From Stutzerimonas nosocomialis (GTDB taxonomy: Bacteria; Pseudomonadota; Gammaproteobacteria; Pseudomonadales; Pseudomonadaceae): 64,000 bases of DNA. Location: positions 1-64,000 of the forward strand of contig NZ_QLAE01000010.1 of NCBI RefSeq assembly GCF_005876855.1, written 5' to 3'. The translations under genes were made by a program, and so were the position numbers. Under the pieces are notes generated by a model. It saw nothing but the letters and a program-made list of their open reading frames with translations. It was not told the DNA's origin and did not search any database. Shown piece by piece: positions 1 to 64,000 of the stretch; position 1 is the stretch's first letter; every line of letters starts with the position of its first letter.

Positions 1-1651
<1,651 letters not shown>

Positions 1652-1715
1652 TTACGGCTGCGCGCGCCGGAGCAAAAGCGATAAGATTGCCGCAACCTGT
1701 CAGGAAAACTCACCG

Positions 1716-2600
1716 ATGAGCCAGGACCTTCCCCCGCTCAATGCCTTGCGCGCTTTCGAGGCCGCCGCCCGGCTGCAGAGCGTAAGCCAGGCGGCAGTCG
1801 AACTCAGCGTGACCCATGGCGCCGTCAGTCGGCAGATCCGGGTGCTCGAAGAAGACCTGGGCCTGGCGCTGTTCAGCAAGGACGGGCGGGGCATAAAACT
1901 CACCGATGCCGGGTTGCGGCTGCGTGATGCCGCGGGCGAGGCGTTCGAGCGGCTGCGCAGCACCTGTGCCGAGCTGCGCCAGCAGACGGTCGATGCGCCC
2001 TTCGTGCTCGGCTGCCCGGGCAGTCTGCTGGCGCGCTGGTTCATTCCGCGGCTCGACCGGCTCAACCGCGAGCTGCCCGACCTGCACCTGCAGCTGTCGG
2101 CCAGCGAAGGGGAGCTGGACCCGCGCCGCGCCGGGCTGGACGCCACGCTCTGGTACGCCGAGCCGCCCTGGCCGGCGGACATGCGGGTGTATGAACTGGG
2201 CGAGGAGGCCATCGGGCCGGTGCTCAGCCCCTACCACCCGCAGTTCGCAAGCCTGCGCCAGGCACCCGCCGCGGCCCTGCTCGACCAGGCCCTGCTGCAC
2301 ACCACTTCCCGCCCGCAAGCCTGGCCGACCTGGGCCGCGGGGCAGGGGCTGGCGGTGGACAGGCTGCGCATGGGGCAGGGCTTCGAGCACCTCTACTATT
2401 TGCTGGAAGCGGCGTTGGCGGGTCTCGGCGTCGCGATCGCGCCGCAGCAGCTGGTGGCCGATGATCTGGCCAGCGGGCGCCTGGTCGCGCCCTGGGGGTT
2501 CGTCCGCACCTCGGCGCGCCTGACGCTCTGGGTGCCGGCCCGGCGCCAGGACCGGCGCGCCGAGCAGCTGGCCGGCTGGTTGCGCAAGGCGCTCGGCTGA
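1716..2600 (+). CDS. trpI: LysR-type activator of trpBA
   Basis: A 294-residue LysR-family regulator. The winged helix-turn-helix is at about residues 5-60 ([15 protein letters not shown], then [16 protein letters not shown]), followed by the periplasmic-binding-like co-inducer domain. The divergent position next to trpBA identifies it as TrpI, which senses indoleglycerol phosphate in characterised pseudomonads. An AGGA lies 10 bases before the ATG. The 178-base gap to trpB must hold both promoters and the TrpI sites. The 3' end lies only 13 bases from the convergent galE stop. Confidence 0.93.
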
Positions 2601-2613
2601 AGCGCCGAGGCGA

Positions 2614-3663
2614 TCAGCTGGCCAGGGCGGCGGTGGCCGGTTCCGGTGTTTCCACCGCGTAACCGCGCGGGTTGCGGCTCTGCCAGCGCCAGGCGTCGGC
2701 GAGCATGGTGGTGAGGTCTTTCTCGGCGCGCCAGCCCAGTTCCTCCCAGGCCTTGGTCGGGTCCGACCAGCACTGGGCGATGTCGCCGGCGCGGCGGGGC
2801 TGGAAGCTGTGGGGCAGCGGCCGGTCGATCACCTGCTCGAAGGCGGTGATCATCTCGCGCACCGAATGGCCCTTGCCCGTTCCCAGGTTCCACACCGAGA
2901 CGCCCTTGACGCTTTCCAGGCGGTCGAGCGCCTTGAGGTGGCCTTTGACCAGGTCGACCACGTGGATGTAGTCGCGGATGCCGGTGCCGTCGGGCGTGGG
3001 GTAGTCGGCGCCGAAGACGTTCAGTTGCTTTCGCCTGCCGACCGCCACCTGCAGCATGTAGGGCAGCAGGTTGTTGGGAATGCCGTTGGGGTCCTCGCCG
3101 ATCAGGCCCGACTCATGGGCGCCGATCGGGTTGAAGTAGCGCAGCAGGCCGATCGACCAGCGCGGGTCGGAGTCAGCCAGGCCGCGCAGCACGTTCTCGG
3201 CCATCAGCTTGGACTGGCCGTACGGGTTGGTCGGAATCCCGGTCGGGCAGCTTTCGGTGATCGGCATCACCGGCGACTCGCCGTAGACGGTGGCCGAGGA
3301 GCTGAACACCAGCTTGAAGATCTCCGCTTCGGCCATCGCCTGGCACAGCGCGATGCTGCCGCTGACGTTGGTCTCGTAGTAGCGCAGGGGTTCGCGCACG
3401 CTTTCGCCCACGGCCTTGAGACCGGCGAAGTGCATCACCGCGGTGACCGGGTAGGCGGCAAACAGGGCGTTGAGCAGGGGACGGTTGCGCACGTCTCCCT
3501 TGACGAAATGCAGCGGCCGGCCCGCCAGCTTCTCTACCCGCTCGAGCGCCGTACGCGAGCTGTTGCAGAGGTTGTCGAGCACCAGCACATCGTGGCCTGC
3601 CAGAAGCAGTTCCAGGACCGCATGGGAACCTATGTATCCCGCACCCCCTGTCACCAGAATCAT
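2614..3663 (-). CDS. galE: UDP-glucose 4-epimerase
   Basis: Interconverts UDP-glucose and UDP-galactose in the cytosol using bound NAD. The 349-residue protein has the Rossmann GGAGYIGS at residues 6-13, the SSSATVYGES strand with the catalytic Ser, and Y148-x3-K152 in NPYGQSKL. A longer frame reaches 3708, but GGAGG 7 bases upstream fixes the start at MILVTGG. Divergent from the glycosyltransferase-glf cluster, it would supply UDP-galactopyranose, the substrate of the mutase encoded downstream on the other strand. The family call is secure; the functional link to the cluster is inferred. Confidence 0.93.
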   Translation of the reverse strand: MILVTGGAGYIGSHAVLELLLAGHDVLVLDNLCNSSRTALERVEKLAGRPLHFVKGDVRNRPLLNALFAAYPVTAVMHFAGLKAVGESVREPLRYYETNVSGSIALCQAMAEAEIFKLVFSSSATVYGESPVMPITESCPTGIPTNPYGQSKLMAENVLRGLADSDPRWSIGLLRYFNPIGAHESGLIGEDPNGIPNNLLPYMLQVAVGRRKQLNVFGADYPTPDGTGIRDYIHVVDLVKGHLKALDRLESVKGVSVWNLGTGKGHSVREMITAFEQVIDRPLPHSFQPRRAGDIAQCWSDPTKAWEELGWRAEKDLTTMLADAWRWQSRNPRGYAVETPEPATAALAS

Positions 3664-4095
3664 GTTTCTACCTCCGGATATGCACTTTTCGAACACGGTC
3701 GAAGACACAGCAGCTCGCCTTGACGGGCAGCGGGCGAGTCAGTCTCCAGAAATGGGATCGGCGGGCCGGGGCAGGCACGTCAGCCGCATCGAAGTGCGCT
3801 GGGCTGCTGCCGGCTAAGTCAGACGTCCTGTGAATAGTGACGGGGAGGTGGCTGGCAAGTTCCGGATCGGTGTCAGCCAGCCGACAGCGGGTAGTGCGAA
3901 GCGGTCGCACACCGCCGATTTGGAACCCTCGGCGTTTGGCATCGTCCATAGCCGGCGGGGTCGCTCTCGTTGAAGCAGCCGAGCGCTCCGACGATTCCCA
4001 CCGAATTGATGCTTTACGCAAGGAGGCGTTGGCTTCGAGCGCGATGCGCGGAGAAGGACGGACTGCGCGCCGCCAACCGTGAACAGAGGTGCACA
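3664..4095. other. 432-base divergent control region between galE and the saccharide cluster
   Basis: I see no convincing coding sequence here; the short frames crossing it lack ribosome sites and have no recognisable product. It must hold promoters for both galE and the glycosyltransferase gene. The only promoter-like pattern I could pick out is the ECF-type candidate listed separately. The galE end carries its ribosome site. Confidence 0.6.
3922..3946 (+). promoter_or_regulatory. Candidate ECF-sigma promoter for the saccharide cluster
   Basis: GGAAC (3922-3926), 16 bases, then CGTC (3943-3946) resembles the -35/-10 pair recognised by several ECF sigma factors. It lies about 150 bases upstream of the glycosyltransferase ATG on the correct strand. 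Such short motifs are common in GC-rich DNA, so this is weak. Confidence 0.25.
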
Positions 4096-5283
4096 ATGAG
4101 TTGGGCCGGTCCCTACCAGTACGACATCGGCAAGTCGCGCAGCCCGGATCAGCCACCGGTCGAAGTGGTGTTCGACGAGCAGATTCCGACGCTGTTGTGT
4201 CTTTCCCACCTGCGCTGGAGCTTCGTCTACCAGCGTCCTCAGCACCTGATGTCGCGGTTCGCCCGTGACTACAACGTGCTGTTCTTCGAGGAGCCGATCA
4301 GTACCGAGGACGACCAGCCCTGGCTCGAGGTGCGCCCCGATGCCAGCGGCGTGCAGGTGCTGGTGCCGCGGTTGCCCGAAGGTTGCCAGGGGGAAGACGC
4401 GCTGCGCGTCCAGCGCCAGTTGCTGGACGGCTACCTGGAAAAGCTCGGCGTGGGCGACGACCTGATGCTCTGGTACTACACGCCCATGGCGCTCGGCTAT
4501 GCCGGCCACCTCAAGCCCAGACTCACGGTCTACGACTGCATGGATGAGCTCTCGGCCTTCCGCGGCGCCCCGCCGGCGCTGGTGGAGAACGAGCGCACCC
4601 TGCTCGAGCGCGCCGACGTGGTCTTCACCGGCGGCTACAGCATCTGGGAAGCCAAGCGCGAGCTGCACGACAACGCCCATGCGTTCCCCAGCAGCGTGGA
4701 CGTCGAGCACTTCGCCGCGGCCCGCAGGCCCCAGGCCGATCCCGAAGACCAGGCCATGATCGGCCGGCCGCGCCTGGGCTTCTACGGTGTGATCGACGAG
4801 CGCTTCGACATCCAGCTGGTCGCCGAAGCCGCCGAGCAGCGGCCGGACTGGCAGTTCGTGCTGGTCGGGCCGGTGGTCAAGATCGACCCGGCCGAGCTGC
4901 CACGGCGCGACAACATCCATTACCTGGGCGGCAAGACCTACGACGAGCTGCCCCGTTACCTGGCGGGCTGGGACGTGGCCATCATGCCCTTCGCGATGAA
5001 CGAGTCGACGCGCTTCATCAGCCCCACCAAGACCCCCGAATACCTGGCCGGCGGCTGTCCGGTGGTGTCCACGCCGATCAAGGACGTGGTGCGCACCTAC
5101 GGCGATACCGACATCGTCTACATCGCCGCGACCACCGACGAGTTCGTCGCCGCGGTCGAGGACGCCCTGGCCGACGCCGCCGACCGCGACCGCCTGCTGG
5201 CCACCGCCGACGAGATCTTGGGCGACATGTCCTGGGATTACACCTGGAGCCTGATGAAGGAGAAGATGCAATGCGCCCTGTAA
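4096..5283 (+). CDS. GT4-like glycosyltransferase
   Basis: A 395-residue soluble protein with GT-B features. An N-terminal acceptor domain (LCLSHLRWSFVYQRPQHL, about residues 33-50) is followed by a donor domain with FISPTKTPEYLAGGCPVVSTP near residues 308-328. That stretch matches the conserved SP.K..EYLA.G.PVV nucleotide-sugar motif of GT4-type retaining enzymes. It likely transfers a sugar from a nucleotide donor to an unknown acceptor. AGAGGT precedes the ATG at 4096; the in-frame ATG at 3970 lacks such a site. It overlaps glf by 13 bases, implying coupled translation. I infer a galactosyl or galactofuranosyl transferase from context, but the sequence alone does not show the sugar. Confidence 0.8.
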   Translation: MSWAGPYQYDIGKSRSPDQPPVEVVFDEQIPTLLCLSHLRWSFVYQRPQHLMSRFARDYNVLFFEEPISTEDDQPWLEVRPDASGVQVLVPRLPEGCQGEDALRVQRQLLDGYLEKLGVGDDLMLWYYTPMALGYAGHLKPRLTVYDCMDELSAFRGAPPALVENERTLLERADVVFTGGYSIWEAKRELHDNAHAFPSSVDVEHFAAARRPQADPEDQAMIGRPRLGFYGVIDERFDIQLVAEAAEQRPDWQFVLVGPVVKIDPAELPRRDNIHYLGGKTYDELPRYLAGWDVAIMPFAMNESTRFISPTKTPEYLAGGCPVVSTPIKDVVRTYGDTDIVYIAATTDEFVAAVEDALADAADRDRLLATADEILGDMSWDYTWSLMKEKMQCAL

Positions 5284-6536
5284 GCGTCCAAGACAGCAAT
5301 CCCAACCAGGCCTCCGGTCGCAGCGACCACACCCGACCCGCAGGCGAGCCGCCGTCGCGCGCGACCCGCGAACGCGGTTTCGACTACCTCATCGTCGGCG
5401 CCGGTTTCGCCGGCAGCGTGCTGGCCGAGCGCCTCGCCGCCGGGCTGAACAAGCGCGTGCTGGTGGTCGACCGTCGCCCGCACATCGGCGGCAACGCCTA
5501 CGATCACCATGACGAGGCCGGGGTGCTGATCCACCGTTACGGTCCGCACATCTTCCACACCAACTCGCAGCGCATCGTCGACTACCTGTCGCGCTTCACC
5601 GAGTGGCGGCCCTACGAGCACCGCGTGCTCGGCCAGGTGGACGGCCAGCTGGTGCCGATCCCGATCAACATGACCACGCTCAACAAGCTCTACGGGCTGA
5701 ACATGACCACCGAGCAGGAGGCCGCCGACTACCTGGCCAGCCGCGCCGAGCCGGTGGACGACATCCAGACCAGCGAAGACGTGGTGATCAACGGCATCGG
5801 CCGCGAGCTCTACGAGAAGTTCTTCCGCGGCTACACCCGCAAGCAGTGGGGGCTGGACCCGTCGCAGCTGGACAAGTCGGTGACCTCGCGGGTGCCGACG
5901 CGCACCAACACCGACGACCGCTACTTCACCGACACCTTCCAGCAGATGCCCAGGCATGGCTACACGAAGATGTTCGAGAAGATGCTCGATCACCCCAACA
6001 TCAAGGTGATGATCAACACCGACTACCGCGAGATCCGCAACGAGGTCGAGTACGACCACCTGATCTACTGCGGCCCGATCGACGAGTATTTCGACTACCG
6101 CTTCGGCAAGCTGCCCTATCGCTCGCTCAGGTTCGAGCACAAGCAGCTCGACCAGGCCCGGTTCCAGCCGGTCGGCACGGTCAACTACCCGGCCGAGGAC
6201 GTGCCCTACACGCGCATCAGCGAGTACAAGCACCTCACCGGGCAGGAACACCCGAAAACCAGCATCACCTACGAGTACCCCTCGGCCGATGGCGACCCCT
6301 ACTACCCCATCCCGCGGCCGGAGAACGCCGAGCTGTACAAGCGCTACCAGAAGCTCGCCGACGAGACGCCGGGGGTGACCTTCATCGGCCGGCTGGGGAC
6401 CTACAAGTACTACAACATGGACCAGGTCGTCGGGCAGGCGCTGGCCGCCTACAAACGCATCGAGGAAGCCGAGCTGGGCCCCGAGGCCGGCGAGAGCGCG
6501 GAGCACGCCCGCAGCCTGGCCGAGCAGGCACCTTGA
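5271..6536 (+). CDS. glf: UDP-galactopyranose mutase
   Basis: FAD enzyme that converts UDP-galactopyranose to UDP-galactofuranose, the donor for Galf-containing glycans. The 421-residue protein has a dinucleotide fold at VGAGFAGSVLAE (about residues 42-53), the DRRPHIGGNAYDHHDEAG block, substrate-loop residues around VPIPINMTTLNKLYG, and the C-terminal FIGRLGTYKYYNMDQVVG signature of bacterial mutases. The first 35 or so residues are a low-complexity extension beyond the usual length; the real start could lie slightly inside, but the 13-base overlap with the upstream gene favours 5271. It is the diagnostic gene of this cluster. Confidence 0.93.
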   Translation: MRPVSVQDSNPNQASGRSDHTRPAGEPPSRATRERGFDYLIVGAGFAGSVLAERLAAGLNKRVLVVDRRPHIGGNAYDHHDEAGVLIHRYGPHIFHTNSQRIVDYLSRFTEWRPYEHRVLGQVDGQLVPIPINMTTLNKLYGLNMTTEQEAADYLASRAEPVDDIQTSEDVVINGIGRELYEKFFRGYTRKQWGLDPSQLDKSVTSRVPTRTNTDDRYFTDTFQQMPRHGYTKMFEKMLDHPNIKVMINTDYREIRNEVEYDHLIYCGPIDEYFDYRFGKLPYRSLRFEHKQLDQARFQPVGTVNYPAEDVPYTRISEYKHLTGQEHPKTSITYEYPSADGDPYYPIPRPENAELYKRYQKLADETPGVTFIGRLGTYKYYNMDQVVGQALAAYKRIEEAELGPEAGESAEHARSLAEQAP

Positions 6537-6622
6537 GTTGAGCGGCGCGTGACGCGCCTAACCGTAGCCCCCGGGTCGCCGACGCGCGACGCCCCGGGGC
6601 TGCGCTTGCGAGTGAAGAGACG

Positions 6623-7780
6623 ATGCACCGACCGACGATTTTCGACAGCTTCTTCATGGGCGGCTTCGAGTGTTCCAACCACCGCCGCGGCGACGGCCGC
6701 CGGCTGGACCTGCTCGATGCGACCGGACATGACCGGTTCGCCGCCCACGACTACGCCACGCTGCAGCGCTACGGGCTGCGCACCGTCCGGGACGGCGCGC
6801 GCTGGCACCTGATCGAGCGCGTGCCGGGCCAGTACGACTGGTCCAGCTTCCTGCCGATGCTGCGCGCCGCGCACCGCCAGGGCACCCAGGTGATCTGGGA
6901 CCTGTGCCACTACGGCTGGCCGGACGACATCGACATTTGGCGTCCGCAGTTCGTCCAGCGCTTCGCGCGCTATGCCGCCGCCCTGGCGCAGGTGGTCAAG
7001 GACGAAACCGGCGAGGTGCCGTTCTTCGCGCCGCTCAACGAAATCTCCTTCTGGGCGTGGGCCGGCGGCGACGTGGCCTACTTCAACCCGATGGCCCGGG
7101 GCCGTGGGCCGGAGCTCAAGCACCAGCTGGTGCGTGCGACCATCGCCGCGATCGAGGCGATCCGCGAGGTGGAACCGCGGGCGCGCTTCGTCCAGGTCGA
7201 CCCGGCCATCCATGTGGTGGCCCGCAACGACCGGCCGGGCCCGCAGCGCGAGGCGGAGAACTTCCGCCAGTCGCAGTTCGAGGCCTGGGACATGCTCTGC
7301 GGGCTGGCCTGGCCGGGCCTGGGCGGTGCGCCGGAGTACCTGGACATTCTCGGGGTCAACTATTACTCGGACAACCAGTGGTATCACGGCGACGGCCAGA
7401 CCATCGATCGCAGCAACCCCGATTACCGCCCGTTCAAGGGCATCCTGCAGGAGATCTGGCGGCGCTACGAGCGCCCGCTGGTGGTCGCCGAGACCGGTGC
7501 CGAAGGCGATGTGCGTGGCGAATGGCTGCGCTACGTGGCCGAGCAGGTCGGGCTGGCGATGCAGCGCGGCGTGCCGGTCGAGGGCATCTGCCTGTATCCG
7601 GTGGTGGACTACCCTGGCTGGACGGACGACAGGCACTGCCCGGTCGGGCTGCTCGGCTTCCCCGACGACAACGGCACGCGAAAGCCGCACGACGGCCTGG
7701 CCGATGAGCTGCGCCTGCAACAGGCCCGCTTCGCCCACGCCGAACACCCCGAGTCGAAGACGGTAGACATAACATCATGA
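6623..7780 (+). CDS. GH1-like (clan A) glycoside hydrolase, cytosolic
   Basis: A 385-residue protein without signal peptide. It resembles the beta-glucosidase clan: RTVRDGARWHLIE early in the barrel, FAPLNEI with likely acid/base E140, GVNYYSDNQW around residue 246, and VVAETGAEGD with likely nucleophile E290. Both carboxylates are present, so it is probably catalytic. A cytosolic hydrolase between glf and an ABC exporter suggests editing or transglycosylation of a cytoplasmic intermediate, but this is inference. The ATG has only a weak GAAGAG site, 86 bases after glf. The TGA overlaps the exporter ATG (ATGA). Databases may call it a family 1 glycosylhydrolase. Confidence 0.75.
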   Translation: MHRPTIFDSFFMGGFECSNHRRGDGRRLDLLDATGHDRFAAHDYATLQRYGLRTVRDGARWHLIERVPGQYDWSSFLPMLRAAHRQGTQVIWDLCHYGWPDDIDIWRPQFVQRFARYAAALAQVVKDETGEVPFFAPLNEISFWAWAGGDVAYFNPMARGRGPELKHQLVRATIAAIEAIREVEPRARFVQVDPAIHVVARNDRPGPQREAENFRQSQFEAWDMLCGLAWPGLGGAPEYLDILGVNYYSDNQWYHGDGQTIDRSNPDYRPFKGILQEIWRRYERPLVVAETGAEGDVRGEWLRYVAEQVGLAMQRGVPVEGICLYPVVDYPGWTDDRHCPVGLLGFPDDNGTRKPHDGLADELRLQQARFAHAEHPESKTVDITS

Positions 7781-9585
7781 GCGCCAAGGCCGCGTCGAAG
7801 GGTCAACCACTTCTTCCCGGCCAGCCGGTGGCCTTTCTCTGGCATTACATCCGCGTCAGACCCTGGCACTTCGGCGGGTTGCTGGCCCTGATCGTCGGCG
7901 CGGCTTCCTGCGCGGTGGCGGTGCAGTACGGGATGAAGCTGCTGGTCGATGCCATGGCCACCCGCGACCGCTCCGAGGCCAACGTCTGGTTCCCCCTCGG
8001 CCTGTTCATCAGCCTGATCGTCCTGGAAAACGTCTTCTGGCGCCTGGGCGGCTGGCTTGGCTGCCGCACCGTGGTGGCGAGCGTGGTGGACATCCGCGTC
8101 GACCTGTTCAAGCACCTGACCGGGCACCCGATGCGGTACTTCACCGAGCATTTCGCCGGCTCGCTGGGTAACCGCATCTCGGCCCTGGGGCAGGCCGCGG
8201 GCGCCATCTACGGTGGGTTGGCCTGGAAGATCGTGCCGCCGATCGTGGACTTCCTCGGCGCGGTGGTGGTGCTGATCACCGTCGACGGACGGATGGCGGT
8301 GGCGCTGATCGTCTTCGTGATGATCGTGGCCGCGCTGATCACCGGTTTCGGCATCCGTGGGCGCTCCAAGCACCAGCGCTTCGCCGCGCAGGCCGCGCGG
8401 GTCGGCGGCGAGCTGGTCGATGCGGTCTCCAACGTCTGGACCATCAAGGCCTTTTCCGCCCGCGACCGCGAGAGCGAGCGGCTCGCCCAGGAGATCGGCT
8501 ACGAGGCCCGCGCCCAGCGGCGCAGCTGGATGTACCTGGAGAAGGCCCGGGTGATGCACGACATCTGCCTGTCGCTGATGGCCGGCGGCATGCTGATCTG
8601 GGCGATCAGCCTGTGGGTCGGCGGCTCGGTGACCTCCGGCGACGTGGTGCTGGTCAGCGCGCTGACGTTCCGCATCCTGCACGGCTCGCGCGACCTGGCC
8701 CTGGCGCTGGTGGACACCACCCAGCAGATCGGCGCGATCGACGACACCCTGCGCATCATCGTCCAGCCCCATGGCCTGCAGGATGCCGAGACCCAGCTCA
8801 AGCTCGCCGAAGGCGACATCACCTTCGAGGCGATCAGCTTCGCCTACCCCGACCGTGGCCCGGTGTTCGAGAAGTTCGACCTGCACATCCCGGCCGGGCA
8901 GAAGGTGGGCATCGTCGGCTCCTCGGGGGCGGGCAAGTCCACCCTCATCAACCTGATCCAGCGGCTGGACGACGTCCAGGACGGGCGCATCCTGATCGAC
9001 GGCCAGGACGTGCGCAGCGTCAGCCAGGACAGCCTGCGCGAGAAGATCGCGGTGGTGCCGCAGGAAACCGCGCTGTTCAACCGCACCATCCGCGAGAACA
9101 TCCGCTACGGCCGGCCCGGCGCCAGCGACGAGGACGTGATCGAGGCGGCGCGCAACGCCTTCTGCGATGCCTTCATCCGCGAGCTGCCCGAGGGCTACGA
9201 CACCATGGTGGGCGAGCGCGGCGTGATGCTGTCCGGTGGTCAGCGCCAGCGCCTTGGCATCGCCCGTGCGTTCCTAAAGGACGCGCCGATCCTGATCCTG
9301 GACGAGGCCACCTCGGCGCTCGATACCCAGTCGGAAGCGGAAATCCAGGCGGCGCTGAGCAAGCTGGTGCAGGACCGCACGGTGGTGGCCGTGGCCCATC
9401 GCCTGTCGACGCTCGCCTCCTTCGATCGCATCGTCGTGCTCAAGCACGGCAAGCTGATCGAGGACGGCACGCCGCAGGAGCTGCGCAGCCGCGGCGGCGA
9501 GTTCGAGTCGCTCTGGCGCATGCAGTCCGAGGGGTTCACCGCCGCCGCAGCACCGGCCGCCCCCGCGTCGGCACCCGCCGAGTGA
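7777..9585 (+). CDS. ABC exporter half-transporter (MsbA type)
   Basis: A 602-residue fusion of a six-helix membrane domain (about residues 25-330) and a nucleotide-binding domain. Visible motifs are Walker A GSSGAGKST near residue 381, Q-loop VVPQETALF, signature LSGGQRQRLG near 485, Walker [13 protein letters not shown] near 505, and the H-loop AVAHRLS near 541. It should homodimerise in the inner membrane and move an amphipathic or glycolipid substrate outward. Coupling by ATGA to the hydrolase and its place at the end of a Galf cluster suggest the cargo is a lipid-linked saccharide. The C terminus is an Ala/Pro-rich tail. Confidence 0.88.
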   Translation: MSAKAASKGQPLLPGQPVAFLWHYIRVRPWHFGGLLALIVGAASCAVAVQYGMKLLVDAMATRDRSEANVWFPLGLFISLIVLENVFWRLGGWLGCRTVVASVVDIRVDLFKHLTGHPMRYFTEHFAGSLGNRISALGQAAGAIYGGLAWKIVPPIVDFLGAVVVLITVDGRMAVALIVFVMIVAALITGFGIRGRSKHQRFAAQAARVGGELVDAVSNVWTIKAFSARDRESERLAQEIGYEARAQRRSWMYLEKARVMHDICLSLMAGGMLIWAISLWVGGSVTSGDVVLVSALTFRILHGSRDLALALVDTTQQIGAIDDTLRIIVQPHGLQDAETQLKLAEGDITFEAISFAYPDRGPVFEKFDLHIPAGQKVGIVGSSGAGKSTLINLIQRLDDVQDGRILIDGQDVRSVSQDSLREKIAVVPQETALFNRTIRENIRYGRPGASDEDVIEAARNAFCDAFIRELPEGYDTMVGERGVMLSGGQRQRLGIARAFLKDAPILILDEATSALDTQSEAEIQAALSKLVQDRTVVAVAHRLSTLASFDRIVVLKHGKLIEDGTPQELRSRGGEFESLWRMQSEGFTAAAAPAAPASAPAE

Positions 9586-9586
9586 C

Positions 9587-9874
9587 ATGAGCGCGCGCAA
9601 GCCCCGCGACGGCGGTCTCGACCGCAAAGGGCGTGCGAAGCGCCCCGAGCCGGCGGCCCTCGCGCGGGTCCGGGTCGAGTCCGAGAGCCTGCGCAGCGTG
9701 GGCTACGACCCGGACAGCCGCATTCTGGAGGTGGAGTTCCAGGGCGACGGGCTCTACCGCTACGAGGACGTGCCGCCCGAGGTGGTGCTCGAGCTGCTGG
9801 AGGCCGAGTCGATGGGCACCTATTTCAACCAGGTGTTCAAGGCCCGGGGCCATCGCTACCGGCGCCTGGATTGA
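9587..9874 (+). CDS. KTSC-domain small protein
   Basis: A 95-residue protein with a basic N-terminal 30 residues followed by a KTSC domain: VESESLRSVGYDPDSRILEV, then LYRYEDVPPEVVLELLEAESMGTYFN. The family is widespread, sometimes fused to synthetases or nucleases, and has no firm biochemical role. It begins one base after the exporter stop codon and so is probably in the same transcript. Whether it takes part in saccharide export or is a passenger cannot be told from sequence. Confidence 0.85.
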   Translation: MSARKPRDGGLDRKGRAKRPEPAALARVRVESESLRSVGYDPDSRILEVEFQGDGLYRYEDVPPEVVLELLEAESMGTYFNQVFKARGHRYRRLD

Positions 9875-9996
9875 GCGGTATCGGCCGTGGTGATCGCGGC
9901 CGTATCGCTGAACTTCTGCCCGCGTTCGCGGGCCTGAAATAGGGCAGGACGCGCACCAACGGGCCGGAAGCCTATAACCCATTCAGGGGAGAGGCC

Positions 9997-10212
9997 ATGA
10001 CAGATCACCACACGTACAAGAAAGTCGAAATCGTCGGTTCTTCGCGCAACAGCGTCGACGAGGCGATCCAGAACGCGATCAGCGAGGCCAGCAGCAGCCT
10101 GCAGAACGTCGAATGGTTCGAGGTGGGCGAGATTCGCGGCCACGTCGAGAACGGCAAGGTCGGCCACTTCCAGGTCACCCTGAAAGTCGGCTTCCGCCTG
10201 ATCAACAGCTGA
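9997..10212 (+). CDS. Dodecin (flavin-binding)
   Basis: A 71-residue dodecin: YKKVEIVGSSRNSVDEAIQNAI, then VEWFEVGEIRGHVENGKVGHFQVTLKVGFRL. The Trp of VEWFEV and the Gln of HFQVTLKVGF correspond to residues that stack and hold the flavin pair in characterised dodecins. The family forms hollow dodecamers that buffer flavins or CoA and limit photo-oxidative damage. GGGAGAGGCC precedes the ATG. It appears monocistronic, with a hairpin just after the stop. Confidence 0.93.
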   Translation: MTDHHTYKKVEIVGSSRNSVDEAIQNAISEASSSLQNVEWFEVGEIRGHVENGKVGHFQVTLKVGFRLINS

Positions 10213-10217
10213 TGCCG

Positions 10218-10235
10218 GGGCTGCGTCTGCAGCCC
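10218..10235 (+). terminator. Hairpin after the dodecin gene, possible terminator
   Basis: GGGCTGC-GTCT-GCAGCCC forms a perfect 7-pair stem beginning 6 bases after the stop codon. The following sequence (TTCGCTGCTTC) is only weakly T-rich, so termination is plausible but not certain. The rest of the 10236-10506 gap holds no coding sequence that I recognise. Confidence 0.4.
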
Positions 10236-10506
10236 TTCGCTGCTTCGGGCCGGTTCCGTCGGAACGGCGGTCCTACCTGACGGGCGGTGCGGGGTTCGTC
10301 AGGCAGGTGGCGGGGCCGCTGCCACGGACCGCGCAGGCCTGTAGGCGCTACGGGTCTGGCGCGTAGGGGCCGCCTGATGGAGCCGTTAACGCCGGGGCTG
10401 GCAGCGGGTTCGTTAATAGTGGGTATCAACCCTCGTAACTGGCCAGCGCCCTGGCGCTGACCTAAAGTGCCCAGCCTTTATTTCCTTCTGCTTCATGGGT
10501 GACGTC

Positions 10507-11508
10507 ATGCCCCAACTGTCCGACCTGCCGCTCTCCGTCCTGGACCTGTGCCCCATCACCGAGGGCGGCACCATCGCCCAGGCGCTGCACAACACCCTCG
10601 AGCTGGCGCAGCACGCCGAAGCCCTCGGCTACAACCGCTACTGGCTGGCCGAGCACCACAACATCCCCAGCGTGGCCAGCTCCGCCACCGCCGTGGTCAT
10701 CGGGCAGGTCGCCGCGGCCACCCGGCGCATGCGCATCGGCTCGGGCGGCATCATGTTGCCCAACCACGCGCCGCTGGTGATCGCCGAGCAGTTCGGCACG
10801 CTGGAAAGCCTGTTTCCCGGGCGGATCGACCTGGGCCTGGGCCGCGCGCCCGGCAGCGACCAGCTCACTGCCCGCGCCCTGCGCCGGCACCTGGGCGACG
10901 AGGACACCGCCTTCCCGCAGCAGCTCGAAGAGCTGCGCCATTACCTGAGCGAGCCGGTACCGGGGCAGAAGTTGATCGCCATTCCCGGCGCGGGGCTGCA
11001 CATCCCGATCTGGCTGCTCGGCTCGGCGGGCTTCAGCGCCCAGCTGGCCGGCCAGCTGGGCCTGCCGTTCGCCTTTGCCGCGCAGTTCGCGCCGGACAAC
11101 GCGCTGCGGGCGCTGGCGATCTACCGCCAGAGCTTCGTGCCCTCGGGCGTGCTGGACAAACCCTACGCCATGGTCGGGATCAACGTGGTCGCCGCCGACA
11201 GCGACGAAGAGGCGCATTACCTGGCGACCTCGCACCAGCAGGCCTTCCTGCACCTGATCCGTGGCAAACCCACCGCGCTGCCGGCGCCGACCCACCACAT
11301 CGACTCGCTCTGGCTGCCCCACGAGCGCGCCGCGGTGAACGGCCAGCTGCGCGCGACCTTCGTCGGCACTCGCGAGAGCCTGCCGGCGCAGATCGACGAT
11401 TTCCTGCAGCAGACCCAGGCCGACGAATTCATCGTCAACAGCGCCATCCACGACCCGGCGGCGCGGCGTCATTCCTACACCTTGCTCAAGCGCCTGGCGC
11501 ATGGCTGA
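10507..11508 (+). CDS. Luciferase-like flavin monooxygenase (LLM class)
   Basis: A 333-residue single-domain TIM-barrel protein of the bacterial luciferase-like group, close to the YhbW type. Motifs include [12 protein letters not shown] at the start, [50 protein letters not shown], and [13 protein letters not shown]. It should use reduced FMN, but the substrate is unknown. I prefer the ATG at 10507 because nothing resembling a ribosome site precedes the one at 10495. It is convergent with the antiporter gene, the two stops being 3 bases apart. Confidence 0.85.
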
Positions 11509-11511
11509 GCA

Positions 11512-12891
11512 TCAGCCCGCGCGTTCGGAAGCGTCGGGCATGGCCGTGGAGCCACGGCGGCGTTCGTAGCGGCTCAGCAGCGGCTGGGTGCTGAGCCCGT
11601 GGATGAGGATGCTCAGCGCCACCACCGACAGCACCAGCGGGATCAGGTCGTCGGTTTCCGCGGGCAGCAGCCCGTGGGTGATGGCGTAGCTCAGGTAGTA
11701 CAGGCTGCCGATGCCGCGGATGCCGAACCAGCCGGCCAGCAGCTGCTGCGGGCGGTCCAGGTAGCGACGCGGCATCAGCAGCAGCACGCAGAGCGGCCGG
11801 ATCACCAGGAACAGCGCCAGGGCCAGGGGTAGCGCCCGCCAGTCCCAGTGCACCGAGACCAGCACCCCGAGCAGGGTTACCAGCAGCACCTCCAGCGAGC
11901 GCTCGATCTGCCCGCCGAAGGCCAGGATGTCACCCAGCAGGACGCCGGCCGCGACCTTGGGCTCGGCGATCCTGCCGTCTTCCAGCGGCAGCTCGCGGGG
12001 CGTCAGCCCGCCTTCGGCGGCATGGGGCACCACGCCGACGACGAGTTCCTCAGAAGGCGTTTCCGACTTCTCGGCGACCTGCATCTCGGCATGCCGCAGG
12101 CCCAGGCCCGCGGCGAACACGGCGAGAAAGCCCCAGGCGCCGATCACCTCGGCGCCGACGTAGGCCAGGGCGATCAGCGCCAGGGCCAGGGAATCGTTCG
12201 GCGACATGGCGGTGTCGGCATGCCGGGCGCGCAGGTGGATCGCCAGGCGTCCCACCCGCTTGCCCAGCACGAAGCCCAGCAGCAGTCCGGCCGGAACCGC
12301 CCAGAACACCCGGTGTAGCGCCCATTCCCCGACCCAGCCGGCGGCCAGCGTTTCCTGCTCGATCAGCAGCAGGCCGAAGACCACGAAGGGGAACGCCGTG
12401 CCGTCGTTGAAGCCCGCCTCGCCGGAAAGGCCATAGCGCAGCCGGTCGTGGTCGCGCGCGTTGTTCACCTGCACCAGGCTTGCCAGCACCGGATCGGTGG
12501 GCGCGAGTATCGCGCCGATCAGCACCGAGACGCCCCAGCTCATCCCGAACAGGTAATGGCACAGCAGGGTGACGCCGGCGATGCAGCCCAGCATCACCGG
12601 GCCGGCGAGCACGTAGGCGCTCTTCCAGGACGGGTGGCGCAGCGGCATGCGCAGTTTCAGGCCGCTGATGAACAGCGAGACCAGCACCGCGACCTCGGTG
12701 AGGTGTTCCATCCAGCCGGCGATGAGCAGGAAATCCATTTCCCACAGCCCGATGCCGAGCTCGCCGATCAGCACGCCGAAGCCGAGGTAGATCAGCGAGG
12801 TGGTGACCGGGAGCCAGCGCAGGTAAGCCGAGGCCAGCGCCAGGATCAGCAACAGGACGCCGAGAACGGCCATCCATTCGATAAAGGTCAT
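11512..12891 (-). CDS. CPA1-type sodium/proton antiporter
   Basis: A 459-residue polytopic protein with about 12 hydrophobic segments from residue 5 to residue 430. The diagnostic stretches are GAILAPTDPVLASLVQ and SGEAGFNDGTAFPFVVFGLLL. The second resembles the GE...NDG ion-binding region of CPA1/NhaP exchangers, where the Asp is transport-essential. A variable hydrophilic segment lies near residues 280-310, and the C-terminal tail is short with no TrkA domain. It likely exports sodium or potassium for protons to control pH and salt. It is a single gene, with no strong regulatory clue in the 115 bases upstream. Confidence 0.85.
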   Translation of the reverse strand: MTFIEWMAVLGVLLLILALASAYLRWLPVTTSLIYLGFGVLIGELGIGLWEMDFLLIAGWMEHLTEVAVLVSLFISGLKLRMPLRHPSWKSAYVLAGPVMLGCIAGVTLLCHYLFGMSWGVSVLIGAILAPTDPVLASLVQVNNARDHDRLRYGLSGEAGFNDGTAFPFVVFGLLLIEQETLAAGWVGEWALHRVFWAVPAGLLLGFVLGKRVGRLAIHLRARHADTAMSPNDSLALALIALAYVGAEVIGAWGFLAVFAAGLGLRHAEMQVAEKSETPSEELVVGVVPHAAEGGLTPRELPLEDGRIAEPKVAAGVLLGDILAFGGQIERSLEVLLVTLLGVLVSVHWDWRALPLALALFLVIRPLCVLLLMPRRYLDRPQQLLAGWFGIRGIGSLYYLSYAITHGLLPAETDDLIPLVLSVVALSILIHGLSTQPLLSRYERRRGSTAMPDASERAG

Positions 12892-13006
12892 GGGTTATCC
12901 GGACAGGGGCGAGACGGTCAGCGGCGCGTGGCGACCGTGGTTTTTCGAGCCGGGGCCGGGAGGCGAGTTCCGGCGCGGCGGACGACCGGCGCCGCCGCGC
13001 CAGGGA

Positions 13007-13414
13007 TCACGGGCCGCAGAAGGACACTTCGGCGCGGGTGAGCAGGTTGTCCTGCTCGTCATAGAGCCAGCCCTGTGGCTGAAAGCCCATCGCGCGGGAC
13101 TCGAATCGGTAGCGGCGGCCGGCCTCGAAGTCGTGGTTGACCGTCAGCAGGCAGCGCAGCCGGCGTGGCTCGTTGAGCATGCCACCGCCGCCGATCTCGA
13201 ATTCGAACGAGGCTTCCAGCGCGTGGGGGCCCGGGGGCACCTGGAAGAACCGGCCATCCTCGACGCGCTGGCGGTCGATACGCTGGGCCATGAAGGTGTC
13301 GATCGGCATCATCGTGTGCAGGTCGACCCAGGCCCGGTCGTCACGCGGCTCGGGCAGCGGGCCGGCGCAGCCGGACAGGATCAGCAGCAGGGACAGGACG
13401 AGCGACCGGCGCAT
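13007..13414 (-). CDS. Putative lipoprotein, paralogue of the next gene
   Basis: A 135-residue protein with a lipoprotein signal (MRRSLVLSLLLILSGCAG, lipidated C16) and a compact mature domain of about 115 residues. GGAG 7 bases before the ATG at 13414 supports this start over 13441. It shares a clear pattern with the upstream neighbour: AWVDL after the linker, RFFQVPPG, YRFE..A.GF.P, LYDE.N.L.RAE, and a Cys near the C terminus that may pair with another Cys in the domain. Such spacing suggests a beta-rich envelope domain. I cannot assign a function. The two genes form a tandem with a 23-base gap. Confidence 0.75.
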   Translation of the reverse strand: MRRSLVLSLLLILSGCAGPLPEPRDDRAWVDLHTMMPIDTFMAQRIDRQRVEDGRFFQVPPGPHALEASFEFEIGGGGMLNEPRRLRCLLTVNHDFEAGRRYRFESRAMGFQPQGWLYDEQDNLLTRAEVSFCGP

Positions 13415-13437
13415 GAAGGATCTCCAGGGGACACGCA

Positions 13438-13863
13438 TCATAAGCCTGAGACATCGCCGCAGCCTCGTTCTTCTGCCCGCGCGAGCAGGAAATTCTTCTC
13501 GTCGTAGAGTTTGGCCCAGGGCCTGAAGCCGTAGCGGCCGGCCACCAGGCGATAGCGTTCGCCCGCGGAGAAGCGGTCATAGGCCAGGCTCAGGCGGCAG
13601 TCGCGTGGCAGCGGCGCACTGCCGGCACCCACGTCGTGACCGGCCACGTCGAAGCGGTAGCGCATTTCCAGCTGGCGGCTGCCGGGCTCGAACTGGAAGT
13701 AGCGGTCGTCCTCGAGGCGCGCGCTGTCGACCGCCAGCGCCTCGAGCCGGGTGTCCTGGCTCGGTGCGAGGTCGACCCAGGCCTGGCTGGGATCGGGGTC
13801 GGGAATCGGATGGGCACAGCCGGCCGACAGCAGCAGGGAAGCGATGATCAGGGCAGCGCGCAT
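13438..13863 (-). CDS. Putative lipoprotein, paralogue of the downstream gene
   Basis: A 141-residue protein with lipobox SAGC (C16). The mature part repeats the plan of its neighbour: SQAWVDLAP, DDRYFQFEPGSRQLEMRYRFDV, a central Cys (RDCRLSLAYD), YRLVAGRYGFRPWAKLYDEKNFLLARAEE and a terminal CG. It ends just before its paralogue and was probably created by tandem duplication. Lipidation would tether it to the outer or inner membrane; the residue after Cys is Ala, so there is no Asp retention signal. Function unknown. Confidence 0.75.
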   Translation of the reverse strand: MRAALIIASLLLSAGCAHPIPDPDPSQAWVDLAPSQDTRLEALAVDSARLEDDRYFQFEPGSRQLEMRYRFDVAGHDVGAGSAPLPRDCRLSLAYDRFSAGERYRLVAGRYGFRPWAKLYDEKNFLLARAEERGCGDVSGL

Positions 13864-13964
13864 GCGGGTCTCCGAGGGGGCGAGCGGGACGCTGGAGTGC
13901 CCCCGGGCAAATGGGGTAGGGTCGGCGCATGCCGCGCCGTGAAACCGCCTTTCTCGACCACCTG

Positions 13965-14987
13965 ATGCCCCGTTGGGTTCCCCTGCTGCTCATGCTTTGT
14001 CTGGGCGGTTGCGGCACCTACTACGGTCAGCTGGCCCGTGGGCAGCTGGAACTGCTGCGCCAGCGCGAGCCGGTGGAGCGGATCATCGCCGACCCCTCGC
14101 GCGATGCGCAGCTGCGCGAGCGCCTCGCCCTGGCCCTGCAGGCGCGCGCCTTCGCCAGTGCGCGGCTCGGGCTGCCCGACAACGGCAGCTACCGCGTCTA
14201 CGCCGACATCGGCCGTCCCTACGTGGTGTGGAACGTCTTCGCCACGCCGGAATTCTCGATCCAGCCGCTGACCCACTGCTTCCCCATCGCCGGCTGCGTC
14301 GCCTACCGCGGTTACTACCGCCAGGGCGCGGCGCGCGGCGCGGCGGCGCTGCTCGGCCAGCAGGGCTACGACACCCATGTCGCCGGCGTCGAGGCCTATT
14401 CCACCCTGGGCTGGTTCGACGATCCGCTGCTCAGCTCGATGATGAGCTGGGACGAGGACCGGCTGGCCGCGCTGATCTTCCACGAACTCGCCCATCAGCA
14501 GCTCTACGTGCCGGACGACACCGCCTTCAACGAATCCTTCGCCAGCTTCGTCGAGCGCGAGGGGCTGCGTCAGTGGCGCGCCAGCCGGGGGCTGCCACCA
14601 CGCGACGAGCAGGCGCGCGAGCAGTACGCCGCGCTCGTCGAGCTGGTGCTGGAGACCCGCGAGCGGCTCGACCGGCTCTATGCCTCGGGGTTGCCCGAGG
14701 CGCGGATGCGCCAGGCCAAGGCCGAGGAATTCGAACGCCTGCGGCGTCTCTACCGCGAGCGGCGTGATCGGCAGTGGGGCGGGGTGGGGCGCTTCGATCG
14801 CTGGATCGAGCAGCCCTTGAACAACGCCCGGCTGCTGCCCTTCGGCCTCTATGACCGCTGGGTGCCCGCCTTCGCCAGTCTGTTCGAGCAGGTCGGGCGT
14901 GACTGGCCGGCCTTCTACGCGCGGGTCGCCGAACTCGGCCGGTTGCCCGTCAAGGAGCGGGAGGCGCGGCTCGACGCGCTTCGCTGA
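13965..14987 (+). CDS. Putative aminopeptidase, lipoprotein (Aminopep family)
   Basis: A 340-residue lipoprotein (MPRWVPLLLMLCLGGC, C16) with a zinc peptidase motif HELAHQ at H173-E174-x2-H177 and a likely third ligand Glu in NESFASFVE about 20 residues later, the gluzincin arrangement. YYGQLARGQLELL near the mature N terminus and AGVEAYSTLGWFDDPLLSSM are typical of the proteobacterial family labelled putative aminopeptidase. The longer start at 13929 would bury the signal peptide behind a charged leader, so I use 13965. Activity has been predicted for the family, but I know of no defined substrate. It is divergent from the lipoprotein pair. Confidence 0.82.
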   Translation: MPRWVPLLLMLCLGGCGTYYGQLARGQLELLRQREPVERIIADPSRDAQLRERLALALQARAFASARLGLPDNGSYRVYADIGRPYVVWNVFATPEFSIQPLTHCFPIAGCVAYRGYYRQGAARGAAALLGQQGYDTHVAGVEAYSTLGWFDDPLLSSMMSWDEDRLAALIFHELAHQQLYVPDDTAFNESFASFVEREGLRQWRASRGLPPRDEQAREQYAALVELVLETRERLDRLYASGLPEARMRQAKAEEFERLRRLYRERRDRQWGGVGRFDRWIEQPLNNARLLPFGLYDRWVPAFASLFEQVGRDWPAFYARVAELGRLPVKEREARLDALR

Positions 14988-15202
14988 GCCGTTTCCCTGC
15001 ACCGACGGCGCGGGCCGACCCCATCGAAGGCCGTCCATCCACAAGCGCCTTGGCGCCGCCCATCCAGAAAACCTCCGACCCGACGATCTGCAAGGAATTT
15101 GTCCGGCACCGCCTCCGTCCCTTTTCAAGGGCCGCAGCGTTTTGCGGCCGCCCCCTCGGGCGTACCCCGTACGCCGTGAATGACCCGTCCCACGGAGGCT
15201 CC

Positions 15203-16372
15203 ATGGATAAGCTGTCAGGCATACTCGACAACAAGGGCACGCCCTTGGCAAAGCAGAAGTTCACCTGGAAGGAGATGACCGGCAAGCCCATCAGCAAACT
15301 CGATGACGACGCCTTCACCCGCGTGCGCATCATCCTCATGAACGGCATCGAGACCGACGCGCTGCGTCTCAAGCACGGCATCGCCCGCATCACTGGCCAG
15401 CTGCGCCAGCCGCTGGCCGAGATCCGCCGGGTCGAGCAGCACCAGGCGACCATGGTCAACTGGCTGATCTCCGCCGACCACTCGCCCCTGGAAACCACGG
15501 TGGCCTACGAGCAGGTGGCCATCGAGGTGACGGCCGCGGTGGCGCAGAGCGAGCCCGACCCTTACCAGGCGCAGACCTATCGCTTCGGCCTGCTGGAGGA
15601 CTTCGATCACCTCTACCGCTATTCGGCGATGCTCGACCGCCTCGAAGGCAAGGATGCGAACAACATCCTGCAGGGCTACACCGACATCGTGCCGGGCCGC
15701 CCGACCTCCCAGCACCACCGGCACCCCGACGACGACCTGCGCGAAAGCTACGTGAAGGACGAGGCGGCGCTGATCACCAAGATCCACGCCGCGATGATCA
15801 CCGCGGCCGAGTTCCAGACCCACGACTACTACATGAACATCGGCCCGCTGTTCGCCGACCCGCTGGCGCGCCAGCTGTACGCCGAGATCGCCTCGGTCGA
15901 GGAGCAGCACGTCACCCAGTACGGCTCGCTGGCCGATCCGCAGGAAAGCTTCATGGAGAAGTGGCTGGTCCACGAAGCCATGGAGGTCTACGCCTACGCC
16001 AGCTGTGCCGAGCAGGAAACGAATCCGCGCATCAAGGCGATCTGGGAGCGCTTCCTCGACTATGAGCTGGGCCACCTGAACGTCGCCTGCGAGTACTTCA
16101 AGAAGCTCGAGCGGCGCGATCCGGCGGAAATTCTCGGCGGGCCGCTGCCCAAGATGGTCGAGTTCAAGAGCCAGCGCGAATTCGTGCGCAAGGTGCTCGC
16201 CGCCGAGCTCAACCTGCGCACCAGCGGCACCCAGTACGTGGATATCACCCAGGAGCCGAAGAGCTCCCTCGACTACCGTGCACAGCTCAATTCGGAAGGC
16301 ATCGCCGCCGACATCGTCTCCGCTGGCTACCAGTGGGCGCCGGGCACCGAACTGATCCGTAAAGCTTCCTGA
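15203..16372 (+). CDS. Double ferritin-like domain protein
   Basis: A 389-residue cytosolic, helix-rich protein with what look like two four-helix units. The first carries VEQH (E78, H80), E103 and EDFDH (E132, H136). The second carries E203, EEQH (E233-H236), E258/E261 and ELGH (E288, H291). The spacing of Glu and ExxH pairs fits di-iron carboxylate sites of the ferritin-like superfamily. GGAGG 4 bases before the ATG fixes the start; the open frame to 15050 is not used. The next gene encodes another ferritin-like protein 11 bases away. Function is unassigned; iron or manganese oxidation, storage or a stress role are possible. Confidence 0.75.
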   Translation: MDKLSGILDNKGTPLAKQKFTWKEMTGKPISKLDDDAFTRVRIILMNGIETDALRLKHGIARITGQLRQPLAEIRRVEQHQATMVNWLISADHSPLETTVAYEQVAIEVTAAVAQSEPDPYQAQTYRFGLLEDFDHLYRYSAMLDRLEGKDANNILQGYTDIVPGRPTSQHHRHPDDDLRESYVKDEAALITKIHAAMITAAEFQTHDYYMNIGPLFADPLARQLYAEIASVEEQHVTQYGSLADPQESFMEKWLVHEAMEVYAYASCAEQETNPRIKAIWERFLDYELGHLNVACEYFKKLERRDPAEILGGPLPKMVEFKSQREFVRKVLAAELNLRTSGTQYVDITQEPKSSLDYRAQLNSEGIAADIVSAGYQWAPGTELIRKAS

Positions 16373-16383
16373 GGAGAATGACC

Positions 16384-17106
16384 ATGGCCCACGCTGCCAA
16401 AGTCGGCACCAACGTGACCGGCGTGCAAATGTCCCCCAAGGACACCAAGAGCCTCCTGGAGGCCGTCAATTCCATCACCCCCGACGTGCCGGGCGACGAA
16501 ACCGGAATCGCCCGCGAGCGCGGGGCCCGTGCCGAGGACGCGGGGCGCATCGGCTCGGTGCCGATCCCGGGTTCGGCCAAGGGCATGATCAAGACGACCT
16601 TCGACATGCTCAAGGGCAAGAGCCCGGAAATCCTCATCGACAAGCTCGGCGAACGCCTGGCCTACGAGCGCAACGGCGTGCGCCTGTACGACGCGATGAT
16701 CGCCAAGGCCAAGGCGCTTGAGCCCGCCAACTCGCCGCTGGTCGATACCCTCAAGCACATCCGCGAGGAAGAGGCCGAGCACATGATGCTGCTGGTCAGC
16801 GCGATCGAGCAGCTGGGCGCCGACCCCACCGCGCAGACGCCGAGCGCCGATGTGGTCGGGGTCATGGCCATGGGCATCGTCCAGGTGCTGACCGACCCGC
16901 GCACCAACGTCGAGCAGGGCCTCAACGCGCTGCTGACCGTGGAGCTGGCGGACAACGCGGCCTGGGAGCTGTTGATCGAGCTGTCCCGCGCCGCTGGGCA
17001 CGACAATATTGCCGACAGTTTCATGAAGGCGCTGGACCAGGAAAACGACCATCTGGTGAAGATCAAGACCGTGATGCGCCGCGACCTGATCACCCAGATC
17101 AAGTAA
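16384..17106 (+). CDS. Ferritin-like protein
   Basis: A 240-residue protein with a disordered N-terminal 65 residues (Gly/Asp/Arg-rich), then a four-helix ferritin-like domain. Likely di-iron ligands are E95 in LAYERNG, E130-x2-H133 in REEEAEH, E187 in TVELADNAAWELL, and E220-x2-H223 in DQENDH. GAGGAG overlapping the upstream stop gives 7-base spacing to the ATG at 16384, better than the ATG at 16378. Tight linkage to the double-domain protein suggests a shared job or a mixed complex. A GC-rich imperfect hairpin (about 17117-17153) follows the stop. Confidence 0.78.
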   Translation: MAHAAKVGTNVTGVQMSPKDTKSLLEAVNSITPDVPGDETGIARERGARAEDAGRIGSVPIPGSAKGMIKTTFDMLKGKSPEILIDKLGERLAYERNGVRLYDAMIAKAKALEPANSPLVDTLKHIREEEAEHMMLLVSAIEQLGADPTAQTPSADVVGVMAMGIVQVLTDPRTNVEQGLNALLTVELADNAAWELLIELSRAAGHDNIADSFMKALDQENDHLVKIKTVMRRDLITQIK

Positions 17107-17177
17107 TTCCCTCGCGACGACGCCCGGCAGGCGAACCGCCCGCCGGGTGGCGTCCGACCGCTTCCCGCTACGCCTGC

Positions 17178-17822
17178 TCAGGCGAAGGCCGCGCGCAGCT
17201 CCGGCAGCGTGGCGTAGTAGTAGGCCGGCGACTCGGCCATCAGCTCGGCATGGCTGCCGAATCCGTATCCCACCGCTGCCGCCTGCAGGCCGTTGGCGCG
17301 CGCGCCGATCAGGTCGTGCTTGCGGTCGCCGACCATCAGCGTGTCGGCCGTCTCGAGGCGTTCTTCGGCGAGCAGGTGGGCGATCAGCTCGACCTTGTCG
17401 GTGCGGGTGCCGTCGAGCTCGCTGCCGTAGATCACCTTGAAGTGCCGGTCGAAGGCGAAGTGGCGGGCGATCTCGCGGGCGAACACCGAGGGTTTGGAGG
17501 TGGCGACATAGAGCGTGCGTCCCTGGCCGCGCAGGTGCTCGAGCATCTCCAGCACGCCGTCGAACAGCAGGTTCTCGTAGAGCCCGGTGACCCTGAAGCG
17601 CTCGCGGTAATGCTCCACCGCCTGCCACGCCCGCGCTTCGTCGAAGCCGTAGAACTGCATGAAGGCCTGCAGCAGGGGCGGGCCGATGAAGGGTTCGAGC
17701 TTGGCGAGGTCCGGCTCGTCGATGCCGAGCCTGGCCAGCGCGTGCTGGATCGAGCGGGTGATGCCCTCGCGCGGGTCGGTGAGCGTCCCGTCGAGGTCGA
17801 AAAGAATCGTCGCGTGGTGCAT
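17178..17822 (-). CDS. HAD-superfamily phosphatase (phosphoglycolate phosphatase-like)
   Basis: A 214-residue HAD subfamily I enzyme with the four motifs in order: ILFDLDGTLTDPREG (nucleophile and acid/base Asp), ATSKPS (motif II), a Lys in GTRTDKVE (motif III), and MVGDRKHDLIGA (motif IV). A helical cap lies at about residues 15-85. It resembles Gph and pyrophosphatase-type HADs; the substrate is not determined by sequence. It is monocistronic and convergent with the ferritin-like pair. Confidence 0.85.
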   Translation of the reverse strand: MHHATILFDLDGTLTDPREGITRSIQHALARLGIDEPDLAKLEPFIGPPLLQAFMQFYGFDEARAWQAVEHYRERFRVTGLYENLLFDGVLEMLEHLRGQGRTLYVATSKPSVFAREIARHFAFDRHFKVIYGSELDGTRTDKVELIAHLLAEERLETADTLMVGDRKHDLIGARANGLQAAAVGYGFGSHAELMAESPAYYYATLPELRAAFA

Positions 17823-17892
17823 GGGCAGCGGCCGGCAGCGGGAGGGTTGCCGATTGTCCCGTACCCGGCCGGTACGGGCAACGCGCCAGGGC

Positions 17893-18831
17893 TCAGCGCG
17901 CCGCGGTCCGCAGGCGCTGCGCGAGGGCGTTCGCGGCGGCGAGGTCCTGCTCGATCAGGCTGCCCAGCCAGTCCATGAATGCCCGTACCCGGCGCGGCAG
18001 GTTGCGCCGGTGGGCATAGAGCAGCGAAGCGCTCATCGGCGCCGGCACGTGGTCGGGCAGCACCAGCTGCAGTTCGCCCCGTTCGAGCGATTCGCACACG
18101 CCGGCCAGCGGTACCTGGATCAGGCCGAAACCACCGAGGCAGGCTTCCTTGTAGCCGTCGCTGTTGTTCACCGTGACCCGGCCGCGCATCGGCAGGCACA
18201 GCGTCCTGCCGTTCTCCTCGTACTCGAAGCCGGCCGAGCGGGCGCCGAGCACCGACACGTAGTGGATCAGCTGATGATCGGCGAGGTCGTCCAGCGTCCT
18301 GGGCGTGCCATGGGCCTCGAGATAGGCGGGGCTGGCGCAGTTGACCAGCGGATAGCTGCCGAGCCGGCGCGCCACCAGGCCCGTGTCGCTGACCTCGCCG
18401 ATACGCAGGACGCAATCGAACCCCTCGCGCACCAGGTCCACCCGCCGGTCGGTGGCGCTGACTTCCATTTCCAGCGCCGGGTGCCGGTCGAGGAATTCGC
18501 CCAGGCGCGGCATCACCAGGTTGCGCGCGAGGGCGACCGGCAGGTCGATGCGCAGGCGTCCGGTGAGCGAGCTGCCTTCGCGGAACAGCCCCTCGACTTC
18601 GTCCACCTGATCGAGCATGTCGCGGCAGCGCTCGTACAGGAGCTGGCCGTCCTGCGTCGGCTGTACCCGGCGGGTGGTGCGTTGCAGCAGGCGCGTGCCG
18701 AGCCGCTGTTCGAGCGCGCGGATCTGTTCGGAAACCGTCGAGCGGGGCAGGCCGAGGCTGTCGGCGGCGCCGGTGAAGCTCGCCAGTTCATGGACCCGGA
18801 CGAAGGTGCGCAGCAGGTCGAGCAGGTTCAT
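17893..18831 (-). CDS. LysR-family transcriptional regulator
   Basis: A 312-residue LysR protein. The HTH (LLDLLRTFVRVHELASFTGAAD, then GLPRSTVSEQIRALE) occupies residues 3-60 and is followed by the co-inducer domain. It is transcribed divergently from a short-chain dehydrogenase gene across 119 bases, the classic arrangement for LysR control of the neighbour. The gap contains the repeated motif listed separately. The effector is unknown. Confidence 0.88.
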   Translation of the reverse strand: MNLLDLLRTFVRVHELASFTGAADSLGLPRSTVSEQIRALEQRLGTRLLQRTTRRVQPTQDGQLLYERCRDMLDQVDEVEGLFREGSSLTGRLRIDLPVALARNLVMPRLGEFLDRHPALEMEVSATDRRVDLVREGFDCVLRIGEVSDTGLVARRLGSYPLVNCASPAYLEAHGTPRTLDDLADHQLIHYVSVLGARSAGFEYEENGRTLCLPMRGRVTVNNSDGYKEACLGGFGLIQVPLAGVCESLERGELQLVLPDHVPAPMSASLLYAHRRNLPRRVRAFMDWLGSLIEQDLAAANALAQRLRTAAR

Positions 18832-18855
18832 CGGACCGTCCTGATTGATCGTGTT

Positions 18856-18899
18856 GATCGAACAGTCTATCCGGGCCTGGATGATTTATCCGGCCTGGT
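18856..18899. promoter_or_regulatory. Possible operator between LysR and SDR genes
   Basis: The divergent gap contains a direct repeat, ATCCGGGCCTGG then ATCCGGCCTGG, about 20 bases apart, beside TTGATCG-type repeats. LysR sites usually have a T-N11-A dyad; these repeats could be the binding or activation sites, but this rests only on position. Confidence 0.3.
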
Positions 18900-18950
18900 T
18901 TGAACAATAGAGTCGATCCCGTACCCACCACCCCACTCGGGAGACTCGAC

Positions 18951-19709
18951 ATGACAGGCAAACTCGCAGTGATCACCGGCACCAGCCGCGGGCTCGGCCG
19001 CAACGCCGCCCTGAAGCTGGCCGCCCAGGGCGTCGACATCATCGGCACCTACCTCAGCAAGGCCAGCGAAGCCCAGGCGGTGGCCGAAGAGATCGAGCGT
19101 CTCGGCGTCCGGGCGCTGATGCTGCCGCTGGACGTGGGCGACAGCTCGGGCTTCGCCGACTTCGCCGAACGGCTGCGCGCGGCGCTGCCCGAGCGCTTCG
19201 GCCGCCAGGACATCGACTTTCTGGTGAACAACGCCGGCACCGGCCAGACCACCAGCTTCGCCGAAACCAGCGAGGCGCTGTTCGACCTGATGATGAACAT
19301 GCACCTGAAGGGGCCGTTCTTCCTGACCCAGGCGCTGCTGCCGCTGATCGTCGACGGCGGGCGCATCCTCAACGTCTCCAGCGGGCTGACGCGCTTCACG
19401 CTGCCCGGCTACTCGGCCTACGCGGTGATGAAAGGCGGCATCGAGGTGCTGACGCGCTACCAGGCCCGTGAACTCGGCGCGCGCGGGATCAGCGTCAACG
19501 TGCTCGCCCCCGGCGCGATCGAGACCGACTTCGGCGGCGGCGCGGTGCGCGACAATGCCGAGCTCAACGCCTTCGTCGCGGCGAACACCGCCAAGGGCCG
19601 GGTCGGTCAGCCGGACGACATCGGCCTGGCCGTCGCCGCGCTGCTGAGCGAAGGCGGCCGCTGGATCACCGGCCAGCGCATCGAGGCCTCTGGCGGGATG
19701 TTTCTCTGA
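18951..19709 (+). CDS. Short-chain dehydrogenase/reductase
   Basis: A 252-residue classical SDR: cofactor motif ITGTSRGLGR (TGxxxGxG) at residues 8-17, NNAGTG, catalytic Ser in NVSSGL, YAVMK as the Y-x3-K pair, and the terminal ITGQRIEASGGMFL common to FabG-like enzymes. It probably uses NADP(H) because Ser-Arg follows the first Gly. The substrate is unknown. The ATG at 18951 follows ACTCGGGAGACTCGAC, a good ribosome site; the earlier in-frame start at 18900 would extend beyond the fold. Likely regulated by the divergent LysR. Confidence 0.88.
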   Translation: MTGKLAVITGTSRGLGRNAALKLAAQGVDIIGTYLSKASEAQAVAEEIERLGVRALMLPLDVGDSSGFADFAERLRAALPERFGRQDIDFLVNNAGTGQTTSFAETSEALFDLMMNMHLKGPFFLTQALLPLIVDGGRILNVSSGLTRFTLPGYSAYAVMKGGIEVLTRYQARELGARGISVNVLAPGAIETDFGGGAVRDNAELNAFVAANTAKGRVGQPDDIGLAVAALLSEGGRWITGQRIEASGGMFL

Positions 19710-19760
19710 CCCTGAGGGCGATGCGGGTGTGCGCCCGCATGGCCTGCGTCGGGCTGAAGA

Positions 19761-19857
19761 GCTCGCGGTCAAGACCCCGCTCCCACGGGTGAGTGCTCCA
19801 AGGCAGCGCCCGCGCTTGTGGGAGCCGTCGGGGGCGCCTGGTTTTGACCGCGAAGGC
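19761..19857. repeat. Degenerate inverted REP pair
   Basis: CTCGCGGTCAAGACCCCGCTCCCAC on one side and GTGGGAGCC...TTTTGACCGCGAAG on the other are diverged, oppositely oriented REP copies lying between convergent genes. A smaller perfect 7-pair hairpin (ATGCGGG/CCCGCAT, 19721-19740) precedes them. They may help end transcripts from both sides. Confidence 0.65.
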
Positions 19858-19863
19858 TTCGGA

Positions 19864-20406
19864 TCAGCCGCCGTAGCCTTCGGCCAGGTGCTGGTCCTTG
19901 AGCTTCACGTAATTACCCGCGGTGTAGCTGAAGAAGGTGCGTTCCTTGTCGGTGAGCGGACGCGCCTGCTTCACCGGGCTGCCGACGTAGAGGTAGCCGC
20001 TCTCCAGGGTCTTGCCCGGAGGCACCAGGCTGCCGGCGCCGATGATCACTTCGTCCTCGACCACCGCCCCGTCCATCACGATCGACCCCATGCCCACCAG
20101 AATCCGGTTGCCCAGGGTGCAGCCATGGAGGGTGACCTTGTGGCCCACGGTGACTTCGTCGCCGATGGTCAGGGGAAAGCCGTCGGGGTTGAACGGGCCG
20201 GCGTGGGTGATGTGCAGCACGCTGCCGTCCTGGATGCTGGTGCGGTTGCCGATGCGGATGCGGTGCATGTCGCCGCGGATCACCGTCAGCGGCCAGACCG
20301 AACTGTCGGCGCCGAGGTGGATGTCGCCGATGAGCACGGCCGAGGGGTCGACGAAGACGCGTTCGCCGAGTCGTGGCGTGTGGTCCTGGAAGGTGCGGAT
20401 GGTCAT
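19864..20406 (-). CDS. Gamma carbonic anhydrase family protein (YrdA/PaaY-like)
   Basis: A 180-residue left-handed beta-helix protein with hexapeptide repeats from about residue 18 to residue 125. Three His that bind zinc in the family are present: the His of VLHITH and the two of VGHKVTLHGC. Residues IRGDMHRIRIGNRTSIQDGSVLH are hallmark. It likely forms a trimer with zinc at the interfaces; many members have weak or no carbonic anhydrase activity. It lies a few genes from prlC, as I recall for other pseudomonads. Confidence 0.9.
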   Translation of the reverse strand: MTIRTFQDHTPRLGERVFVDPSAVLIGDIHLGADSSVWPLTVIRGDMHRIRIGNRTSIQDGSVLHITHAGPFNPDGFPLTIGDEVTVGHKVTLHGCTLGNRILVGMGSIVMDGAVVEDEVIIGAGSLVPPGKTLESGYLYVGSPVKQARPLTDKERTFFSYTAGNYVKLKDQHLAEGYGG

Positions 20407-20463
20407 GGATGGCTCCGATGTGATGGCGGCGCGCCCAGGCGAGCCGCGCGAAAGGTCTGAAGC

Positions 20464-21273
20464 TTAATGGACGGCATCGCGCAGGGGGCGAAAGAACTCG
20501 CCGGGCGTCGCGCCGAACTGTTCGCGAAAGGCCGCGATGAAGGCCGACAGGGACTCGTAGCCGCTGGCCAGCGCCACGTCGGTGACCCGCTCGCCACGCT
20601 CCAGCCCGGGCAGGGCGCTGAGCAGGCGCAGGCGTTGGCGCCAGGCACGGAACGTCAGCCCGGTCTCGCGCAGGAACAGGCGGCTGAGGGTGCGCTCCGA
20701 GACGCCCAGCGCCTGGCTCCAGTCGGCCAGGCCCTGCGCGGAGTCGGGATGCGCCTGCAGGCGCCTGCACAGGCGATGCAGCCGCGGCTCGACCGGCAGC
20801 GGCAGCATCAGCTCGACCTCCGGCGCGCTGCCCAGCTGATCGAGCAGGACCTGCACCAGGCGGCCCTCGGGGCCCTGTTCGTCATAGGTCTCGGGCAGCG
20901 TGGCGAAGTGGCCGATCAGCTCGCGCAGCAGCGGGCTCACCTGCAGCACGCGGCAATGCGCGGGCGCATCGCCGGCCACGCGCCGGTCGATGTACAGGCT
21001 GCGGATGCAGGTATCCGGCGCGCAGAACACCTGATGGGGCACGCCGGCCGGCACCCACACCGCACGCAGCGGCGGGGCGATGAAGCGGCCGCTGTCGGTG
21101 CGCACTTCGAGCACGCCTTCCACGGCATGGGAAATCTGGACCCAGGGGTGGCTGTGGCGATAGCCGAGCTTGAGGTTGGGCGGCGAATCGAGCTTGCCGT
21201 ACACCGGCCGCGGCAACGTCGCGGGCATGTTCGGCTCGGCGGTCACGGCGATCGGTTGTCCGATTGGCGACAT
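20464..21273 (-). CDS. AraC-family regulator with cupin sensor
   Basis: A 269-residue regulator. The N-terminal cupin (YRHSHPWVQISHAVEGVLEVRT, VWVPAGVPHQV, residues 38-80) senses a ligand, and the C-terminal double HTH is at about residues 165-265 (LADWSQALGVSERTLSRLFLRETGLTF, then VTDVALASGYESLSAFIAAFREQFG). It is divergent from the BASS transporter gene across 82 bases and may control it. The effector is unknown. Confidence 0.87.
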   Translation of the reverse strand: MSPIGQPIAVTAEPNMPATLPRPVYGKLDSPPNLKLGYRHSHPWVQISHAVEGVLEVRTDSGRFIAPPLRAVWVPAGVPHQVFCAPDTCIRSLYIDRRVAGDAPAHCRVLQVSPLLRELIGHFATLPETYDEQGPEGRLVQVLLDQLGSAPEVELMLPLPVEPRLHRLCRRLQAHPDSAQGLADWSQALGVSERTLSRLFLRETGLTFRAWRQRLRLLSALPGLERGERVTDVALASGYESLSAFIAAFREQFGATPGEFFRPLRDAVH

Positions 21274-21355
21274 TTAGTGCCTGCTTGGCGTTAGCCGGAA
21301 GGAAAACGTCACGTTAAGGTCGCTCCCCTTCGTCCGCAAGCCCGGGAGCCGCTCG

Positions 21356-22348
21356 ATGGCCAAGCTTCGCCTGCTGTTCGACAATTTCACCCTCGCCTTG
21401 CTGGCGGTGATCGCCATCGCCACCGTCTTGCCCTGCGAGGGCCGTGGCGCGGTGTTCTTCGAGTGGCTCACCGCCCTGGCCATCGGCCTGCTGTTCTTCA
21501 TGCACGGCGCCAAGCTTTCGCGCGAAGCGATCCTGGCCGGCGCCGGCCACTGGCGGCTGCACCTGCTGGTGTTCTTCTGCACCTTCGTCATGTTTCCCCT
21601 GCTGGGGCTGGCGCTCAGGCCGGTGCTGGCGCCGCTGGTCGGCGCCGAGCTGTACCTGGGCATGCTTTACCTGTGCGCGCTGCCGGCCACGGTGCAATCG
21701 GCGATCGCCTTCACCTCGCTGGCGCGGGGCAACGTGCCGGCGGCGATCTGCAGCGCGGCGGCGTCCAGCCTGATCGGCATCTTCCTCACGCCGGTGCTGG
21801 TGCTGCTGCTGATGGGGGTCGAAGGCGATACCGGCTCGACGCTCGATTCGATCGGCAGGATCGTCCTGCAGCTGCTGGTGCCCTTCGTCGCCGGGCAGGT
21901 CGCGCGGCGCTGGATCGGCGCCTGGGTGACGCGCAACAGGAACTGGCTCAAGACCGTCGACCAGAGCTCGATCCTGCTGGTGGTCTACACCGCGTTCAGC
22001 GGGGCGGTGGTCGAAGGGCTCTGGCAGACCGTCCCGCTCGTCAACCTGCTGGGTCTGGCGCTGGCGTGCTGCCTGCTGCTGGCGCTGGTGCTGTGGTTGA
22101 CGAGCCTGCTGGGCAGGCTGCTGGGCTTCAGTCTGGAAGATCGCATCACCCTCCTCTTCGCCGGCTCGAAGAAGAGCCTGGCCACCGGCGTGCCGATGGC
22201 GCAGGTGCTGTTCGCCACCAGCGCGGTGGGGATGATCATCCTGCCGCTGATGCTCTTCCACCAGATCCAGCTGATGGTCTGCGCGGTCCTGGCCCAGCGT
22301 TACGCGCGCCGTGATGAAGCGCCGGAGGCATCGCCGTCGCCGCGCTGA
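21356..22348 (+). CDS. BASS-family transporter (bile acid:sodium symporter type, YfeH-like)
   Basis: A 330-residue membrane protein with nine or ten hydrophobic segments. FFMHGAKLSREAILAG near residue 50 and LPATVQSAIAFTSLARGN near residue 120 match the SLC10A7/YfeH branch, which includes the crossover helices of the BASS fold. FAGSKKSLATGVPMAQVLF near residue 275 is the second crossover. The substrate is not predictable; organic anions are usual. The divergent AraC regulator may control it. Confidence 0.87.
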   Translation: MAKLRLLFDNFTLALLAVIAIATVLPCEGRGAVFFEWLTALAIGLLFFMHGAKLSREAILAGAGHWRLHLLVFFCTFVMFPLLGLALRPVLAPLVGAELYLGMLYLCALPATVQSAIAFTSLARGNVPAAICSAAASSLIGIFLTPVLVLLLMGVEGDTGSTLDSIGRIVLQLLVPFVAGQVARRWIGAWVTRNRNWLKTVDQSSILLVVYTAFSGAVVEGLWQTVPLVNLLGLALACCLLLALVLWLTSLLGRLLGFSLEDRITLLFAGSKKSLATGVPMAQVLFATSAVGMIILPLMLFHQIQLMVCAVLAQRYARRDEAPEASPSPR

Positions 22349-22427
22349 ACGGCCAGGAATGGAGGCTGCGTGGCCGCGCAATTGCCTTTAACATGCGGGG
22401 GTGAGTATTTCCTAGAAGGGCATTGCC

Positions 22428-24476
22428 GTGACCGATACCAACCCCCTGCTTCGGGACTTCGACCTGCCTCCCTATTCGGAGATTCGTCCGGAACACGTCG
22501 AGCCGGCCATCGACGCCATCCTCGGTGACAACCGGGTCGCGCTTCAGGAGTTGCTCAGCCGGCCCGCCGAAAGCCTGGACTGGCAGACCCTGGTGGTCGG
22601 CCTGGACGAGATGAACGAGCGGCTCGGCCGCGCCTGGGGTCCGGTGAGCCACCTCAACTCGGTCAAGAACAGCCCCGAGCTGCGCGCCGCCTACGAGGCC
22701 TGCCTGCCCAAACTGTCGGCCTATTCCACTGAACTGGGGCAGAACCCCGACCTGTTCCGCGCCTACCAGGCGCTGGCCAACAGCCCGGAAGCCGACAGCT
22801 TCGAGGTGGCGCAGAAGACCATCCTCGAGCATTCGCTGCGCGATTTCCGCCTCTCGGGCATCGACCTGCCGCCGGTCGAGCAGCAGCGCTTCGGCGCCAT
22901 CCGCATGAAGCTCTCGGAGCTGGCCAGCCGCTTCTCCAACCAGTTGCTCGACGCCACCCAGGCCTGGACCAAGCACATCACCGACGAGTCCGCGCTCGCC
23001 GGCCTGACCGAGTCGGCCAAGGCGCAGATGGCCCAGGCGGCCCAGGCCAAGGAGCTGGACGGCTGGCTGATCACCCTGGAGTTTCCCAGCTACTACGCGG
23101 TGATGACCTACGCCGATGACCGCGCCCTGCGCGAAGAGGTCTACACCGCCTATTCGACCCGCGCCTCCGATCAGGGGCCGAACGCCGGTCAGTTCGACAA
23201 CGGCCCGGTGATGGCCGAGATCCTCGACCTGCGCCAGGAGCTCGCCAAACTGCTCGGCTTCGCCAACTACGCCGAGCTGTCGCTGGCGACCAAGATGGCC
23301 GAGTCCACCGACCAGGTGCTGGGCTTCCTGCGTGACCTGGCCCGGCGCAGCAAGCCGTTCGCCGAGCGCGACCTGGCCGAGCTGCGCGCCTTCGCGGCCG
23401 AGCAGGGGCTGGATGACCTGCAGAACTGGGATCTGGGCTACTACAGCGAGAAGCTGCGCCAGCAGCGCTACAGCCTCAACCAGGAAGCCGTGCGCGAGTA
23501 CTTCCCCGTGGACAAGGTGCTCTCGGGCCTGTTCGCCATCGTCCAGCGCCTCTACGGCATCGAGATCCACGAGCTGGAAGACTTCGACAGCTGGCACCCG
23601 GACGTGCGCCTGTTCGAGATCCGCGAAAACGGCGAGCACGTCGGGCGCTTCTTCTTCGACCTCTACGCGCGCTCGAACAAGCGCGGTGGTGCCTGGATGG
23701 ACGGCGCCCGCGACAAGCGCCGCACCGCCCTCGGCGAACTGCAGACGCCGGTGGCCAACCTGGTCTGCAACTTCACCCCGCCGGTGGGCGAGCGCCCGGC
23801 GCTGCTGACCCACGATGAAGTCACCACCCTGTTCCACGAGTTCGGCCACGGCCTGCACCACCTGCTGACCCGCGTCGAGCATGCCGGCGCTTCCGGGATC
23901 AACGGCGTGGCCTGGGATGCGGTCGAGCTGCCGAGCCAGTTCATGGAGAACTGGTGCTGGGAGCCCGAGGGCCTGGCGCTGATCGCCGGCCATTACCAGA
24001 CCGGCGAAGCGCTGCCGCGCCAGATGCTGGACAAGATGCTCGCGGCGAAGAACTTCCAGTCCGGCATGGTGATGGTGCGCCAGCTCGAATTCTCGCTGTT
24101 CGACTTCGAGCTGCACGCCACCCACGGCGACGGGCGCAGCGTGCTCGACGTGCTCGACACCATCCGCGACGAGGTCGCGGTGATCCGTCCGCCGGCCAAC
24201 AACCGCTTCCCCAACAGCTTCGCGCACATCTTCGCGGGCGGTTACGCGGCCGGCTACTACAGCTACAAGTGGGCCGAGGTGCTGTCGTCCGACGCCTACT
24301 CGCGTTTCGAGGAAGAGGGCGTGTTCAACGCCGAGACGGGCCGGGCGTTCCGCGATGCGATCCTCGCCCGCGGCGGCTCCCAGGAGCCGATGGTGCTGTT
24401 CGTCGATTTCCGCGGCCGCGAGCCGTCGATCGACGCGCTGCTGCGCCACCTCGGGCTGACGGCGGAGGCGGCATGA
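22428..24476 (+). CDS. prlC: Oligopeptidase A (M3 metallopeptidase)
   Basis: A 682-residue cytosolic zinc peptidase that degrades short peptides, including cleaved signal peptides. The active site is HEFGHGLHH (H470-E471-x2-H474) with the downstream zinc Glu in the VAWDAVELPSQFMENW region. GYAAGYYSYKWAEVLSSDAYSRF near the C terminus is a substrate-binding loop of M3 enzymes. The start is GTG at 22428 behind AGAAGGG. The TGA overlaps the next ATG (ATGA), making it the first gene of a coupled prlC-yheV-DUF1835 unit. Length is standard. Confidence 0.95.
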   Translation: MTDTNPLLRDFDLPPYSEIRPEHVEPAIDAILGDNRVALQELLSRPAESLDWQTLVVGLDEMNERLGRAWGPVSHLNSVKNSPELRAAYEACLPKLSAYSTELGQNPDLFRAYQALANSPEADSFEVAQKTILEHSLRDFRLSGIDLPPVEQQRFGAIRMKLSELASRFSNQLLDATQAWTKHITDESALAGLTESAKAQMAQAAQAKELDGWLITLEFPSYYAVMTYADDRALREEVYTAYSTRASDQGPNAGQFDNGPVMAEILDLRQELAKLLGFANYAELSLATKMAESTDQVLGFLRDLARRSKPFAERDLAELRAFAAEQGLDDLQNWDLGYYSEKLRQQRYSLNQEAVREYFPVDKVLSGLFAIVQRLYGIEIHELEDFDSWHPDVRLFEIRENGEHVGRFFFDLYARSNKRGGAWMDGARDKRRTALGELQTPVANLVCNFTPPVGERPALLTHDEVTTLFHEFGHGLHHLLTRVEHAGASGINGVAWDAVELPSQFMENWCWEPEGLALIAGHYQTGEALPRQMLDKMLAAKNFQSGMVMVRQLEFSLFDFELHATHGDGRSVLDVLDTIRDEVAVIRPPANNRFPNSFAHIFAGGYAAGYYSYKWAEVLSSDAYSRFEEEGVFNAETGRAFRDAILARGGSQEPMVLFVDFRGREPSIDALLRHLGLTAEAA

Positions 24477-24742
24477 GCCAGCCACCGGTCAAGCGCTTCA
24501 TCGCCGGGGCGGTCTGCCCGGCGTGCAGCGCCCAGGACAGCATCAAGATGTGGGACGTCGACGGCGTGCCGCATCGCGAATGCGTCGTCTGCGGCTACGC
24601 CGACACCCTCAACGCCCAGGGCCAGTCGGTGCCCAGCGAGCTCGGCACCCGGGTCAACCAGCCCAAGCCGAAGGTCGCCGATGCCAAGGTCCAGTCGGTG
24701 CAGTTCTTCCCCAACCCCAAGCTGAAAAAGCCCGAGCCGTGA
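24473..24742 (+). CDS. YheV-type small zinc-ribbon protein
   Basis: An 89-residue protein with CPAC...CVVC forming a probable zinc knuckle (AVCPACSAQDSIKMW, ECVVCGYADTLN). The charged C terminus (PNPKLKKPEP) is typical of the family. Putative metal binding is known from sequence only, and no function is established. It is coupled to prlC at its start and to the next gene at its end by four-base overlaps. Confidence 0.88.
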   Translation: MSQPPVKRFIAGAVCPACSAQDSIKMWDVDGVPHRECVVCGYADTLNAQGQSVPSELGTRVNQPKPKVADAKVQSVQFFPNPKLKKPEP

Positions 24743-25533
24743 TCCCCGCCGGCTGGCACCTGACCTGTGGCGACCTGGCGGCCGAAAGCGTCGCCACCGT
24801 CACGGCCGGCCAGCCCGACGTGCGGATTCGGGCCATGCGCGACGACCTTGCCGTCGGCCCGCTGCGGGACGTGGACGCCGCGCGCTGCCCGGCGCGCGCC
24901 TCGTTCTGGGAGGCGGTCTGGCCGGACGCTGCCGAGCCGCGGCCCGACTTCGCCGATGACCTGGGTAACGATGCCCGCTGGCTCGCCGAGCTGCCGGGGC
25001 AGGGGCTCGGCGGGACCGTCTGGCATGGCGACAGCGCGTCCGAGCAGCTGTTGTTGGCGCGGGTCTGCGCGGCCCTGGCCGGCAGCCCGCTGCCCCTGTT
25101 CGAAATCGCCTGTGGCACCGGCGACAGCCGCGTCGGCACGCGCATGGCGGTCTCGATGCATCCGCCGGCGGCGCTGGCCGAGCGCTTTCGCCCGCAGCGG
25201 ATCGACGCTGCGCGCCAGCATCGGCTGGCCGAGCAATGGCGCGGTGCGGTGGCGGAGGATGCGGATATTCGCCGCTGGCGCGAAGGGCGCTTCTTCGGCG
25301 AGGGTTTCGAGGCCATCGATGCGCCGCTCGTCGCGGCGACGGGACCGGACTGGAGGCCGCTGGCGCAAGCCATGGCCGAGGTGATGAGGCACTGCGACGG
25401 CTTCTTCCCCACCGATTATTTTCTCTACTGGCGTGCCCGCGAGCTGGCGCGGGCCGGCCGGCTCGAACTGGACGGCGTGCCGCGCGCGCAATACGCCGCC
25501 TTGCGGGTACGCCGCGCGGCTAGTGCAGCCTGA
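24739..25533 (+). CDS. DUF1835-domain protein
   Basis: A 264-residue protein that begins with GTG overlapping the yheV TGA (GTGA). WHLTCGDLAAESV at the start and MRDDLAVGPLRD match the DUF1835 pattern. A second half (VMRHCDGFFPTDYFLYWRARELARAG) corresponds to the partner region often found with it. No catalytic role is known to me. The upstream frame to 24523 is only an open frame. Its stop overlaps the convergent DUF4946 gene by 14 bases. Confidence 0.75.
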   Translation: MIPAGWHLTCGDLAAESVATVTAGQPDVRIRAMRDDLAVGPLRDVDAARCPARASFWEAVWPDAAEPRPDFADDLGNDARWLAELPGQGLGGTVWHGDSASEQLLLARVCAALAGSPLPLFEIACGTGDSRVGTRMAVSMHPPAALAERFRPQRIDAARQHRLAEQWRGAVAEDADIRRWREGRFFGEGFEAIDAPLVAATGPDWRPLAQAMAEVMRHCDGFFPTDYFLYWRARELARAGRLELDGVPRAQYAALRVRRAASAA

Positions 25534-26050
25534 GGCTCTTGCGCAGCGTCTCCAGCGTTTGCTCCAGCGCGGCGGCATTGGCCACCGGCATCGCATAGCT
25601 GAGCGAATAGACGGCCTTGTCGTTGCGCGCCATCAGCAGGTTCTGCTGCAACACGGGCGTGCCCTGCTGGCTGATGTCGCAGCGCACCTCGCGCGCGGGC
25701 AGGTCGCCCATTTCGGTATCGGCCGGCGGCTGGCAGGCGGTCAGCAGCAGGTTCTGCGCGAACCCCAGCTGGATGCCCTGGCGCATCTGCCGGAGCACCT
25801 TGTCCAGATCGATCTCCACGCTTGGCGAGAGCGGCAGGCGGGTGATCTCGACGACCACCTCCTGCTCGCCGTTGGGCTTGAGCTTCATCGCGCGCTGACG
25901 CTCGCCGCTGACCTCCGGTTCGAACGGCGATTGCGGCGCGGGCATCTGCTCCACCTCCCAGCCGGCGGGCCAGTCCACCTCGAAGGTCTCGGCCAGGGCA
26001 GCGCTGCAGAACAGAAGGGCAAGGACGGCAAGTGGAGCGCGAGAGGGCAT
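25520..26050 (-). CDS. DUF4946 periplasmic protein
   Basis: A 176-residue secreted protein with a cleavable signal (about residues 1-20, ending CSAALA) and the mature start ETFEVDWPAGWEVEQM. I recognise the fold name DUF4946, common in Pseudomonas, but no function. Two Cys (LLTACQPP and REVRCDIS) could pair in the periplasm. An alternative start at 26071 adds seven residues; neither has a strong ribosome site. The upstream region is shared with the LexA-controlled radical SAM gene. Confidence 0.72.
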   Translation of the reverse strand: MPSRAPLAVLALLFCSAALAETFEVDWPAGWEVEQMPAPQSPFEPEVSGERQRAMKLKPNGEQEVVVEITRLPLSPSVEIDLDKVLRQMRQGIQLGFAQNLLLTACQPPADTEMGDLPAREVRCDISQQGTPVLQQNLLMARNDKAVYSLSYAMPVANAAALEQTLETLRKSLRLH

Positions 26051-26174
26051 CGTGGGAACTCTGGGAAACATCGCACCAGCCTGCCTGATGCGACGCAGGG
26101 CCACAACCGCCGCCGTTCCGTCGGGCAGACCAACGGCGCGCCCCGGGCCGTGCGCATGGGCCGGCTCTTTGATA

Positions 26175-26190
26175 CTGTATTTATATACAG
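26175..26190. promoter_or_regulatory. LexA box (SOS operator)
   Basis: CTGTATTTATATACAG differs at one of 16 bases from the consensus CTGTATATATATACAG and keeps both CTGT/ACAG arms. It ends 16 bases before the radical SAM start codon, just ahead of the CGGAG ribosome site, so bound LexA would block initiation there. It also lies 125 bases upstream of the divergent DUF4946 start. Confidence 0.88.
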
Positions 26191-26206
26191 CTATTCGGAG
26201 CCGCCC

Positions 26207-27271
26207 ATGTTTCCCCCCAAGACCACCCCGCGCGGGCGCGGCACCGCGATCAACCCGCACAACCGCTTCGCCCCGACCCTGACCGAAGCCTACGACGACG
26301 GCTGGGAGCAGGAGGTGCCGCCGACCCGCGCCACCGAAGTGCGCCGCGAGCTGGCCAAGACGGTGCTGACCCGCAACCAGTCTCCGGATGTCGGCTTCGA
26401 CCGTTCGGTGAACCCCTATCGGGGCTGCGAGCACGGCTGCATCTACTGCTTCGCCCGGCCCAGCCACGCCTACTGGGACCTGTCGCCGGGGATCGATTTC
26501 GAGACTCGCCTGATCGCCAAGACCAACCTCGCCGAACGGCTGGAGCAGGAGCTGTCCAAGCCCGGCTACGTGCCGCAGCCCCTGGCGCTGGGGGTCAACA
26601 CCGACGCCTACCAGCCGCTCGAACGCGACCAGCGCCTGACGCGGCAGGCGCTGGAGATCCTGCTGCGCTTCAAGCATCCGCTGCACATCATCACCAAGAG
26701 TTCGCTGGTGCTGCGCGATCTGGACCTGCTGGTGCCGCTGGCCGAGCAGCGGCTGGTGACCGTGTCCCTGAGCCTGACCACCCTGGACGACGAGCTCAAG
26801 CGCATCATGGAGCCGCGCGCGGCCTCGCCGTCGGCGCGCCTGCGCACCCTGCGCACCCTGCACGAGGCCGGCGTGCCGGTCAGCGTGATGTGCGCGCCGA
26901 TGATCCCGATGATCAACGACATGGAACTGGAGAGGATGCTCGAGGCCGCCCGCGAGGCCGGCGCGCGCTCGGCCGGCTACGTGCTGCTGCGCCTGCCCCA
27001 CGAGGTCGCGCCGCTGTTCGAGGCCTGGCTCGGCGAGCATTTCCCGGACCGCGCCGCCCACGTGATGAGCCTGGTGCGCCAGTCCCGGGGCGGCAAGGAT
27101 TACGACAGCCGCTTCGGCACCCGGATGCGCGGGGAGGGCCATTTCGCCGAGCTGATCGCCCAGCGCTTCAGGCTCGCCTGCAAGCGCCTGGGCTACAACC
27201 GGCGCGAGGACAACTACGGGCTCGATTGCAGCCGTTTCGCCCCGCCCGGACAGCAGCTGAGCCTGATCTAG
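26207..27271 (+). CDS. SplB-like radical SAM protein (PA0069 type), SOS-controlled
   Basis: A 354-residue radical SAM protein. The [4Fe-4S] motif is C74-x3-C78-x2-C81 in NPYRGCEHGCIYCFARPSHAYW, followed by TKSSLVLRDLDLL and a SAM-binding Gly-rich region. The family includes DNA photoproduct lyase relatives (Rv2578c/SplB type), but the reaction of this branch is unknown. A near-perfect LexA box overlaps the promoter region. From memory, the P. aeruginosa homologue PA0069 is reported in the LexA regulon. The long upstream frame from 25433 runs through the neighbouring genes and is not used. Confidence 0.9.
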   Translation: MFPPKTTPRGRGTAINPHNRFAPTLTEAYDDGWEQEVPPTRATEVRRELAKTVLTRNQSPDVGFDRSVNPYRGCEHGCIYCFARPSHAYWDLSPGIDFETRLIAKTNLAERLEQELSKPGYVPQPLALGVNTDAYQPLERDQRLTRQALEILLRFKHPLHIITKSSLVLRDLDLLVPLAEQRLVTVSLSLTTLDDELKRIMEPRAASPSARLRTLRTLHEAGVPVSVMCAPMIPMINDMELERMLEAAREAGARSAGYVLLRLPHEVAPLFEAWLGEHFPDRAAHVMSLVRQSRGGKDYDSRFGTRMRGEGHFAELIAQRFRLACKRLGYNRREDNYGLDCSRFAPPGQQLSLI

Positions 27272-27402
27272 CGGCCCGCGGAGTGGATGCGTCCCCGCGC
27301 GAACCGGCCCTGCCGATGTGGCCTATTGCCTGCGTGAAAGCCGCGTAGCAGAGCGGCGCATTCAGGTTCGTTTAAGTTTGCCGAGCTAGCCTCGTGGCGA
27401 AT

Positions 27403-27418
27403 GTGACCAGCCGGTCAC
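27403..27418. promoter_or_regulatory. Inverted repeat upstream of the carbonic anhydrase gene
   Basis: GTGACC-AGCC-GGTCAC is a perfect 6+6 inverted repeat ending 5 bases before the AGGAGG ribosome site. It could be a repressor operator or a hairpin near the translation start. No promoter is obvious to me in 27272-27402. Confidence 0.4.
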
Positions 27419-27437
27419 GACCACAGGAGGCTTGAGC

Positions 27438-28169
27438 ATGAATGATCGCACCCTACCGGCCAGCACCCCGGAAGACCCGCCCGTCACGCCGAGCGCCGAC
27501 GAGGCGCTGAGTCAGGTCGTCGAGGGCTTTCGTCGCTTTCGCCGGGAGGTGTTTCCCGAGCAGCAGGCGTTGTTTCGCCGGCTGGCCAATGCCCAGCGGC
27601 CGCGGGCGATGTTCATCACCTGCGCCGATTCCCGGATCGTCCCCGAGCTGATCACCCAGAGCGCGCCGGGAGACCTGTTCGTCACCCGCAACGTCGGCAA
27701 CGTGGTGCCTCCCTACGGGCAGATGAACGGCGGCGTGTCCACCGCCATCGAATACGCGGTGATGGCCCTCGGCGTGCAGCACATCATCGTCTGCGGCCAT
27801 TCCGATTGCGGGGCGATGAAGGCGGTGCTCGACCCGCAGACGCTGGAGCGCATGCCGACGGTCAAGGCCTGGCTGCGCCACAGCGAGGTCGCCCGGACCG
27901 TGGTCGAGCAGAACTGCGCCTGCAGCGGCCACGCCGGCCTTGGCGTGCTCACCGAGGAGAACGTGGTCGCCCAGCTCGACCACCTGCGCACCCATCCCTC
28001 GGTGGCCGCGCGGCTTGCCAGCGGCCAGCTGTTCATTCACGGCTGGGTGTACGACATCGAGAGTTGCGACATCCGCGCCTACGACGCGCGCCGTGGCGTC
28101 TTCCTGCCACTCGACGGCGAAGGTCCGGCGCCGGTCGCCACGCCACGGCCGCGCTACCAGCCGGCCTGA
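27438..28169 (+). CDS. Beta-class carbonic anhydrase
   Basis: A 243-residue zinc enzyme for CO2/bicarbonate interconversion. The zinc and catalytic residues are intact: C62-x-D64-x-R66 in ITCADSR and H121-x2-C124 in CGHSDCGAM. The N-terminal 25 residues are a Pro-rich extension. AGGAGG 7 bases before the ATG at 27438 sets the start over a TTG at 27432. It is followed by a SulP transporter after 76 bases, a pairing that suggests bicarbonate supply. Confidence 0.94.
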   Translation: MNDRTLPASTPEDPPVTPSADEALSQVVEGFRRFRREVFPEQQALFRRLANAQRPRAMFITCADSRIVPELITQSAPGDLFVTRNVGNVVPPYGQMNGGVSTAIEYAVMALGVQHIIVCGHSDCGAMKAVLDPQTLERMPTVKAWLRHSEVARTVVEQNCACSGHAGLGVLTEENVVAQLDHLRTHPSVAARLASGQLFIHGWVYDIESCDIRAYDARRGVFLPLDGEGPAPVATPRPRYQPA

Positions 28170-28245
28170 GCCGCCTTGTTCCGAAGCCGTGCGCCTGCCG
28201 GCGTCGCGGCTGCCTCGTGTCTTGCTCCAGGGGAGAGACCGCTTC

Positions 28246-29778
28246 ATGTCAATCCAATCGCTCAAAGCCACCTTGCCGCGCGATGCGCTGGCATCGCTGG
28301 TGGTATTTCTGGTGGCGCTGCCGCTGTGCATGGGCATCGCCATCGCCTCCGGCATGCCGCCGGCCAAGGGTCTGATCACCGGCATCGTCGGCGGGCTGGT
28401 GGTCGGCTGGCTGGCCGGAGCGCCGCTGCAGGTCAGCGGCCCGGCGGCGGGCCTCACGGTGCTGGTCTTCGAGTTGGTCCAGCGACACGGCGTGGCGATG
28501 CTCGGGCCAATCCTGCTGCTGGCCGGCGCGCTGCAGTTGCTGGCCGGACGCCTGCGACTGGGCTGCTGGTTTCGCGTCACCGCACCGGCGGTGGTCTACG
28601 GGATGCTCGCCGGCATCGGCGTGCTGATCGTGCTGTCGCAGGTCCACGTGATGCTCGACGCCACGCCGCGGGCATCCGGCCTGGATAACCTGGGCGCGTT
28701 CCCGGCGGCGGTGCGCGAGGCCCTGTCGCTTTCGGGCAGTGGCGGCGAGGCGGCGCTGCTCGGGCTGCTGACCATCGCCGTGATGTGGAGCTGGGACCGT
28801 TTCGCCCCGCGCCGCCTGAAGCTGCTGCCCGGCGCCTTGCTCGGCGTCGGGCTGGCGACCCTCGCCGGGCTCTGGTTCGGCCTGGAGGTGCGTCGGGTCG
28901 AGGTGCCGGCCAACCTGGGCGAGGCGATCGACTGGCTGCGGCCGGACGACCTGCTTGCCCTGGCCGATCCGCATCTGCTGGTGGCGGCGCTGGCCGTGGC
29001 CTTCATCGCCAGCGCCGAGACGCTGCTGTCCGCCGCGGCGGTGGACCGCATGCACCAGGGGCCGCGGGCCGACTTCGACCGCGAGCTGTCCGCCCAGGGT
29101 ATCGGCAACATGCTCTGCGGGGTGCTCGGCGCGCTGCCGATGACGGGGGTGATCGTGCGCAGTTCGGCCAACGTCCAGGCCGGCGCGACCACCCGCCTGT
29201 CGGCGATGCTGCACGCCGTCTGGCTGCTCGCCGCGGTGGTCCTGCTGGCCGCCCTGCTCGAGCGGATACCGGTGGCGAGCCTGGCCGGCGTGCTGGTCTA
29301 CACGGGCCTGAAGCTGGTCGACCTCAAGGCGCTGCGCCACCTTGGCCGCTACGGCCGGATGGCGATGCTGATCTACCTGGCCACAGCCCTGGCGATCGTC
29401 GCCACCGATCTGCTCACCGGCGTGCTGCTCGGTTTTGCCCTGACCCTGGTGCAGCTCGCCTGGCGTGCCTCGCGGCTGGACATTTCCCTGCGTCGCAGCG
29501 GCCGCGACGTGGAGCTGCAGATGGACGGCGCGGCGACCTTCCTCAAGGTGCCGCAGCTGGCGCAGACCCTCGAGACGCTGCCGCGCGATGCCCGGCTGCA
29601 CGTGCCGCTCGAGCGCCTGGGCTACATCGACCACGCCTGCATGGAGCTGCTGGAGGAATGGCAGCGCGCCAACCACGCCAGCGGCGGGCGGCTGATCATC
29701 GAGCCGCGCGACCTCGAGCGCCGGGTCGAGGGGCAGGGCGGTCAGGGCGTCGGGATGGCGACGGCAGGGGGGAACTAA
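28246..29778 (+). CDS. SulP-family anion transporter (possible bicarbonate)
   Basis: A 510-residue membrane protein with about 11-12 hydrophobic segments. VSGPAAGLTVLVFELV near residue 65 and IGNMLCGVLGALPMTGVIVRSSANVQAGATTRLSA near residues 286-320 are SulP signatures. The C-terminal 100 residues (VELQMDGAATFLKVPQLAQTLE...LGYIDHACMELLEEW) form a short STAS-like domain. The adjacent beta carbonic anhydrase suggests a bicarbonate substrate, as in similar pairs, but sulfate is possible. GGGGAGAG precedes the ATG. Confidence 0.87.
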   Translation: MSIQSLKATLPRDALASLVVFLVALPLCMGIAIASGMPPAKGLITGIVGGLVVGWLAGAPLQVSGPAAGLTVLVFELVQRHGVAMLGPILLLAGALQLLAGRLRLGCWFRVTAPAVVYGMLAGIGVLIVLSQVHVMLDATPRASGLDNLGAFPAAVREALSLSGSGGEAALLGLLTIAVMWSWDRFAPRRLKLLPGALLGVGLATLAGLWFGLEVRRVEVPANLGEAIDWLRPDDLLALADPHLLVAALAVAFIASAETLLSAAAVDRMHQGPRADFDRELSAQGIGNMLCGVLGALPMTGVIVRSSANVQAGATTRLSAMLHAVWLLAAVVLLAALLERIPVASLAGVLVYTGLKLVDLKALRHLGRYGRMAMLIYLATALAIVATDLLTGVLLGFALTLVQLAWRASRLDISLRRSGRDVELQMDGAATFLKVPQLAQTLETLPRDARLHVPLERLGYIDHACMELLEEWQRANHASGGRLIIEPRDLERRVEGQGGQGVGMATAGGN

Positions 29779-29830
29779 AGCCTGCCGCCCGGCCCCCAAG
29801 ACCCAGGTTTGCCCACGATCCGGAGGACGC

Positions 29831-30097
29831 TTGGATATCTTTCTCGACCTGTTGCAGTGGCCGGCGATGCTGATCACGGTCGCCGCGGCCTGGCTGATCG
29901 GCTCGCTCAACCCCCGACGGCGCACGGTGGGGTTCTGGTGCTTTCTCGCGAGCAACGTGCTGTGGGTCGTGTGGGGGCTGCACGCCAGCGCCTGGGCGCT
30001 GATCGCCCTGCAGGTGTGCCTGGCGATCATGAACATTCGCGGCGTGAAGAAGAACGACCGCGACGACCGCCAGGCCGGGGCGCAAGGCGCGGCCTGA
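29831..30097 (+). CDS. Small membrane protein
   Basis: An 88-residue protein with a TTG start behind CGGAGGA. It has two or three hydrophobic helices (about residues 8-25, 34-50 and 52-68), a positively charged loop SLNPRRRTVGFW, and a Lys/Asp-rich tail. It sits between the SulP gene and the oxidase operon in the same orientation, as I recall a small hypothetical gene does in other pseudomonads. I do not recognise a function. Confidence 0.65.
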   Translation: MDIFLDLLQWPAMLITVAAAWLIGSLNPRRRTVGFWCFLASNVLWVVWGLHASAWALIALQVCLAIMNIRGVKKNDRDDRQAGAQGAA

Positions 30098-30533
30098 AGC
30101 CTACCGGCGCGTTGCGCGACCGCGCGCCGGCCCCTCCGGCGCGCCCCCAAAATCCCCTTGCCGGAATCGCCCGGCGGGCGCAACGCCTCGGCTGGCGCGG
30201 CTTCGGGCGATTGTGTTGCGTCAAATTGCCAGAGCCGCATCGCTGTCTATACTCCGGAAACGAAGGCGTGACCAGTTGAGTTCCGACTGTGCGACAGCAC
30301 GGGTCTGGCGACCGAATCATCGGGGGTGGCCAGACGGGCCTTGCTTAGGCCTTGTTCGGGAAACGCAGGGCGTCCACGTGCAAGCGGCCAGGCAGGGCGC
30401 GCGAAGGCGGCGTCGTTTACGGGGTAAGCGATGCGAGGCTTTCGGCGCGGCGGCAGCAGCGCGGGCACACCGATCGTTTTCAGAGGCTGTAAACCAGTCG
30501 GCGGGATAACAATAACCATAAGGGGAACCCGCA
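30098..30533. other. 436-base leader/control region of the caa3 oxidase operon
   Basis: No credible gene here. It contains a strong hairpin (GCGCGCCGG-CCCCT-CCGGCGCGC, 30122-30144) shortly after the small membrane gene, then a good sigma-70 promoter, then about 275 bases of untranslated leader. AAGGGGAA precedes the coxB ATG. Confidence 0.65.
30226..30253 (+). promoter_or_regulatory. Sigma-70 promoter for the caa3 oxidase operon
   Basis: TTGCCA (30226-30231), a 16-base spacer and TATACT (30248-30253) match the consensus well. Transcription would start near 30260, leaving a leader of about 275 bases before coxB. Confidence 0.6.
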
Positions 30534-31667
30534 ATGACGCGACATCCACGAGTCTGGATGGGCCTCGGGCTGTGGCCGGCGGCAGGCCTTGCCGAAGCGG
30601 CCTGGGATGTGAACATGCGAACCGGGGTGACGGACGTCAGCCATTCGGTTTTCAACCTTCACATGACCATCTTCTGGATTTGCGTCGTCATCGGCATCCT
30701 GGTGTTCGCCGCGATGTTCTGGTCGATGCTCATGCATCGGCGCTCCCAGGGTCATCAACCGGCCCACTTCCACGAGAACACCCGCGTCGAGGTGCTCTGG
30801 ACCGTCATCCCGCTGCTGATCCTGATCGGCATGGCGATTCCGGCCACCCGTACGCTGATGCACATCTACGACACCAGCGAGTCGGACGTCGACATCCAGG
30901 TCACCGGCTACCAATGGAAGTGGCACTACAAGTACCTGGGCGAGGACGTCGAGTTCTTCAGCAACCTGACCACCCCGCGCGACCAGATCAACAACCGCGA
31001 GGCCAAGGGCGAGCACTACCTGCTGGAGGTGGACGAGCCGCTGGTGATTCCGGCCGGTGCCAAGGTGCGCTTCCTGATCACCGCCGCCGACGTCATCCAT
31101 TCCTGGTGGGTGCCGGACCTGGCGGTGAAGAAGGACGCCATCCCCGGCTTCGTCAACGAGTCCTGGACCCGGGTGGAGCGGCCCGGCATCTACCGCGGCC
31201 AGTGCACCGAGCTGTGCGGCAAGGACCACGGCTTCATGCCGGTGGTGGTGGAGGTCAAGTCCGCCGAGGACTACGCCGCCTGGATCGGCGAGAAGAAGGA
31301 GGAGGCCGCGCGGATCAAGGAGCTGACCAGCAAGGACTGGACCCTCGACGAGCTGATGGCCCACGGCGAGAAGGTCTACCAGACCAACTGCGTCGCCTGC
31401 CACCAGGCCAATGGCGAGGGCATCCCGCCGACCTTCCCGGCGCTCAAGGGCTCGCCGATCGCCACGGGTGAGGCCCAGGCCCACCTGGACATCGTCGTCC
31501 ACGGCAAGCGCGGCACCTCGATGCCGGCCTTCGGCGGCCAGCTTTCGGAAGTCGACATCGCCGCGGTGATCACCTACGAGCGCAATGCCTGGGGCAACAA
31601 GGTCGGCGACATGGTCCTGCCCAAGGACGTCCTGGCCTTCAAACAGGCCGACGAAGCCAGCCAATAA
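30534..31667 (+). CDS. coxB: Cytochrome c oxidase subunit II with fused cytochrome c (caa3)
   Basis: A 377-residue subunit that receives electrons at CuA and here carries its own cytochrome c domain. A signal or first helix (residues 1-22) and two membrane helices (about 41-65 and 85-105) precede the cupredoxin domain with CuA ligands H189, C224, E226, C228, H232 and M235. The C-terminal domain has C286-x2-C289-H290 for covalent heme c, with a Met in TSMPAFGG as axial ligand. This fusion marks a caa3-type oxidase. First gene of the cox operon. Confidence 0.96.
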   Translation: MTRHPRVWMGLGLWPAAGLAEAAWDVNMRTGVTDVSHSVFNLHMTIFWICVVIGILVFAAMFWSMLMHRRSQGHQPAHFHENTRVEVLWTVIPLLILIGMAIPATRTLMHIYDTSESDVDIQVTGYQWKWHYKYLGEDVEFFSNLTTPRDQINNREAKGEHYLLEVDEPLVIPAGAKVRFLITAADVIHSWWVPDLAVKKDAIPGFVNESWTRVERPGIYRGQCTELCGKDHGFMPVVVEVKSAEDYAAWIGEKKEEAARIKELTSKDWTLDELMAHGEKVYQTNCVACHQANGEGIPPTFPALKGSPIATGEAQAHLDIVVHGKRGTSMPAFGGQLSEVDIAAVITYERNAWGNKVGDMVLPKDVLAFKQADEASQ

Positions 31668-31680
31668 GAGGAGTGCCGAG

Positions 31681-33318
31681 ATGAGTGCAGTGATCGACGA
31701 TCATGGTCATGCCGGACACGACCATCACCACGGCCCCGCCAAGGGGCTGTCGCGCTGGCTGTTGACCACCAACCACAAGGACATCGGCTCGATGTACCTG
31801 TGGTTCAGCTTCTGTGCCTTCCTGCTGGGCGGCTCGATGGCGATGGTGATCCGCGCCGAGCTGTTCCAGCCGGGCCTGCAGATCGTGCAGCCGGAATTCT
31901 TCAACCAGATGACCACCATGCACGGGCTGATCATGGTGTTCGGCGCGGTGATGCCGGCCTTCGTCGGCCTGGCCAACTGGATGATCCCGATGATGATCGG
32001 CGCGCCGGACATGGCCCTGCCGCGGATGAACAACTTCAGCTTCTGGCTGCTGCCGGCCGCGTTCGGGCTTCTGGTCAGCACGCTGTTCATGGAGGGCGGC
32101 GGGCCGAACTTCGGCTGGACCTTCTACGCGCCGCTGTCGACCACCTACGCGCCGGAGTCGGTGACCTTCTTCATCTTCGCCATCCACCTGATGGGCATCA
32201 GCTCGATCATGGGGGCGATCAACGTGGTCGCCACCATCCTCAACCTGCGCGCACCCGGCATGACGCTGATGAAGATGCCGCTGTTCGTCTGGACCTGGTT
32301 GATCACGGCCTTCCTGCTGATCGCGGTGATGCCGGTGCTCGCCGGCGTGGTGACCATGATGCTGATGGACATCCACTTCGGCACCAGCTTCTTCAGCGCC
32401 GCCGGTGGTGGCGACCCGGTGCTGTTCCAGCACGTGTTCTGGTTCTTCGGCCACCCCGAGGTGTACATCATGATCCTGCCGGCGTTCGGCGCGGTCAGCT
32501 CGATCATCCCGGCGTTCAGCCGCAAGCCGCTGTTCGGCTACACCTCGATGGTCTACGCCACAGGGGCCATCGCCTTCCTCTCGTTCATCGTCTGGTCGCA
32601 CCACATGTTCACCGTCGGCATCCCGCTGGTGGGCGAGCTGTTCTTCATGTACGCGACCATGCTCATCGCCGTACCCACCGGGGTGAAGGTGTTCAACTGG
32701 GTCTCGACCATGTGGCGCGGCTCGCTCACCTTCGAGGCGCCGATGCTGTTCGCCGTGGCCTTCGTCATCCTCTTCACCATCGGCGGCTTCTCCGGGCTGA
32801 TGCTGGCCATCGCTCCGGCCGACTTCCAGTACCACGACACCTACTTCGTGGTGGCGCACTTCCATTACGTGCTGGTGCCGGGGGCGATCTTCGGCATCTT
32901 CGCCTCGGCCTACTACTGGCTGCCGAAGTGGACCGGCCACATGTACGACGAGACCCTGGCCAAGCTGCACTTCTGGATGAGCTTCGTGGGCATGAACCTG
33001 GCGTTCTTCCCGATGCACTTCGTGGGGCTGGCCGGCATGCCGCGGCGCATCCCCGACTACAACATGATGTTCGCCAACTTCAACATGGTTTCCTCCATCG
33101 GTGCCTTCATGTTCGGGGCGACGCAGCTGCTGTTCCTGTTCATCGTCATCAAGTGCATCCGCGGCGGCGTGCCGGCGCCGGCCAAGCCCTGGGATGGCGC
33201 CGAAGGGCTGGAATGGTCGGTGCCGTCGCCCGCGCCCTACCACACCTTCCAGGTGCCGCCGGACATGAGCGACGTGCACGAACACCGCAAGGGCACCGGT
33301 GGGGAGCTGACGCCGTGA
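31681..33318 (+). CDS. coxA: Cytochrome c oxidase subunit I
   Basis: The 545-residue catalytic heme-copper subunit, with 12 helices, heme a, heme a3 and CuB. Signatures are TTMHGLIMVFGAVMP (heme a His), FFGHPEVYIMILPAFG (CuB His cross-linked to Tyr), WSHHMFTVG (the two further CuB His), and the YHDTYFVVAHFHYVLV pair of His for hemes a3 and a. The N terminus is His-rich (DDHGHAGHDHHHG). It starts 13 bases after coxB. A REP pair separates it from ctaG. Confidence 0.97.
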   Translation: MSAVIDDHGHAGHDHHHGPAKGLSRWLLTTNHKDIGSMYLWFSFCAFLLGGSMAMVIRAELFQPGLQIVQPEFFNQMTTMHGLIMVFGAVMPAFVGLANWMIPMMIGAPDMALPRMNNFSFWLLPAAFGLLVSTLFMEGGGPNFGWTFYAPLSTTYAPESVTFFIFAIHLMGISSIMGAINVVATILNLRAPGMTLMKMPLFVWTWLITAFLLIAVMPVLAGVVTMMLMDIHFGTSFFSAAGGGDPVLFQHVFWFFGHPEVYIMILPAFGAVSSIIPAFSRKPLFGYTSMVYATGAIAFLSFIVWSHHMFTVGIPLVGELFFMYATMLIAVPTGVKVFNWVSTMWRGSLTFEAPMLFAVAFVILFTIGGFSGLMLAIAPADFQYHDTYFVVAHFHYVLVPGAIFGIFASAYYWLPKWTGHMYDETLAKLHFWMSFVGMNLAFFPMHFVGLAGMPRRIPDYNMMFANFNMVSSIGAFMFGATQLLFLFIVIKCIRGGVPAPAKPWDGAEGLEWSVPSPAPYHTFQVPPDMSDVHEHRKGTGGELTP

Positions 33319-33360
33319 GCATGGACGGGGTGTCGGGGACCTGGGACCGCGCGGCCCCCT

Positions 33361-33447
33361 TCGCGGTCAAGACTGGGCGTCCCCGACCGCTCCCACGGAA
33401 GCCGAGACCGCCGCCGAGCCTGTGGGAGCGGTCTCGACCGCGAGCTT
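33361..33447. repeat. Inverted REP pair inside the cox operon
   Basis: TCGCGGTCAAGACTG...CCGCTCCCACGG on one side and CTGTGGGAGCGGTCTCGACCGCGAGCTTT on the other are REP copies in opposite orientation, filling most of the 171 bases between coxA and ctaG. They would form large mRNA hairpins and may stabilise the coxBA part or lower expression of the assembly genes. Confidence 0.8.
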
Positions 33448-33489
33448 TCAGCCAGTCTCCATCGACCCACCTCACCGGAGGATGCCTAG

Positions 33490-34041
33490 ATGAACGATGA
33501 GCTGCCTTTACCCAAGCTGGTGCGCCGCCTGGTACTGGTGGTGGTGGTGATGTTCGGTTTCGGCTTTGCGCTGGTGCCGATCTACGACGTGATGTGCCAG
33601 GCCTTCGGCATCAATGGCAAGACCTCCACCTCCGCCTGGACCGGTTCGCAGGCGGCCGACGAGGCGCGTGAGGTGCGGGTGCAGTTCCTCGCCACCAATG
33701 CCTCGGGCATGGTCTGGGAGTTCAAGCCGGTGGCCGATCAGGTCAGCGTCCATCCGGGGGCCGCCCAGGAGATGCGCTTCATCGCCTACAACCCCACCGA
33801 CAAGCCGATGACCGCCCAGGCGATACCCAGCGTCTCGCCGTCCAAGGCCGCGGCCTACTTCCACAAGACCGAATGCTTCTGCTTCACCCAGCAGGTGCTG
33901 CAGCCCGGCGAGCGGATCGAGATGCCGGTGCGCTTCATCGTCGACCGCGGCCTGCCGGCCGAGGTCCGCCACCTGACCCTGGCCTACACGCTGTTCGACA
34001 TCACGTCCCGCCAGCCGCCGGTTGCCCATACGGGCGGCTAA
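33490..34041 (+). CDS. ctaG: Cytochrome c oxidase assembly protein CtaG/Cox11
   Basis: A 183-residue membrane-anchored copper chaperone that delivers CuB to subunit I. One N-terminal helix (about residues 12-32) is followed by a periplasmic immunoglobulin-like domain with the C129-F-C131 copper motif in KTECFCF. Conserved stretches include LVPIYDVMCQAFGINGKT and MPVRFIVD. CGGAGGATGCCTAG precedes the ATG. Confidence 0.95.
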   Translation: MNDELPLPKLVRRLVLVVVVMFGFGFALVPIYDVMCQAFGINGKTSTSAWTGSQAADEAREVRVQFLATNASGMVWEFKPVADQVSVHPGAAQEMRFIAYNPTDKPMTAQAIPSVSPSKAAAYFHKTECFCFTQQVLQPGERIEMPVRFIVDRGLPAEVRHLTLAYTLFDITSRQPPVAHTGG

Positions 34042-34051
34042 GGAGCCCAGC

Positions 34052-34948
34052 ATGACTAGCACGCACCAGAACTACTACGTCCCGGCGCAGAGCAAATGGC
34101 CGATCGTCGCGACCGTCGCGTTGCTGACCACGGTGTATGGCCTGGGCAGCTGGCTCAACGACCTCAAGGCCGGGCGCGATGAGTCCAGCGGGCCGATGAT
34201 CTTCTTCATCGGTGCGCTGCTGATCGCCTACATGATGTACGGCTGGTTCGGTTCGGTGATCCGCGAGAGCCGCGCCGGGCTCTACAGCCCGCAGATGGAC
34301 CGCTCGTTCCGCTGGGGCATGAGCTGGTTCATCTTCTCCGAGCTGATGCTGTTCATGGCGCTGTTCGGCACGCTGTTCTACATCCGCTACTGGACCGGCC
34401 CCTGGCTGGGTGGGGAAGGCGAGAAGGGCATCAGCAACATGCTCTGGCCGAATTTCGAATACACCTGGCCGCTGCTGGAAAACCCCGATCCGAAACTCTA
34501 CCCGGCCCCCAGCGGCGTCATCGGCGCCTGGGGCCTGCCGCTGATCAACACCGTCCTGCTGGTCACCTCCAGCTTCACCCTGACCTGGGCGCACCACGCG
34601 CTGAAGAAGGGCCACCGCAAGCACCTGAAGATCGGCCTGGCGGCGACCATCCTGCTGGGGGTGATCTTCCTGATCCTGCAGGCCGAGGAGTACGTCCACG
34701 CCTATACCGAACTGGGCCTGACCCTGGGTTCGGGGATCTACGGTGCGACCTTCTTCATGCTCACCGGCTTCCACGGCGCCCACGTGACCATGGGCGCGAT
34801 CATTCTCACGGTGATGCTGGTGCGGGTGATGCGCGGGCATTTCGATGCCGAGCAGCATTTCGGCTTCGAGGCAGCGGCCTGGTACTGGCACTTCGTCGAC
34901 GTGGTGTGGATCGCGCTGTTCGTCTTCGTCTATGTGCTCGGCACCTGA
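34052..34948 (+). CDS. coxC: Cytochrome c oxidase subunit III
   Basis: A 298-residue subunit III with seven predicted helices. YYVPAQSKWPI at the N terminus, FRWGMSWFIFSELMLFMALFGTLFYIRYW, the LQAEEYVHA segment and FFMLTGFHGAHVTMG are family signatures; the Glu of AEEYVHA lies in the region of the lipid or oxygen cleft. AGGAGCC lies just upstream of the ATG and the gene follows ctaG by 10 bases. Confidence 0.96.
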   Translation: MTSTHQNYYVPAQSKWPIVATVALLTTVYGLGSWLNDLKAGRDESSGPMIFFIGALLIAYMMYGWFGSVIRESRAGLYSPQMDRSFRWGMSWFIFSELMLFMALFGTLFYIRYWTGPWLGGEGEKGISNMLWPNFEYTWPLLENPDPKLYPAPSGVIGAWGLPLINTVLLVTSSFTLTWAHHALKKGHRKHLKIGLAATILLGVIFLILQAEEYVHAYTELGLTLGSGIYGATFFMLTGFHGAHVTMGAIILTVMLVRVMRGHFDAEQHFGFEAAAWYWHFVDVVWIALFVFVYVLGT

Positions 34949-34957
34949 ACGGACGGG

Positions 34958-35143
34958 TCACAGCCGCCCGGTGAGAAAACCCCAGGCCATCAGGGCGATG
35001 GTCAGCGCGCTGAGGGCGACGCGGACGAAGAGGGCGGTCACCACCCGGGAGGTCTTGCCCTCGTCCTTGACCAGAAAGAACAACCCACTGAACAGACTGA
35101 CCAGCGTGGCCACTAACGACAGGGCGATTGCCATCTTGAGCAT
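34958..35143 (-). CDS. DUF2909-type twin transmembrane protein
   Basis: A 61-residue protein with two helices (MLKMAIALSLVATLVSLFSGLFFL, then a charged loop KDEGKTSRVV, then the second helix). It is encoded against the operon between coxC and the SURF1 gene, which I recall as a conserved placement in pseudomonads. Function unknown; a role in oxidase assembly is suggested only by location. Its start codon shares the CATG at 35141-35144 with a possible upstream start for SURF1. Confidence 0.7.
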   Translation of the reverse strand: MLKMAIALSLVATLVSLFSGLFFLVKDEGKTSRVVTALFVRVALSALTIALMAWGFLTGRL

Positions 35144-35171
35144 GAGCGACTCAGCGACAGGGGGAGGTGTG

Positions 35172-35951
35172 GTGCAGTATAGCCAGTCGAATCGACCGCC
35201 AGCCAAGCGTGGATCGGCGCGGTTCCGGCCCGGTCTGGTGCCTACGCTGGTGGTCATCGCGTTGCTGCCGGGGCTGCTCTGGCTGGGCTTCTGGCAGCTC
35301 GAGCGCGGTGAGCAGAAGCGCGAGATGATCGAGCGGCAGGAGGCCCGCCAGCAGGCCGAGGCAGTCGGCCCGGAGCAGGTGGAGCAGATCGACGACCCGG
35401 CCTATGTGCGGGTGCAGCTGCAGGGTTCGTTCGATGCCGAGCACAGCTTCCTGCTCGACAGCCGCACCCGCGACGGCCAGGTGGGCGTGGAGCTGCTGCA
35501 ACCCTTCCAGGACCAGCCCAGCGGCCGCTGGGTGATGGTCAACCGCGGCTGGCTGCCCTGGCCCGATCGGCGCATACCGCCGGTCTTCGATACCCCGGAC
35601 CTGCCACTGAAGGTCACCGCCTGGGTCTACGCGCCCTCGGGCAAGCCGTTCGTGCTCAACCGCCGGCCCGCCGAAGGCTGGCCGCGGCTGGTCAACCATG
35701 TCGATGTGACCGAGCTGTGGGACACCCTGCAGCGCGACGGGCTCGGTTACGAGGTCCGCCTGGAGCCGGGGCCTGCCGCCTACCGGGTGGACTGGCCGGT
35801 GACCACCATGCGCCCGCAGCAGCACATCGGCTATGCGGTGCAGTGGTTCGCGCTGGCCGCCGCCCTCATCGCCCTGTTCGTCTATTTCGGCCTGCACCAG
35901 GCCAAGGGAGACCGCCATGACCGCCATGAATCCGACCGTCGCGCCCCCTGA
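35172..35951 (+). CDS. SURF1-family oxidase assembly protein
   Basis: A 259-residue protein with two membrane helices (about residues 22-40 and 222-242) around a periplasmic domain, the SURF1/Shy1 plan. GLLWLGFWQLERGEQK after the first helix, DDPAYVRVQLQGSFD and MVNRGWLPW are family motifs. SURF1 helps insert heme a into subunit I. I choose GTG at 35172 because AGGGGGAGG precedes it; an ATG at 35142 would add ten residues. It overlaps the next gene by 35 bases. Confidence 0.85.
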   Translation: MQYSQSNRPPAKRGSARFRPGLVPTLVVIALLPGLLWLGFWQLERGEQKREMIERQEARQQAEAVGPEQVEQIDDPAYVRVQLQGSFDAEHSFLLDSRTRDGQVGVELLQPFQDQPSGRWVMVNRGWLPWPDRRIPPVFDTPDLPLKVTAWVYAPSGKPFVLNRRPAEGWPRLVNHVDVTELWDTLQRDGLGYEVRLEPGPAAYRVDWPVTTMRPQQHIGYAVQWFALAAALIALFVYFGLHQAKGDRHDRHESDRRAP

Positions 35952-36501
35952 TCGCCGCCGCAGCCGCGGGCGCTGGCAATTGCTGGCGATCGTCGCGGTG
36001 GTGCTGGGGCCGATGCTGCTGGCCTCGAGCATGTACCGCTTCGGCTTCTGGGTGCCGCAGACGCGCACCTTCGACGGCGTGCTGATCGGCAATGGCCAGG
36101 GCCGCGCGGAGCTGGGCATCCAGGCACCGGCCGATCCTCACTGGCAGCTGCTGGTCACCGCGCCGGCGGGCTGCGCCGAGGACTGTCGGCAGCTGGTCTA
36201 CCTGGCGCGCCAGATCCACGTGGGGCTGGGGCGCGAGGTCACCCGGGCGGCCCATGCGCTGGCCCTCGCCGAGCCGCTGGATGAGGGCTACGAGGCGAAG
36301 CTGGCGGCCGAATATCCGCAGCTCAAGCGCTACCCGCTCGAGCCGCAGGTCTATCGACGCAGCGGCCTGGCGCCGGTCGAGCCGCAGCTGTGGATCGTCG
36401 ACCCGCACGGCAACCTGGTGCTGCGTTACGACGCCAGGACGCCCGGCAAGGCGATTCTGGAGGACCTGCGCCACCTGCTGAAACTCTCGCAGATAGGCTG
36501 A
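35917..36501 (+). CDS. Membrane-anchored oxidase-operon protein
   Basis: A 194-residue protein with one N-terminal helix (LLAIVAVVLGPMLLASSMY) and a periplasmic domain of about 160 residues. The CAEDCRQLVYLARQ stretch, followed by LWIVDPHGNLVLRYD, resembles a degenerate thioredoxin/SCO fold with C-x3-C. It lies between SURF1 and heme A synthase, so it probably helps assemble the oxidase. It overlaps SURF1 by 35 bases, with AAGGGAG before its ATG. I know no experimental function. Confidence 0.72.
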   Translation: MTAMNPTVAPPDRRRSRGRWQLLAIVAVVLGPMLLASSMYRFGFWVPQTRTFDGVLIGNGQGRAELGIQAPADPHWQLLVTAPAGCAEDCRQLVYLARQIHVGLGREVTRAAHALALAEPLDEGYEAKLAAEYPQLKRYPLEPQVYRRSGLAPVEPQLWIVDPHGNLVLRYDARTPGKAILEDLRHLLKLSQIG

Positions 36502-36586
36502 CACGATTCGAAAACCTCGCCGTTAAGCAGAAATTGGAATTACCGAAGCGGGTCACTGCCTAAGCGGGGACCTCAAGGAGAACCCG

Positions 36587-37654
36587 ATGGCCAGACCCGG
36601 ATACCGTCTCGCCCTGCTCGCCACCGCGCTCACCGTGGTGGTGGTCCTGCTTGGTGCCTACACGCGCCTGACCCACGCCGGCCTCGGCTGCCCCGACTGG
36701 CCGGGCTGCTACGGGTTTCTCGGCGTACCCATGAGCGAACACAAGCAGAGCCTGGCCGCCGAGCGCTTTCCCGATGCGCCGCTGGAAGTGCACAAGGGCT
36801 GGAACGAGATGATCCACCGCTACTTCGCCGGAGCGCTGGGGCTGGTCATTCTCGGCCTCGCGGTGCAGGCGGTGCGCCGCCGCCACACCCCCGGCCAACC
36901 CGTCAGGCTGCCGCTGCTGGTGCTCGCGGTGGTCATCGCGCAGGCGATCTTCGGCATGTGGACGGTCACCCTGCAGCTCTGGCCACAGGTGGTCACCGCG
37001 CATCTGCTGGGTGGGTTCGCCACCCTGAGCCTGCTGTTCCTGCTCTGTTTGCGGCTGTCCGGCGGGCTCGCGCCGCTGCCGGGGCTGCCGCGCCGGCTGC
37101 GGGCCTTCGCCGCGGCCGCGCTGCTCCTGGTGATCGGCCAGATCGCCCTCGGCGGCTGGGTCAGCGCCAACTACGCGGCCGTCGCCTGCGTCGACCTGCC
37201 GACCTGCCACGGCGAGTGGTGGCCGGAGATGGATTTCGCCAACGGCTTCCACCTGACCCAGCACATCGGCCCCAACTACCTCGGCGGGATGCTCTACAAC
37301 GAGGCCCGTACCGCGATCCACATGTCCCATCGCCTCGGCGCGCTGACCCTGACCCTGGTGCTGCTGACGCTCGCCGTCATGCTCTGGCGCCAGGGGCTCG
37401 GCCGGCTGGCCGCCCTGCTGGTGGCGGCGCTCGCCGTGCAGGTGACCCTCGGCATCAGCAACGTCCTGTTCCACCTGCCGCTGGCGGTCGCGGTGGGCCA
37501 CAACGGCGGCGGCGCCGCGCTGCTGCTGGTGCTGGTGCTGGTCAACTACCGGTTGCGCCCACTTCGCGCCCGCCAGCCCGAGGCCCTGTCCGCGACGACC
37601 CGCGCGCCCTTCGACCGGACGCGCCCCTTCCCTTTGCCCCAACGCACCTCATAA
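36587..37654 (+). CDS. ctaA: Heme A synthase (COX15/CtaA)
   Basis: A 355-residue membrane enzyme that oxidises heme O to heme A. It has eight helices. Key parts are AYTRLTHAGLGCPDWPGCYG near residue 25, HKGWNEMIHRYFAGALG (heme His) and a second-half repeat with IHMSHRLGALTLTLVLLTLAV and VGHNGGGAALLLVLVLVNYRL. CAAGGAG precedes the ATG. Working with CtaB, it supplies heme A to the CoxA subunit encoded upstream. Confidence 0.95.
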   Translation: MARPGYRLALLATALTVVVVLLGAYTRLTHAGLGCPDWPGCYGFLGVPMSEHKQSLAAERFPDAPLEVHKGWNEMIHRYFAGALGLVILGLAVQAVRRRHTPGQPVRLPLLVLAVVIAQAIFGMWTVTLQLWPQVVTAHLLGGFATLSLLFLLCLRLSGGLAPLPGLPRRLRAFAAAALLLVIGQIALGGWVSANYAAVACVDLPTCHGEWWPEMDFANGFHLTQHIGPNYLGGMLYNEARTAIHMSHRLGALTLTLVLLTLAVMLWRQGLGRLAALLVAALAVQVTLGISNVLFHLPLAVAVGHNGGGAALLLVLVLVNYRLRPLRARQPEALSATTRAPFDRTRPFPLPQRTS

Positions 37655-37664
37655 GGAGAACACC

Positions 37665-38564
37665 ATGGCCACGCTAGTCAGAGAACGATCGGCCAGTGCC
37701 GGCTGGCGCGACTACCTGGAGCTGACCAAGCCCAAGGTGGTGGTGCTGATGCTGATCACCTCGCTGGTCGGGATGTTCCTCGCCACGCGTTCGGGGGTGC
37801 CCTGGACGGTGCTGCTGTTCGGCAACCTCGGCATCGCGCTGTGCGCCGGCGGGGCGGCGGCGGTGAACCACGTGGTGGACCGGCGCATCGACGCGGTGAT
37901 GGCACGCACCCATCGCCGGCCGCTGGCGGAAGGCCGGGTCGGCCCGGTGCCGGCGCTGCTGTTCGCCCTGGTGTTGAGCGCGGCGGGCATGGCGCTGATG
38001 CTGACCTTCACCAACGCGCTGGCGGCCTGGCTGACCCTGGCCTCGCTGGTCGGCTACGCGGTGATCTACACGGGTTTTCTCAAGCGCGCGACGCCGCAGA
38101 ACATCGTCATCGGCGGGCTGGCCGGGGCGGCGCCGCCGTTGCTCGGCTGGGTCGCGGTCACCGGCCAGGTCACGGCCGAGCCGCTGTTGCTGGTGCTGAT
38201 CATCTTCGCCTGGACGCCCCCGCACTTCTGGGCGCTGGCCATTCACCGCAAGGCCGAGTACGCCGAGGCCGACGTCCCCATGCTGCCGGTGACCCATGGC
38301 GTGCAGTACACCAAGGTGCACATCCTGCTCTACACCGCGATGCTGCTGGCGGTGAGCTTCATGCCCTTCGCCATCCACATGAGCGGCTGGCTGTACCTGG
38401 CGGCGGCGACGCTGCTGGGCGCGCGCTTTCTCTACTGGACCGTTGCGCTGTACCGCGAAAGCCGGCCGCACGCGGCGATCGGTACCTTCAAGTTCAGCAT
38501 CTACTACCTGTTCCTGCTGTTCATCGCGCTGCTGGTCGATCACTATCTGATGCTGGCTCTCTGA
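37665..38564 (+). CDS. ctaB: Protoheme IX farnesyltransferase (heme O synthase)
   Basis: A 299-residue UbiA-family prenyltransferase, with about nine helices, that attaches a farnesyl group to heme B. The first Asp-rich motif lies in NHVVDRRIDAVMARTHRRPL and a second, conserved family loop is PPHFWALAIHRKAEYAEADVPMLPVTHG. AAGGAGAA precedes the ATG. CyoE is the same family; the context next to ctaA supports ctaB. Confidence 0.95.
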   Translation: MATLVRERSASAGWRDYLELTKPKVVVLMLITSLVGMFLATRSGVPWTVLLFGNLGIALCAGGAAAVNHVVDRRIDAVMARTHRRPLAEGRVGPVPALLFALVLSAAGMALMLTFTNALAAWLTLASLVGYAVIYTGFLKRATPQNIVIGGLAGAAPPLLGWVAVTGQVTAEPLLLVLIIFAWTPPHFWALAIHRKAEYAEADVPMLPVTHGVQYTKVHILLYTAMLLAVSFMPFAIHMSGWLYLAAATLLGARFLYWTVALYRESRPHAAIGTFKFSIYYLFLLFIALLVDHYLMLAL

Positions 38565-38578
38565 CCCGCAGGCTTTCG

Positions 38579-39214
38579 ATGACCCGCATTCAAAAAACCG
38601 TACTGGTGCTCGTCGCCGTGGTCGCCCTGATCGTCGGGCTGACCGTGCACCGGGTCCTCAACAGCAGCGCCCAGGCCAACCCGGCGGCGCTGCTCGACGC
38701 CGGTATCGTGCTCCTGCCTCAGACGCGACCCATGCCGGATCTGCGCCTCACCGACGAGAACGGCGAGCCGGTGCAGCTCGACCAGCTCGAGGGCCGCTGG
38801 ACGCTGCTGTTCTTCGGCTACACCTTCTGCCCGGACATCTGCCCGGCCACCCTGGCCGAGCTGCGCCAGCTCAGGAGCGGGCTGCCCGAAGCGCTGCGCG
38901 ACCGGGTGCAGCCGATCCTGGTGACCGTCGACCCCCACCGCGACACGCCCGAGCAGCTCAGGCAGTACCTGGGCTTCTTCGGCGCGGGCTTCAAGGGCCT
39001 GACCGGGCCGATGGAGGGCATCCAGACGCTGGCCGATGCCGTGGGCATTCCCTTCATCCCGGCCGACACCTCGAAGGAAAACTACACGGTCGATCACAGC
39101 GGCAACCTCGCGCTGATCGGCCCCGACGGCAGCCAGCACGGTTTCATCCGGGCGCCGCTCAAGACCGACAAGCTGGCCGAGCAGCTGCCGAAGCTGATCG
39201 GGCGCGACGGCTAG
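38579..39214 (+). CDS. SCO1/SenC-type copper chaperone
   Basis: A 211-residue membrane-tethered thioredoxin-fold protein with copper ligands C84 and C88 (FCPDIC) and H173 (VDHSG), the SCO set for CuA maturation of subunit II. One N-terminal helix lies at residues 7-24. It ends the cox operon: the ATG follows ctaB by 14 bases, and a convergent heme receptor gene begins 19 bases past the stop. Confidence 0.94.
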   Translation: MTRIQKTVLVLVAVVALIVGLTVHRVLNSSAQANPAALLDAGIVLLPQTRPMPDLRLTDENGEPVQLDQLEGRWTLLFFGYTFCPDICPATLAELRQLRSGLPEALRDRVQPILVTVDPHRDTPEQLRQYLGFFGAGFKGLTGPMEGIQTLADAVGIPFIPADTSKENYTVDHSGNLALIGPDGSQHGFIRAPLKTDKLAEQLPKLIGRDG

Positions 39215-39233
39215 GGCGCGCCCGGAGCGCCGC

Positions 39234-41426
39234 TCAGATCGACCAGACCACGTTCACCGACACGTTGCGCCCCGGCTGGGTCAGGCGGTCGAGGTTGGCC
39301 GGCGCGAGGAAACCCGCCTCGCCGGTGCTGTCGTAGCCGCGCACGTCATCCCACAGCCAGTATTTCTTGTCGGCGAGGTTGTAGAGCCCGGCATTGACCG
39401 TGATGTCCGGCGTGACGCGGTAGTAGCCGGTCAGGTCGACCACGCCGAAACCGGGGGTGCGGAACTGGGTGGTGCCGTCCGCGGCGTGGTAGGTGGTGTC
39501 GTCGACCCGGGTCTTGCGCCGCACCAGCGTCCAGTTGAGCAGGGCGCCATAGGTGCCTTCGACCTGGTCGTAGCCCAGGCCGAACACACCGGTGAGCGGG
39601 TTGACGCTGTTGATCGGCCGGCCGCTGTCGCGGTTCTCGCCCCAGGCATAGGCGATCGAACCCTGGGTGTAGAGCCCCGCCGGCAGGCCGAAGCCGCCCA
39701 GTTCGAGCCGCCCCTGGGCCTCGGCGCCGCGGATCACCGCCTTGTCGATGTTGGTGGACTGGAAGGTGGTGTAGCTGCCGCCGCCGCCCAGCGCATCCTC
39801 TTCGATGAAGTCGCGGTAGCGGTTGTAGAAGGCCGCCAGGCCGAAGCGGCCATGGTCGAAGCGCCCGCGCAGGCCCACCTCGATGCCCTTGCTGGTTTCC
39901 GGGTCGAGGCTCGAGTTGCCGATGACCTGGTAGCCGCCGCTGTCGTTGGTGAAGTTGCCGTACAGCGCCTTGGCCGTGGGCGTGCGGAAGCCTTCGGCGT
40001 ACTGGCCGTAGAGGCTGTACTGGTCGTTCAGGGCGTAGGTGATGCCGAGCTTGGGCGAGACGCGGTGCCAGGTCTTGTCGTCCAGGTCGATCTCGTCGGC
40101 GGCGACCGTGGACAGGTAGGCCGCGGTGGCTTTCGGGTCGAGGGTCTCGTGGTCGTAGCGCAGCCCCGGCAGGAAGGTCCAGCGGCCGTATTCGATGCGG
40201 TCCTGCATGAACACGCCCCAGGTCCGCACGGTGGGATCGGGGAAGTCACTGGCATACAGCGGGGTGGCGCTGCCGGTGCGCAGGCCGCTCACGTCGCTGT
40301 GCTGGTAGCTCAGGCCGTAGGTGAGGTGATGCGCGGTCCGGCCGAGGGCGAATGCCTTGTCGAACTGGTTGTCCAGCGTCCAGTTCTGCTCCTGGTAGGT
40401 GGTCTTGCGGTAGCGGCTGGTGGCGCTGTTGGGCTGGTAGGTGCGCTCGTCGGTCCCGGCGTTCTGGTAGCTCAGGCGCGCGGTCCAGGTGTCGGCCAGC
40501 GATGAGTCGAAGGCCAGGCGGTTTTCCAGGCTGTAGCGCTCGCGCTCGATCTCGTTGAGCACGTTGCGACCGAGGTAGGCCCGGGTCGGGAAGCCGAACA
40601 GCGCGGTCGGCGAGCTCAGGATGTCGCCATCCATGCGCGCGCGGTAATGCTCGTAGGTCAGCTTGAGTGCGTTGTCCTCGCCATAGCGGTAGCCGAGCTT
40701 GGCCAGCACGTTGTAGGCCTCGTTGTCCTCGGGGTTGGCCTCGCTGCGGCCGGTGCCGGTGCCGCCGACGTTGCCCCGGGTCTCGGTTTCCTGCCCGCTG
40801 CGCCTGCTGTAGTGCAGCAGCCCCTCGAACGCATCCTGGCGACCGGCCACGGTGGCCGAGCCCAGCCAGCTCTCGTCGGCCGAGCTGTAGCCTGTCTTCA
40901 GGCGTGCGCCGACGTCCTGGCCGGGTTTGATGATGTCGGACGGATCGAGGGTGAAGTAGCTGACGGCGCCGCCGATGGCGTTGCTGCCGTACAGCGCCGA
41001 GGCGGGGCCGTGGAGGATTTCGACCGCGCGGATGATCTCCGGGTCGACGTAGTTGCGACGGGTATTGGCGTAGGGGCCGAAGGCATAGGCGTCGGGCACT
41101 TCCACGCCGTCGATCTGGGTCAGCACGCGATTGCCGTCGATGCCGCGGATGGTATAGCCGCTGAGGCCGGACGCATGCCCGGTGCCGGATACCGAGACGC
41201 CGGGCTGGTCGCGGACCAGGTCCTTGATGCTGTTGACGTTGCGCTGGTCGAGCGCTCGCCGCTCGATGACCGAGACGCTGGCCGGGACGTCCTCGACCGA
41301 GGCCTGGGTGCGCGTCGCGCTGACGGTGATACTGGGCAACTGCATGGGTTGGGCGAAGGTCACCGCCGGGGCGAGCGCCAATAAGGCGAGGCTGGAACCG
41401 AGGGAAAGGCGAGGCGTGGGCTTCAT
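39234..41426 (-). CDS. TonB-dependent heme/hemoglobin receptor
   Basis: A 730-residue outer-membrane receptor with signal peptide (to about TFAQP), plug domain (LPSITVSATRTQASVEDVPASVSVI, GVSVSGTGHASGLSGYTIRGIDGNRVLTQIDGVEVP, LHGPASALYGSNAIGGAV) and a 22-strand barrel ending in the aromatic-terminal SVNVVWSI. The FRTP...YG motif in the FRTPTAKALYGNF region and NPNPLT-like spacing match the TonB-hemoglobin/transferrin/lactoferrin family. Divergent from the hmuSTUV genes with a Fur-like site between. The start at 41426 has AGGA at good spacing; the ATG at 41435 does not. Confidence 0.9.
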   Translation of the reverse strand: MKPTPRLSLGSSLALLALAPAVTFAQPMQLPSITVSATRTQASVEDVPASVSVIERRALDQRNVNSIKDLVRDQPGVSVSGTGHASGLSGYTIRGIDGNRVLTQIDGVEVPDAYAFGPYANTRRNYVDPEIIRAVEILHGPASALYGSNAIGGAVSYFTLDPSDIIKPGQDVGARLKTGYSSADESWLGSATVAGRQDAFEGLLHYSRRSGQETETRGNVGGTGTGRSEANPEDNEAYNVLAKLGYRYGEDNALKLTYEHYRARMDGDILSSPTALFGFPTRAYLGRNVLNEIERERYSLENRLAFDSSLADTWTARLSYQNAGTDERTYQPNSATSRYRKTTYQEQNWTLDNQFDKAFALGRTAHHLTYGLSYQHSDVSGLRTGSATPLYASDFPDPTVRTWGVFMQDRIEYGRWTFLPGLRYDHETLDPKATAAYLSTVAADEIDLDDKTWHRVSPKLGITYALNDQYSLYGQYAEGFRTPTAKALYGNFTNDSGGYQVIGNSSLDPETSKGIEVGLRGRFDHGRFGLAAFYNRYRDFIEEDALGGGGSYTTFQSTNIDKAVIRGAEAQGRLELGGFGLPAGLYTQGSIAYAWGENRDSGRPINSVNPLTGVFGLGYDQVEGTYGALLNWTLVRRKTRVDDTTYHAADGTTQFRTPGFGVVDLTGYYRVTPDITVNAGLYNLADKKYWLWDDVRGYDSTGEAGFLAPANLDRLTQPGRNVSVNVVWSI

Positions 41427-41500
41427 GGGGTGCATTCCTGTGCGAGGTGGCGGTCGCAGATCCTAGGCTGCAATTGTTTGGATGTAAATCATTCGCATTT

Positions 41501-41519
41501 GATAATGAGAGTGACTTGC
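41501..41519. promoter_or_regulatory. Fur-box-like operator between the heme receptor and hmuS
   Basis: GATAATGAGAGTGACTTGC matches the 19-base Fur consensus at 13 positions by my count, with an intact GATAATGA left half. The AT-rich sequence just before it (41483-41500) offers a second overlapping partial site. The gap serves both divergent heme genes, so iron control of both is expected. Confidence 0.6.
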
Positions 41520-41588
41520 TTGTAAGCTGGTCCGCCTCGGCCCGCTGTCGGGGCCATCCCCCTTTCTCTTTTCAAGGAAGCTCAAGAG

Positions 41589-42647
41589 ATGTCACTCACC
41601 GCCTCTCCTTCCACGCTGTACCAGAACTGGCAGGCCCTGCGTCAGGCGCAGCCGGCGCTTCGCGCACGCGATGCGGCCGCCGCCCTGGCCGTCAGCGAGG
41701 CCGAACTGGTGGCCAGCCGCCTGGGCATCGACGCCGTGCGCCTGCAGCCGAACTGGCGCGAACTGCTCCCGGCCCTCGAGCCGCTGGGGCGGATCATGGC
41801 CCTGACCCGCAACGAGCATTGCGTCCACGAGCGCAAGGGCGTCTACCGCGACGTCACCATCGGCGGCAACGGGCAGATGGGGCTGGTGGTCTCGCCCGAC
41901 ATCGACCTGCGGTTGTTCCTCACCGGCTGGAGCAGCGCCTTCGCGGTGAACGAGCAGACCCCGCGCGGGATGCAGCGCAGCCTGCAGGTGTTCGATCACC
42001 AGGGCGTCGCGGTGCACAAGGTCTACCTCACCGAGGACAGCGACCAGGATGCCTGGGCGGCGCTGACCGAGCGCTTCGCCGAACCGGACCAGGGCATGAC
42101 GCTGGACCTGCAGCCGCACGAGCCGGCCGCCATCGCCCGTCCCGACGCGGCCATCGACGTCGACGTGCTGCGCCTGGGCTGGTCCGAACTCAAGGACACG
42201 CACCATTTCTTCGCCCTGCTGAAGAAGCACGGCGTGCAGCGCACCCAGGCGCTGCGGCTGGCCGGGCGGGACTGGGCCGAACGCCTGCCGCTGACCGAAC
42301 TGCCGATGCTGTTCGAGCGGGCGGCCGTCTCGCAGGTACCGATCATGGTGTTCGTCGGCAACCGCCACTGCATCCAGATCCACACCGGCCCGGTGAACAG
42401 CCTTCGCTGGATGGACCACTGGTTCAACGTCCTGGACCCCGACTTCAACCTGCATCTGGACGTGCGCGGCGTGACCGAGCTGTGGCGGGTCCGCAAGCCG
42501 AGCAGCGACGGCGTCATCACCAGCTGGGAGGCCTTCGACGCCCAGGGCGAGCTGGTCGTGCAGCTGTTCGGCGCGCGCAAGCCGGGGATTCCCGAGCGCG
42601 AAGACTGGCGCGCGCTGGCCGAGGCGCCGGCTGCCGTGGAGGCCTGA
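41589..42647 (+). CDS. hmuS: Heme-degrading/trafficking factor HmuS (PhuS-like)
   Basis: A 352-residue cytosolic protein with two similar halves, the HemS/PhuS fold. ERKGVYRDVTIGGNGQMGLVVSPDIDLRLFLTGW begins the first beta-sheet block and KDTHHFFALLKKHGV carries His residues at the place where PhuS binds heme. VFVGNRHCIQIHTGPV and GVTEVWR-like GVTELWRVRKPS are family marks. It takes heme from the importer to a heme oxygenase or degrades it. The ABC genes follow directly. Confidence 0.92.
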   Translation: MSLTASPSTLYQNWQALRQAQPALRARDAAAALAVSEAELVASRLGIDAVRLQPNWRELLPALEPLGRIMALTRNEHCVHERKGVYRDVTIGGNGQMGLVVSPDIDLRLFLTGWSSAFAVNEQTPRGMQRSLQVFDHQGVAVHKVYLTEDSDQDAWAALTERFAEPDQGMTLDLQPHEPAAIARPDAAIDVDVLRLGWSELKDTHHFFALLKKHGVQRTQALRLAGRDWAERLPLTELPMLFERAAVSQVPIMVFVGNRHCIQIHTGPVNSLRWMDHWFNVLDPDFNLHLDVRGVTELWRVRKPSSDGVITSWEAFDAQGELVVQLFGARKPGIPEREDWRALAEAPAAVEA

Positions 42648-42649
42648 GC

Positions 42650-43534
42650 ATGCGTGCCTGGCTCGGGGGCGTCCTGTTGGGACTCGTTTGCAGCGTCGCG
42701 GCCCACGGCGAGCCGCTGCCCCAGCGCTGGGTCAGCGCGGGTGGTTCGCTGACCGAATGGATCGCCGCCCTCGGCGGCGAGGCCAGGCTGGTGGGCGTCG
42801 ACACCACCAGCCAGCATCCGGCCTCGGTGCAGACGCTGCCGAGCATCGGCTACCAGCGCCAGCTGGCCGCCGAGGGGATACTCGCGTTGCGCCCGGACGT
42901 GCTCGTCGGCAGCGAGGAAATGGGGCCGCCCACGGTACTCGATCAACTGCGCGGGGCCGGTGTGCAGGTCCTGACGCTTTCGGCGGAGCCGGAGCTGGCG
43001 AGCCTGGCGGACACCCTCGAACGGCTCGGGCGACTGCTCGGCGAGCCGGCCCGGGCCTCGCAGTCGTTCGAGGAGTACCGGCAGCGCCTGGCGCGCCAGG
43101 CCGATTGGGTCGCCGCGGCGCAGACGTCCGCTGAGGCGCCCGGCGTATTGCTGCTGTTCGGCCAGGGCGGCGGCAACCTGCTGGCGGGCGGGCAGGGCAC
43201 CAGCGCCGACTGGCTGATCGAGCGGGCCGGAGGGCGCAACCTGGCCGGCCATCACGGCTTCAAGCCGCTTTCCAGCGAGACCCTGGCCGCGCTCGACCCG
43301 GACGTGCTGATCGTCACCGATCGCAGCCTGGCCGGCGCCGCCATGAGCGAGGCGCTGCTGGCCCGGCACCCGGCGCTGGCCTCGTTGCGCGCCGTGCGCG
43401 AGTCGCGGATCTACGGCCTCGATCCGACCTTGCTGGTCGGTGGGCTCGGCCCACGCCTGCCCGCCGAGCTGGCGGCGCTGGCGGCGGCCTTTTATCCTCA
43501 CGCCCAGGCCCTGACCACCGACGTAACCCGATGA
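42650..43534 (+). CDS. hmuT: Heme ABC transporter periplasmic binding protein
   Basis: A 294-residue class III binding protein with a cleavable signal (residues 1-20). It has RWVSAGGSLTEWIAALGGEARLVGVDTTSQHP and SIGYQRQLAAEGILAL, where Y68 is at the position of the heme ligand in PhuT/ShuT. The typical two-lobe fold ends at about residue 290. It starts 3 bases after the hmuS stop and overlaps hmuU (ATGA). Confidence 0.92.
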   Translation: MRAWLGGVLLGLVCSVAAHGEPLPQRWVSAGGSLTEWIAALGGEARLVGVDTTSQHPASVQTLPSIGYQRQLAAEGILALRPDVLVGSEEMGPPTVLDQLRGAGVQVLTLSAEPELASLADTLERLGRLLGEPARASQSFEEYRQRLARQADWVAAAQTSAEAPGVLLLFGQGGGNLLAGGQGTSADWLIERAGGRNLAGHHGFKPLSSETLAALDPDVLIVTDRSLAGAAMSEALLARHPALASLRAVRESRIYGLDPTLLVGGLGPRLPAELAALAAAFYPHAQALTTDVTR

Positions 43535-44568
43535 CCCCTGTCCTGCCCGCGCGCCTGCTGTTCGTACTGCTGGCGCTTCTCCTGCTGCTCGCCGTCTGGC
43601 TGTCCCTGGCGCTCGGGCCGGTGAGCCTCGCGCCGGGCGATACCTGGCGCGCCGTGCTCAGCCTGGCGGGCCTGGGCGACTCCCATCCGGGGCTCGCCCA
43701 GGCCGAGCTCATCCTCGGCCAGATCCGCCTGCCGCGCACCCTGCTGGGTCTGGCGGTGGGCGCGGTGCTGGCGCTGACCGGGGTGGCGATGCAGGGGCTG
43801 TTCCGCAACCCGCTCGCCGACCCGGGGCTGATCGGCGTCTCCAGCGGCGCCGCCCTCGGCGCGGCCGTGGCGATCGTCTTCGGCTCCGCGCTGGGGGGCC
43901 TGCCGGTGGCGTTCGAGCCCTATCTGCTGTCGGCGAGTGCCTTCGCCGGCGGGTTGGTGGTCACCGCCACGGTCTATCGCCTGGGCCGCCGCGAGGGCCA
44001 GACCAGCGTCGCCACCATGCTGCTCGCTGGCATCGCGCTGACCGCCCTGGCCGGCGCCGCCATTGGCCTGTTCACCTATCTCGCCGACGACGCCACCCTG
44101 CGCACCCTGACCTTCTGGAACCTGGGCAGCCTCAATGGCGCGAGTTACGCCCGGCTCTGGCCGCTGCTGCTGATCGCCGCGGCGGTGGCGCTGTGGTTGC
44201 CGCGCCGCGCGGCCGCGCTCAACGCCTTGCTGCTGGGTGAATCCGAGGCGCGCCATCTCGGCTTTTCGGTGGAGCGGCTCAAGCGCGAGCTGGTGTTTCT
44301 CACCGCCCTGGGCGTCGGTGCGGCCGTGGCGGCGGCGGGGCTGATCGGTTTCATCGGACTGGTGGTGCCGCACCTGATTCGCCTGCTCAGCGGGCCGGAT
44401 CACCGCGTGCTGCTGCCCGCCGCGGCGCTGGCCGGCGCCAGCCTGCTGCTGTTTGCCGACCTGCTGGCGCGGCTGCTCCTGGCGCCGGCCGAGTTGCCGA
44501 TCGGCATCGTCACCGCGCTGCTGGGGGCGCCGTTCTTCCTGTTCCTGCTGGTGCGGGGGCGCAGCTGA
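43531..44568 (+). CDS. hmuU: Heme ABC transporter permease
   Basis: A 345-residue FecCD-family permease with ten predicted helices. [42 protein letters not shown] is the highly conserved family block, and [23 protein letters not shown] contains the coupling helix that contacts HmuV. Overlaps both neighbours. A homodimer is expected. Confidence 0.95.
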
Positions 44569-45335
44569 TGCTCAGGGTCGAGAATCTCGAAGTCAGGCGC
44601 GGCAGCCGAAGCGTCCTGCAGCGCATCGATCTGCAGCTGCGCGCCGGCGAGGTGTTCGGCGTGCTGGGGCCGAACGGTGCCGGCAAGAGCACCCTGCTCG
44701 GTGCCCTCAGTGGCGAGCTTGCGGTCAGCGAGGGACGGGTTTTGCTGGCCGATCGTCCGCTGGCGCAGTGGCCGTCGCGCGAGCGGGCGCAGCGCCTGGC
44801 CGTGCTGCCGCAGCAGTCGAGCCTGAGTTTCGGGTTCAGGGTGCAAGAGGTGGTCGCCATGGGCCGGCTGCCCCACGCCGAAGGCCGCGCGGCGGACCTG
44901 CGCATCGTCGATCAGGCGCTGGCCGCGGCCGATGCCGCGCATCTGCGGGACCGCAGCTACCTGGCGCTGTCCGGCGGCGAGCGCCAGCGCGTGCACCTGG
45001 CGCGGGTGCTGGCGCAGCTCTGGCCCGGCGCCGAGGGGCGGGTGCTGCTGCTCGACGAGCCCACCTCGGCGCTGGACCCCTTGCACCAGCACAGCACCCT
45101 GCAGGCGGTGCGCGGCTTCGCCGAGCGTGGCGCGGCGGTGCTGGTGATCCTCCACGACCTCAACCTGGCGGCGCGCTATTGCGATCGCCTGCTGCTCCTG
45201 CACGAGGGGCATGCGTACTCGCAGGGTTCGGTCGAACAGGTCCTGCAGCCGCAGCCGCTGCGCGACGTGTTCGGCCTGGACGTGCTGGTGCAGCGCCACC
45301 CGGAGCGTGGCCACCCGCTGGTGGTGGTGCGCTGA
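44568..45335 (+). CDS. hmuV: Heme ABC transporter ATPase
   Basis: A 255-residue ATPase with Walker [11 protein letters not shown]-loop VLPQQSSL, signature [19 protein letters not shown] and Walker [17 protein letters not shown]. The insertion with PGAEGR before Walker B is typical of HmuV. The C-terminal tail is short. The ATG is shared with the last base of the hmuU TGA. It powers heme import with HmuTU. Confidence 0.95.
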
Positions 45336-45398
45336 GCATATCCTGCACGGGAGGGCGCGCCAGAGCGGTTGCGCTCTTCAGGAGGTACACGACAGGAA

Positions 45399-45415
45399 TG
45401 CAATAACATATCATC
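45399..45415. promoter_or_regulatory. Possible metal-regulator half-site upstream of the ABC importer
   Basis: TGCAATAACATATCATC, read on the minus strand as GATGATATGTTATTGCA, contains GATATGTTAT, close to one arm (GAAATGTTAT) of Zur operators. The other arm is poor. It lies about 75 bases before the importer start. It may be chance in an AT-rich island. Confidence 0.25.
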
Positions 45416-45490
45416 AGCGGCCGCGCTCGCCGCCGCGGCCGTGTGTCCTCGGCCCGGCGACATCGTCGTTTGCCGGAAGAAGGACGCTTC

Positions 45491-47011
45491 GTGAAACCCC
45501 TCTGTTGCCTGCTGCTGGTGCTCGTGCTGGCCGCTTGTTCGCCGAACCAGGACCCCAACCAGCTGACCCTGGGCGGGCCGTTCGAATTCACCAGCCAGGA
45601 CCCCTCGCGCGACGGCTATCTCTACACCCGCCTGCAGGTCGCGCAGACCCTCGTCGAGGTCGACGATGAGGGCCGGTTGCTGCCCGGCCTCGCCGAGCGC
45701 TGGCAGACCCACGAGGAGGGTCTGCTCTGGCGCTTCCAGCTGCGCGAGGGGGTGCGCTTCCACGACGGCTCGCCGCTCGATGCCGAGGCCGCCGCCCAGG
45801 CCGTTCGGCAGGCCCTGGCCAAGCCGGGCGTGATCCGCGCCGCGCCGATCGCCGAGGTCATCGCCGAGGGTCCGTCGAGCCTCGCGATTCGCCTGACCAG
45901 CCCCTACAGCCCGCTGGGCGCGGTGATGGCCCATTACACCACCGCGATCCTCGCACCGGCGTCCTATGACGCCCGCGGGCAGGTGCGCTGGATGCTGGGC
46001 ACCGGCCCCTATCGGCTGGCCGAGTTCGACCCGCCGCACCGGCTCGGCGTGGTGCGTTTCGACGGCTACTGGGGCAAGCCGGCGAACATCGAGCGCGCCG
46101 TCTACCTCACGGGCCATCGCGCCGAGAGTCGTGCCCTGCAGGTGATGGCCGGGCAGACCGACATCATCTACACCCTGGACCCGGCGAGCCTGGACCTGCT
46201 TCGCCGTCGCGACGACGTGCGGGTACATTCCGACACCGTGCCGCGCACCATCCAGATCAAGCTCGACGCCAGCCACCCGTTTCTCGCCGAGCGCGACGCG
46301 CGTGAGGCGCTGAGCCTGGCGCTGGACCGCGAAGGCATCGCCAGCCGTATCCTCAGGGTGCCCGGCGGCGAGGCCAACCAGCTGATCCCTCCGTCGCTCT
46401 CGCTCTGGCACCTCGACGCGTTGCCACCGATCGGTCGCGACCTGTCCCGCGCCCGCGCGCTGCTCGCCGGTCTCGGCTGGAGGGCGGGCGGCGACGGCAT
46501 CCTGCAGCGCGACGGGCAGCGTTTCGCCATGAGCCTGGTGACTTACGCCGACCGCCCCGAGCTGTTCGTCGTGGCCACGGCCATCCAGGCCCAGCTGCGC
46601 GAGATCGGCGTCGCCCTCGACGTCTCGGTGGTCAACTCCAGCGGCATTCCGTCCGGCCATCACGACGGTTCGCTGCAACTGGCGCTGGTGGCGCGCAACT
46701 ACGGCAACGTCGCCGATCCGCTGAGTCTGCTGCAGGCCGATTACGGCGACCGCGGCAACGGCGACTGGGGGGCGATGGGCTGGCACAACGAGGAGCTGCC
46801 GGCACTGCTGCGGGCGCTGCAGGCCGAACCCGACCCGGCGCGCTACCGCCAGGGCGCCAGGCGCGTCGCGCAGATACTGGCCGAGGAGCTGCCGGTGATT
46901 CCGGTGCTCTTCTACACCCAGCAGACGGCCGTTTCCGCGCGCGTGCGCGGCTTCAGTTTCGATCCCTACGAGCGCAACTACCGGATCGCCGACATGAGCT
47001 TCGCCCCATGA
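45491..47011 (+). CDS. SBP family 5 substrate-binding lipoprotein (nickel/peptide class)
   Basis: A 506-residue class C binding protein with a lipoprotein signal (LVLVLAACSPN, lipidated Cys about residue 16) that places it on the inner membrane facing the periplasm. GLAERWQTHEEGLLWRFQLREGVRFHDGSPLDAEAAA is the family 5 pattern, and LGTGPYRLAEF follows. A GTG start has AAGGACGC upstream; the frame to 45443 is not needed. It could bind nickel chelates, metallophores, heme or peptides; the metal-rich neighbourhood favours a chelate. Coupled to two permeases and a fused ATPase. Confidence 0.82.
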   Translation: MKPLCCLLLVLVLAACSPNQDPNQLTLGGPFEFTSQDPSRDGYLYTRLQVAQTLVEVDDEGRLLPGLAERWQTHEEGLLWRFQLREGVRFHDGSPLDAEAAAQAVRQALAKPGVIRAAPIAEVIAEGPSSLAIRLTSPYSPLGAVMAHYTTAILAPASYDARGQVRWMLGTGPYRLAEFDPPHRLGVVRFDGYWGKPANIERAVYLTGHRAESRALQVMAGQTDIIYTLDPASLDLLRRRDDVRVHSDTVPRTIQIKLDASHPFLAERDAREALSLALDREGIASRILRVPGGEANQLIPPSLSLWHLDALPPIGRDLSRARALLAGLGWRAGGDGILQRDGQRFAMSLVTYADRPELFVVATAIQAQLREIGVALDVSVVNSSGIPSGHHDGSLQLALVARNYGNVADPLSLLQADYGDRGNGDWGAMGWHNEELPALLRALQAEPDPARYRQGARRVAQILAEELPVIPVLFYTQQTAVSARVRGFSFDPYERNYRIADMSFAP

Positions 47012-47946
47012 TCCCGATGATTCTCAAACGCCTGGGACAGGCCGCCTTCGTCACCTGGGCGGTGGGCACCCTGAGCTTCGTGCTGATGCGGCTGCTGCCC
47101 GGCGACCTGGCGTTTCGCATCGCCGCCGGCCGCTATGGCTACGACAACGTCGACCTCGCCGCGGCCGAGGCGGTGCGCGCCGAGCTTGGGCTCGACCAGC
47201 CGGGGCTGCAGCTGTACCTGAACTGGCTGCTCGACCTGCTGCGCTTCAACCTCGGCGACTCGCTGGTCAGTGGGCTGCCGGTCGCCCATGAGATCAGTCA
47301 CCTGCTCGGCCATACGCTGCTGCTGGCCGGCGCGGCGATGCTGATCTCGCTGCTGATCGCCCTTCCGGTCGGCCTGTACGCGGCCTATCGCGCCGAGGGC
47401 TGGTTCGACCGGCTGTCGCTGATGGTTTCGGCGCTGCTGCGTGCGCAACCGGTGTTCGTCATCGGCCTGGCATTGATCCTGGTGCTGTCGCTGGAGCTCA
47501 AGCTGCTGCCGGTGGCCGGCTTCGACGGGCCGCGCTACCTGGTACTGCCGGCCGTGACCCTGGCGCTGGCGATGGCCGCGGTGTCCAGTCGGGTGGTGCG
47601 CCACAGCGCCAGCCAGGTGCTGCGCTCGGCGATGTTCACCTTCTCGCGGGTCAAGGGGCTCAGCTTCGGCCAGTCCCTGGTGCGCCATGGCCTGCGCAAC
47701 GGCGCGCTGCCGGTGGTGGCGTTCCTCGGCATCCAGCTGGCTTCGGTGATCGAAGGGGTGGTGATGATCGAGTCCCTGTTTTCCTGGCCCGGGCTCGGCC
47801 ACGGCCTGGCCCATGCGGTGTTCAACCGCGACGTGCCGATGATCCAGGGCGCGGCGATGGCCCTCGGGCTGCTGTTCGTCGTCCTCAACCTGCTGATCGA
47901 CCTGGCCTGCTACCTGATCGATCCACGCCAGAGGGCCGAGCGATGA
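47008..47946 (+). CDS. DppB/NikB-type ABC permease
   Basis: A 312-residue inner-membrane permease with six helices. ILKRLGQAAFVTWAVGTLSFVLMRLLPGD is the family N terminus, and GVVMIESLFSWPGLGHGLAHAVFNRDVPMIQG is a conserved C-terminal region after the EAA-type loop. The ATG overlaps the upstream TGA. It pairs with the next permease. Confidence 0.88.
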   Translation: MIPMILKRLGQAAFVTWAVGTLSFVLMRLLPGDLAFRIAAGRYGYDNVDLAAAEAVRAELGLDQPGLQLYLNWLLDLLRFNLGDSLVSGLPVAHEISHLLGHTLLLAGAAMLISLLIALPVGLYAAYRAEGWFDRLSLMVSALLRAQPVFVIGLALILVLSLELKLLPVAGFDGPRYLVLPAVTLALAMAAVSSRVVRHSASQVLRSAMFTFSRVKGLSFGQSLVRHGLRNGALPVVAFLGIQLASVIEGVVMIESLFSWPGLGHGLAHAVFNRDVPMIQGAAMALGLLFVVLNLLIDLACYLIDPRQRAER

Positions 47947-48740
47947 GACATCCGTTGCATGGGCTGTCCGCCCGCCAGCGCCTCGGCGCCGCGCTGATTG
48001 CGCTGCTGGTGCTGTTCGCGCTGCTCGAGGGACTGTTCAACCGAACCGATCCGGCCCTGCAGGACCTGGCCCGCAGCTTTGCCGCCCCGAGCCTGGCGGA
48101 ACCGCTGGGCACCGACCAGTTCGGGCGCAGCATGCTGGCCCGCATGGGCGCGGCCCTGCGCCTGTCGCTGTTGCTGAGCCTGCTCTGCGTGGTCACCTCG
48201 GCGAGCATCGGCGTCGCCCTGGGCGTTGCGGCGGGCTGGCGCCAGGGGTGGATCGACAGGCTGCTGTCGCTGCTGCTGAACATGGTGCTGGCCTTGCCCG
48301 GGCTGGTGCTGATCCTGCTGTTCGCGGGCCTCGCGCCAGGTTCGCTGCCGATGCTCTACGTGGCCATCTCGCTGGTGCTCTGGGTGGAATACTTCCGGGT
48401 GACCCGCGCGATCACCCGCAGCGTGGTCGGCTCGGCGCAGATGCAGGCCTCGCGCATGCTCGGCTTCGGCTGGTTCTATTGCCTGCGCCGACACCTGTGG
48501 CCGGCGCTGGTCGGCCCGGTGCTGACCCTCGCCGCGTTCGGTGCCGCCGGCGCCATCCTGGCCTTGGCCGCGCTCGGCTTCGTGGCGGTCGGCCTGCGCC
48601 CGCCGACCGCCGAGCTGGGCCTGATGATGGTGGAGCTGTTTCCTTATTACAGCGACGCACCCTGGGTGCTCGCGCAGCCGGTACTGGCGGTGTTCGTGCT
48701 GGTGTTCGGGCTCAACCTGCTGGCGGGGAAGGATCGATGA
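47943..48740 (+). CDS. DppC/NikC-type ABC permease
   Basis: A 265-residue permease with about six helices. LGTDQFGRSMLARMGAALRLSL is the DppC/NikC signature, and VTRAITRSVVGSAQMQASRMLGFGWFYCLRRHL contains the coupling loop. It overlaps the genes on both sides by four bases. Somewhat short because it lacks the usual N-terminal extension. Confidence 0.88.
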   Translation: MRHPLHGLSARQRLGAALIALLVLFALLEGLFNRTDPALQDLARSFAAPSLAEPLGTDQFGRSMLARMGAALRLSLLLSLLCVVTSASIGVALGVAAGWRQGWIDRLLSLLLNMVLALPGLVLILLFAGLAPGSLPMLYVAISLVLWVEYFRVTRAITRSVVGSAQMQASRMLGFGWFYCLRRHLWPALVGPVLTLAAFGAAGAILALAALGFVAVGLRPPTAELGLMMVELFPYYSDAPWVLAQPVLAVFVLVFGLNLLAGKDR

Positions 48741-50146
48741 GCGCGTTGCTGGAGATCGACGAACTGAGCGTCACCGCCGAAGGCGCCACGCTGCTCGAAC
48801 GCCTTTCGTTGAGCCTGCAGGCCGGCGAGCGAGTCACCATTCTCGGCGAGACCGGGGCCGGCAAGAGCCTGTTGATGCAGGCGATCATGGGCCTGCTGCC
48901 ACCGCCGCTGCGGAGCCACGGGCGAGTCCGGATCGACGGCGTCGACCTCGCCAGCCTCGGCCGCGCCGAGCGCGAACGGCTCTGGGGCCAGCGCATCGGC
49001 ATGCTGCCGCAGGAACCCTGGCATTCCCTGGACCCGTTGATGCGCAGCCGCCAGCAGGTGGCCGAGGTGCATGAATGCGTGGCCGGCCTGTCGGTCGAGC
49101 AGGCGAACCGGAACGCGGCGCAGGCGCTGGCCGGCGTCGGCCTTGACGACGCTACCGAACGGCTGCCGGGGCAGCTGTCCGGTGGCATGGCCCAGCGCCT
49201 GGCCTTCTGCGCGGCGACGGCCGGCGGCGCGCAGATCCTGCTGGCCGACGAGCCGACCAAGGGGCTCGATGCCAGTCGCCGCGATCAGTTGGCCGCGCTG
49301 CTGGCCGAGCGCGGCGAGCAGCAGGCGCTGCTGACCATCACCCATGACGTGGCGCTGGCGCGCCAGCTCGGTGGCCGGGTGCTGGTGATGCGCGCCGGGC
49401 GCCTGGTGGAGCAGGGCGCTGCCGAGCAGGTGCTGGGTTCGCCCGCCGCCGACTACACCCGTGCGCTGATCGAGGCCGACCCTCGCTTCTGGCCGGTGCG
49501 ACCCGAGCGCGTGGCCGCGGCGCAGGCGCCGGCGGTGCTCGAGGCTCGCGGGCTGGCCAAGCAGCGCGGCGGCAACCAGTTGTTCGAGGGGCTGGACCTG
49601 CGCATCGCGGCCGGCGAGATCATCGGCATCGCCGGCGACAGCGGCTGCGGCAAGAGCAGCCTGGGCGACATTCTGCTCGGTCTCCTGCCGCCCGACCGGG
49701 GTGAGGTGCGACGTCAGCCGGGCGTTGCCGCGCACCGCTACCTGAAGCTCTACCAGGACCCTCCGGCCGCCTTCGCTCCCGGCGTCCCGCTGGGTCGGTT
49801 GTTCGATGACCTGATCGCGCTGCACCGCCTCGATCCGGCGCGCCTGCCGCCGTTGCTGGAGCAGTTGCGGCTGGCGCCCGGCCTGCTGGCGCGAAGCGCA
49901 ACCGAGGTGTCCGGTGGAGAGCTGCAACGCCTGGCCATCGCCCGCGCCCTGCTGCTCGATCCGGTGCTGCTGTTCGCCGACGAACCGGTCTCGCGGCTGG
50001 ACCCGATCACCGCGCGCGAAGTGATCGCGCTGCTCACCGAGGCGGCCCTCGAGCGTGGCTGCGCGCTCCTGCTGGTCAGCCATGACGCGCAGATGCTGGT
50101 CAGGACCTGCGACCGGCAGCTGGCGCTGGGTGGGCAAGGCGCTTAG
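48737..50146 (+). CDS. ABC importer ATPase with two fused nucleotide-binding domains
   Basis: A 469-residue tandem ATPase replacing the usual DppD/DppF pair. Domain 1 has GETGAGKSL, LSGGMAQRLAF and ILLADEPTKGLD with ITHD. Domain 2 (from about residue 265) has GDSGCGKSS, VSGGELQRLAIARAL and LLFADEPVSRLD with VSHD. Both sites look complete. Each half is compact, shorter than typical Dpp ATPases. Last gene of the importer, followed by a clear terminator. Confidence 0.88.
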   Translation: MSALLEIDELSVTAEGATLLERLSLSLQAGERVTILGETGAGKSLLMQAIMGLLPPPLRSHGRVRIDGVDLASLGRAERERLWGQRIGMLPQEPWHSLDPLMRSRQQVAEVHECVAGLSVEQANRNAAQALAGVGLDDATERLPGQLSGGMAQRLAFCAATAGGAQILLADEPTKGLDASRRDQLAALLAERGEQQALLTITHDVALARQLGGRVLVMRAGRLVEQGAAEQVLGSPAADYTRALIEADPRFWPVRPERVAAAQAPAVLEARGLAKQRGGNQLFEGLDLRIAAGEIIGIAGDSGCGKSSLGDILLGLLPPDRGEVRRQPGVAAHRYLKLYQDPPAAFAPGVPLGRLFDDLIALHRLDPARLPPLLEQLRLAPGLLARSATEVSGGELQRLAIARALLLDPVLLFADEPVSRLDPITAREVIALLTEAALERGCALLLVSHDAQMLVRTCDRQLALGGQGA

Positions 50147-50201
50147 CGGCAGCGGGCCGTCGCCCGTGCAGCGCGCGGCTTCTTGCCATGCCCCAGACAT
50201 G

Positions 50202-50231
50202 AAAAAAAACCCCGCCGAAGCGGGGTTTTTT
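50202..50231. terminator. Bidirectional intrinsic terminator
   Basis: An A-run, stem CCCCGC-CGAA-GCGGGG and a T-run form a near-perfect bidirectional terminator that serves the ABC importer on one strand and the convergent metNIQ operon on the other. Confidence 0.93.
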
Positions 50232-50250
50232 CAGGCGGGCGGTCGGGCGA

Positions 50251-51024
50251 TCAGAACGCCGGGACCACGGCGCCCTTGTACTTCTCTTCGATGAACTGAC
50301 GGACCTGCTCGCTGTGCAGCGCGGCGGCGAGCTTCTGCATGGCGTCGCTGTCCTTGTTGTCGCTGCGCGAGACCAGGATGTTCACGTAGGGCGAGTCGCT
50401 GCCTTCGATGAACAGGGCGTCTTCGGTGGGGTTGAGCTTGGCTTCCAGCGCATAGTTGGTGTTGATCAGGGCCAGGTCGACCTGGGTCAGCACGCGCGGC
50501 AGGGTGGCGGCTTCGAGCTCGCGGATCTTGATGTTCTTCGGGCTCTGGGCGATGTCCTTGGGCGTGGCGGTGATGCCGGCGCCGTCTTTGAGGGTGATCA
50601 CGCCGGCCTTGGCCAGCAGCAGCAGGGCGCGGCCGCCGTTGGTGGCGTCGTTGGGGATCACCACGGTGGCGCCGTTGGGCAGGTCGTCCAGCGACTTGTG
50701 CTTGCTGGAGTAGGCGCCGAAGGGCTCGACGTGCACACCGGCGACGCTCACCAGGTCGGTGCGGCGGCTCTTGTTGAACTCGTCGAGGTAGGGTTGATGC
50801 TGGAAGAAGTTGGCGTCCAGGCGCTTCTCGGCGACCTGTACGTTGGGCTGCACGTAGTCGGTGAAGACCTTGACGTTGAGTTCCACGCCCTGCTCGGCCA
50901 GTACCGGTTTGACGAATTCGAGGATCTCGGCGTGGGGCACGGCGGTGGCGGCGACGCTCAGTTGCTCGGAGGCATGGGCGGACAGTGCCGCGAAGGCCGC
51001 GACGGCGGCCAATAGCTTCTTCAT
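50251..51024 (-). CDS. metQ: Methionine ABC transporter binding protein
   Basis: A 257-residue NlpA/MetQ-family protein that captures methionine for MetNI. It has a cleavable signal ending SAHA and no lipobox Cys, so it is predicted to be free in the periplasm, unlike E. coli MetQ. Family marks include ATAVPHAEILEFVKP, NFFQHQPYLDEFN, VEPFGAYSSKHKSLDDLPNGATVVIPND and NTNYALEA. Distal gene of metNIQ. A 57-base gap separates it from metI. Confidence 0.93.
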   Translation of the reverse strand: MKKLLAAVAAFAALSAHASEQLSVAATAVPHAEILEFVKPVLAEQGVELNVKVFTDYVQPNVQVAEKRLDANFFQHQPYLDEFNKSRRTDLVSVAGVHVEPFGAYSSKHKSLDDLPNGATVVIPNDATNGGRALLLLAKAGVITLKDGAGITATPKDIAQSPKNIKIRELEAATLPRVLTQVDLALINTNYALEAKLNPTEDALFIEGSDSPYVNILVSRSDNKDSDAMQKLAAALHSEQVRQFIEEKYKGAVVPAF

Positions 51025-51081
51025 CGGTTCAACTCCTTTTTGAATGATCGAGGCGGCGCCCGTGCGCCGGCCTCCTTGCGT

Positions 51082-51759
51082 TCATTTGCGCGAGAAATGT
51101 ACCACCAGCTTGTCGCCGACGGTTTGCAGGATCTGGACGAGCACCAGCAGCAGGACGACGGTCACGACCATCACGTCCGGCTGATAGCGCTGGTACCCGT
51201 AGCGCACCGCCAGGTCCCCCAGTCCGCCGCCGCCGATCAGGCCGGACATGGCGGTGTAGGAGACGAGGGTAATGGCGGTGACGGTGATGGCGGCGACTAT
51301 GCCCGGCAGCGCTTCGGGTAGCAAGGCGCTGGTGATGATCTGGCGGGTGGTGGCGCCCATCGCCTGGGTCGCCTCGATGATCCCGCGGTCCACCTCGCGC
51401 AGCGCGGTTTCCACCAGCCGGGCGAAGAACGGCGTGGCGCCCACCACCAGCGGCGGTATCGCGCCGGCCACCCCCAGCGAGGTGCCGGTGATGACCACCG
51501 TGAAGGGAATCATCACGATCAGCAGGATGACGAAGGGCACCGAGCGCAGGATGTTGACCAGCAGCGACACGAAGCCATAGAAGGCACGCTGCTCGAACAT
51601 CTGCCGCGGGCCGGTGAGGAACAGCAGCACGCCCAGCGGCAGGCCGAGCAGCACGGTGAACAGCAGCGAACCGCCGAGCATGGCGAGGGTGTCGAGGCTG
51701 GCCTGCCAGATCTCGTACCAGTCGACGTTGGCGAACAGGGTGGCGAACAGTTCGTCCAT
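51082..51759 (-). CDS. metI: Methionine ABC transporter permease
   Basis: A 225-residue permease with five helices. FVSLLVNILRSVPFVILLIVMIPFT and VETALREVDRGIIEATQAMGATTRQII (coupling loop with EAA-type motif) are characteristic. The start codon overlaps the metN stop. Homodimerises in the inner membrane with two MetN. Confidence 0.95.
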   Translation of the reverse strand: MDELFATLFANVDWYEIWQASLDTLAMLGGSLLFTVLLGLPLGVLLFLTGPRQMFEQRAFYGFVSLLVNILRSVPFVILLIVMIPFTVVITGTSLGVAGAIPPLVVGATPFFARLVETALREVDRGIIEATQAMGATTRQIITSALLPEALPGIVAAITVTAITLVSYTAMSGLIGGGGLGDLAVRYGYQRYQPDVMVVTVVLLLVLVQILQTVGDKLVVHFSRK

Positions 51760-52766
51760 CAGCGCAGTACCTCCACGTGCACGTCGGCCGCTTCGAGGCG
51801 GCTCATGGCGGCCTGCAGGTCACCGCCGATCAGCGCCAGGGTCAGCTGGCCATAGGGTGTGTCCTTGATCCGGTCGATGCGTCCGGCAAGGATGCTGTAG
51901 TCGACCCCGGTTTCCCGTGCCACCTGGCCGAGCAGCGGCGCGTAGGTGGCCTCGCCCTGGAAGGTCAGGCGCAGGATGCGCCCGGGCACGTGGGCGAAGT
52001 CGTCGTGCTGCGCGTCTTCGTCGACCTGCTCGTCCTCCTGGACGAAGCGCCGCGTGGTCGGGTGCTGCGGGTGCAGGAACACCTCGGCGACCGGGCCCTG
52101 CTCGACGATCTGCCCGGCATCCATCACCGCGACGCGGTCGCAGACGCGGCGGATCACGTCCATCTCGTGGGTGATCAGCACGATGGTCAGCTTCAGTTCG
52201 CGGTTGATCTCGGCGAGCAGCTGCAGCACCTGGCCGGTGGTCTGCGGGTCCAGCGCGCTGGTGGCCTCGTCGCAGAGCAGGATGCTCGGCTCGGTGGCCA
52301 GCGCGCGGGCGATGCCGACCCGCTGCTTCTGCCCGCCGGAGAGCTGCGCCGGGTACTTGCGCGCGTGGTCCTTGAGACCGACGCGCTCGAGCAGGGCGGC
52401 GACCCGCCTGTCGATCTCGGCGGACGAATGCCCGCCGGCCAGGCGCAGGGGCATGGCCACGTTGTCGGCGACGGTTTTGGAGCTGAGCAGGTTGAAGTGC
52501 TGGAAGATCATCCCGACGCGCTGGCGAAAGCGGCGCAGGCCGTTGGCATCCAGGGCGGTGACGTCTTCGCCTTCGACCAGGATGCGACCGCCGGAGGGTT
52601 CCTCCAGGCGGTTGATCAGGCGCAGCAGCGTGCTCTTGCCGGCGCCGGAGTGGCCGATCAGGCCGAACACTTCGCCAGCGGCGATCTCCAGCTGGGTCGG
52701 TTGCAGCGCGGGGATCTCGCGCCCTTCGACCCGGTAGGTTTTGTGGACGTGGTGGAATTCGATCAC
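51759..52766 (-). CDS. metN: Methionine ABC transporter ATPase
   Basis: A 335-residue ATPase with Walker [10 protein letters not shown], signature [15 protein letters not shown] and Walker [19 protein letters not shown]-terminal NIL/ACT-like domain (about residues 250-335) lets intracellular methionine inhibit the pump in characterised MetN. The start is GTG at 52766, preceded by AAGGTCC; a frame to 52880 is open but poorly supported. Confidence 0.95.
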
Positions 52767-53077
52767 GGGCGGACCTTGTGAGGCGGACTCTGGCAAAGCG
52801 GACCATTCTACCTGTTTTGTGCCGCGCCCCCACCGCCTGCCGCCGGATAGCGCCTCACTATCGTCGTTATAGCCACACATTATTAGGTGTCACGCAACGT
52901 TGTCGCCCGGCGCCGGTCCGTTTTAACGATACGCCCGGGCGTGGCGGCGCTGCGAGCCGCCCCGGTCGTCGCCCCGTCGTTGAAATCCAGGAACGTCTGC
53001 ACGGTTACAGCTGCCGAAACCGACCGGACTGCATTTTTTTTAAAGCGTACGCAAGCACCGTTAGCCGAGGCCTCGTC
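52767..53077. other. 311-base divergent control region metN/katE
   Basis: Holds the candidate metN promoter and the katE leader. The katE side has an AT-rich island (TTTTTTTTAAAG, about 53033-53044) and a GAGG ribosome site, but I could not pick a clear sigma-S type -10. No coding sequence. Confidence 0.6.
52866..52893 (-). promoter_or_regulatory. Candidate sigma-70 promoter for metNIQ
   Basis: On the minus strand, GTGACA, a 16-base spacer and TATAAC, each matching five of six consensus bases. Transcription would begin near 52859, about 93 bases before the metN GTG. No SAM-riboswitch-like structure is apparent to me. Confidence 0.5.
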
Positions 53078-55222
53078 ATGACCGATTCGAAAAAACCGAT
53101 CCAAAGCGAACTGGCCGGTACCGATACCGTCGACCGCAGCAACCACAACGCCAAGCTCGATGCACTGGAGGTCAACCGCTCCGATGCCACCGGCCAGGCA
53201 CTGACCACCAACCAGGGCGTGAAGATCGCCGACAACCAGAACACGCTCAAGCCCGCCACCCGTGGCCCCTCGCTGCTCGAAGATTTCATCATGCGCGAGA
53301 AGATCACCCACTTCGATCACGAGCGCATCCCCGAACGCATCGTCCATGCGCGCGGCGCCGCGGCCCATGGCGTGTTCAAGAGCTACGGCGACCACAGTTG
53401 GCTGACCAAGGCCTCGTTCCTCGCCGCCGAGGGCAAGGAAACGCCGGTGTTCGTGCGTTTCTCCACGGTCCAGGGCTCGCGCGGTTCGGCCGACACGGTG
53501 CGCGACGTGCGCGGTTTCGCCACCAAGTTCTATACCGACGAGGGCAACTTCGACCTGGTCGGCAACAACATTCCGGTGTTCTTCATCCAGGACGCGATCA
53601 AGTTTCCCGACTTCGTCCATGCGGTCAAACCCGAGCCGCACAACGAAATTCCCCAGGGGCAGTCGGCCCACGACACCTTCTGGGACTTCGTTTCGCTGAC
53701 CCCGGAATCGGCCCACATGGTGCTCTGGGCCATGTCCGACCGCGGCATCCCGCGTTCCTACCGGGCGATGGAAGGCTTCGGCGTGCACACCTTCCGCATG
53801 ATCAATGCCGAGGGCGTCAGCCGCTTCGTCAAGTTCCACTGGAAGCCGCTGGCCGGGGCCTATTCGCTGGTCTGGGACGAGACGCTCAAGCTCGCCGGCA
53901 AGGACCCGGACTTCAACCGCCGCGACCTCTGGGAGTCCATCGAGATGGGCGACTACTTCGAGTGGGAGCTGGGCGTGCAGGTGGTCGAGGAGGCGGACGA
54001 GCACAACTTCGATTTCGACCTGCTCGATGCCACCAAGATCATCCCCGAGGAACTGGTGCCGGTGCAGAAGCTCGGCAAGATGACCCTCAACCGCAACCCG
54101 GACAACTTCTTCGCCGAGACCGAGCAGGTCGCCTTCCACATCGGCCACATCGTGCCCGGCATCGACTTCACCAACGACCCGCTGCTGCAGGGCCGGCTGT
54201 TCTCCTACACCGACACCCAGCTGCTGCGGCTGGGCGGGCCGAACTTCCACGAAATCCCGATCAACCGTCCGGTGGCGCCGGTGCACAACAACCAGCGCGA
54301 TGCCTTCCACCGCCAGACCATCAACAAGGGCCGCGCCAACTACGAGCCCAACTCGATCGACAACGGCTGGCCGAAGGAAACCCCGCCGGCAGCCAGCGGC
54401 GGCGGCTTCGAGAGCTATCCCGAGCGCATCGAGGGGCACAAGATCCGTGATCGCAGCCCCTCGTTCGGCGATCACTTCTCCCAGGCCACGCTGTTCTGGA
54501 ACAGCATGAGCGCGCCGGAGAAGGAGCACATCATCGGCGCCTACACCTTCGAGCTGGGCAAGGTCGAGCGCATCTTCATCCGCGAGCGGCAGGTCAACCA
54601 GATCCTCGCCAACATCGATCTGGAGCTGGCCACCCGCGTCGCGAAGAACCTGGGGCTGACGCCGCCGACGGCGCCGACCGTGGAGAAGAAGCCGCTGAGC
54701 CTCGAATCCTCGCCGGCCCTGAGCCTGTTGAACCACCTGCCCGGCGGCATCAAGTCGCGCAAGGTGGCGATCCTGATCGCCGATGGCGTGGACGCCGCCG
54801 CCGTGCAGGCGTTCCAGAAGAAGCTCGAAGCCGAAGGCGCCATCGCCAAGTTCATCGGTCCCTCGCCCGCGCCGGTCACCGCCGCCGACGGCCAGCTGCT
54901 GATGGTCGATGCGCCCTTCGACGGCATGCCGTCGATCATGTTCGACGGGGTCTTCATTCCGGGCGGCGGGGCGTCGGTGCAGACCCTCGGCGAGATGGGC
55001 GATGCGCTGCACTACGTGCTCGAAGCCTACAAGCACCTCAAGCCGATCGCCGCGCTCGGCGATGCCCAGCGGCTGGTCGCCAGCCTGCGGCTGCAGGCCG
55101 ACGAAGGCCTGATCGGCGGTGCCGATGGCGATGTGGATTCGGTGTTCGACCGCTTCGCCAAGGCGCTGGCGCAGCACCGCATCTGGGCCCGCGAGCCGCT
55201 GGCCAAGGCAATCCCGGCCTGA
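53078..55222 (+). CDS. katE: Large-subunit catalase HPII
   Basis: A 714-residue clade-2 heme catalase that splits hydrogen peroxide. The catalytic His is H90 ([12 protein letters not shown]), the Asn is N163 ([12 protein letters not shown]), and the proximal heme Tyr is Y377 ([13 protein letters not shown]); the spacing equals that of E. coli HPII. Residues from about 570 form the extra C-terminal flavodoxin-like domain ([26 protein letters not shown]) of large catalases. The open frame upstream to 52778 is not used; GAGG precedes the ATG. Usually stationary-phase (RpoS) controlled. Confidence 0.96.
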
Positions 55223-55239
55223 CGCCCGGGTGTCGCAGA

Positions 55240-55273
55240 CCCGGCCTGGGCAGTCCCGCCAGGCCGGGTTTTT
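55240..55273 (+). terminator. Intrinsic terminator of katE
   Basis: CCCGGCCTGG, a 9-base loop, CCAGGCCGGG and TTTTT: a perfect 10-pair stem followed by five T. Ends 12 bases before the convergent aldo-keto reductase stop. Confidence 0.92.
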
Positions 55274-55285
55274 AATGCCTGGCGA

Positions 55286-56266
<981 letters not shown>

Positions 56267-56292
56267 GGTGAGTCCTCCCGGGCGCGGCGGCC

Positions 56293-57120
56293 CTAGTGGG
56301 TTGCGTCCGGATGCTCGCCGGTGCGCAGGTTGCGCTCCAGGCCGCGCATCCGCTCGAGGTCCTCGGCGTCCAGCCGAAAGTCGAAGATCGCCAGGTTCTC
56401 GGCCAGCCGCTGTGGCGATTCGGACTTGGGAAACACCACCAGCCCGTTATCGACGTGCCAGCGCAGGACGACCTGCGCGGCGGTCTTGCCGTGCTTGCCG
56501 GCCAGCTCCAGCAGCAGGGGCTCCTTCAGGTAGTCGCCGCCCCGGGCCAGCGGGCTCCAGGACTCGGTGACGATGCCCAGCGATTCATGGAAGCGGCGCA
56601 GCTCGGCCTGCTGCATGAAGGGGTGCAGCTCGACCTGGTTGACCGCCGGGGTCACGCCGGTGTCGTCGATCAATCGCCGCAGGTGCGGGATCTGGAAGTT
56701 CGAGACGCCGATCGAGCACGCCCGGCCCTGCTCGCGCAGGGCGATCAGGGCCCTCCAGCTGTCGACGAAACGGTCCCGGGCGGGGCAGGGCCAGTGGATC
56801 AGGTACAGGTCCACGTAACCCAGTCCGAGGCGTTCGAGGCTGGCATCGAAGGCGCGCAGCGTCTCGTCGTAGCCCTGGTCCAGGTTCCACAGCTTGGTGG
56901 TGACGAAGAGCGCTTCACGCGGTACCCCGCAGCCGGCGATCCCCTCGCCGACGCCGCGCTCGTTGTAGTAGATGGTCGCCGTGTCCAGATGCCGGTAACC
57001 CAGGCCGACCGCCGCGCGGACGACCGAGGCGGCGTGCTCGTCAGGGATCTGGCAGGTGCCGAGGCCGAACTGCGGGAGGGTGTGGCCGTCATTCAGGGCC
57101 AGGCGCGGGACAGGGTTCAT
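56293..57120 (-). CDS. Aldo-keto reductase (DkgA/AKR5-like)
   Basis: A 275-residue AKR with tetrad parts in LDTATIYYNERGVGEG (Asp, Tyr), VTTKLWN (Lys) and DLYLIHWP (His), and a cofactor tail VVFPKSESPQRLAENL. SLERLGLGYVDLYLIHW is the family signature. It resembles 2,5-diketo-D-gluconate reductases and broad aldehyde reductases. CGAGGTGCC supports the start at 57120 over 57150. First gene of the two-gene reductase operon. Confidence 0.9.
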   Translation of the reverse strand: MNPVPRLALNDGHTLPQFGLGTCQIPDEHAASVVRAAVGLGYRHLDTATIYYNERGVGEGIAGCGVPREALFVTTKLWNLDQGYDETLRAFDASLERLGLGYVDLYLIHWPCPARDRFVDSWRALIALREQGRACSIGVSNFQIPHLRRLIDDTGVTPAVNQVELHPFMQQAELRRFHESLGIVTESWSPLARGGDYLKEPLLLELAGKHGKTAAQVVLRWHVDNGLVVFPKSESPQRLAENLAIFDFRLDAEDLERMRGLERNLRTGEHPDATH

Positions 57121-57300
57121 GGGCACCTCGGGTGGCGGGGTCGTGGGCATCAGACCCCGGATCGCCGCCAGCGCTCAATCGGCTGGCGCGGGGCGCGAAA
57201 AAGCCGCGCCGTAGACACAGGTCAGTATGGCCCGCGTGGCGCCGGCCATACTCGGGATCGAGGCCGCGGCTGCGCGGCGTTGCGCTGAAGGAGCCCTGCC

Positions 57301-58785
57301 ATGAGCGAAACCTCTACCTCGCGCTTTTCCCTGTTGCGCGGTTTTCCGCCCGGCCTGCTGGTCGGCGTGCTGGCGTTGATCGGCGTGCTGCTGTTGCCGC
57401 TGCCGGCCGATTTGCCGGTGGCGGGGCAGCGCGTCCTGGCGATCCTGGTGTTCGCCGTCGTCGTCTGGATCACCGAGGCGGTGTCCTACGAGGCGAGCGC
57501 GATCATGATCACCGCGCTGCTGGCCTTCCTCGTCGGCACGGCGCCGACGGTGGCCAACCCCGAGGTGGTGTACGGCAGCTCGGCCGCGATCGGGATGGCC
57601 CTGACCGGCTTCTCCAGCCCCGCGCTGGCGCTGGTCGCCGGTGCGCTGTTCATCGCCGCGGCGATGACCCACACCGGGCTCGACCGGCGTATCGCGCTCT
57701 TCACCCTGTCCAGGGTCGGCACCAGTACCCGGCACGTGCTGGGCGGTACCCTGGTGGTGATCGTCCTGCTCAGCCTGGTGGTGCCCAGCGCCACCGCGCG
57801 GGCGGCCTGCGTGGTGCCGATCATGCTCGGGATCATCGCGGCGTTCGGCATCGACCGGCGCTCCAACATCGCCGCCGGCATGATGATCATCGTCGCCCAG
57901 GGCACCAGCATCTGGAACATCGGCATTCAGACGGCCGCGGCGCAGAACCTGCTGCTGGTCGGCTTCATGGACAAGCTGCTCGGCACGCGGGTGAGCTGGA
58001 TCGACTGGCTGATCGCCGGCGCGCCCTGGGCACTGCTGATGTCGTTCGTGCTGCTGTTCGTGGTGCTCAGGCTGCTGCCGCCGGAGACCGAGCGGATCGC
58101 CGGCGGACGCGAGGCCGTGGCCCGCGAGCTGGCCGCCCTAGGGCCGATGACCGGGCCGCAGAAGCGCCTGCTGGCGGTGTCGGTCGGCCTGCTGCTGTGC
58201 TGGGCCAGCGAAGGCAAGCTGCACGGCTTCGACACCACCAGCACCACCTACGCCGGGCTGGTGATCCTGATGCTGCCGCGCCTGGGGGTGATGACCTGGA
58301 AGGACGTGCAGGCACGCATCCCCTGGGGCACGGTGATCGTCTTCGGCGTGGGCATCAGCCTGGGCACGGTGCTGCTGAGCACCCAGGCCGGCCAATGGCT
58401 CGGCGCCCAGGTGGTGGCGCACACCGGGCTCGGGTCGGTGGGGCCGCTCGGCATCTTCGCGATCCTCGGCGCCTTCCTGATCGTCATCCACCTGGGTTTC
58501 GCCAGCGCCACCGCGCTGACCTCGGCGCTGCTGCCGATCCTGATCGCGGTACTGCTCAACCTGCCGGGGGATTTCAACCGGCTGGGCATGACCATGCTGC
58601 TGGGTTTCGTGGTCAGCTACGGCTTCATCCTGCCGATCAACGCGCCGCAGAACATGGTGTGCCTGGGCACCGAGACCTTCAATGCCCGGCAGTTCGCCCG
58701 GGTCGGGCTGCTGATCACGGTGATCGGCTACCTGAGCATGCTGGTGTTCGCCACCACCTGGTGGCGCTGGCTGGGCTGGATCTAG
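57301..58785 (+). CDS. DASS/SLC13-family anion:sodium symporter
   Basis: A 494-residue carrier with about 11-12 helices in two repeats. The first hairpin region SLVVPSATARAACVVPIMLGI has the Ser-x-Thr motif of the divalent anion:sodium family, and GFVVSYGFILPINAPQNMVCLGTETF is the second. Likely substrates are dicarboxylates, citrate or sulfate. The 180 bases separating it from the reductase operon should hold divergent promoters. Confidence 0.85.
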   Translation: MSETSTSRFSLLRGFPPGLLVGVLALIGVLLLPLPADLPVAGQRVLAILVFAVVVWITEAVSYEASAIMITALLAFLVGTAPTVANPEVVYGSSAAIGMALTGFSSPALALVAGALFIAAAMTHTGLDRRIALFTLSRVGTSTRHVLGGTLVVIVLLSLVVPSATARAACVVPIMLGIIAAFGIDRRSNIAAGMMIIVAQGTSIWNIGIQTAAAQNLLLVGFMDKLLGTRVSWIDWLIAGAPWALLMSFVLLFVVLRLLPPETERIAGGREAVARELAALGPMTGPQKRLLAVSVGLLLCWASEGKLHGFDTTSTTYAGLVILMLPRLGVMTWKDVQARIPWGTVIVFGVGISLGTVLLSTQAGQWLGAQVVAHTGLGSVGPLGIFAILGAFLIVIHLGFASATALTSALLPILIAVLLNLPGDFNRLGMTMLLGFVVSYGFILPINAPQNMVCLGTETFNARQFARVGLLITVIGYLSMLVFATTWWRWLGWI

Positions 58786-58797
58786 GCGTGGCGGCCT

Positions 58798-59313
58798 TCA
58801 GCGGGCGATGACCGGCTGCAGGTCGCGCCAGTGCAGGAACAGGCGCAGGTCGAACTCGATCTGCGCGTAGCCCGGCAGCATGTGCTCGCACAGCTTGTAG
58901 AAGGCCCGGTTGTGGTCGCTCTCGCGCAGGTGCGCCAGCTCGTGCACCACGATCATCCGCAGGAACTCCGGCGCCGCCTCGCGAAACAGCGCGGCGACGC
59001 GGATTTCCTTCTTCGCCTTGAGCTTGCCGCCCTGCACCCGCGAGACGGCGCTGTGCAGGCCCAGCGCGCGGTGGGTCAGGTCGAGGCGATTGTCGTAGAG
59101 CACCTTGTCGATCGCCGGCGCGCTCTTGAGGTGCGCCTGGCGCAGCTGCTGCACGTAACCGTAGAGCGCCTTGTCGCTCTGGATTTCGTGCCGCCCGGGG
59201 TAGCGCCCGGCCAGGTAATCGCCCAGGCGCCCTTCGGCGATCAGCCGGGCGACCTGCTGCTGCAGCGCTTCGGGGTAGCCCTGCAGGTACTTGAGGGGAG
59301 GCGTGGGGTTCAT
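58798..59313 (-). CDS. YgjP-like (DUF45) putative metallopeptidase
   Basis: A 171-residue protein with the zinc motif VVHELAHLRESDHNRAFY, H-E-x2-H plus a further His in SDHN, typical of the M48-related YgjP/WSS1-like group. The N-terminal half is helical (YPEALQQQVARLIAEG) and longer than in E. coli YgjP. A proteolytic role is predicted only. Convergent with the DASS gene, the stops lying 12 bases apart. Confidence 0.83.
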   Translation of the reverse strand: MNPTPPLKYLQGYPEALQQQVARLIAEGRLGDYLAGRYPGRHEIQSDKALYGYVQQLRQAHLKSAPAIDKVLYDNRLDLTHRALGLHSAVSRVQGGKLKAKKEIRVAALFREAAPEFLRMIVVHELAHLRESDHNRAFYKLCEHMLPGYAQIEFDLRLFLHWRDLQPVIAR

Positions 59314-59406
59314 GGCGCGCAGTATGCCAGCTCGGGACGATCGAATCCGGCTGGGGCTGCGGGCTCGCTTCCTATATGCTCGGTCGATCCGCGGCAGATG
59401 CTGTAG

Positions 59407-60270
<864 letters not shown>

Positions 60271-60319
60271 GCGGACCGCCGCGCGGCCGGCGAGGGCGTC
60301 CGCCTGGCCGCGCCCTTCG

Positions 60320-61105
60320 CTAGCTGCGCCTGGGCCAGGCGAAGCTGAGCAGGAACAGGGCCGCGGCCGAGACCACGATCGAGGGCCCGGCCGGGGTGTC
60401 CTGGTACCAGGACATCGTCAGCCCCAGGCACACCGCCAGGATGCCCAGCGCGCTGGCCCCGGCGGCCATCTGCTCGGGCGTGCGCGCGTGGCGCTGGGCG
60501 GCGGCGGCCGGGATGATCAGCAGCGAGGTGATCAGCAGCACGCCGACGATCTTCATCGCCACGGCGATCACCACCGCGATCAGCAGCATCAGCGCCAGGC
60601 GGGTCGCCGCCACCGGCAGCCCTTCCACCTTCGCCAGCTCCTCGTGCACGGTCATCGCCAGCAGCGGGCGCCAGAGCGGCACCAGCATCGCCAGCACCAT
60701 CGCGCTGCCACCCAGGATCCAGGCCAGGTCGGTCGGGCCGACGGCGAGCAGGTCGCCGAACAGGTAGCCCATCAGGTCGATGCGCACGTCCTTCATGAAG
60801 CTCAGGGTCACCAGGCCGAGGGACAGGGTGCTGTGGGCGAGGATGCCCAGCAGGGTGTCGGAAGCCAGTGGCTGGCGTTGTTGCAGCGTGACCAGCAGGA
60901 CCGCCAGCAGCACGCAGCCGACGGTCACCGCGAGCGTCGGGCTGACGTCGAGCATCAGGCCCAGGGCGACGCCCAGCAGCGCGGCGTGGGACAGCGTGTC
61001 GCCGAAATAGGCCATGCGCCGCCAGACCACGAAGGAACCGAGCGGGCCGGCCACCAGGGCCAGCGCGAGGCCGGCGAGCAGGGCATTGAGCAGGAAGTCA
61101 GGCAT
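60320..61105 (-). CDS. znuB: Zinc ABC transporter permease
   Basis: A 261-residue permease with about eight helices. [30 protein letters not shown] is the conserved start of the metal ABC-3 family, and [27 protein letters not shown] is the coupling region. The ATG at 61105 has CGGAG upstream; the frame to 61243 is only open. Third gene of zur-znuC-znuB, 77 bases after znuC. Confidence 0.95.
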
Positions 61106-61182
61106 GCGCGCTCCGGGTCGTGACCTGGAGACGGCAGGCGCGGGGCCGCGGGGTGCGGCGCAGGGAAGCGGGGCGCAAGGAT

Positions 61183-61995
61183 CTATCCTTTCTCGGGATC
61201 TGCGGGCGTGGCCGGCGACGGTTGGACCGGCAGATGTCCGCAATGCTCGGTGTGCACGTGCGGATGCCGCACCGAGCCATGCAGGTCGTGGTCATGGTCG
61301 TGGTGGTGGTGATAGACCGCCAGGCTGCGGGCGTCCTGGCCGAACAGCTCGACGAAGGCCGGATCGCTGCTGACCTGCTCGGGGTGGCCGGAGCAGCACA
61401 CGTGGCGATTCAGGCAGACCACCTGATCGGTGGCGCTCATCACCAGGTGCAGGTCGTGGGAGACCATCAGCACGCCGCAGCCGTGGCGCTCGCGCAGACG
61501 CCCGATCAGCCGGTACAGCTCGGCCTGGCCGGCGACGTCGACGCCCTGTACCGGCTCGTCGAGCACCAGCAGCTCGGGGGCGCGCAGCAGCGCGCGGGCC
61601 AGCAGCACCCGTTGCATCTCGCCGCCGGAGATGCCCTGCAGCGGGCTGTCGATGACCTGCTCGGCGCCGACCTCGGCAAGGGCCGCCAGGGCGCGGGCAC
61701 GGTCGACGCCGGGCACCAGGCGCAGGAAGCGCAGCACCGAAAGCGGCAGGGTGGGGTCCACGTGAAGCTTCTGCGGCATGTAGCCGATGCGCAACCGGGG
61801 CTTGCGCCAGACGCTGCCGCGATCCGGTTTGAGCAGGCCGAGCACGGTGCGCACCAGGGTGGTCTTGCCGGCCCCGTTGGGGCCGATCAGGGTGACGATC
61901 TCGCCATGGCGCACCTGCAGCTGCGCCCCTTCGAGCACGGCCTGGGCATTGAAGCGCACATGGATGTCGTCGAGCCTGACCAGCGCGTCGCTCAT
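61183..61995 (-). CDS. znuC: Zinc ABC transporter ATPase with His-rich tail
   Basis: A 270-residue ATPase with Walker [10 protein letters not shown], signature [32 protein letters not shown] and VSHDLHLV. After about residue 228 it has a tail rich in His and Asp ([24 protein letters not shown]), a possible zinc sensor or buffer. The start codon overlaps the zur stop. Powers ZnuB. Confidence 0.95.
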
Positions 61996-62477
61996 GCCGC
62001 GCTCCGGCAGGCGGCGCAGAGACCGACCACTTCCACGGTCTGGCCTTCGACGGCGAAGTCGACGGTGGCGGCGGCGGCGTTGATCGCATCGGCCACGGTC
62101 GCCTTTTCCAACTCGATGGCGGCATGGCAGTTGCGGCAGATGAGGAACTGGCCCTGGTGCGGGCTCTGCGGATGGCTGCAGCCGACGAAGGCGTTGAGCG
62201 AGGCGATGCGGTGCACCAGGCCGTTCTCGAGCAGGAAATCCAGCGCCCGGTAGACCGTCGGCGGCGCCGCGCGGCGGCCATCGGCCTCGCTCAGCACGGC
62301 GAGGATGTCGTAGGCGCCGAGCGGCTTGTGGCTCTGCCAGACCAGCTCCAGCACGCGACGGCGCAGCGCGGTCAGCCGCACGCCCTGGCGCGCGCACAAG
62401 TGGTCGGCTTCGGCCAGTGCGTGACTGACGCAATGGTCGTGATCGTGGGGCGTGCAGGCCAGCGGAGGAGTGGTCAT
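61992..62477 (-). CDS. zur: Zinc uptake regulator (Fur family)
   Basis: A 161-residue Fur-family repressor. The winged helix includes [25 protein letters not shown] and [20 protein letters not shown]. The zinc sites use [18 protein letters not shown] and [10 protein letters not shown], the two CxxC pairs giving the structural zinc. The N terminus carries CTPHDHDHC. It represses znuA and zur-znuCB when zinc is replete. The start is 32 bases from the first possible znuA ATG. Confidence 0.94.
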
Positions 62478-62493
62478 GGTCGGCGACGGGCTA

Positions 62494-62524
62494 GTGAAGA
62501 GACGTTATTATGTTACCTGTTCAC
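62494..62524. promoter_or_regulatory. Probable Zur operator between zur and znuA
   Basis: An imperfect palindrome from GTGAA to TTCAC around GTTATTATGTTAC, similar to the AT-rich GTTATA/TATAAC core of Zur sites. TATTAT inside it could be the znuA -10, so Zur would occlude the promoter. A small region must serve both divergent units. Confidence 0.5.
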
Positions 62525-62542
62525 TCTGCCCGGTATCCCCTC

Positions 62543-63517
<975 letters not shown>

Positions 63518-63521
63518 CGCG

Positions 63522-64000
63522 TCAGAACGCGAAAGGCAGCTCGATGTTGACCTGCTGGCGGTGCTGCAGGCGCCGCTGGAACTCGTTCGGGTCGTGGATC
63601 AACACCTGCTGCCCCGCGTTGGCCTGGGAGGCGATCAGCCGGGACAGCCAGAAGCGCACGCAGGCGATGCGCAGCATGGCCGGCCACAGCTCGGCCTCGG
63701 CGGGGGTAAAGCGGCGATGCGCCGAGTACGCGGCCAGCAGCGCGCGCACCCGCGGCGGGTCGAGGCGGCCGTCCTTATGGGAACACCAGTCGTTCACGGT
63801 GATCGCCAGGTCGTAGAGCATCGGCCCGGAGCAGGCGTTGTAGAAGTCGATCACCCCCGAGAGCCTGGGGCCGTCGAACAGCGCGTTGTCGCGGAACAGG
63901 TCGGCATGCAGGTTGGCCTGGGGCAAGGCGAGAATCTGCCACTGCAGCCGGCCGATCTCGGCCAGCGCATCGCGCAGCAGCGGCAGCTGCGCCTCCGGCA
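63522..64000 (-). CDS. thrB: Homoserine kinase, ThrB type II (5' end cut by window)
   Basis: The C-terminal 158 or so residues of a kinase of the aminoglycoside phosphotransferase fold, which phosphorylates homoserine in threonine synthesis. The catalytic loop HADLFRDN (Brenner motif His-x-Asp...Asn) is followed by GVIDFYNACSGPMLYDLAITVNDWC, with the metal-binding Asp. The reading frame continues beyond 64000, so the ATG inside at 63926 is not the start. Convergent with znuA, the stops lying 4 bases apart. Confidence 0.9.
   Translation of the reverse strand, partial: PEAQLPLLRDALAEIGRLQWQILALPQANLHADLFRDNALFDGPRLSGVIDFYNACSGPMLYDLAITVNDWCSHKDGRLDPPRVRALLAAYSAHRRFTPAEAELWPAMLRIACVRFWLSRLIASQANAGQQVLIHDPNEFQRRLQHRQQVNIELPFAF

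Follow-up and report, generated by a model that had tools for sequence, protein, structure and literature searches.

Genes for UDP-galactopyranose mutase (glf) are known from O-antigen, capsule or arabinogalactan loci. Among enzymes of the GH1 family, plant SFR2 is a galactolipid transferase and a chloroplast membrane protein. The locus described here lies in the window (the whole 64,000-nucleotide stretch of Stutzerimonas nosocomialis DNA that was analyzed). In contrast to the known glf loci, its Glf is tied to one glycosyltransferase (GT) subfamily and to a GH1-like protein (GH). A GT-glf pair is also found in Deinococcus radiodurans (NZ_OV024759.1, locus L160), where the two genes are adjacent with an 8-base overlap (GT 55%, Glf 67%). 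Unlike the window, that locus has, in its opened stretch, neither a GH of the family seen here nor a related ABC exporter. The passage of PMC7022480 that names dr_A0367 as a UDP-galactopyranose mutase does not give the product. GH1 beta-glucosidases (e.g. 8znw and 1np2) are longer than the window GH (385 aa) and only about 20% identical to it. The best NCBIfam match of the GT is the TuaH-type teichuronic acid glycosyltransferase, yet the GT is not a member of that family. The exporter is an ABCB-type half transporter, as is MsbA, the lipid A flippase (TIGR02203). Among the papers listed in searches of open-licence PMC full text, none describes the cluster, and "undescribed" is used provisionally.

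Gene layout of the locus

All five open reading frames of the initial annotation (galE, GT, glf, GH and ABC) were confirmed in the window. The features are as follows.

2614..3663, minus strand: galE, UDP-glucose 4-epimerase (ATG at 3663, 349 aa; TIGR01179)
3822..3863, no strand: conserved galE-GT intergenic block (alignment of 16 intergenic regions)
4096..5283, plus strand: GT-B glycosyltransferase, GT4-like, proposed galactofuranosyltransferase (395 aa)
5271..6536, plus strand: glf, UDP-galactopyranose mutase (TIGR00031; PDB relative 3hdq)
6623..7780, plus strand: cytosolic GH1-like protein (385 aa; GH1 fold by structure)
7777..9585, plus strand: ABCB-type half exporter, not MsbA (ABC_membrane and ABC_tran)
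9587..9874, plus strand: KTSC-domain gene, neighbour only (PF13619)

GT, glf, GH and ABC form one tight same-strand run, and galE is divergent from these four. GT and glf overlap by 13 bases, glf and GH are 86 bases apart, and GH and ABC overlap in ATGA. The coupled gene order first claimed for the cluster is borne out by the two overlaps, but galE, being divergent, stands outside the operon and is not a constant member. The span of 2614..9874 takes in the five genes, but its end also takes in the KTSC gene, which we judge to lie outside the unit. This gene was rejected as a cassette member; a homologue was found in 31/80 loci (the best 80 of 312 GH loci), all of them titled Stutzerimonas or Pseudomonas.

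The listed GT reading frame opens at TTG 3970. Due to the low pLDDT (<50) of its first 42 residues and because most full-length GT homologues in the alignment start at or near MSWAG, the start was moved to the ATG at 4096. Upstream, Stutzerimonas relatives conserve an intergenic block, GCGTCCTG..GATA..GGACGG..AGTTCC, which is possibly a promoter or operator shared by galE and GT. An AlgU-like promoter for galE and GT was rejected, the pattern matching 0/35 intergenic regions.

The further open reading frames of at least 100 aa in 2614-9874 all overlap the listed genes in other frames, so that there is no room for wzx, wzy, a ligase or a second GT gene. No Wzx/Wzy O-antigen or capsule locus was found when the reading frames of 2614-9874 were surveyed and the five genes and the KTSC gene were scanned. 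The absence of these genes, as originally proposed, thus holds for the window block, but for a second GT it is lineage-specific, since two further proteins with a GT4 domain are encoded in rhizobial loci.

Predicted activities of the encoded proteins

The galE product scored 444 bits against TIGR01179 (cut-off 262.3) and is the only GalE above cut-off in the genome. Glf scored 417 bits against TIGR00031 (cut-off 303.75) and is the genome's only PF03275 match. Its best solved relative is 3hdq (E 5e-178), which we take to be the D. radiodurans enzyme. With the genome's only GalE above cut-off and only Glf both located here, the proposed UDP-galactofuranose (UDP-Galf) pathway is supported. By family membership, GalE would provide UDP-galactopyranose (UDP-Galp) from UDP-glucose, and Glf would convert it to UDP-Galf. 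Beside related loci, galE was found on the opposite strand in 43/80, on the same strand in 8/80 and not at all in 29/80 (best 80 of 312 GH loci), some of these 29 being stretches that stop at a contig edge.

The GT is GT4-like, with Pfam Glyco_trans_1_4 above its cut-off of 27 and a GT-B fold. TuaH was rejected as an identity, since the match to NF047676 reached 77 bits, far under the cut-off of 550. The protein has no TM-like segment. Among the 50 structure matches listed, those most similar to its model are sucrose-phosphate synthase and MshA, followed closely by BshA; HepE, PimA, GumK and WaaG are also included, and all lie within a few Z units of one another. Due to this wide range, we do not name an acceptor. 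None of the 50 is labelled a galactofuranosyltransferase, which excludes nothing.

The GH had no Pfam match at E 0.001, and the whole genome had no PF00232 match at that threshold. Against PF00232 the GH scored 15.1 bits, under the gathering cut-off of 22.6, while 26/44 members of its family matched the model with E of 1 or below (lowest 1.2e-8). By structure, it has the GH1 (beta/alpha)8 fold. Homologues were compared in an alignment of the window protein and those of 43 of the 80 loci (A1, 44 sequences). A second alignment (A2) held 39 sequences, with L028 and L036 excluded for stops in the coordinates used, and L035 and L136 left out for safety. N139-E140 and E290 align to the GH1 motifs of 6z1h, and the catalytic Glu140 and Glu290 (codons at 7040 and 7490) are invariant in 44 homologues, which confirms a GH1-like protein with both catalytic Glu. 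The glycone pocket of GH1 enzymes is marked by the Glu of NFEW and the Trp of xWS. GH1 beta-glucosidases have both, whereas the window GH has Gly332 and Tyr325 in their place, also invariant in 44. The GH is a remote GH1 enzyme in which the catalytic Glu pair is kept and the sugar pocket is altered.

The exporter has Walker A, LSGGQ and DEA motifs and five TM-like segments by simple hydropathy. It had been called MsbA-type, which is right at the superfamily level, and its PDB matches include MsbA and ABCB4. As MsbA itself it was rejected, since it scored 378 bits against TIGR02203 (cut-off 602) and a separate protein of the genome scored 806. Among the 25 of 188 matches listed, no NCBIfam family was above its cut-off.

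Conservation and rearrangement of the gene set

Co-occurrence in other genomes had been set beforehand as a test of the cluster. The order GT-glf-GH-ABC is kept in 65/80 GH-bearing loci (best 80 of 312), and the cluster passed. Gene calls in these loci came from tblastn matches, Pfam or record annotation. The hosts include Gamma-, Alpha- and Betaproteobacteria among others, in agreement with the idea of a unit conserved in distant bacteria, and Deinococcus and a cyanobacterial plasmid also carry related sets.

Among 398 phylum genomes, the GT subfamily (at least 300 bits) was present in 16, and glf (E 1e-20 or better, with Glf kinds pooled) in 16/16 of these vs 30/382 of the others (Fisher 7e-17), linking the transferase to the UDP-Galf pathway as first suggested. 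When one genome of the window's genus was kept, 14/14 GT genomes had glf (Fisher 5e-15). GT relatives of only 74-133 bits, excluded from these counts, occurred in 40 genomes, and glf in 1/40 (G303; counted by eye). The GH (at least 250 bits) was present in 13 genomes, 12/13 of which also have the GT; GH matches of 28-73 bits, the best in six genomes, were excluded. Bit thresholds were placed at breaks in the match lists after these had been inspected. The Fisher values overstate independence because linked genes are inherited together. A GH match of 48 bits in G419, below the count threshold, is the gene adjoining GT and glf in locus L130.

A better argument comes from the swapping of mutase (UGM) kinds. 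One GT is paired with three: the cluster kind, a second kind only 39-42% identical to the cluster Glf (L135, L136, L137 and L170) and a eukaryote-type UGM. This gives strong support for UDP-Galf as the donor, and the GT subfamily looks dedicated to it by genetic association. Fusions join the same partners. GT and Glf are fused in 9/80 loci (best 80 of 312), in L129, L131 and L134, and in the rhizobial and cyanobacterial loci L159, L161 and L167. GH and GT are fused in L135, L136, L139 and L140, and GH, GT and UGM in L140, L165 and L166. One Acinetobacter plasmid and one Pantoea plasmid carry a single GH-GT-UGM protein with a eukaryote-type UGM part, and one such fusion has 1,242 residues. The FAD domain of the triple fusion matched the window Glf by BLASTP only at E 0.016, and the PDB search identified it as a UGM of another kind: 14/14 PDB matches (E <=0.001) of the L165 part carry the name UDP-galactopyranose mutase, with E from 5e-48 to 1e-44, as do 14/14 for L140, and the L166 part is 80% identical to that of L165. 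Orientation also varies, being divergent in L128 and convergent in L132 and L164, so the genes were brought together on more than one occasion.

Some loci hold fewer of the genes and speak against the cassette proposed below. The GT lacks a UGM within 9 kb on each side of the GH in L169 (where the translated stretch has one in-frame stop), in the examined stretch of L138, and locally in L139, whose genome has glf on another contig; all three were searched by tblastn with the window Glf and a eukaryote-type UGM. The GH stands alone within 8 kb on each side in L065, and a contig of the same bin name (L082) has the full set. One of two GH copies stands alone in G464, and G268 has a GH without any GT or glf match in the genome. 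The ABC was not seen in 10/80 loci with GT-glf-GH (best 80 of 312), three of which end less than 2 kb from the GH. No related ABC was present beside the GH or GT in 12/12 plasmid regions, which were opened after being chosen by hand. Of 23 ABC relatives outside the cassette, 13 were opened, and, in favour of the proposed export function, in 7/13 a GT4 gene of one homology group (one typed by Pfam) lay within a few kb. In G442, an ABC 64% identical to that of the window adjoins aminotransferase and nitroreductase genes, and no GT, glf or GH match is listed in the genome. The core is the triad of UGM, GT and GH, to which some lineages have added galE and the exporter.

Proposed function and alternatives

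The locus is probably a cassette that builds and exports a product bearing galactofuranose. In many bacteria, the gene of the GT-B transferase is linked to that of the mutase by coupling or fusion, and the enzyme very probably moves Galf from UDP-Galf onto an acceptor in the cytosol. The GH1-like protein would be a cytosolic biosynthetic partner and not a scavenging hydrolase, and may act on the acceptor or on a galactofuranoside as a trimming enzyme or transglycosidase with a non-standard pocket. SFR2, a GH1 enzyme that builds glycolipids, offers a parallel for such a biosynthetic role. In the Stutzerimonas form, the translational coupling suggests that the ABCB-type exporter carries the product over the inner membrane.

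The product, first proposed to be a small Galf-bearing lipid or oligosaccharide, might be a small membrane lipid to which a single Galf is added, the glycolipid being flipped by the ABC protein and no polymer being made. This fits a block with one GT and neither polymerase nor ligase, the ATGA overlap of GH and ABC, and the presence of lipid flippases (MsbA, ABCB4) among ABCB exporters. However, the exporter is outside the MsbA family by cut-off and is optional, and the additional GT, oxidoreductase, deacetylase and methyltransferase genes of rhizobial and deinococcal versions fit a larger or modified glycoside. The lack of a TM-like segment in the GT also counts against a lipid acceptor, although a peripheral lipid GT would still be compatible. 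We consider this reading possible but less likely than not.

Another possible explanation, which we consider rather unlikely, is a free soluble Galf metabolite that the ABC protein exports and that is tied to stress survival, such as an oligosaccharide or glycoside with a protective role. Sucrose-phosphate synthase, MshA and BshA, the nearest structures to the GT model, glycosylate soluble acceptors, a weak pointer as GT-B folds are alike. One deinococcal cluster also includes PIG-L deacetylase and methyltransferase genes, and 5/12 of the hand-chosen plasmid regions (L159, L161, L162, L164 and L169) contain genes for catalase, Dps, Mn-catalase, CsbD or ferritin-like proteins in the opened stretch, a raw count. 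No such stress genes are among the scanned neighbours in the window.

Galf is a known O-antigen sugar, and the GT could decorate LPS core or O-antigen with it, while genes at other sites of the genome make the remainder of the chain. An msbA gene and a Wzy_C-type ligase or polymerase, the single Wzy_C match of the genome, lie close together on contig C13. The cassette, however, is on a different contig with its own exporter, and the Deinococcus and cyanobacterial plasmid sets and single fused plasmid genes are unlike an O-antigen locus, making this improbable. That a glf-GT pair has by chance come to lie next to an ABC exporter of the drug type and a glycosidase unrelated to it is very improbable: the ABC and GH are each found without the pair in some genomes (G442 and G268), but the order kept in 65/80 loci (best 80 of 312), the GH-GT fusions and the GT in 12/13 GH genomes disfavour it.

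Returning to a cassette for a Galf-bearing product, a bolder and speculative version is that UGM, GT and the GH1-like protein make up a self-contained, undescribed galactofuranosylation machine, reassembled several times with three mutase kinds in Proteobacteria, Deinococcota, a planctomycete bin and, as a GH1-RmlD variant, a cyanobacterium. The GH would then be a furanoside transglycosidase, and the product a new class of Galf glycoconjugate for stress survival.

To our knowledge, galactofuranose is absent from mammals. The presence of glf is commonly taken to indicate an O-antigen, capsule or galactan. Here it signals another pathway, one that is widespread and includes a GT seemingly dedicated to UDP-Galf and an intracellular GH1-like protein with an altered pocket. 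Genes recorded as "glycosyltransferase family 1 protein" and "beta-glucosidase" could thereby be named. The GH-GT-UGM fusions provide an experimental handle, as one polypeptide may convert UDP-Galp to a Galf product in vitro.

Gene order of the cassette

The cassette consists of four genes on the plus strand, and galE diverges from it. The initial annotation had given the content and order of these genes correctly; it did not mention the divergence of galE, and the start of the glycosyltransferase (GT) gene has since been reset to the ATG at 4096 because of conservation and model confidence.

Features of the cassette and its surroundings
2614-3663, minus strand: galE, upstream of the four-gene run and divergent from it
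3822-3863: block conserved in Stutzerimonas in the galE-GT intergenic region, carrying an imperfect dyad (CGTCC..GGACG) and, read on the strand of galE, GGAACTT
4096-5283, plus strand: GT-B glycosyltransferase gene
5271-6536, plus strand: glf, UDP-galactopyranose mutase (UGM) gene
6623-7780, plus strand: GH1-like gene (GH), with its catalytic residues
7777-9585, plus strand: ABCB-type half exporter gene (ABC)
9997-10212: dodecin gene downstream of the cassette, an ordinary neighbour

The GT and glf genes share 13 bases, and GH and ABC overlap at an ATGA. The 4.76-Mb source genome, a Stutzerimonas judging by its relatives, encodes one GalE over the cut-off and one Glf, both at this locus; its MsbA is a different protein, encoded on another contig.

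The GH protein was searched against genome contigs, giving 312 relatives, and the best 80 of the 312 were fetched for locus comparison. The nearest named match was from S. azotifigens 115A1 (96% protein identity). The one-strand order GT-glf-GH-ABC was kept in 65 of the 80 loci. Ten had GT-glf-GH without ABC in the examined stretch, three of which end less than 2 kb from GH, and the remaining five were other arrangements, were cut by contig ends or had GH alone (L065). By record title, the hosts include Stutzerimonas, Pseudomonas, Xanthomonas, Azospirillum, Skermanella, Vreelandella, Methylobacillus and Methylophilus, among others, with one bin labelled Kuenenia. GH was present in 52 of 97 genomes, counting the source genome. 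Since galE lies on the opposite strand in 43 of the 80 loci, on the same strand in 8 and was not found in 29, it is regarded as a lineage companion. At a Xanthomonas arboricola locus (L053), only a 57-residue ABC match lies 3' of GH, which suggests that the exporter has been lost there.

Association of the glycosyltransferase with mutases

Co-occurrence was scored in 398 genomes sampled across the phylum, with thresholds of at least 250 bits for GH, at least 300 bits for the GT subfamily and E <=1e-20 for glf. GH was detected in 13 genomes, the GT subfamily in 16 and glf in 46. All 16 GT genomes carried glf, compared to 30 of the 382 others (Fisher P = 7e-17; 14 of 14 and P = 5e-15 with one genome of the window's genus kept). 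Because linked genes are co-inherited, these P values exaggerate independence. GT was found in 12 of the 13 GH genomes. Another 40 genomes had only distant GT relatives (74-133 bits), and glf, counted by eye, was in one of these (G303). Some kind of mutase was in the same stretch as 15 of the 17 strong GT copies of the phylum sample (exceptions L138 and L139), and GT with a separate or fused mutase was in 11 of 12 manually inspected plasmid regions (exception L169). A search of these three exceptions for the eukaryote-type mutase did not find it in any.

A stronger argument than the co-occurrence P values is that mutases of three kinds occur with one and the same GT. Most GT loci examined have a Glf at least 61% identical to the window's. 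Near GT in L135, L136, L137 and L170 is a different Glf branch, 39-42% identical to the window's Glf; the three of these four that were run against TIGR00031 gave 303, 305 and 326 bits (cut-off 303.75), the score just below the cut-off coming from a Glf fragment. At the third kind of locus, a GH-GT frame runs on into an FAD domain, giving a triple fusion of about 1,240 residues.

Triple fusions of GH1-like, GT and flavin domains, the last with eukaryote-type UGM match
L140, 8337-12053
L165 (Acinetobacter venetianus plasmid), 7992-11720
L166 (Pantoea piersonii plasmid), 7992-11747

Pfam labels the FAD domain of L140 and L165 as amine oxidase. For each of these two domains, all 14 PDB matches (E <=0.001) are named UDP-galactopyranose mutase, e.g. 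4dsg and 3ute; these are eukaryotic enzymes. The L165 domain shares 80% identity with its L166 counterpart and 79% with the one in L140, and no further example was found among the 170 loci examined. GT thus stays with UDP-Galf synthesis even where a different mutase gene has taken over.

Fusions and rearrangements of the GH1-like gene

GT and Glf form a single open frame in 9 of the 80 loci, in L129, L131 and L134, and on Sinorhizobium, Rhizobium and Gloeothece plasmids (Pfam checked for L159 and L167). GH and GT share one frame in L135, L136, L139 and L140. In Sinorhizobium L159, a GT4 domain forms the first half of a gene and the GH match the second, beside a protein of 1,079 residues that combines GT4, GFO/IDH/MocA and zinc-ADH domains. 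Deinococcus sp. AJ005 (L162) carries GH joined to an acyl-CoA dehydrogenase domain; next to this fusion lie PIG-L, methyltransferase and GT genes as well as a GT-glf pair. In L062, L167 and L168, a GH1 domain is followed by an RmlD domain (sugar-nucleotide reductase type) in one protein adjoining GT and Glf, apparently a further biosynthetic use of GH1. The genes are also rearranged, with a GH-ABC pair divergent from GT-glf in L128 and GH convergent with glf-GT in L132 and L164. That GH has re-associated with these genes repeatedly is the strongest indication that it is part of the pathway.

Several other loci were recorded. The contig with the GH-GT fusion of L139 (1-14000) has 25% G+C and belongs to a 1.1-Mb genome. 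Genes beside the fusion resemble, by eye, phytoene desaturase and plasmid replication genes; the contig may be a plasmid on which a reduced symbiont has retained the fusion. After GT-glf in L130 (8745-13839) come two genes, one GH1-like, longer and 25% identical, and one that weakly matches GH43, a family in which furanosidases occur. Catalase, Dps, Mn-catalase, CsbD or ferritin-like genes flank the cassette in 5 of the 12 hand-opened plasmid regions (L159, L161, L162, L164 and L169).

The exporter and the proposed pathway

The GT is predicted to have a GT-B fold (pLDDT 87.8), closest to sucrose-phosphate synthase and MshA, with many GT4-like enzymes ranking close behind, so the model does not name an acceptor. 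None of the 25 NCBIfam families listed was matched above its cut-off by the window's ABC protein. Outside the cassette, 23 ABC relatives were found and 13 were opened. A nearby gene of one homology group was present in 7 of the 13; Pfam identifies the L147 member of this group as a GT4-type transferase. Beside ABC in L147 and L151 there are also a GT20 gene and a debranching-type gene. Speaking against this pattern, a 64% identical ABC adjoins aminotransferase and nitroreductase genes in G442, whose genome has no GT, glf or GH match among those listed.

The sequences show which genes are present, how they are coupled and fused, how far they are conserved, the exchange of mutases, the predicted folds and the catalytic residues. 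By family knowledge, UDP-Glc would be converted to UDP-Galp and then to UDP-Galf. The GT would transfer Galf, GH would have a building role in the pathway and ABC would export the product. The product first proposed, a small lipid that carries Galf and is flipped by the ABC protein, is one of three live hypotheses. We place the cassette within a known kind of system, Galf glycoconjugate biosynthesis, with an unusual, testable triad at its core.
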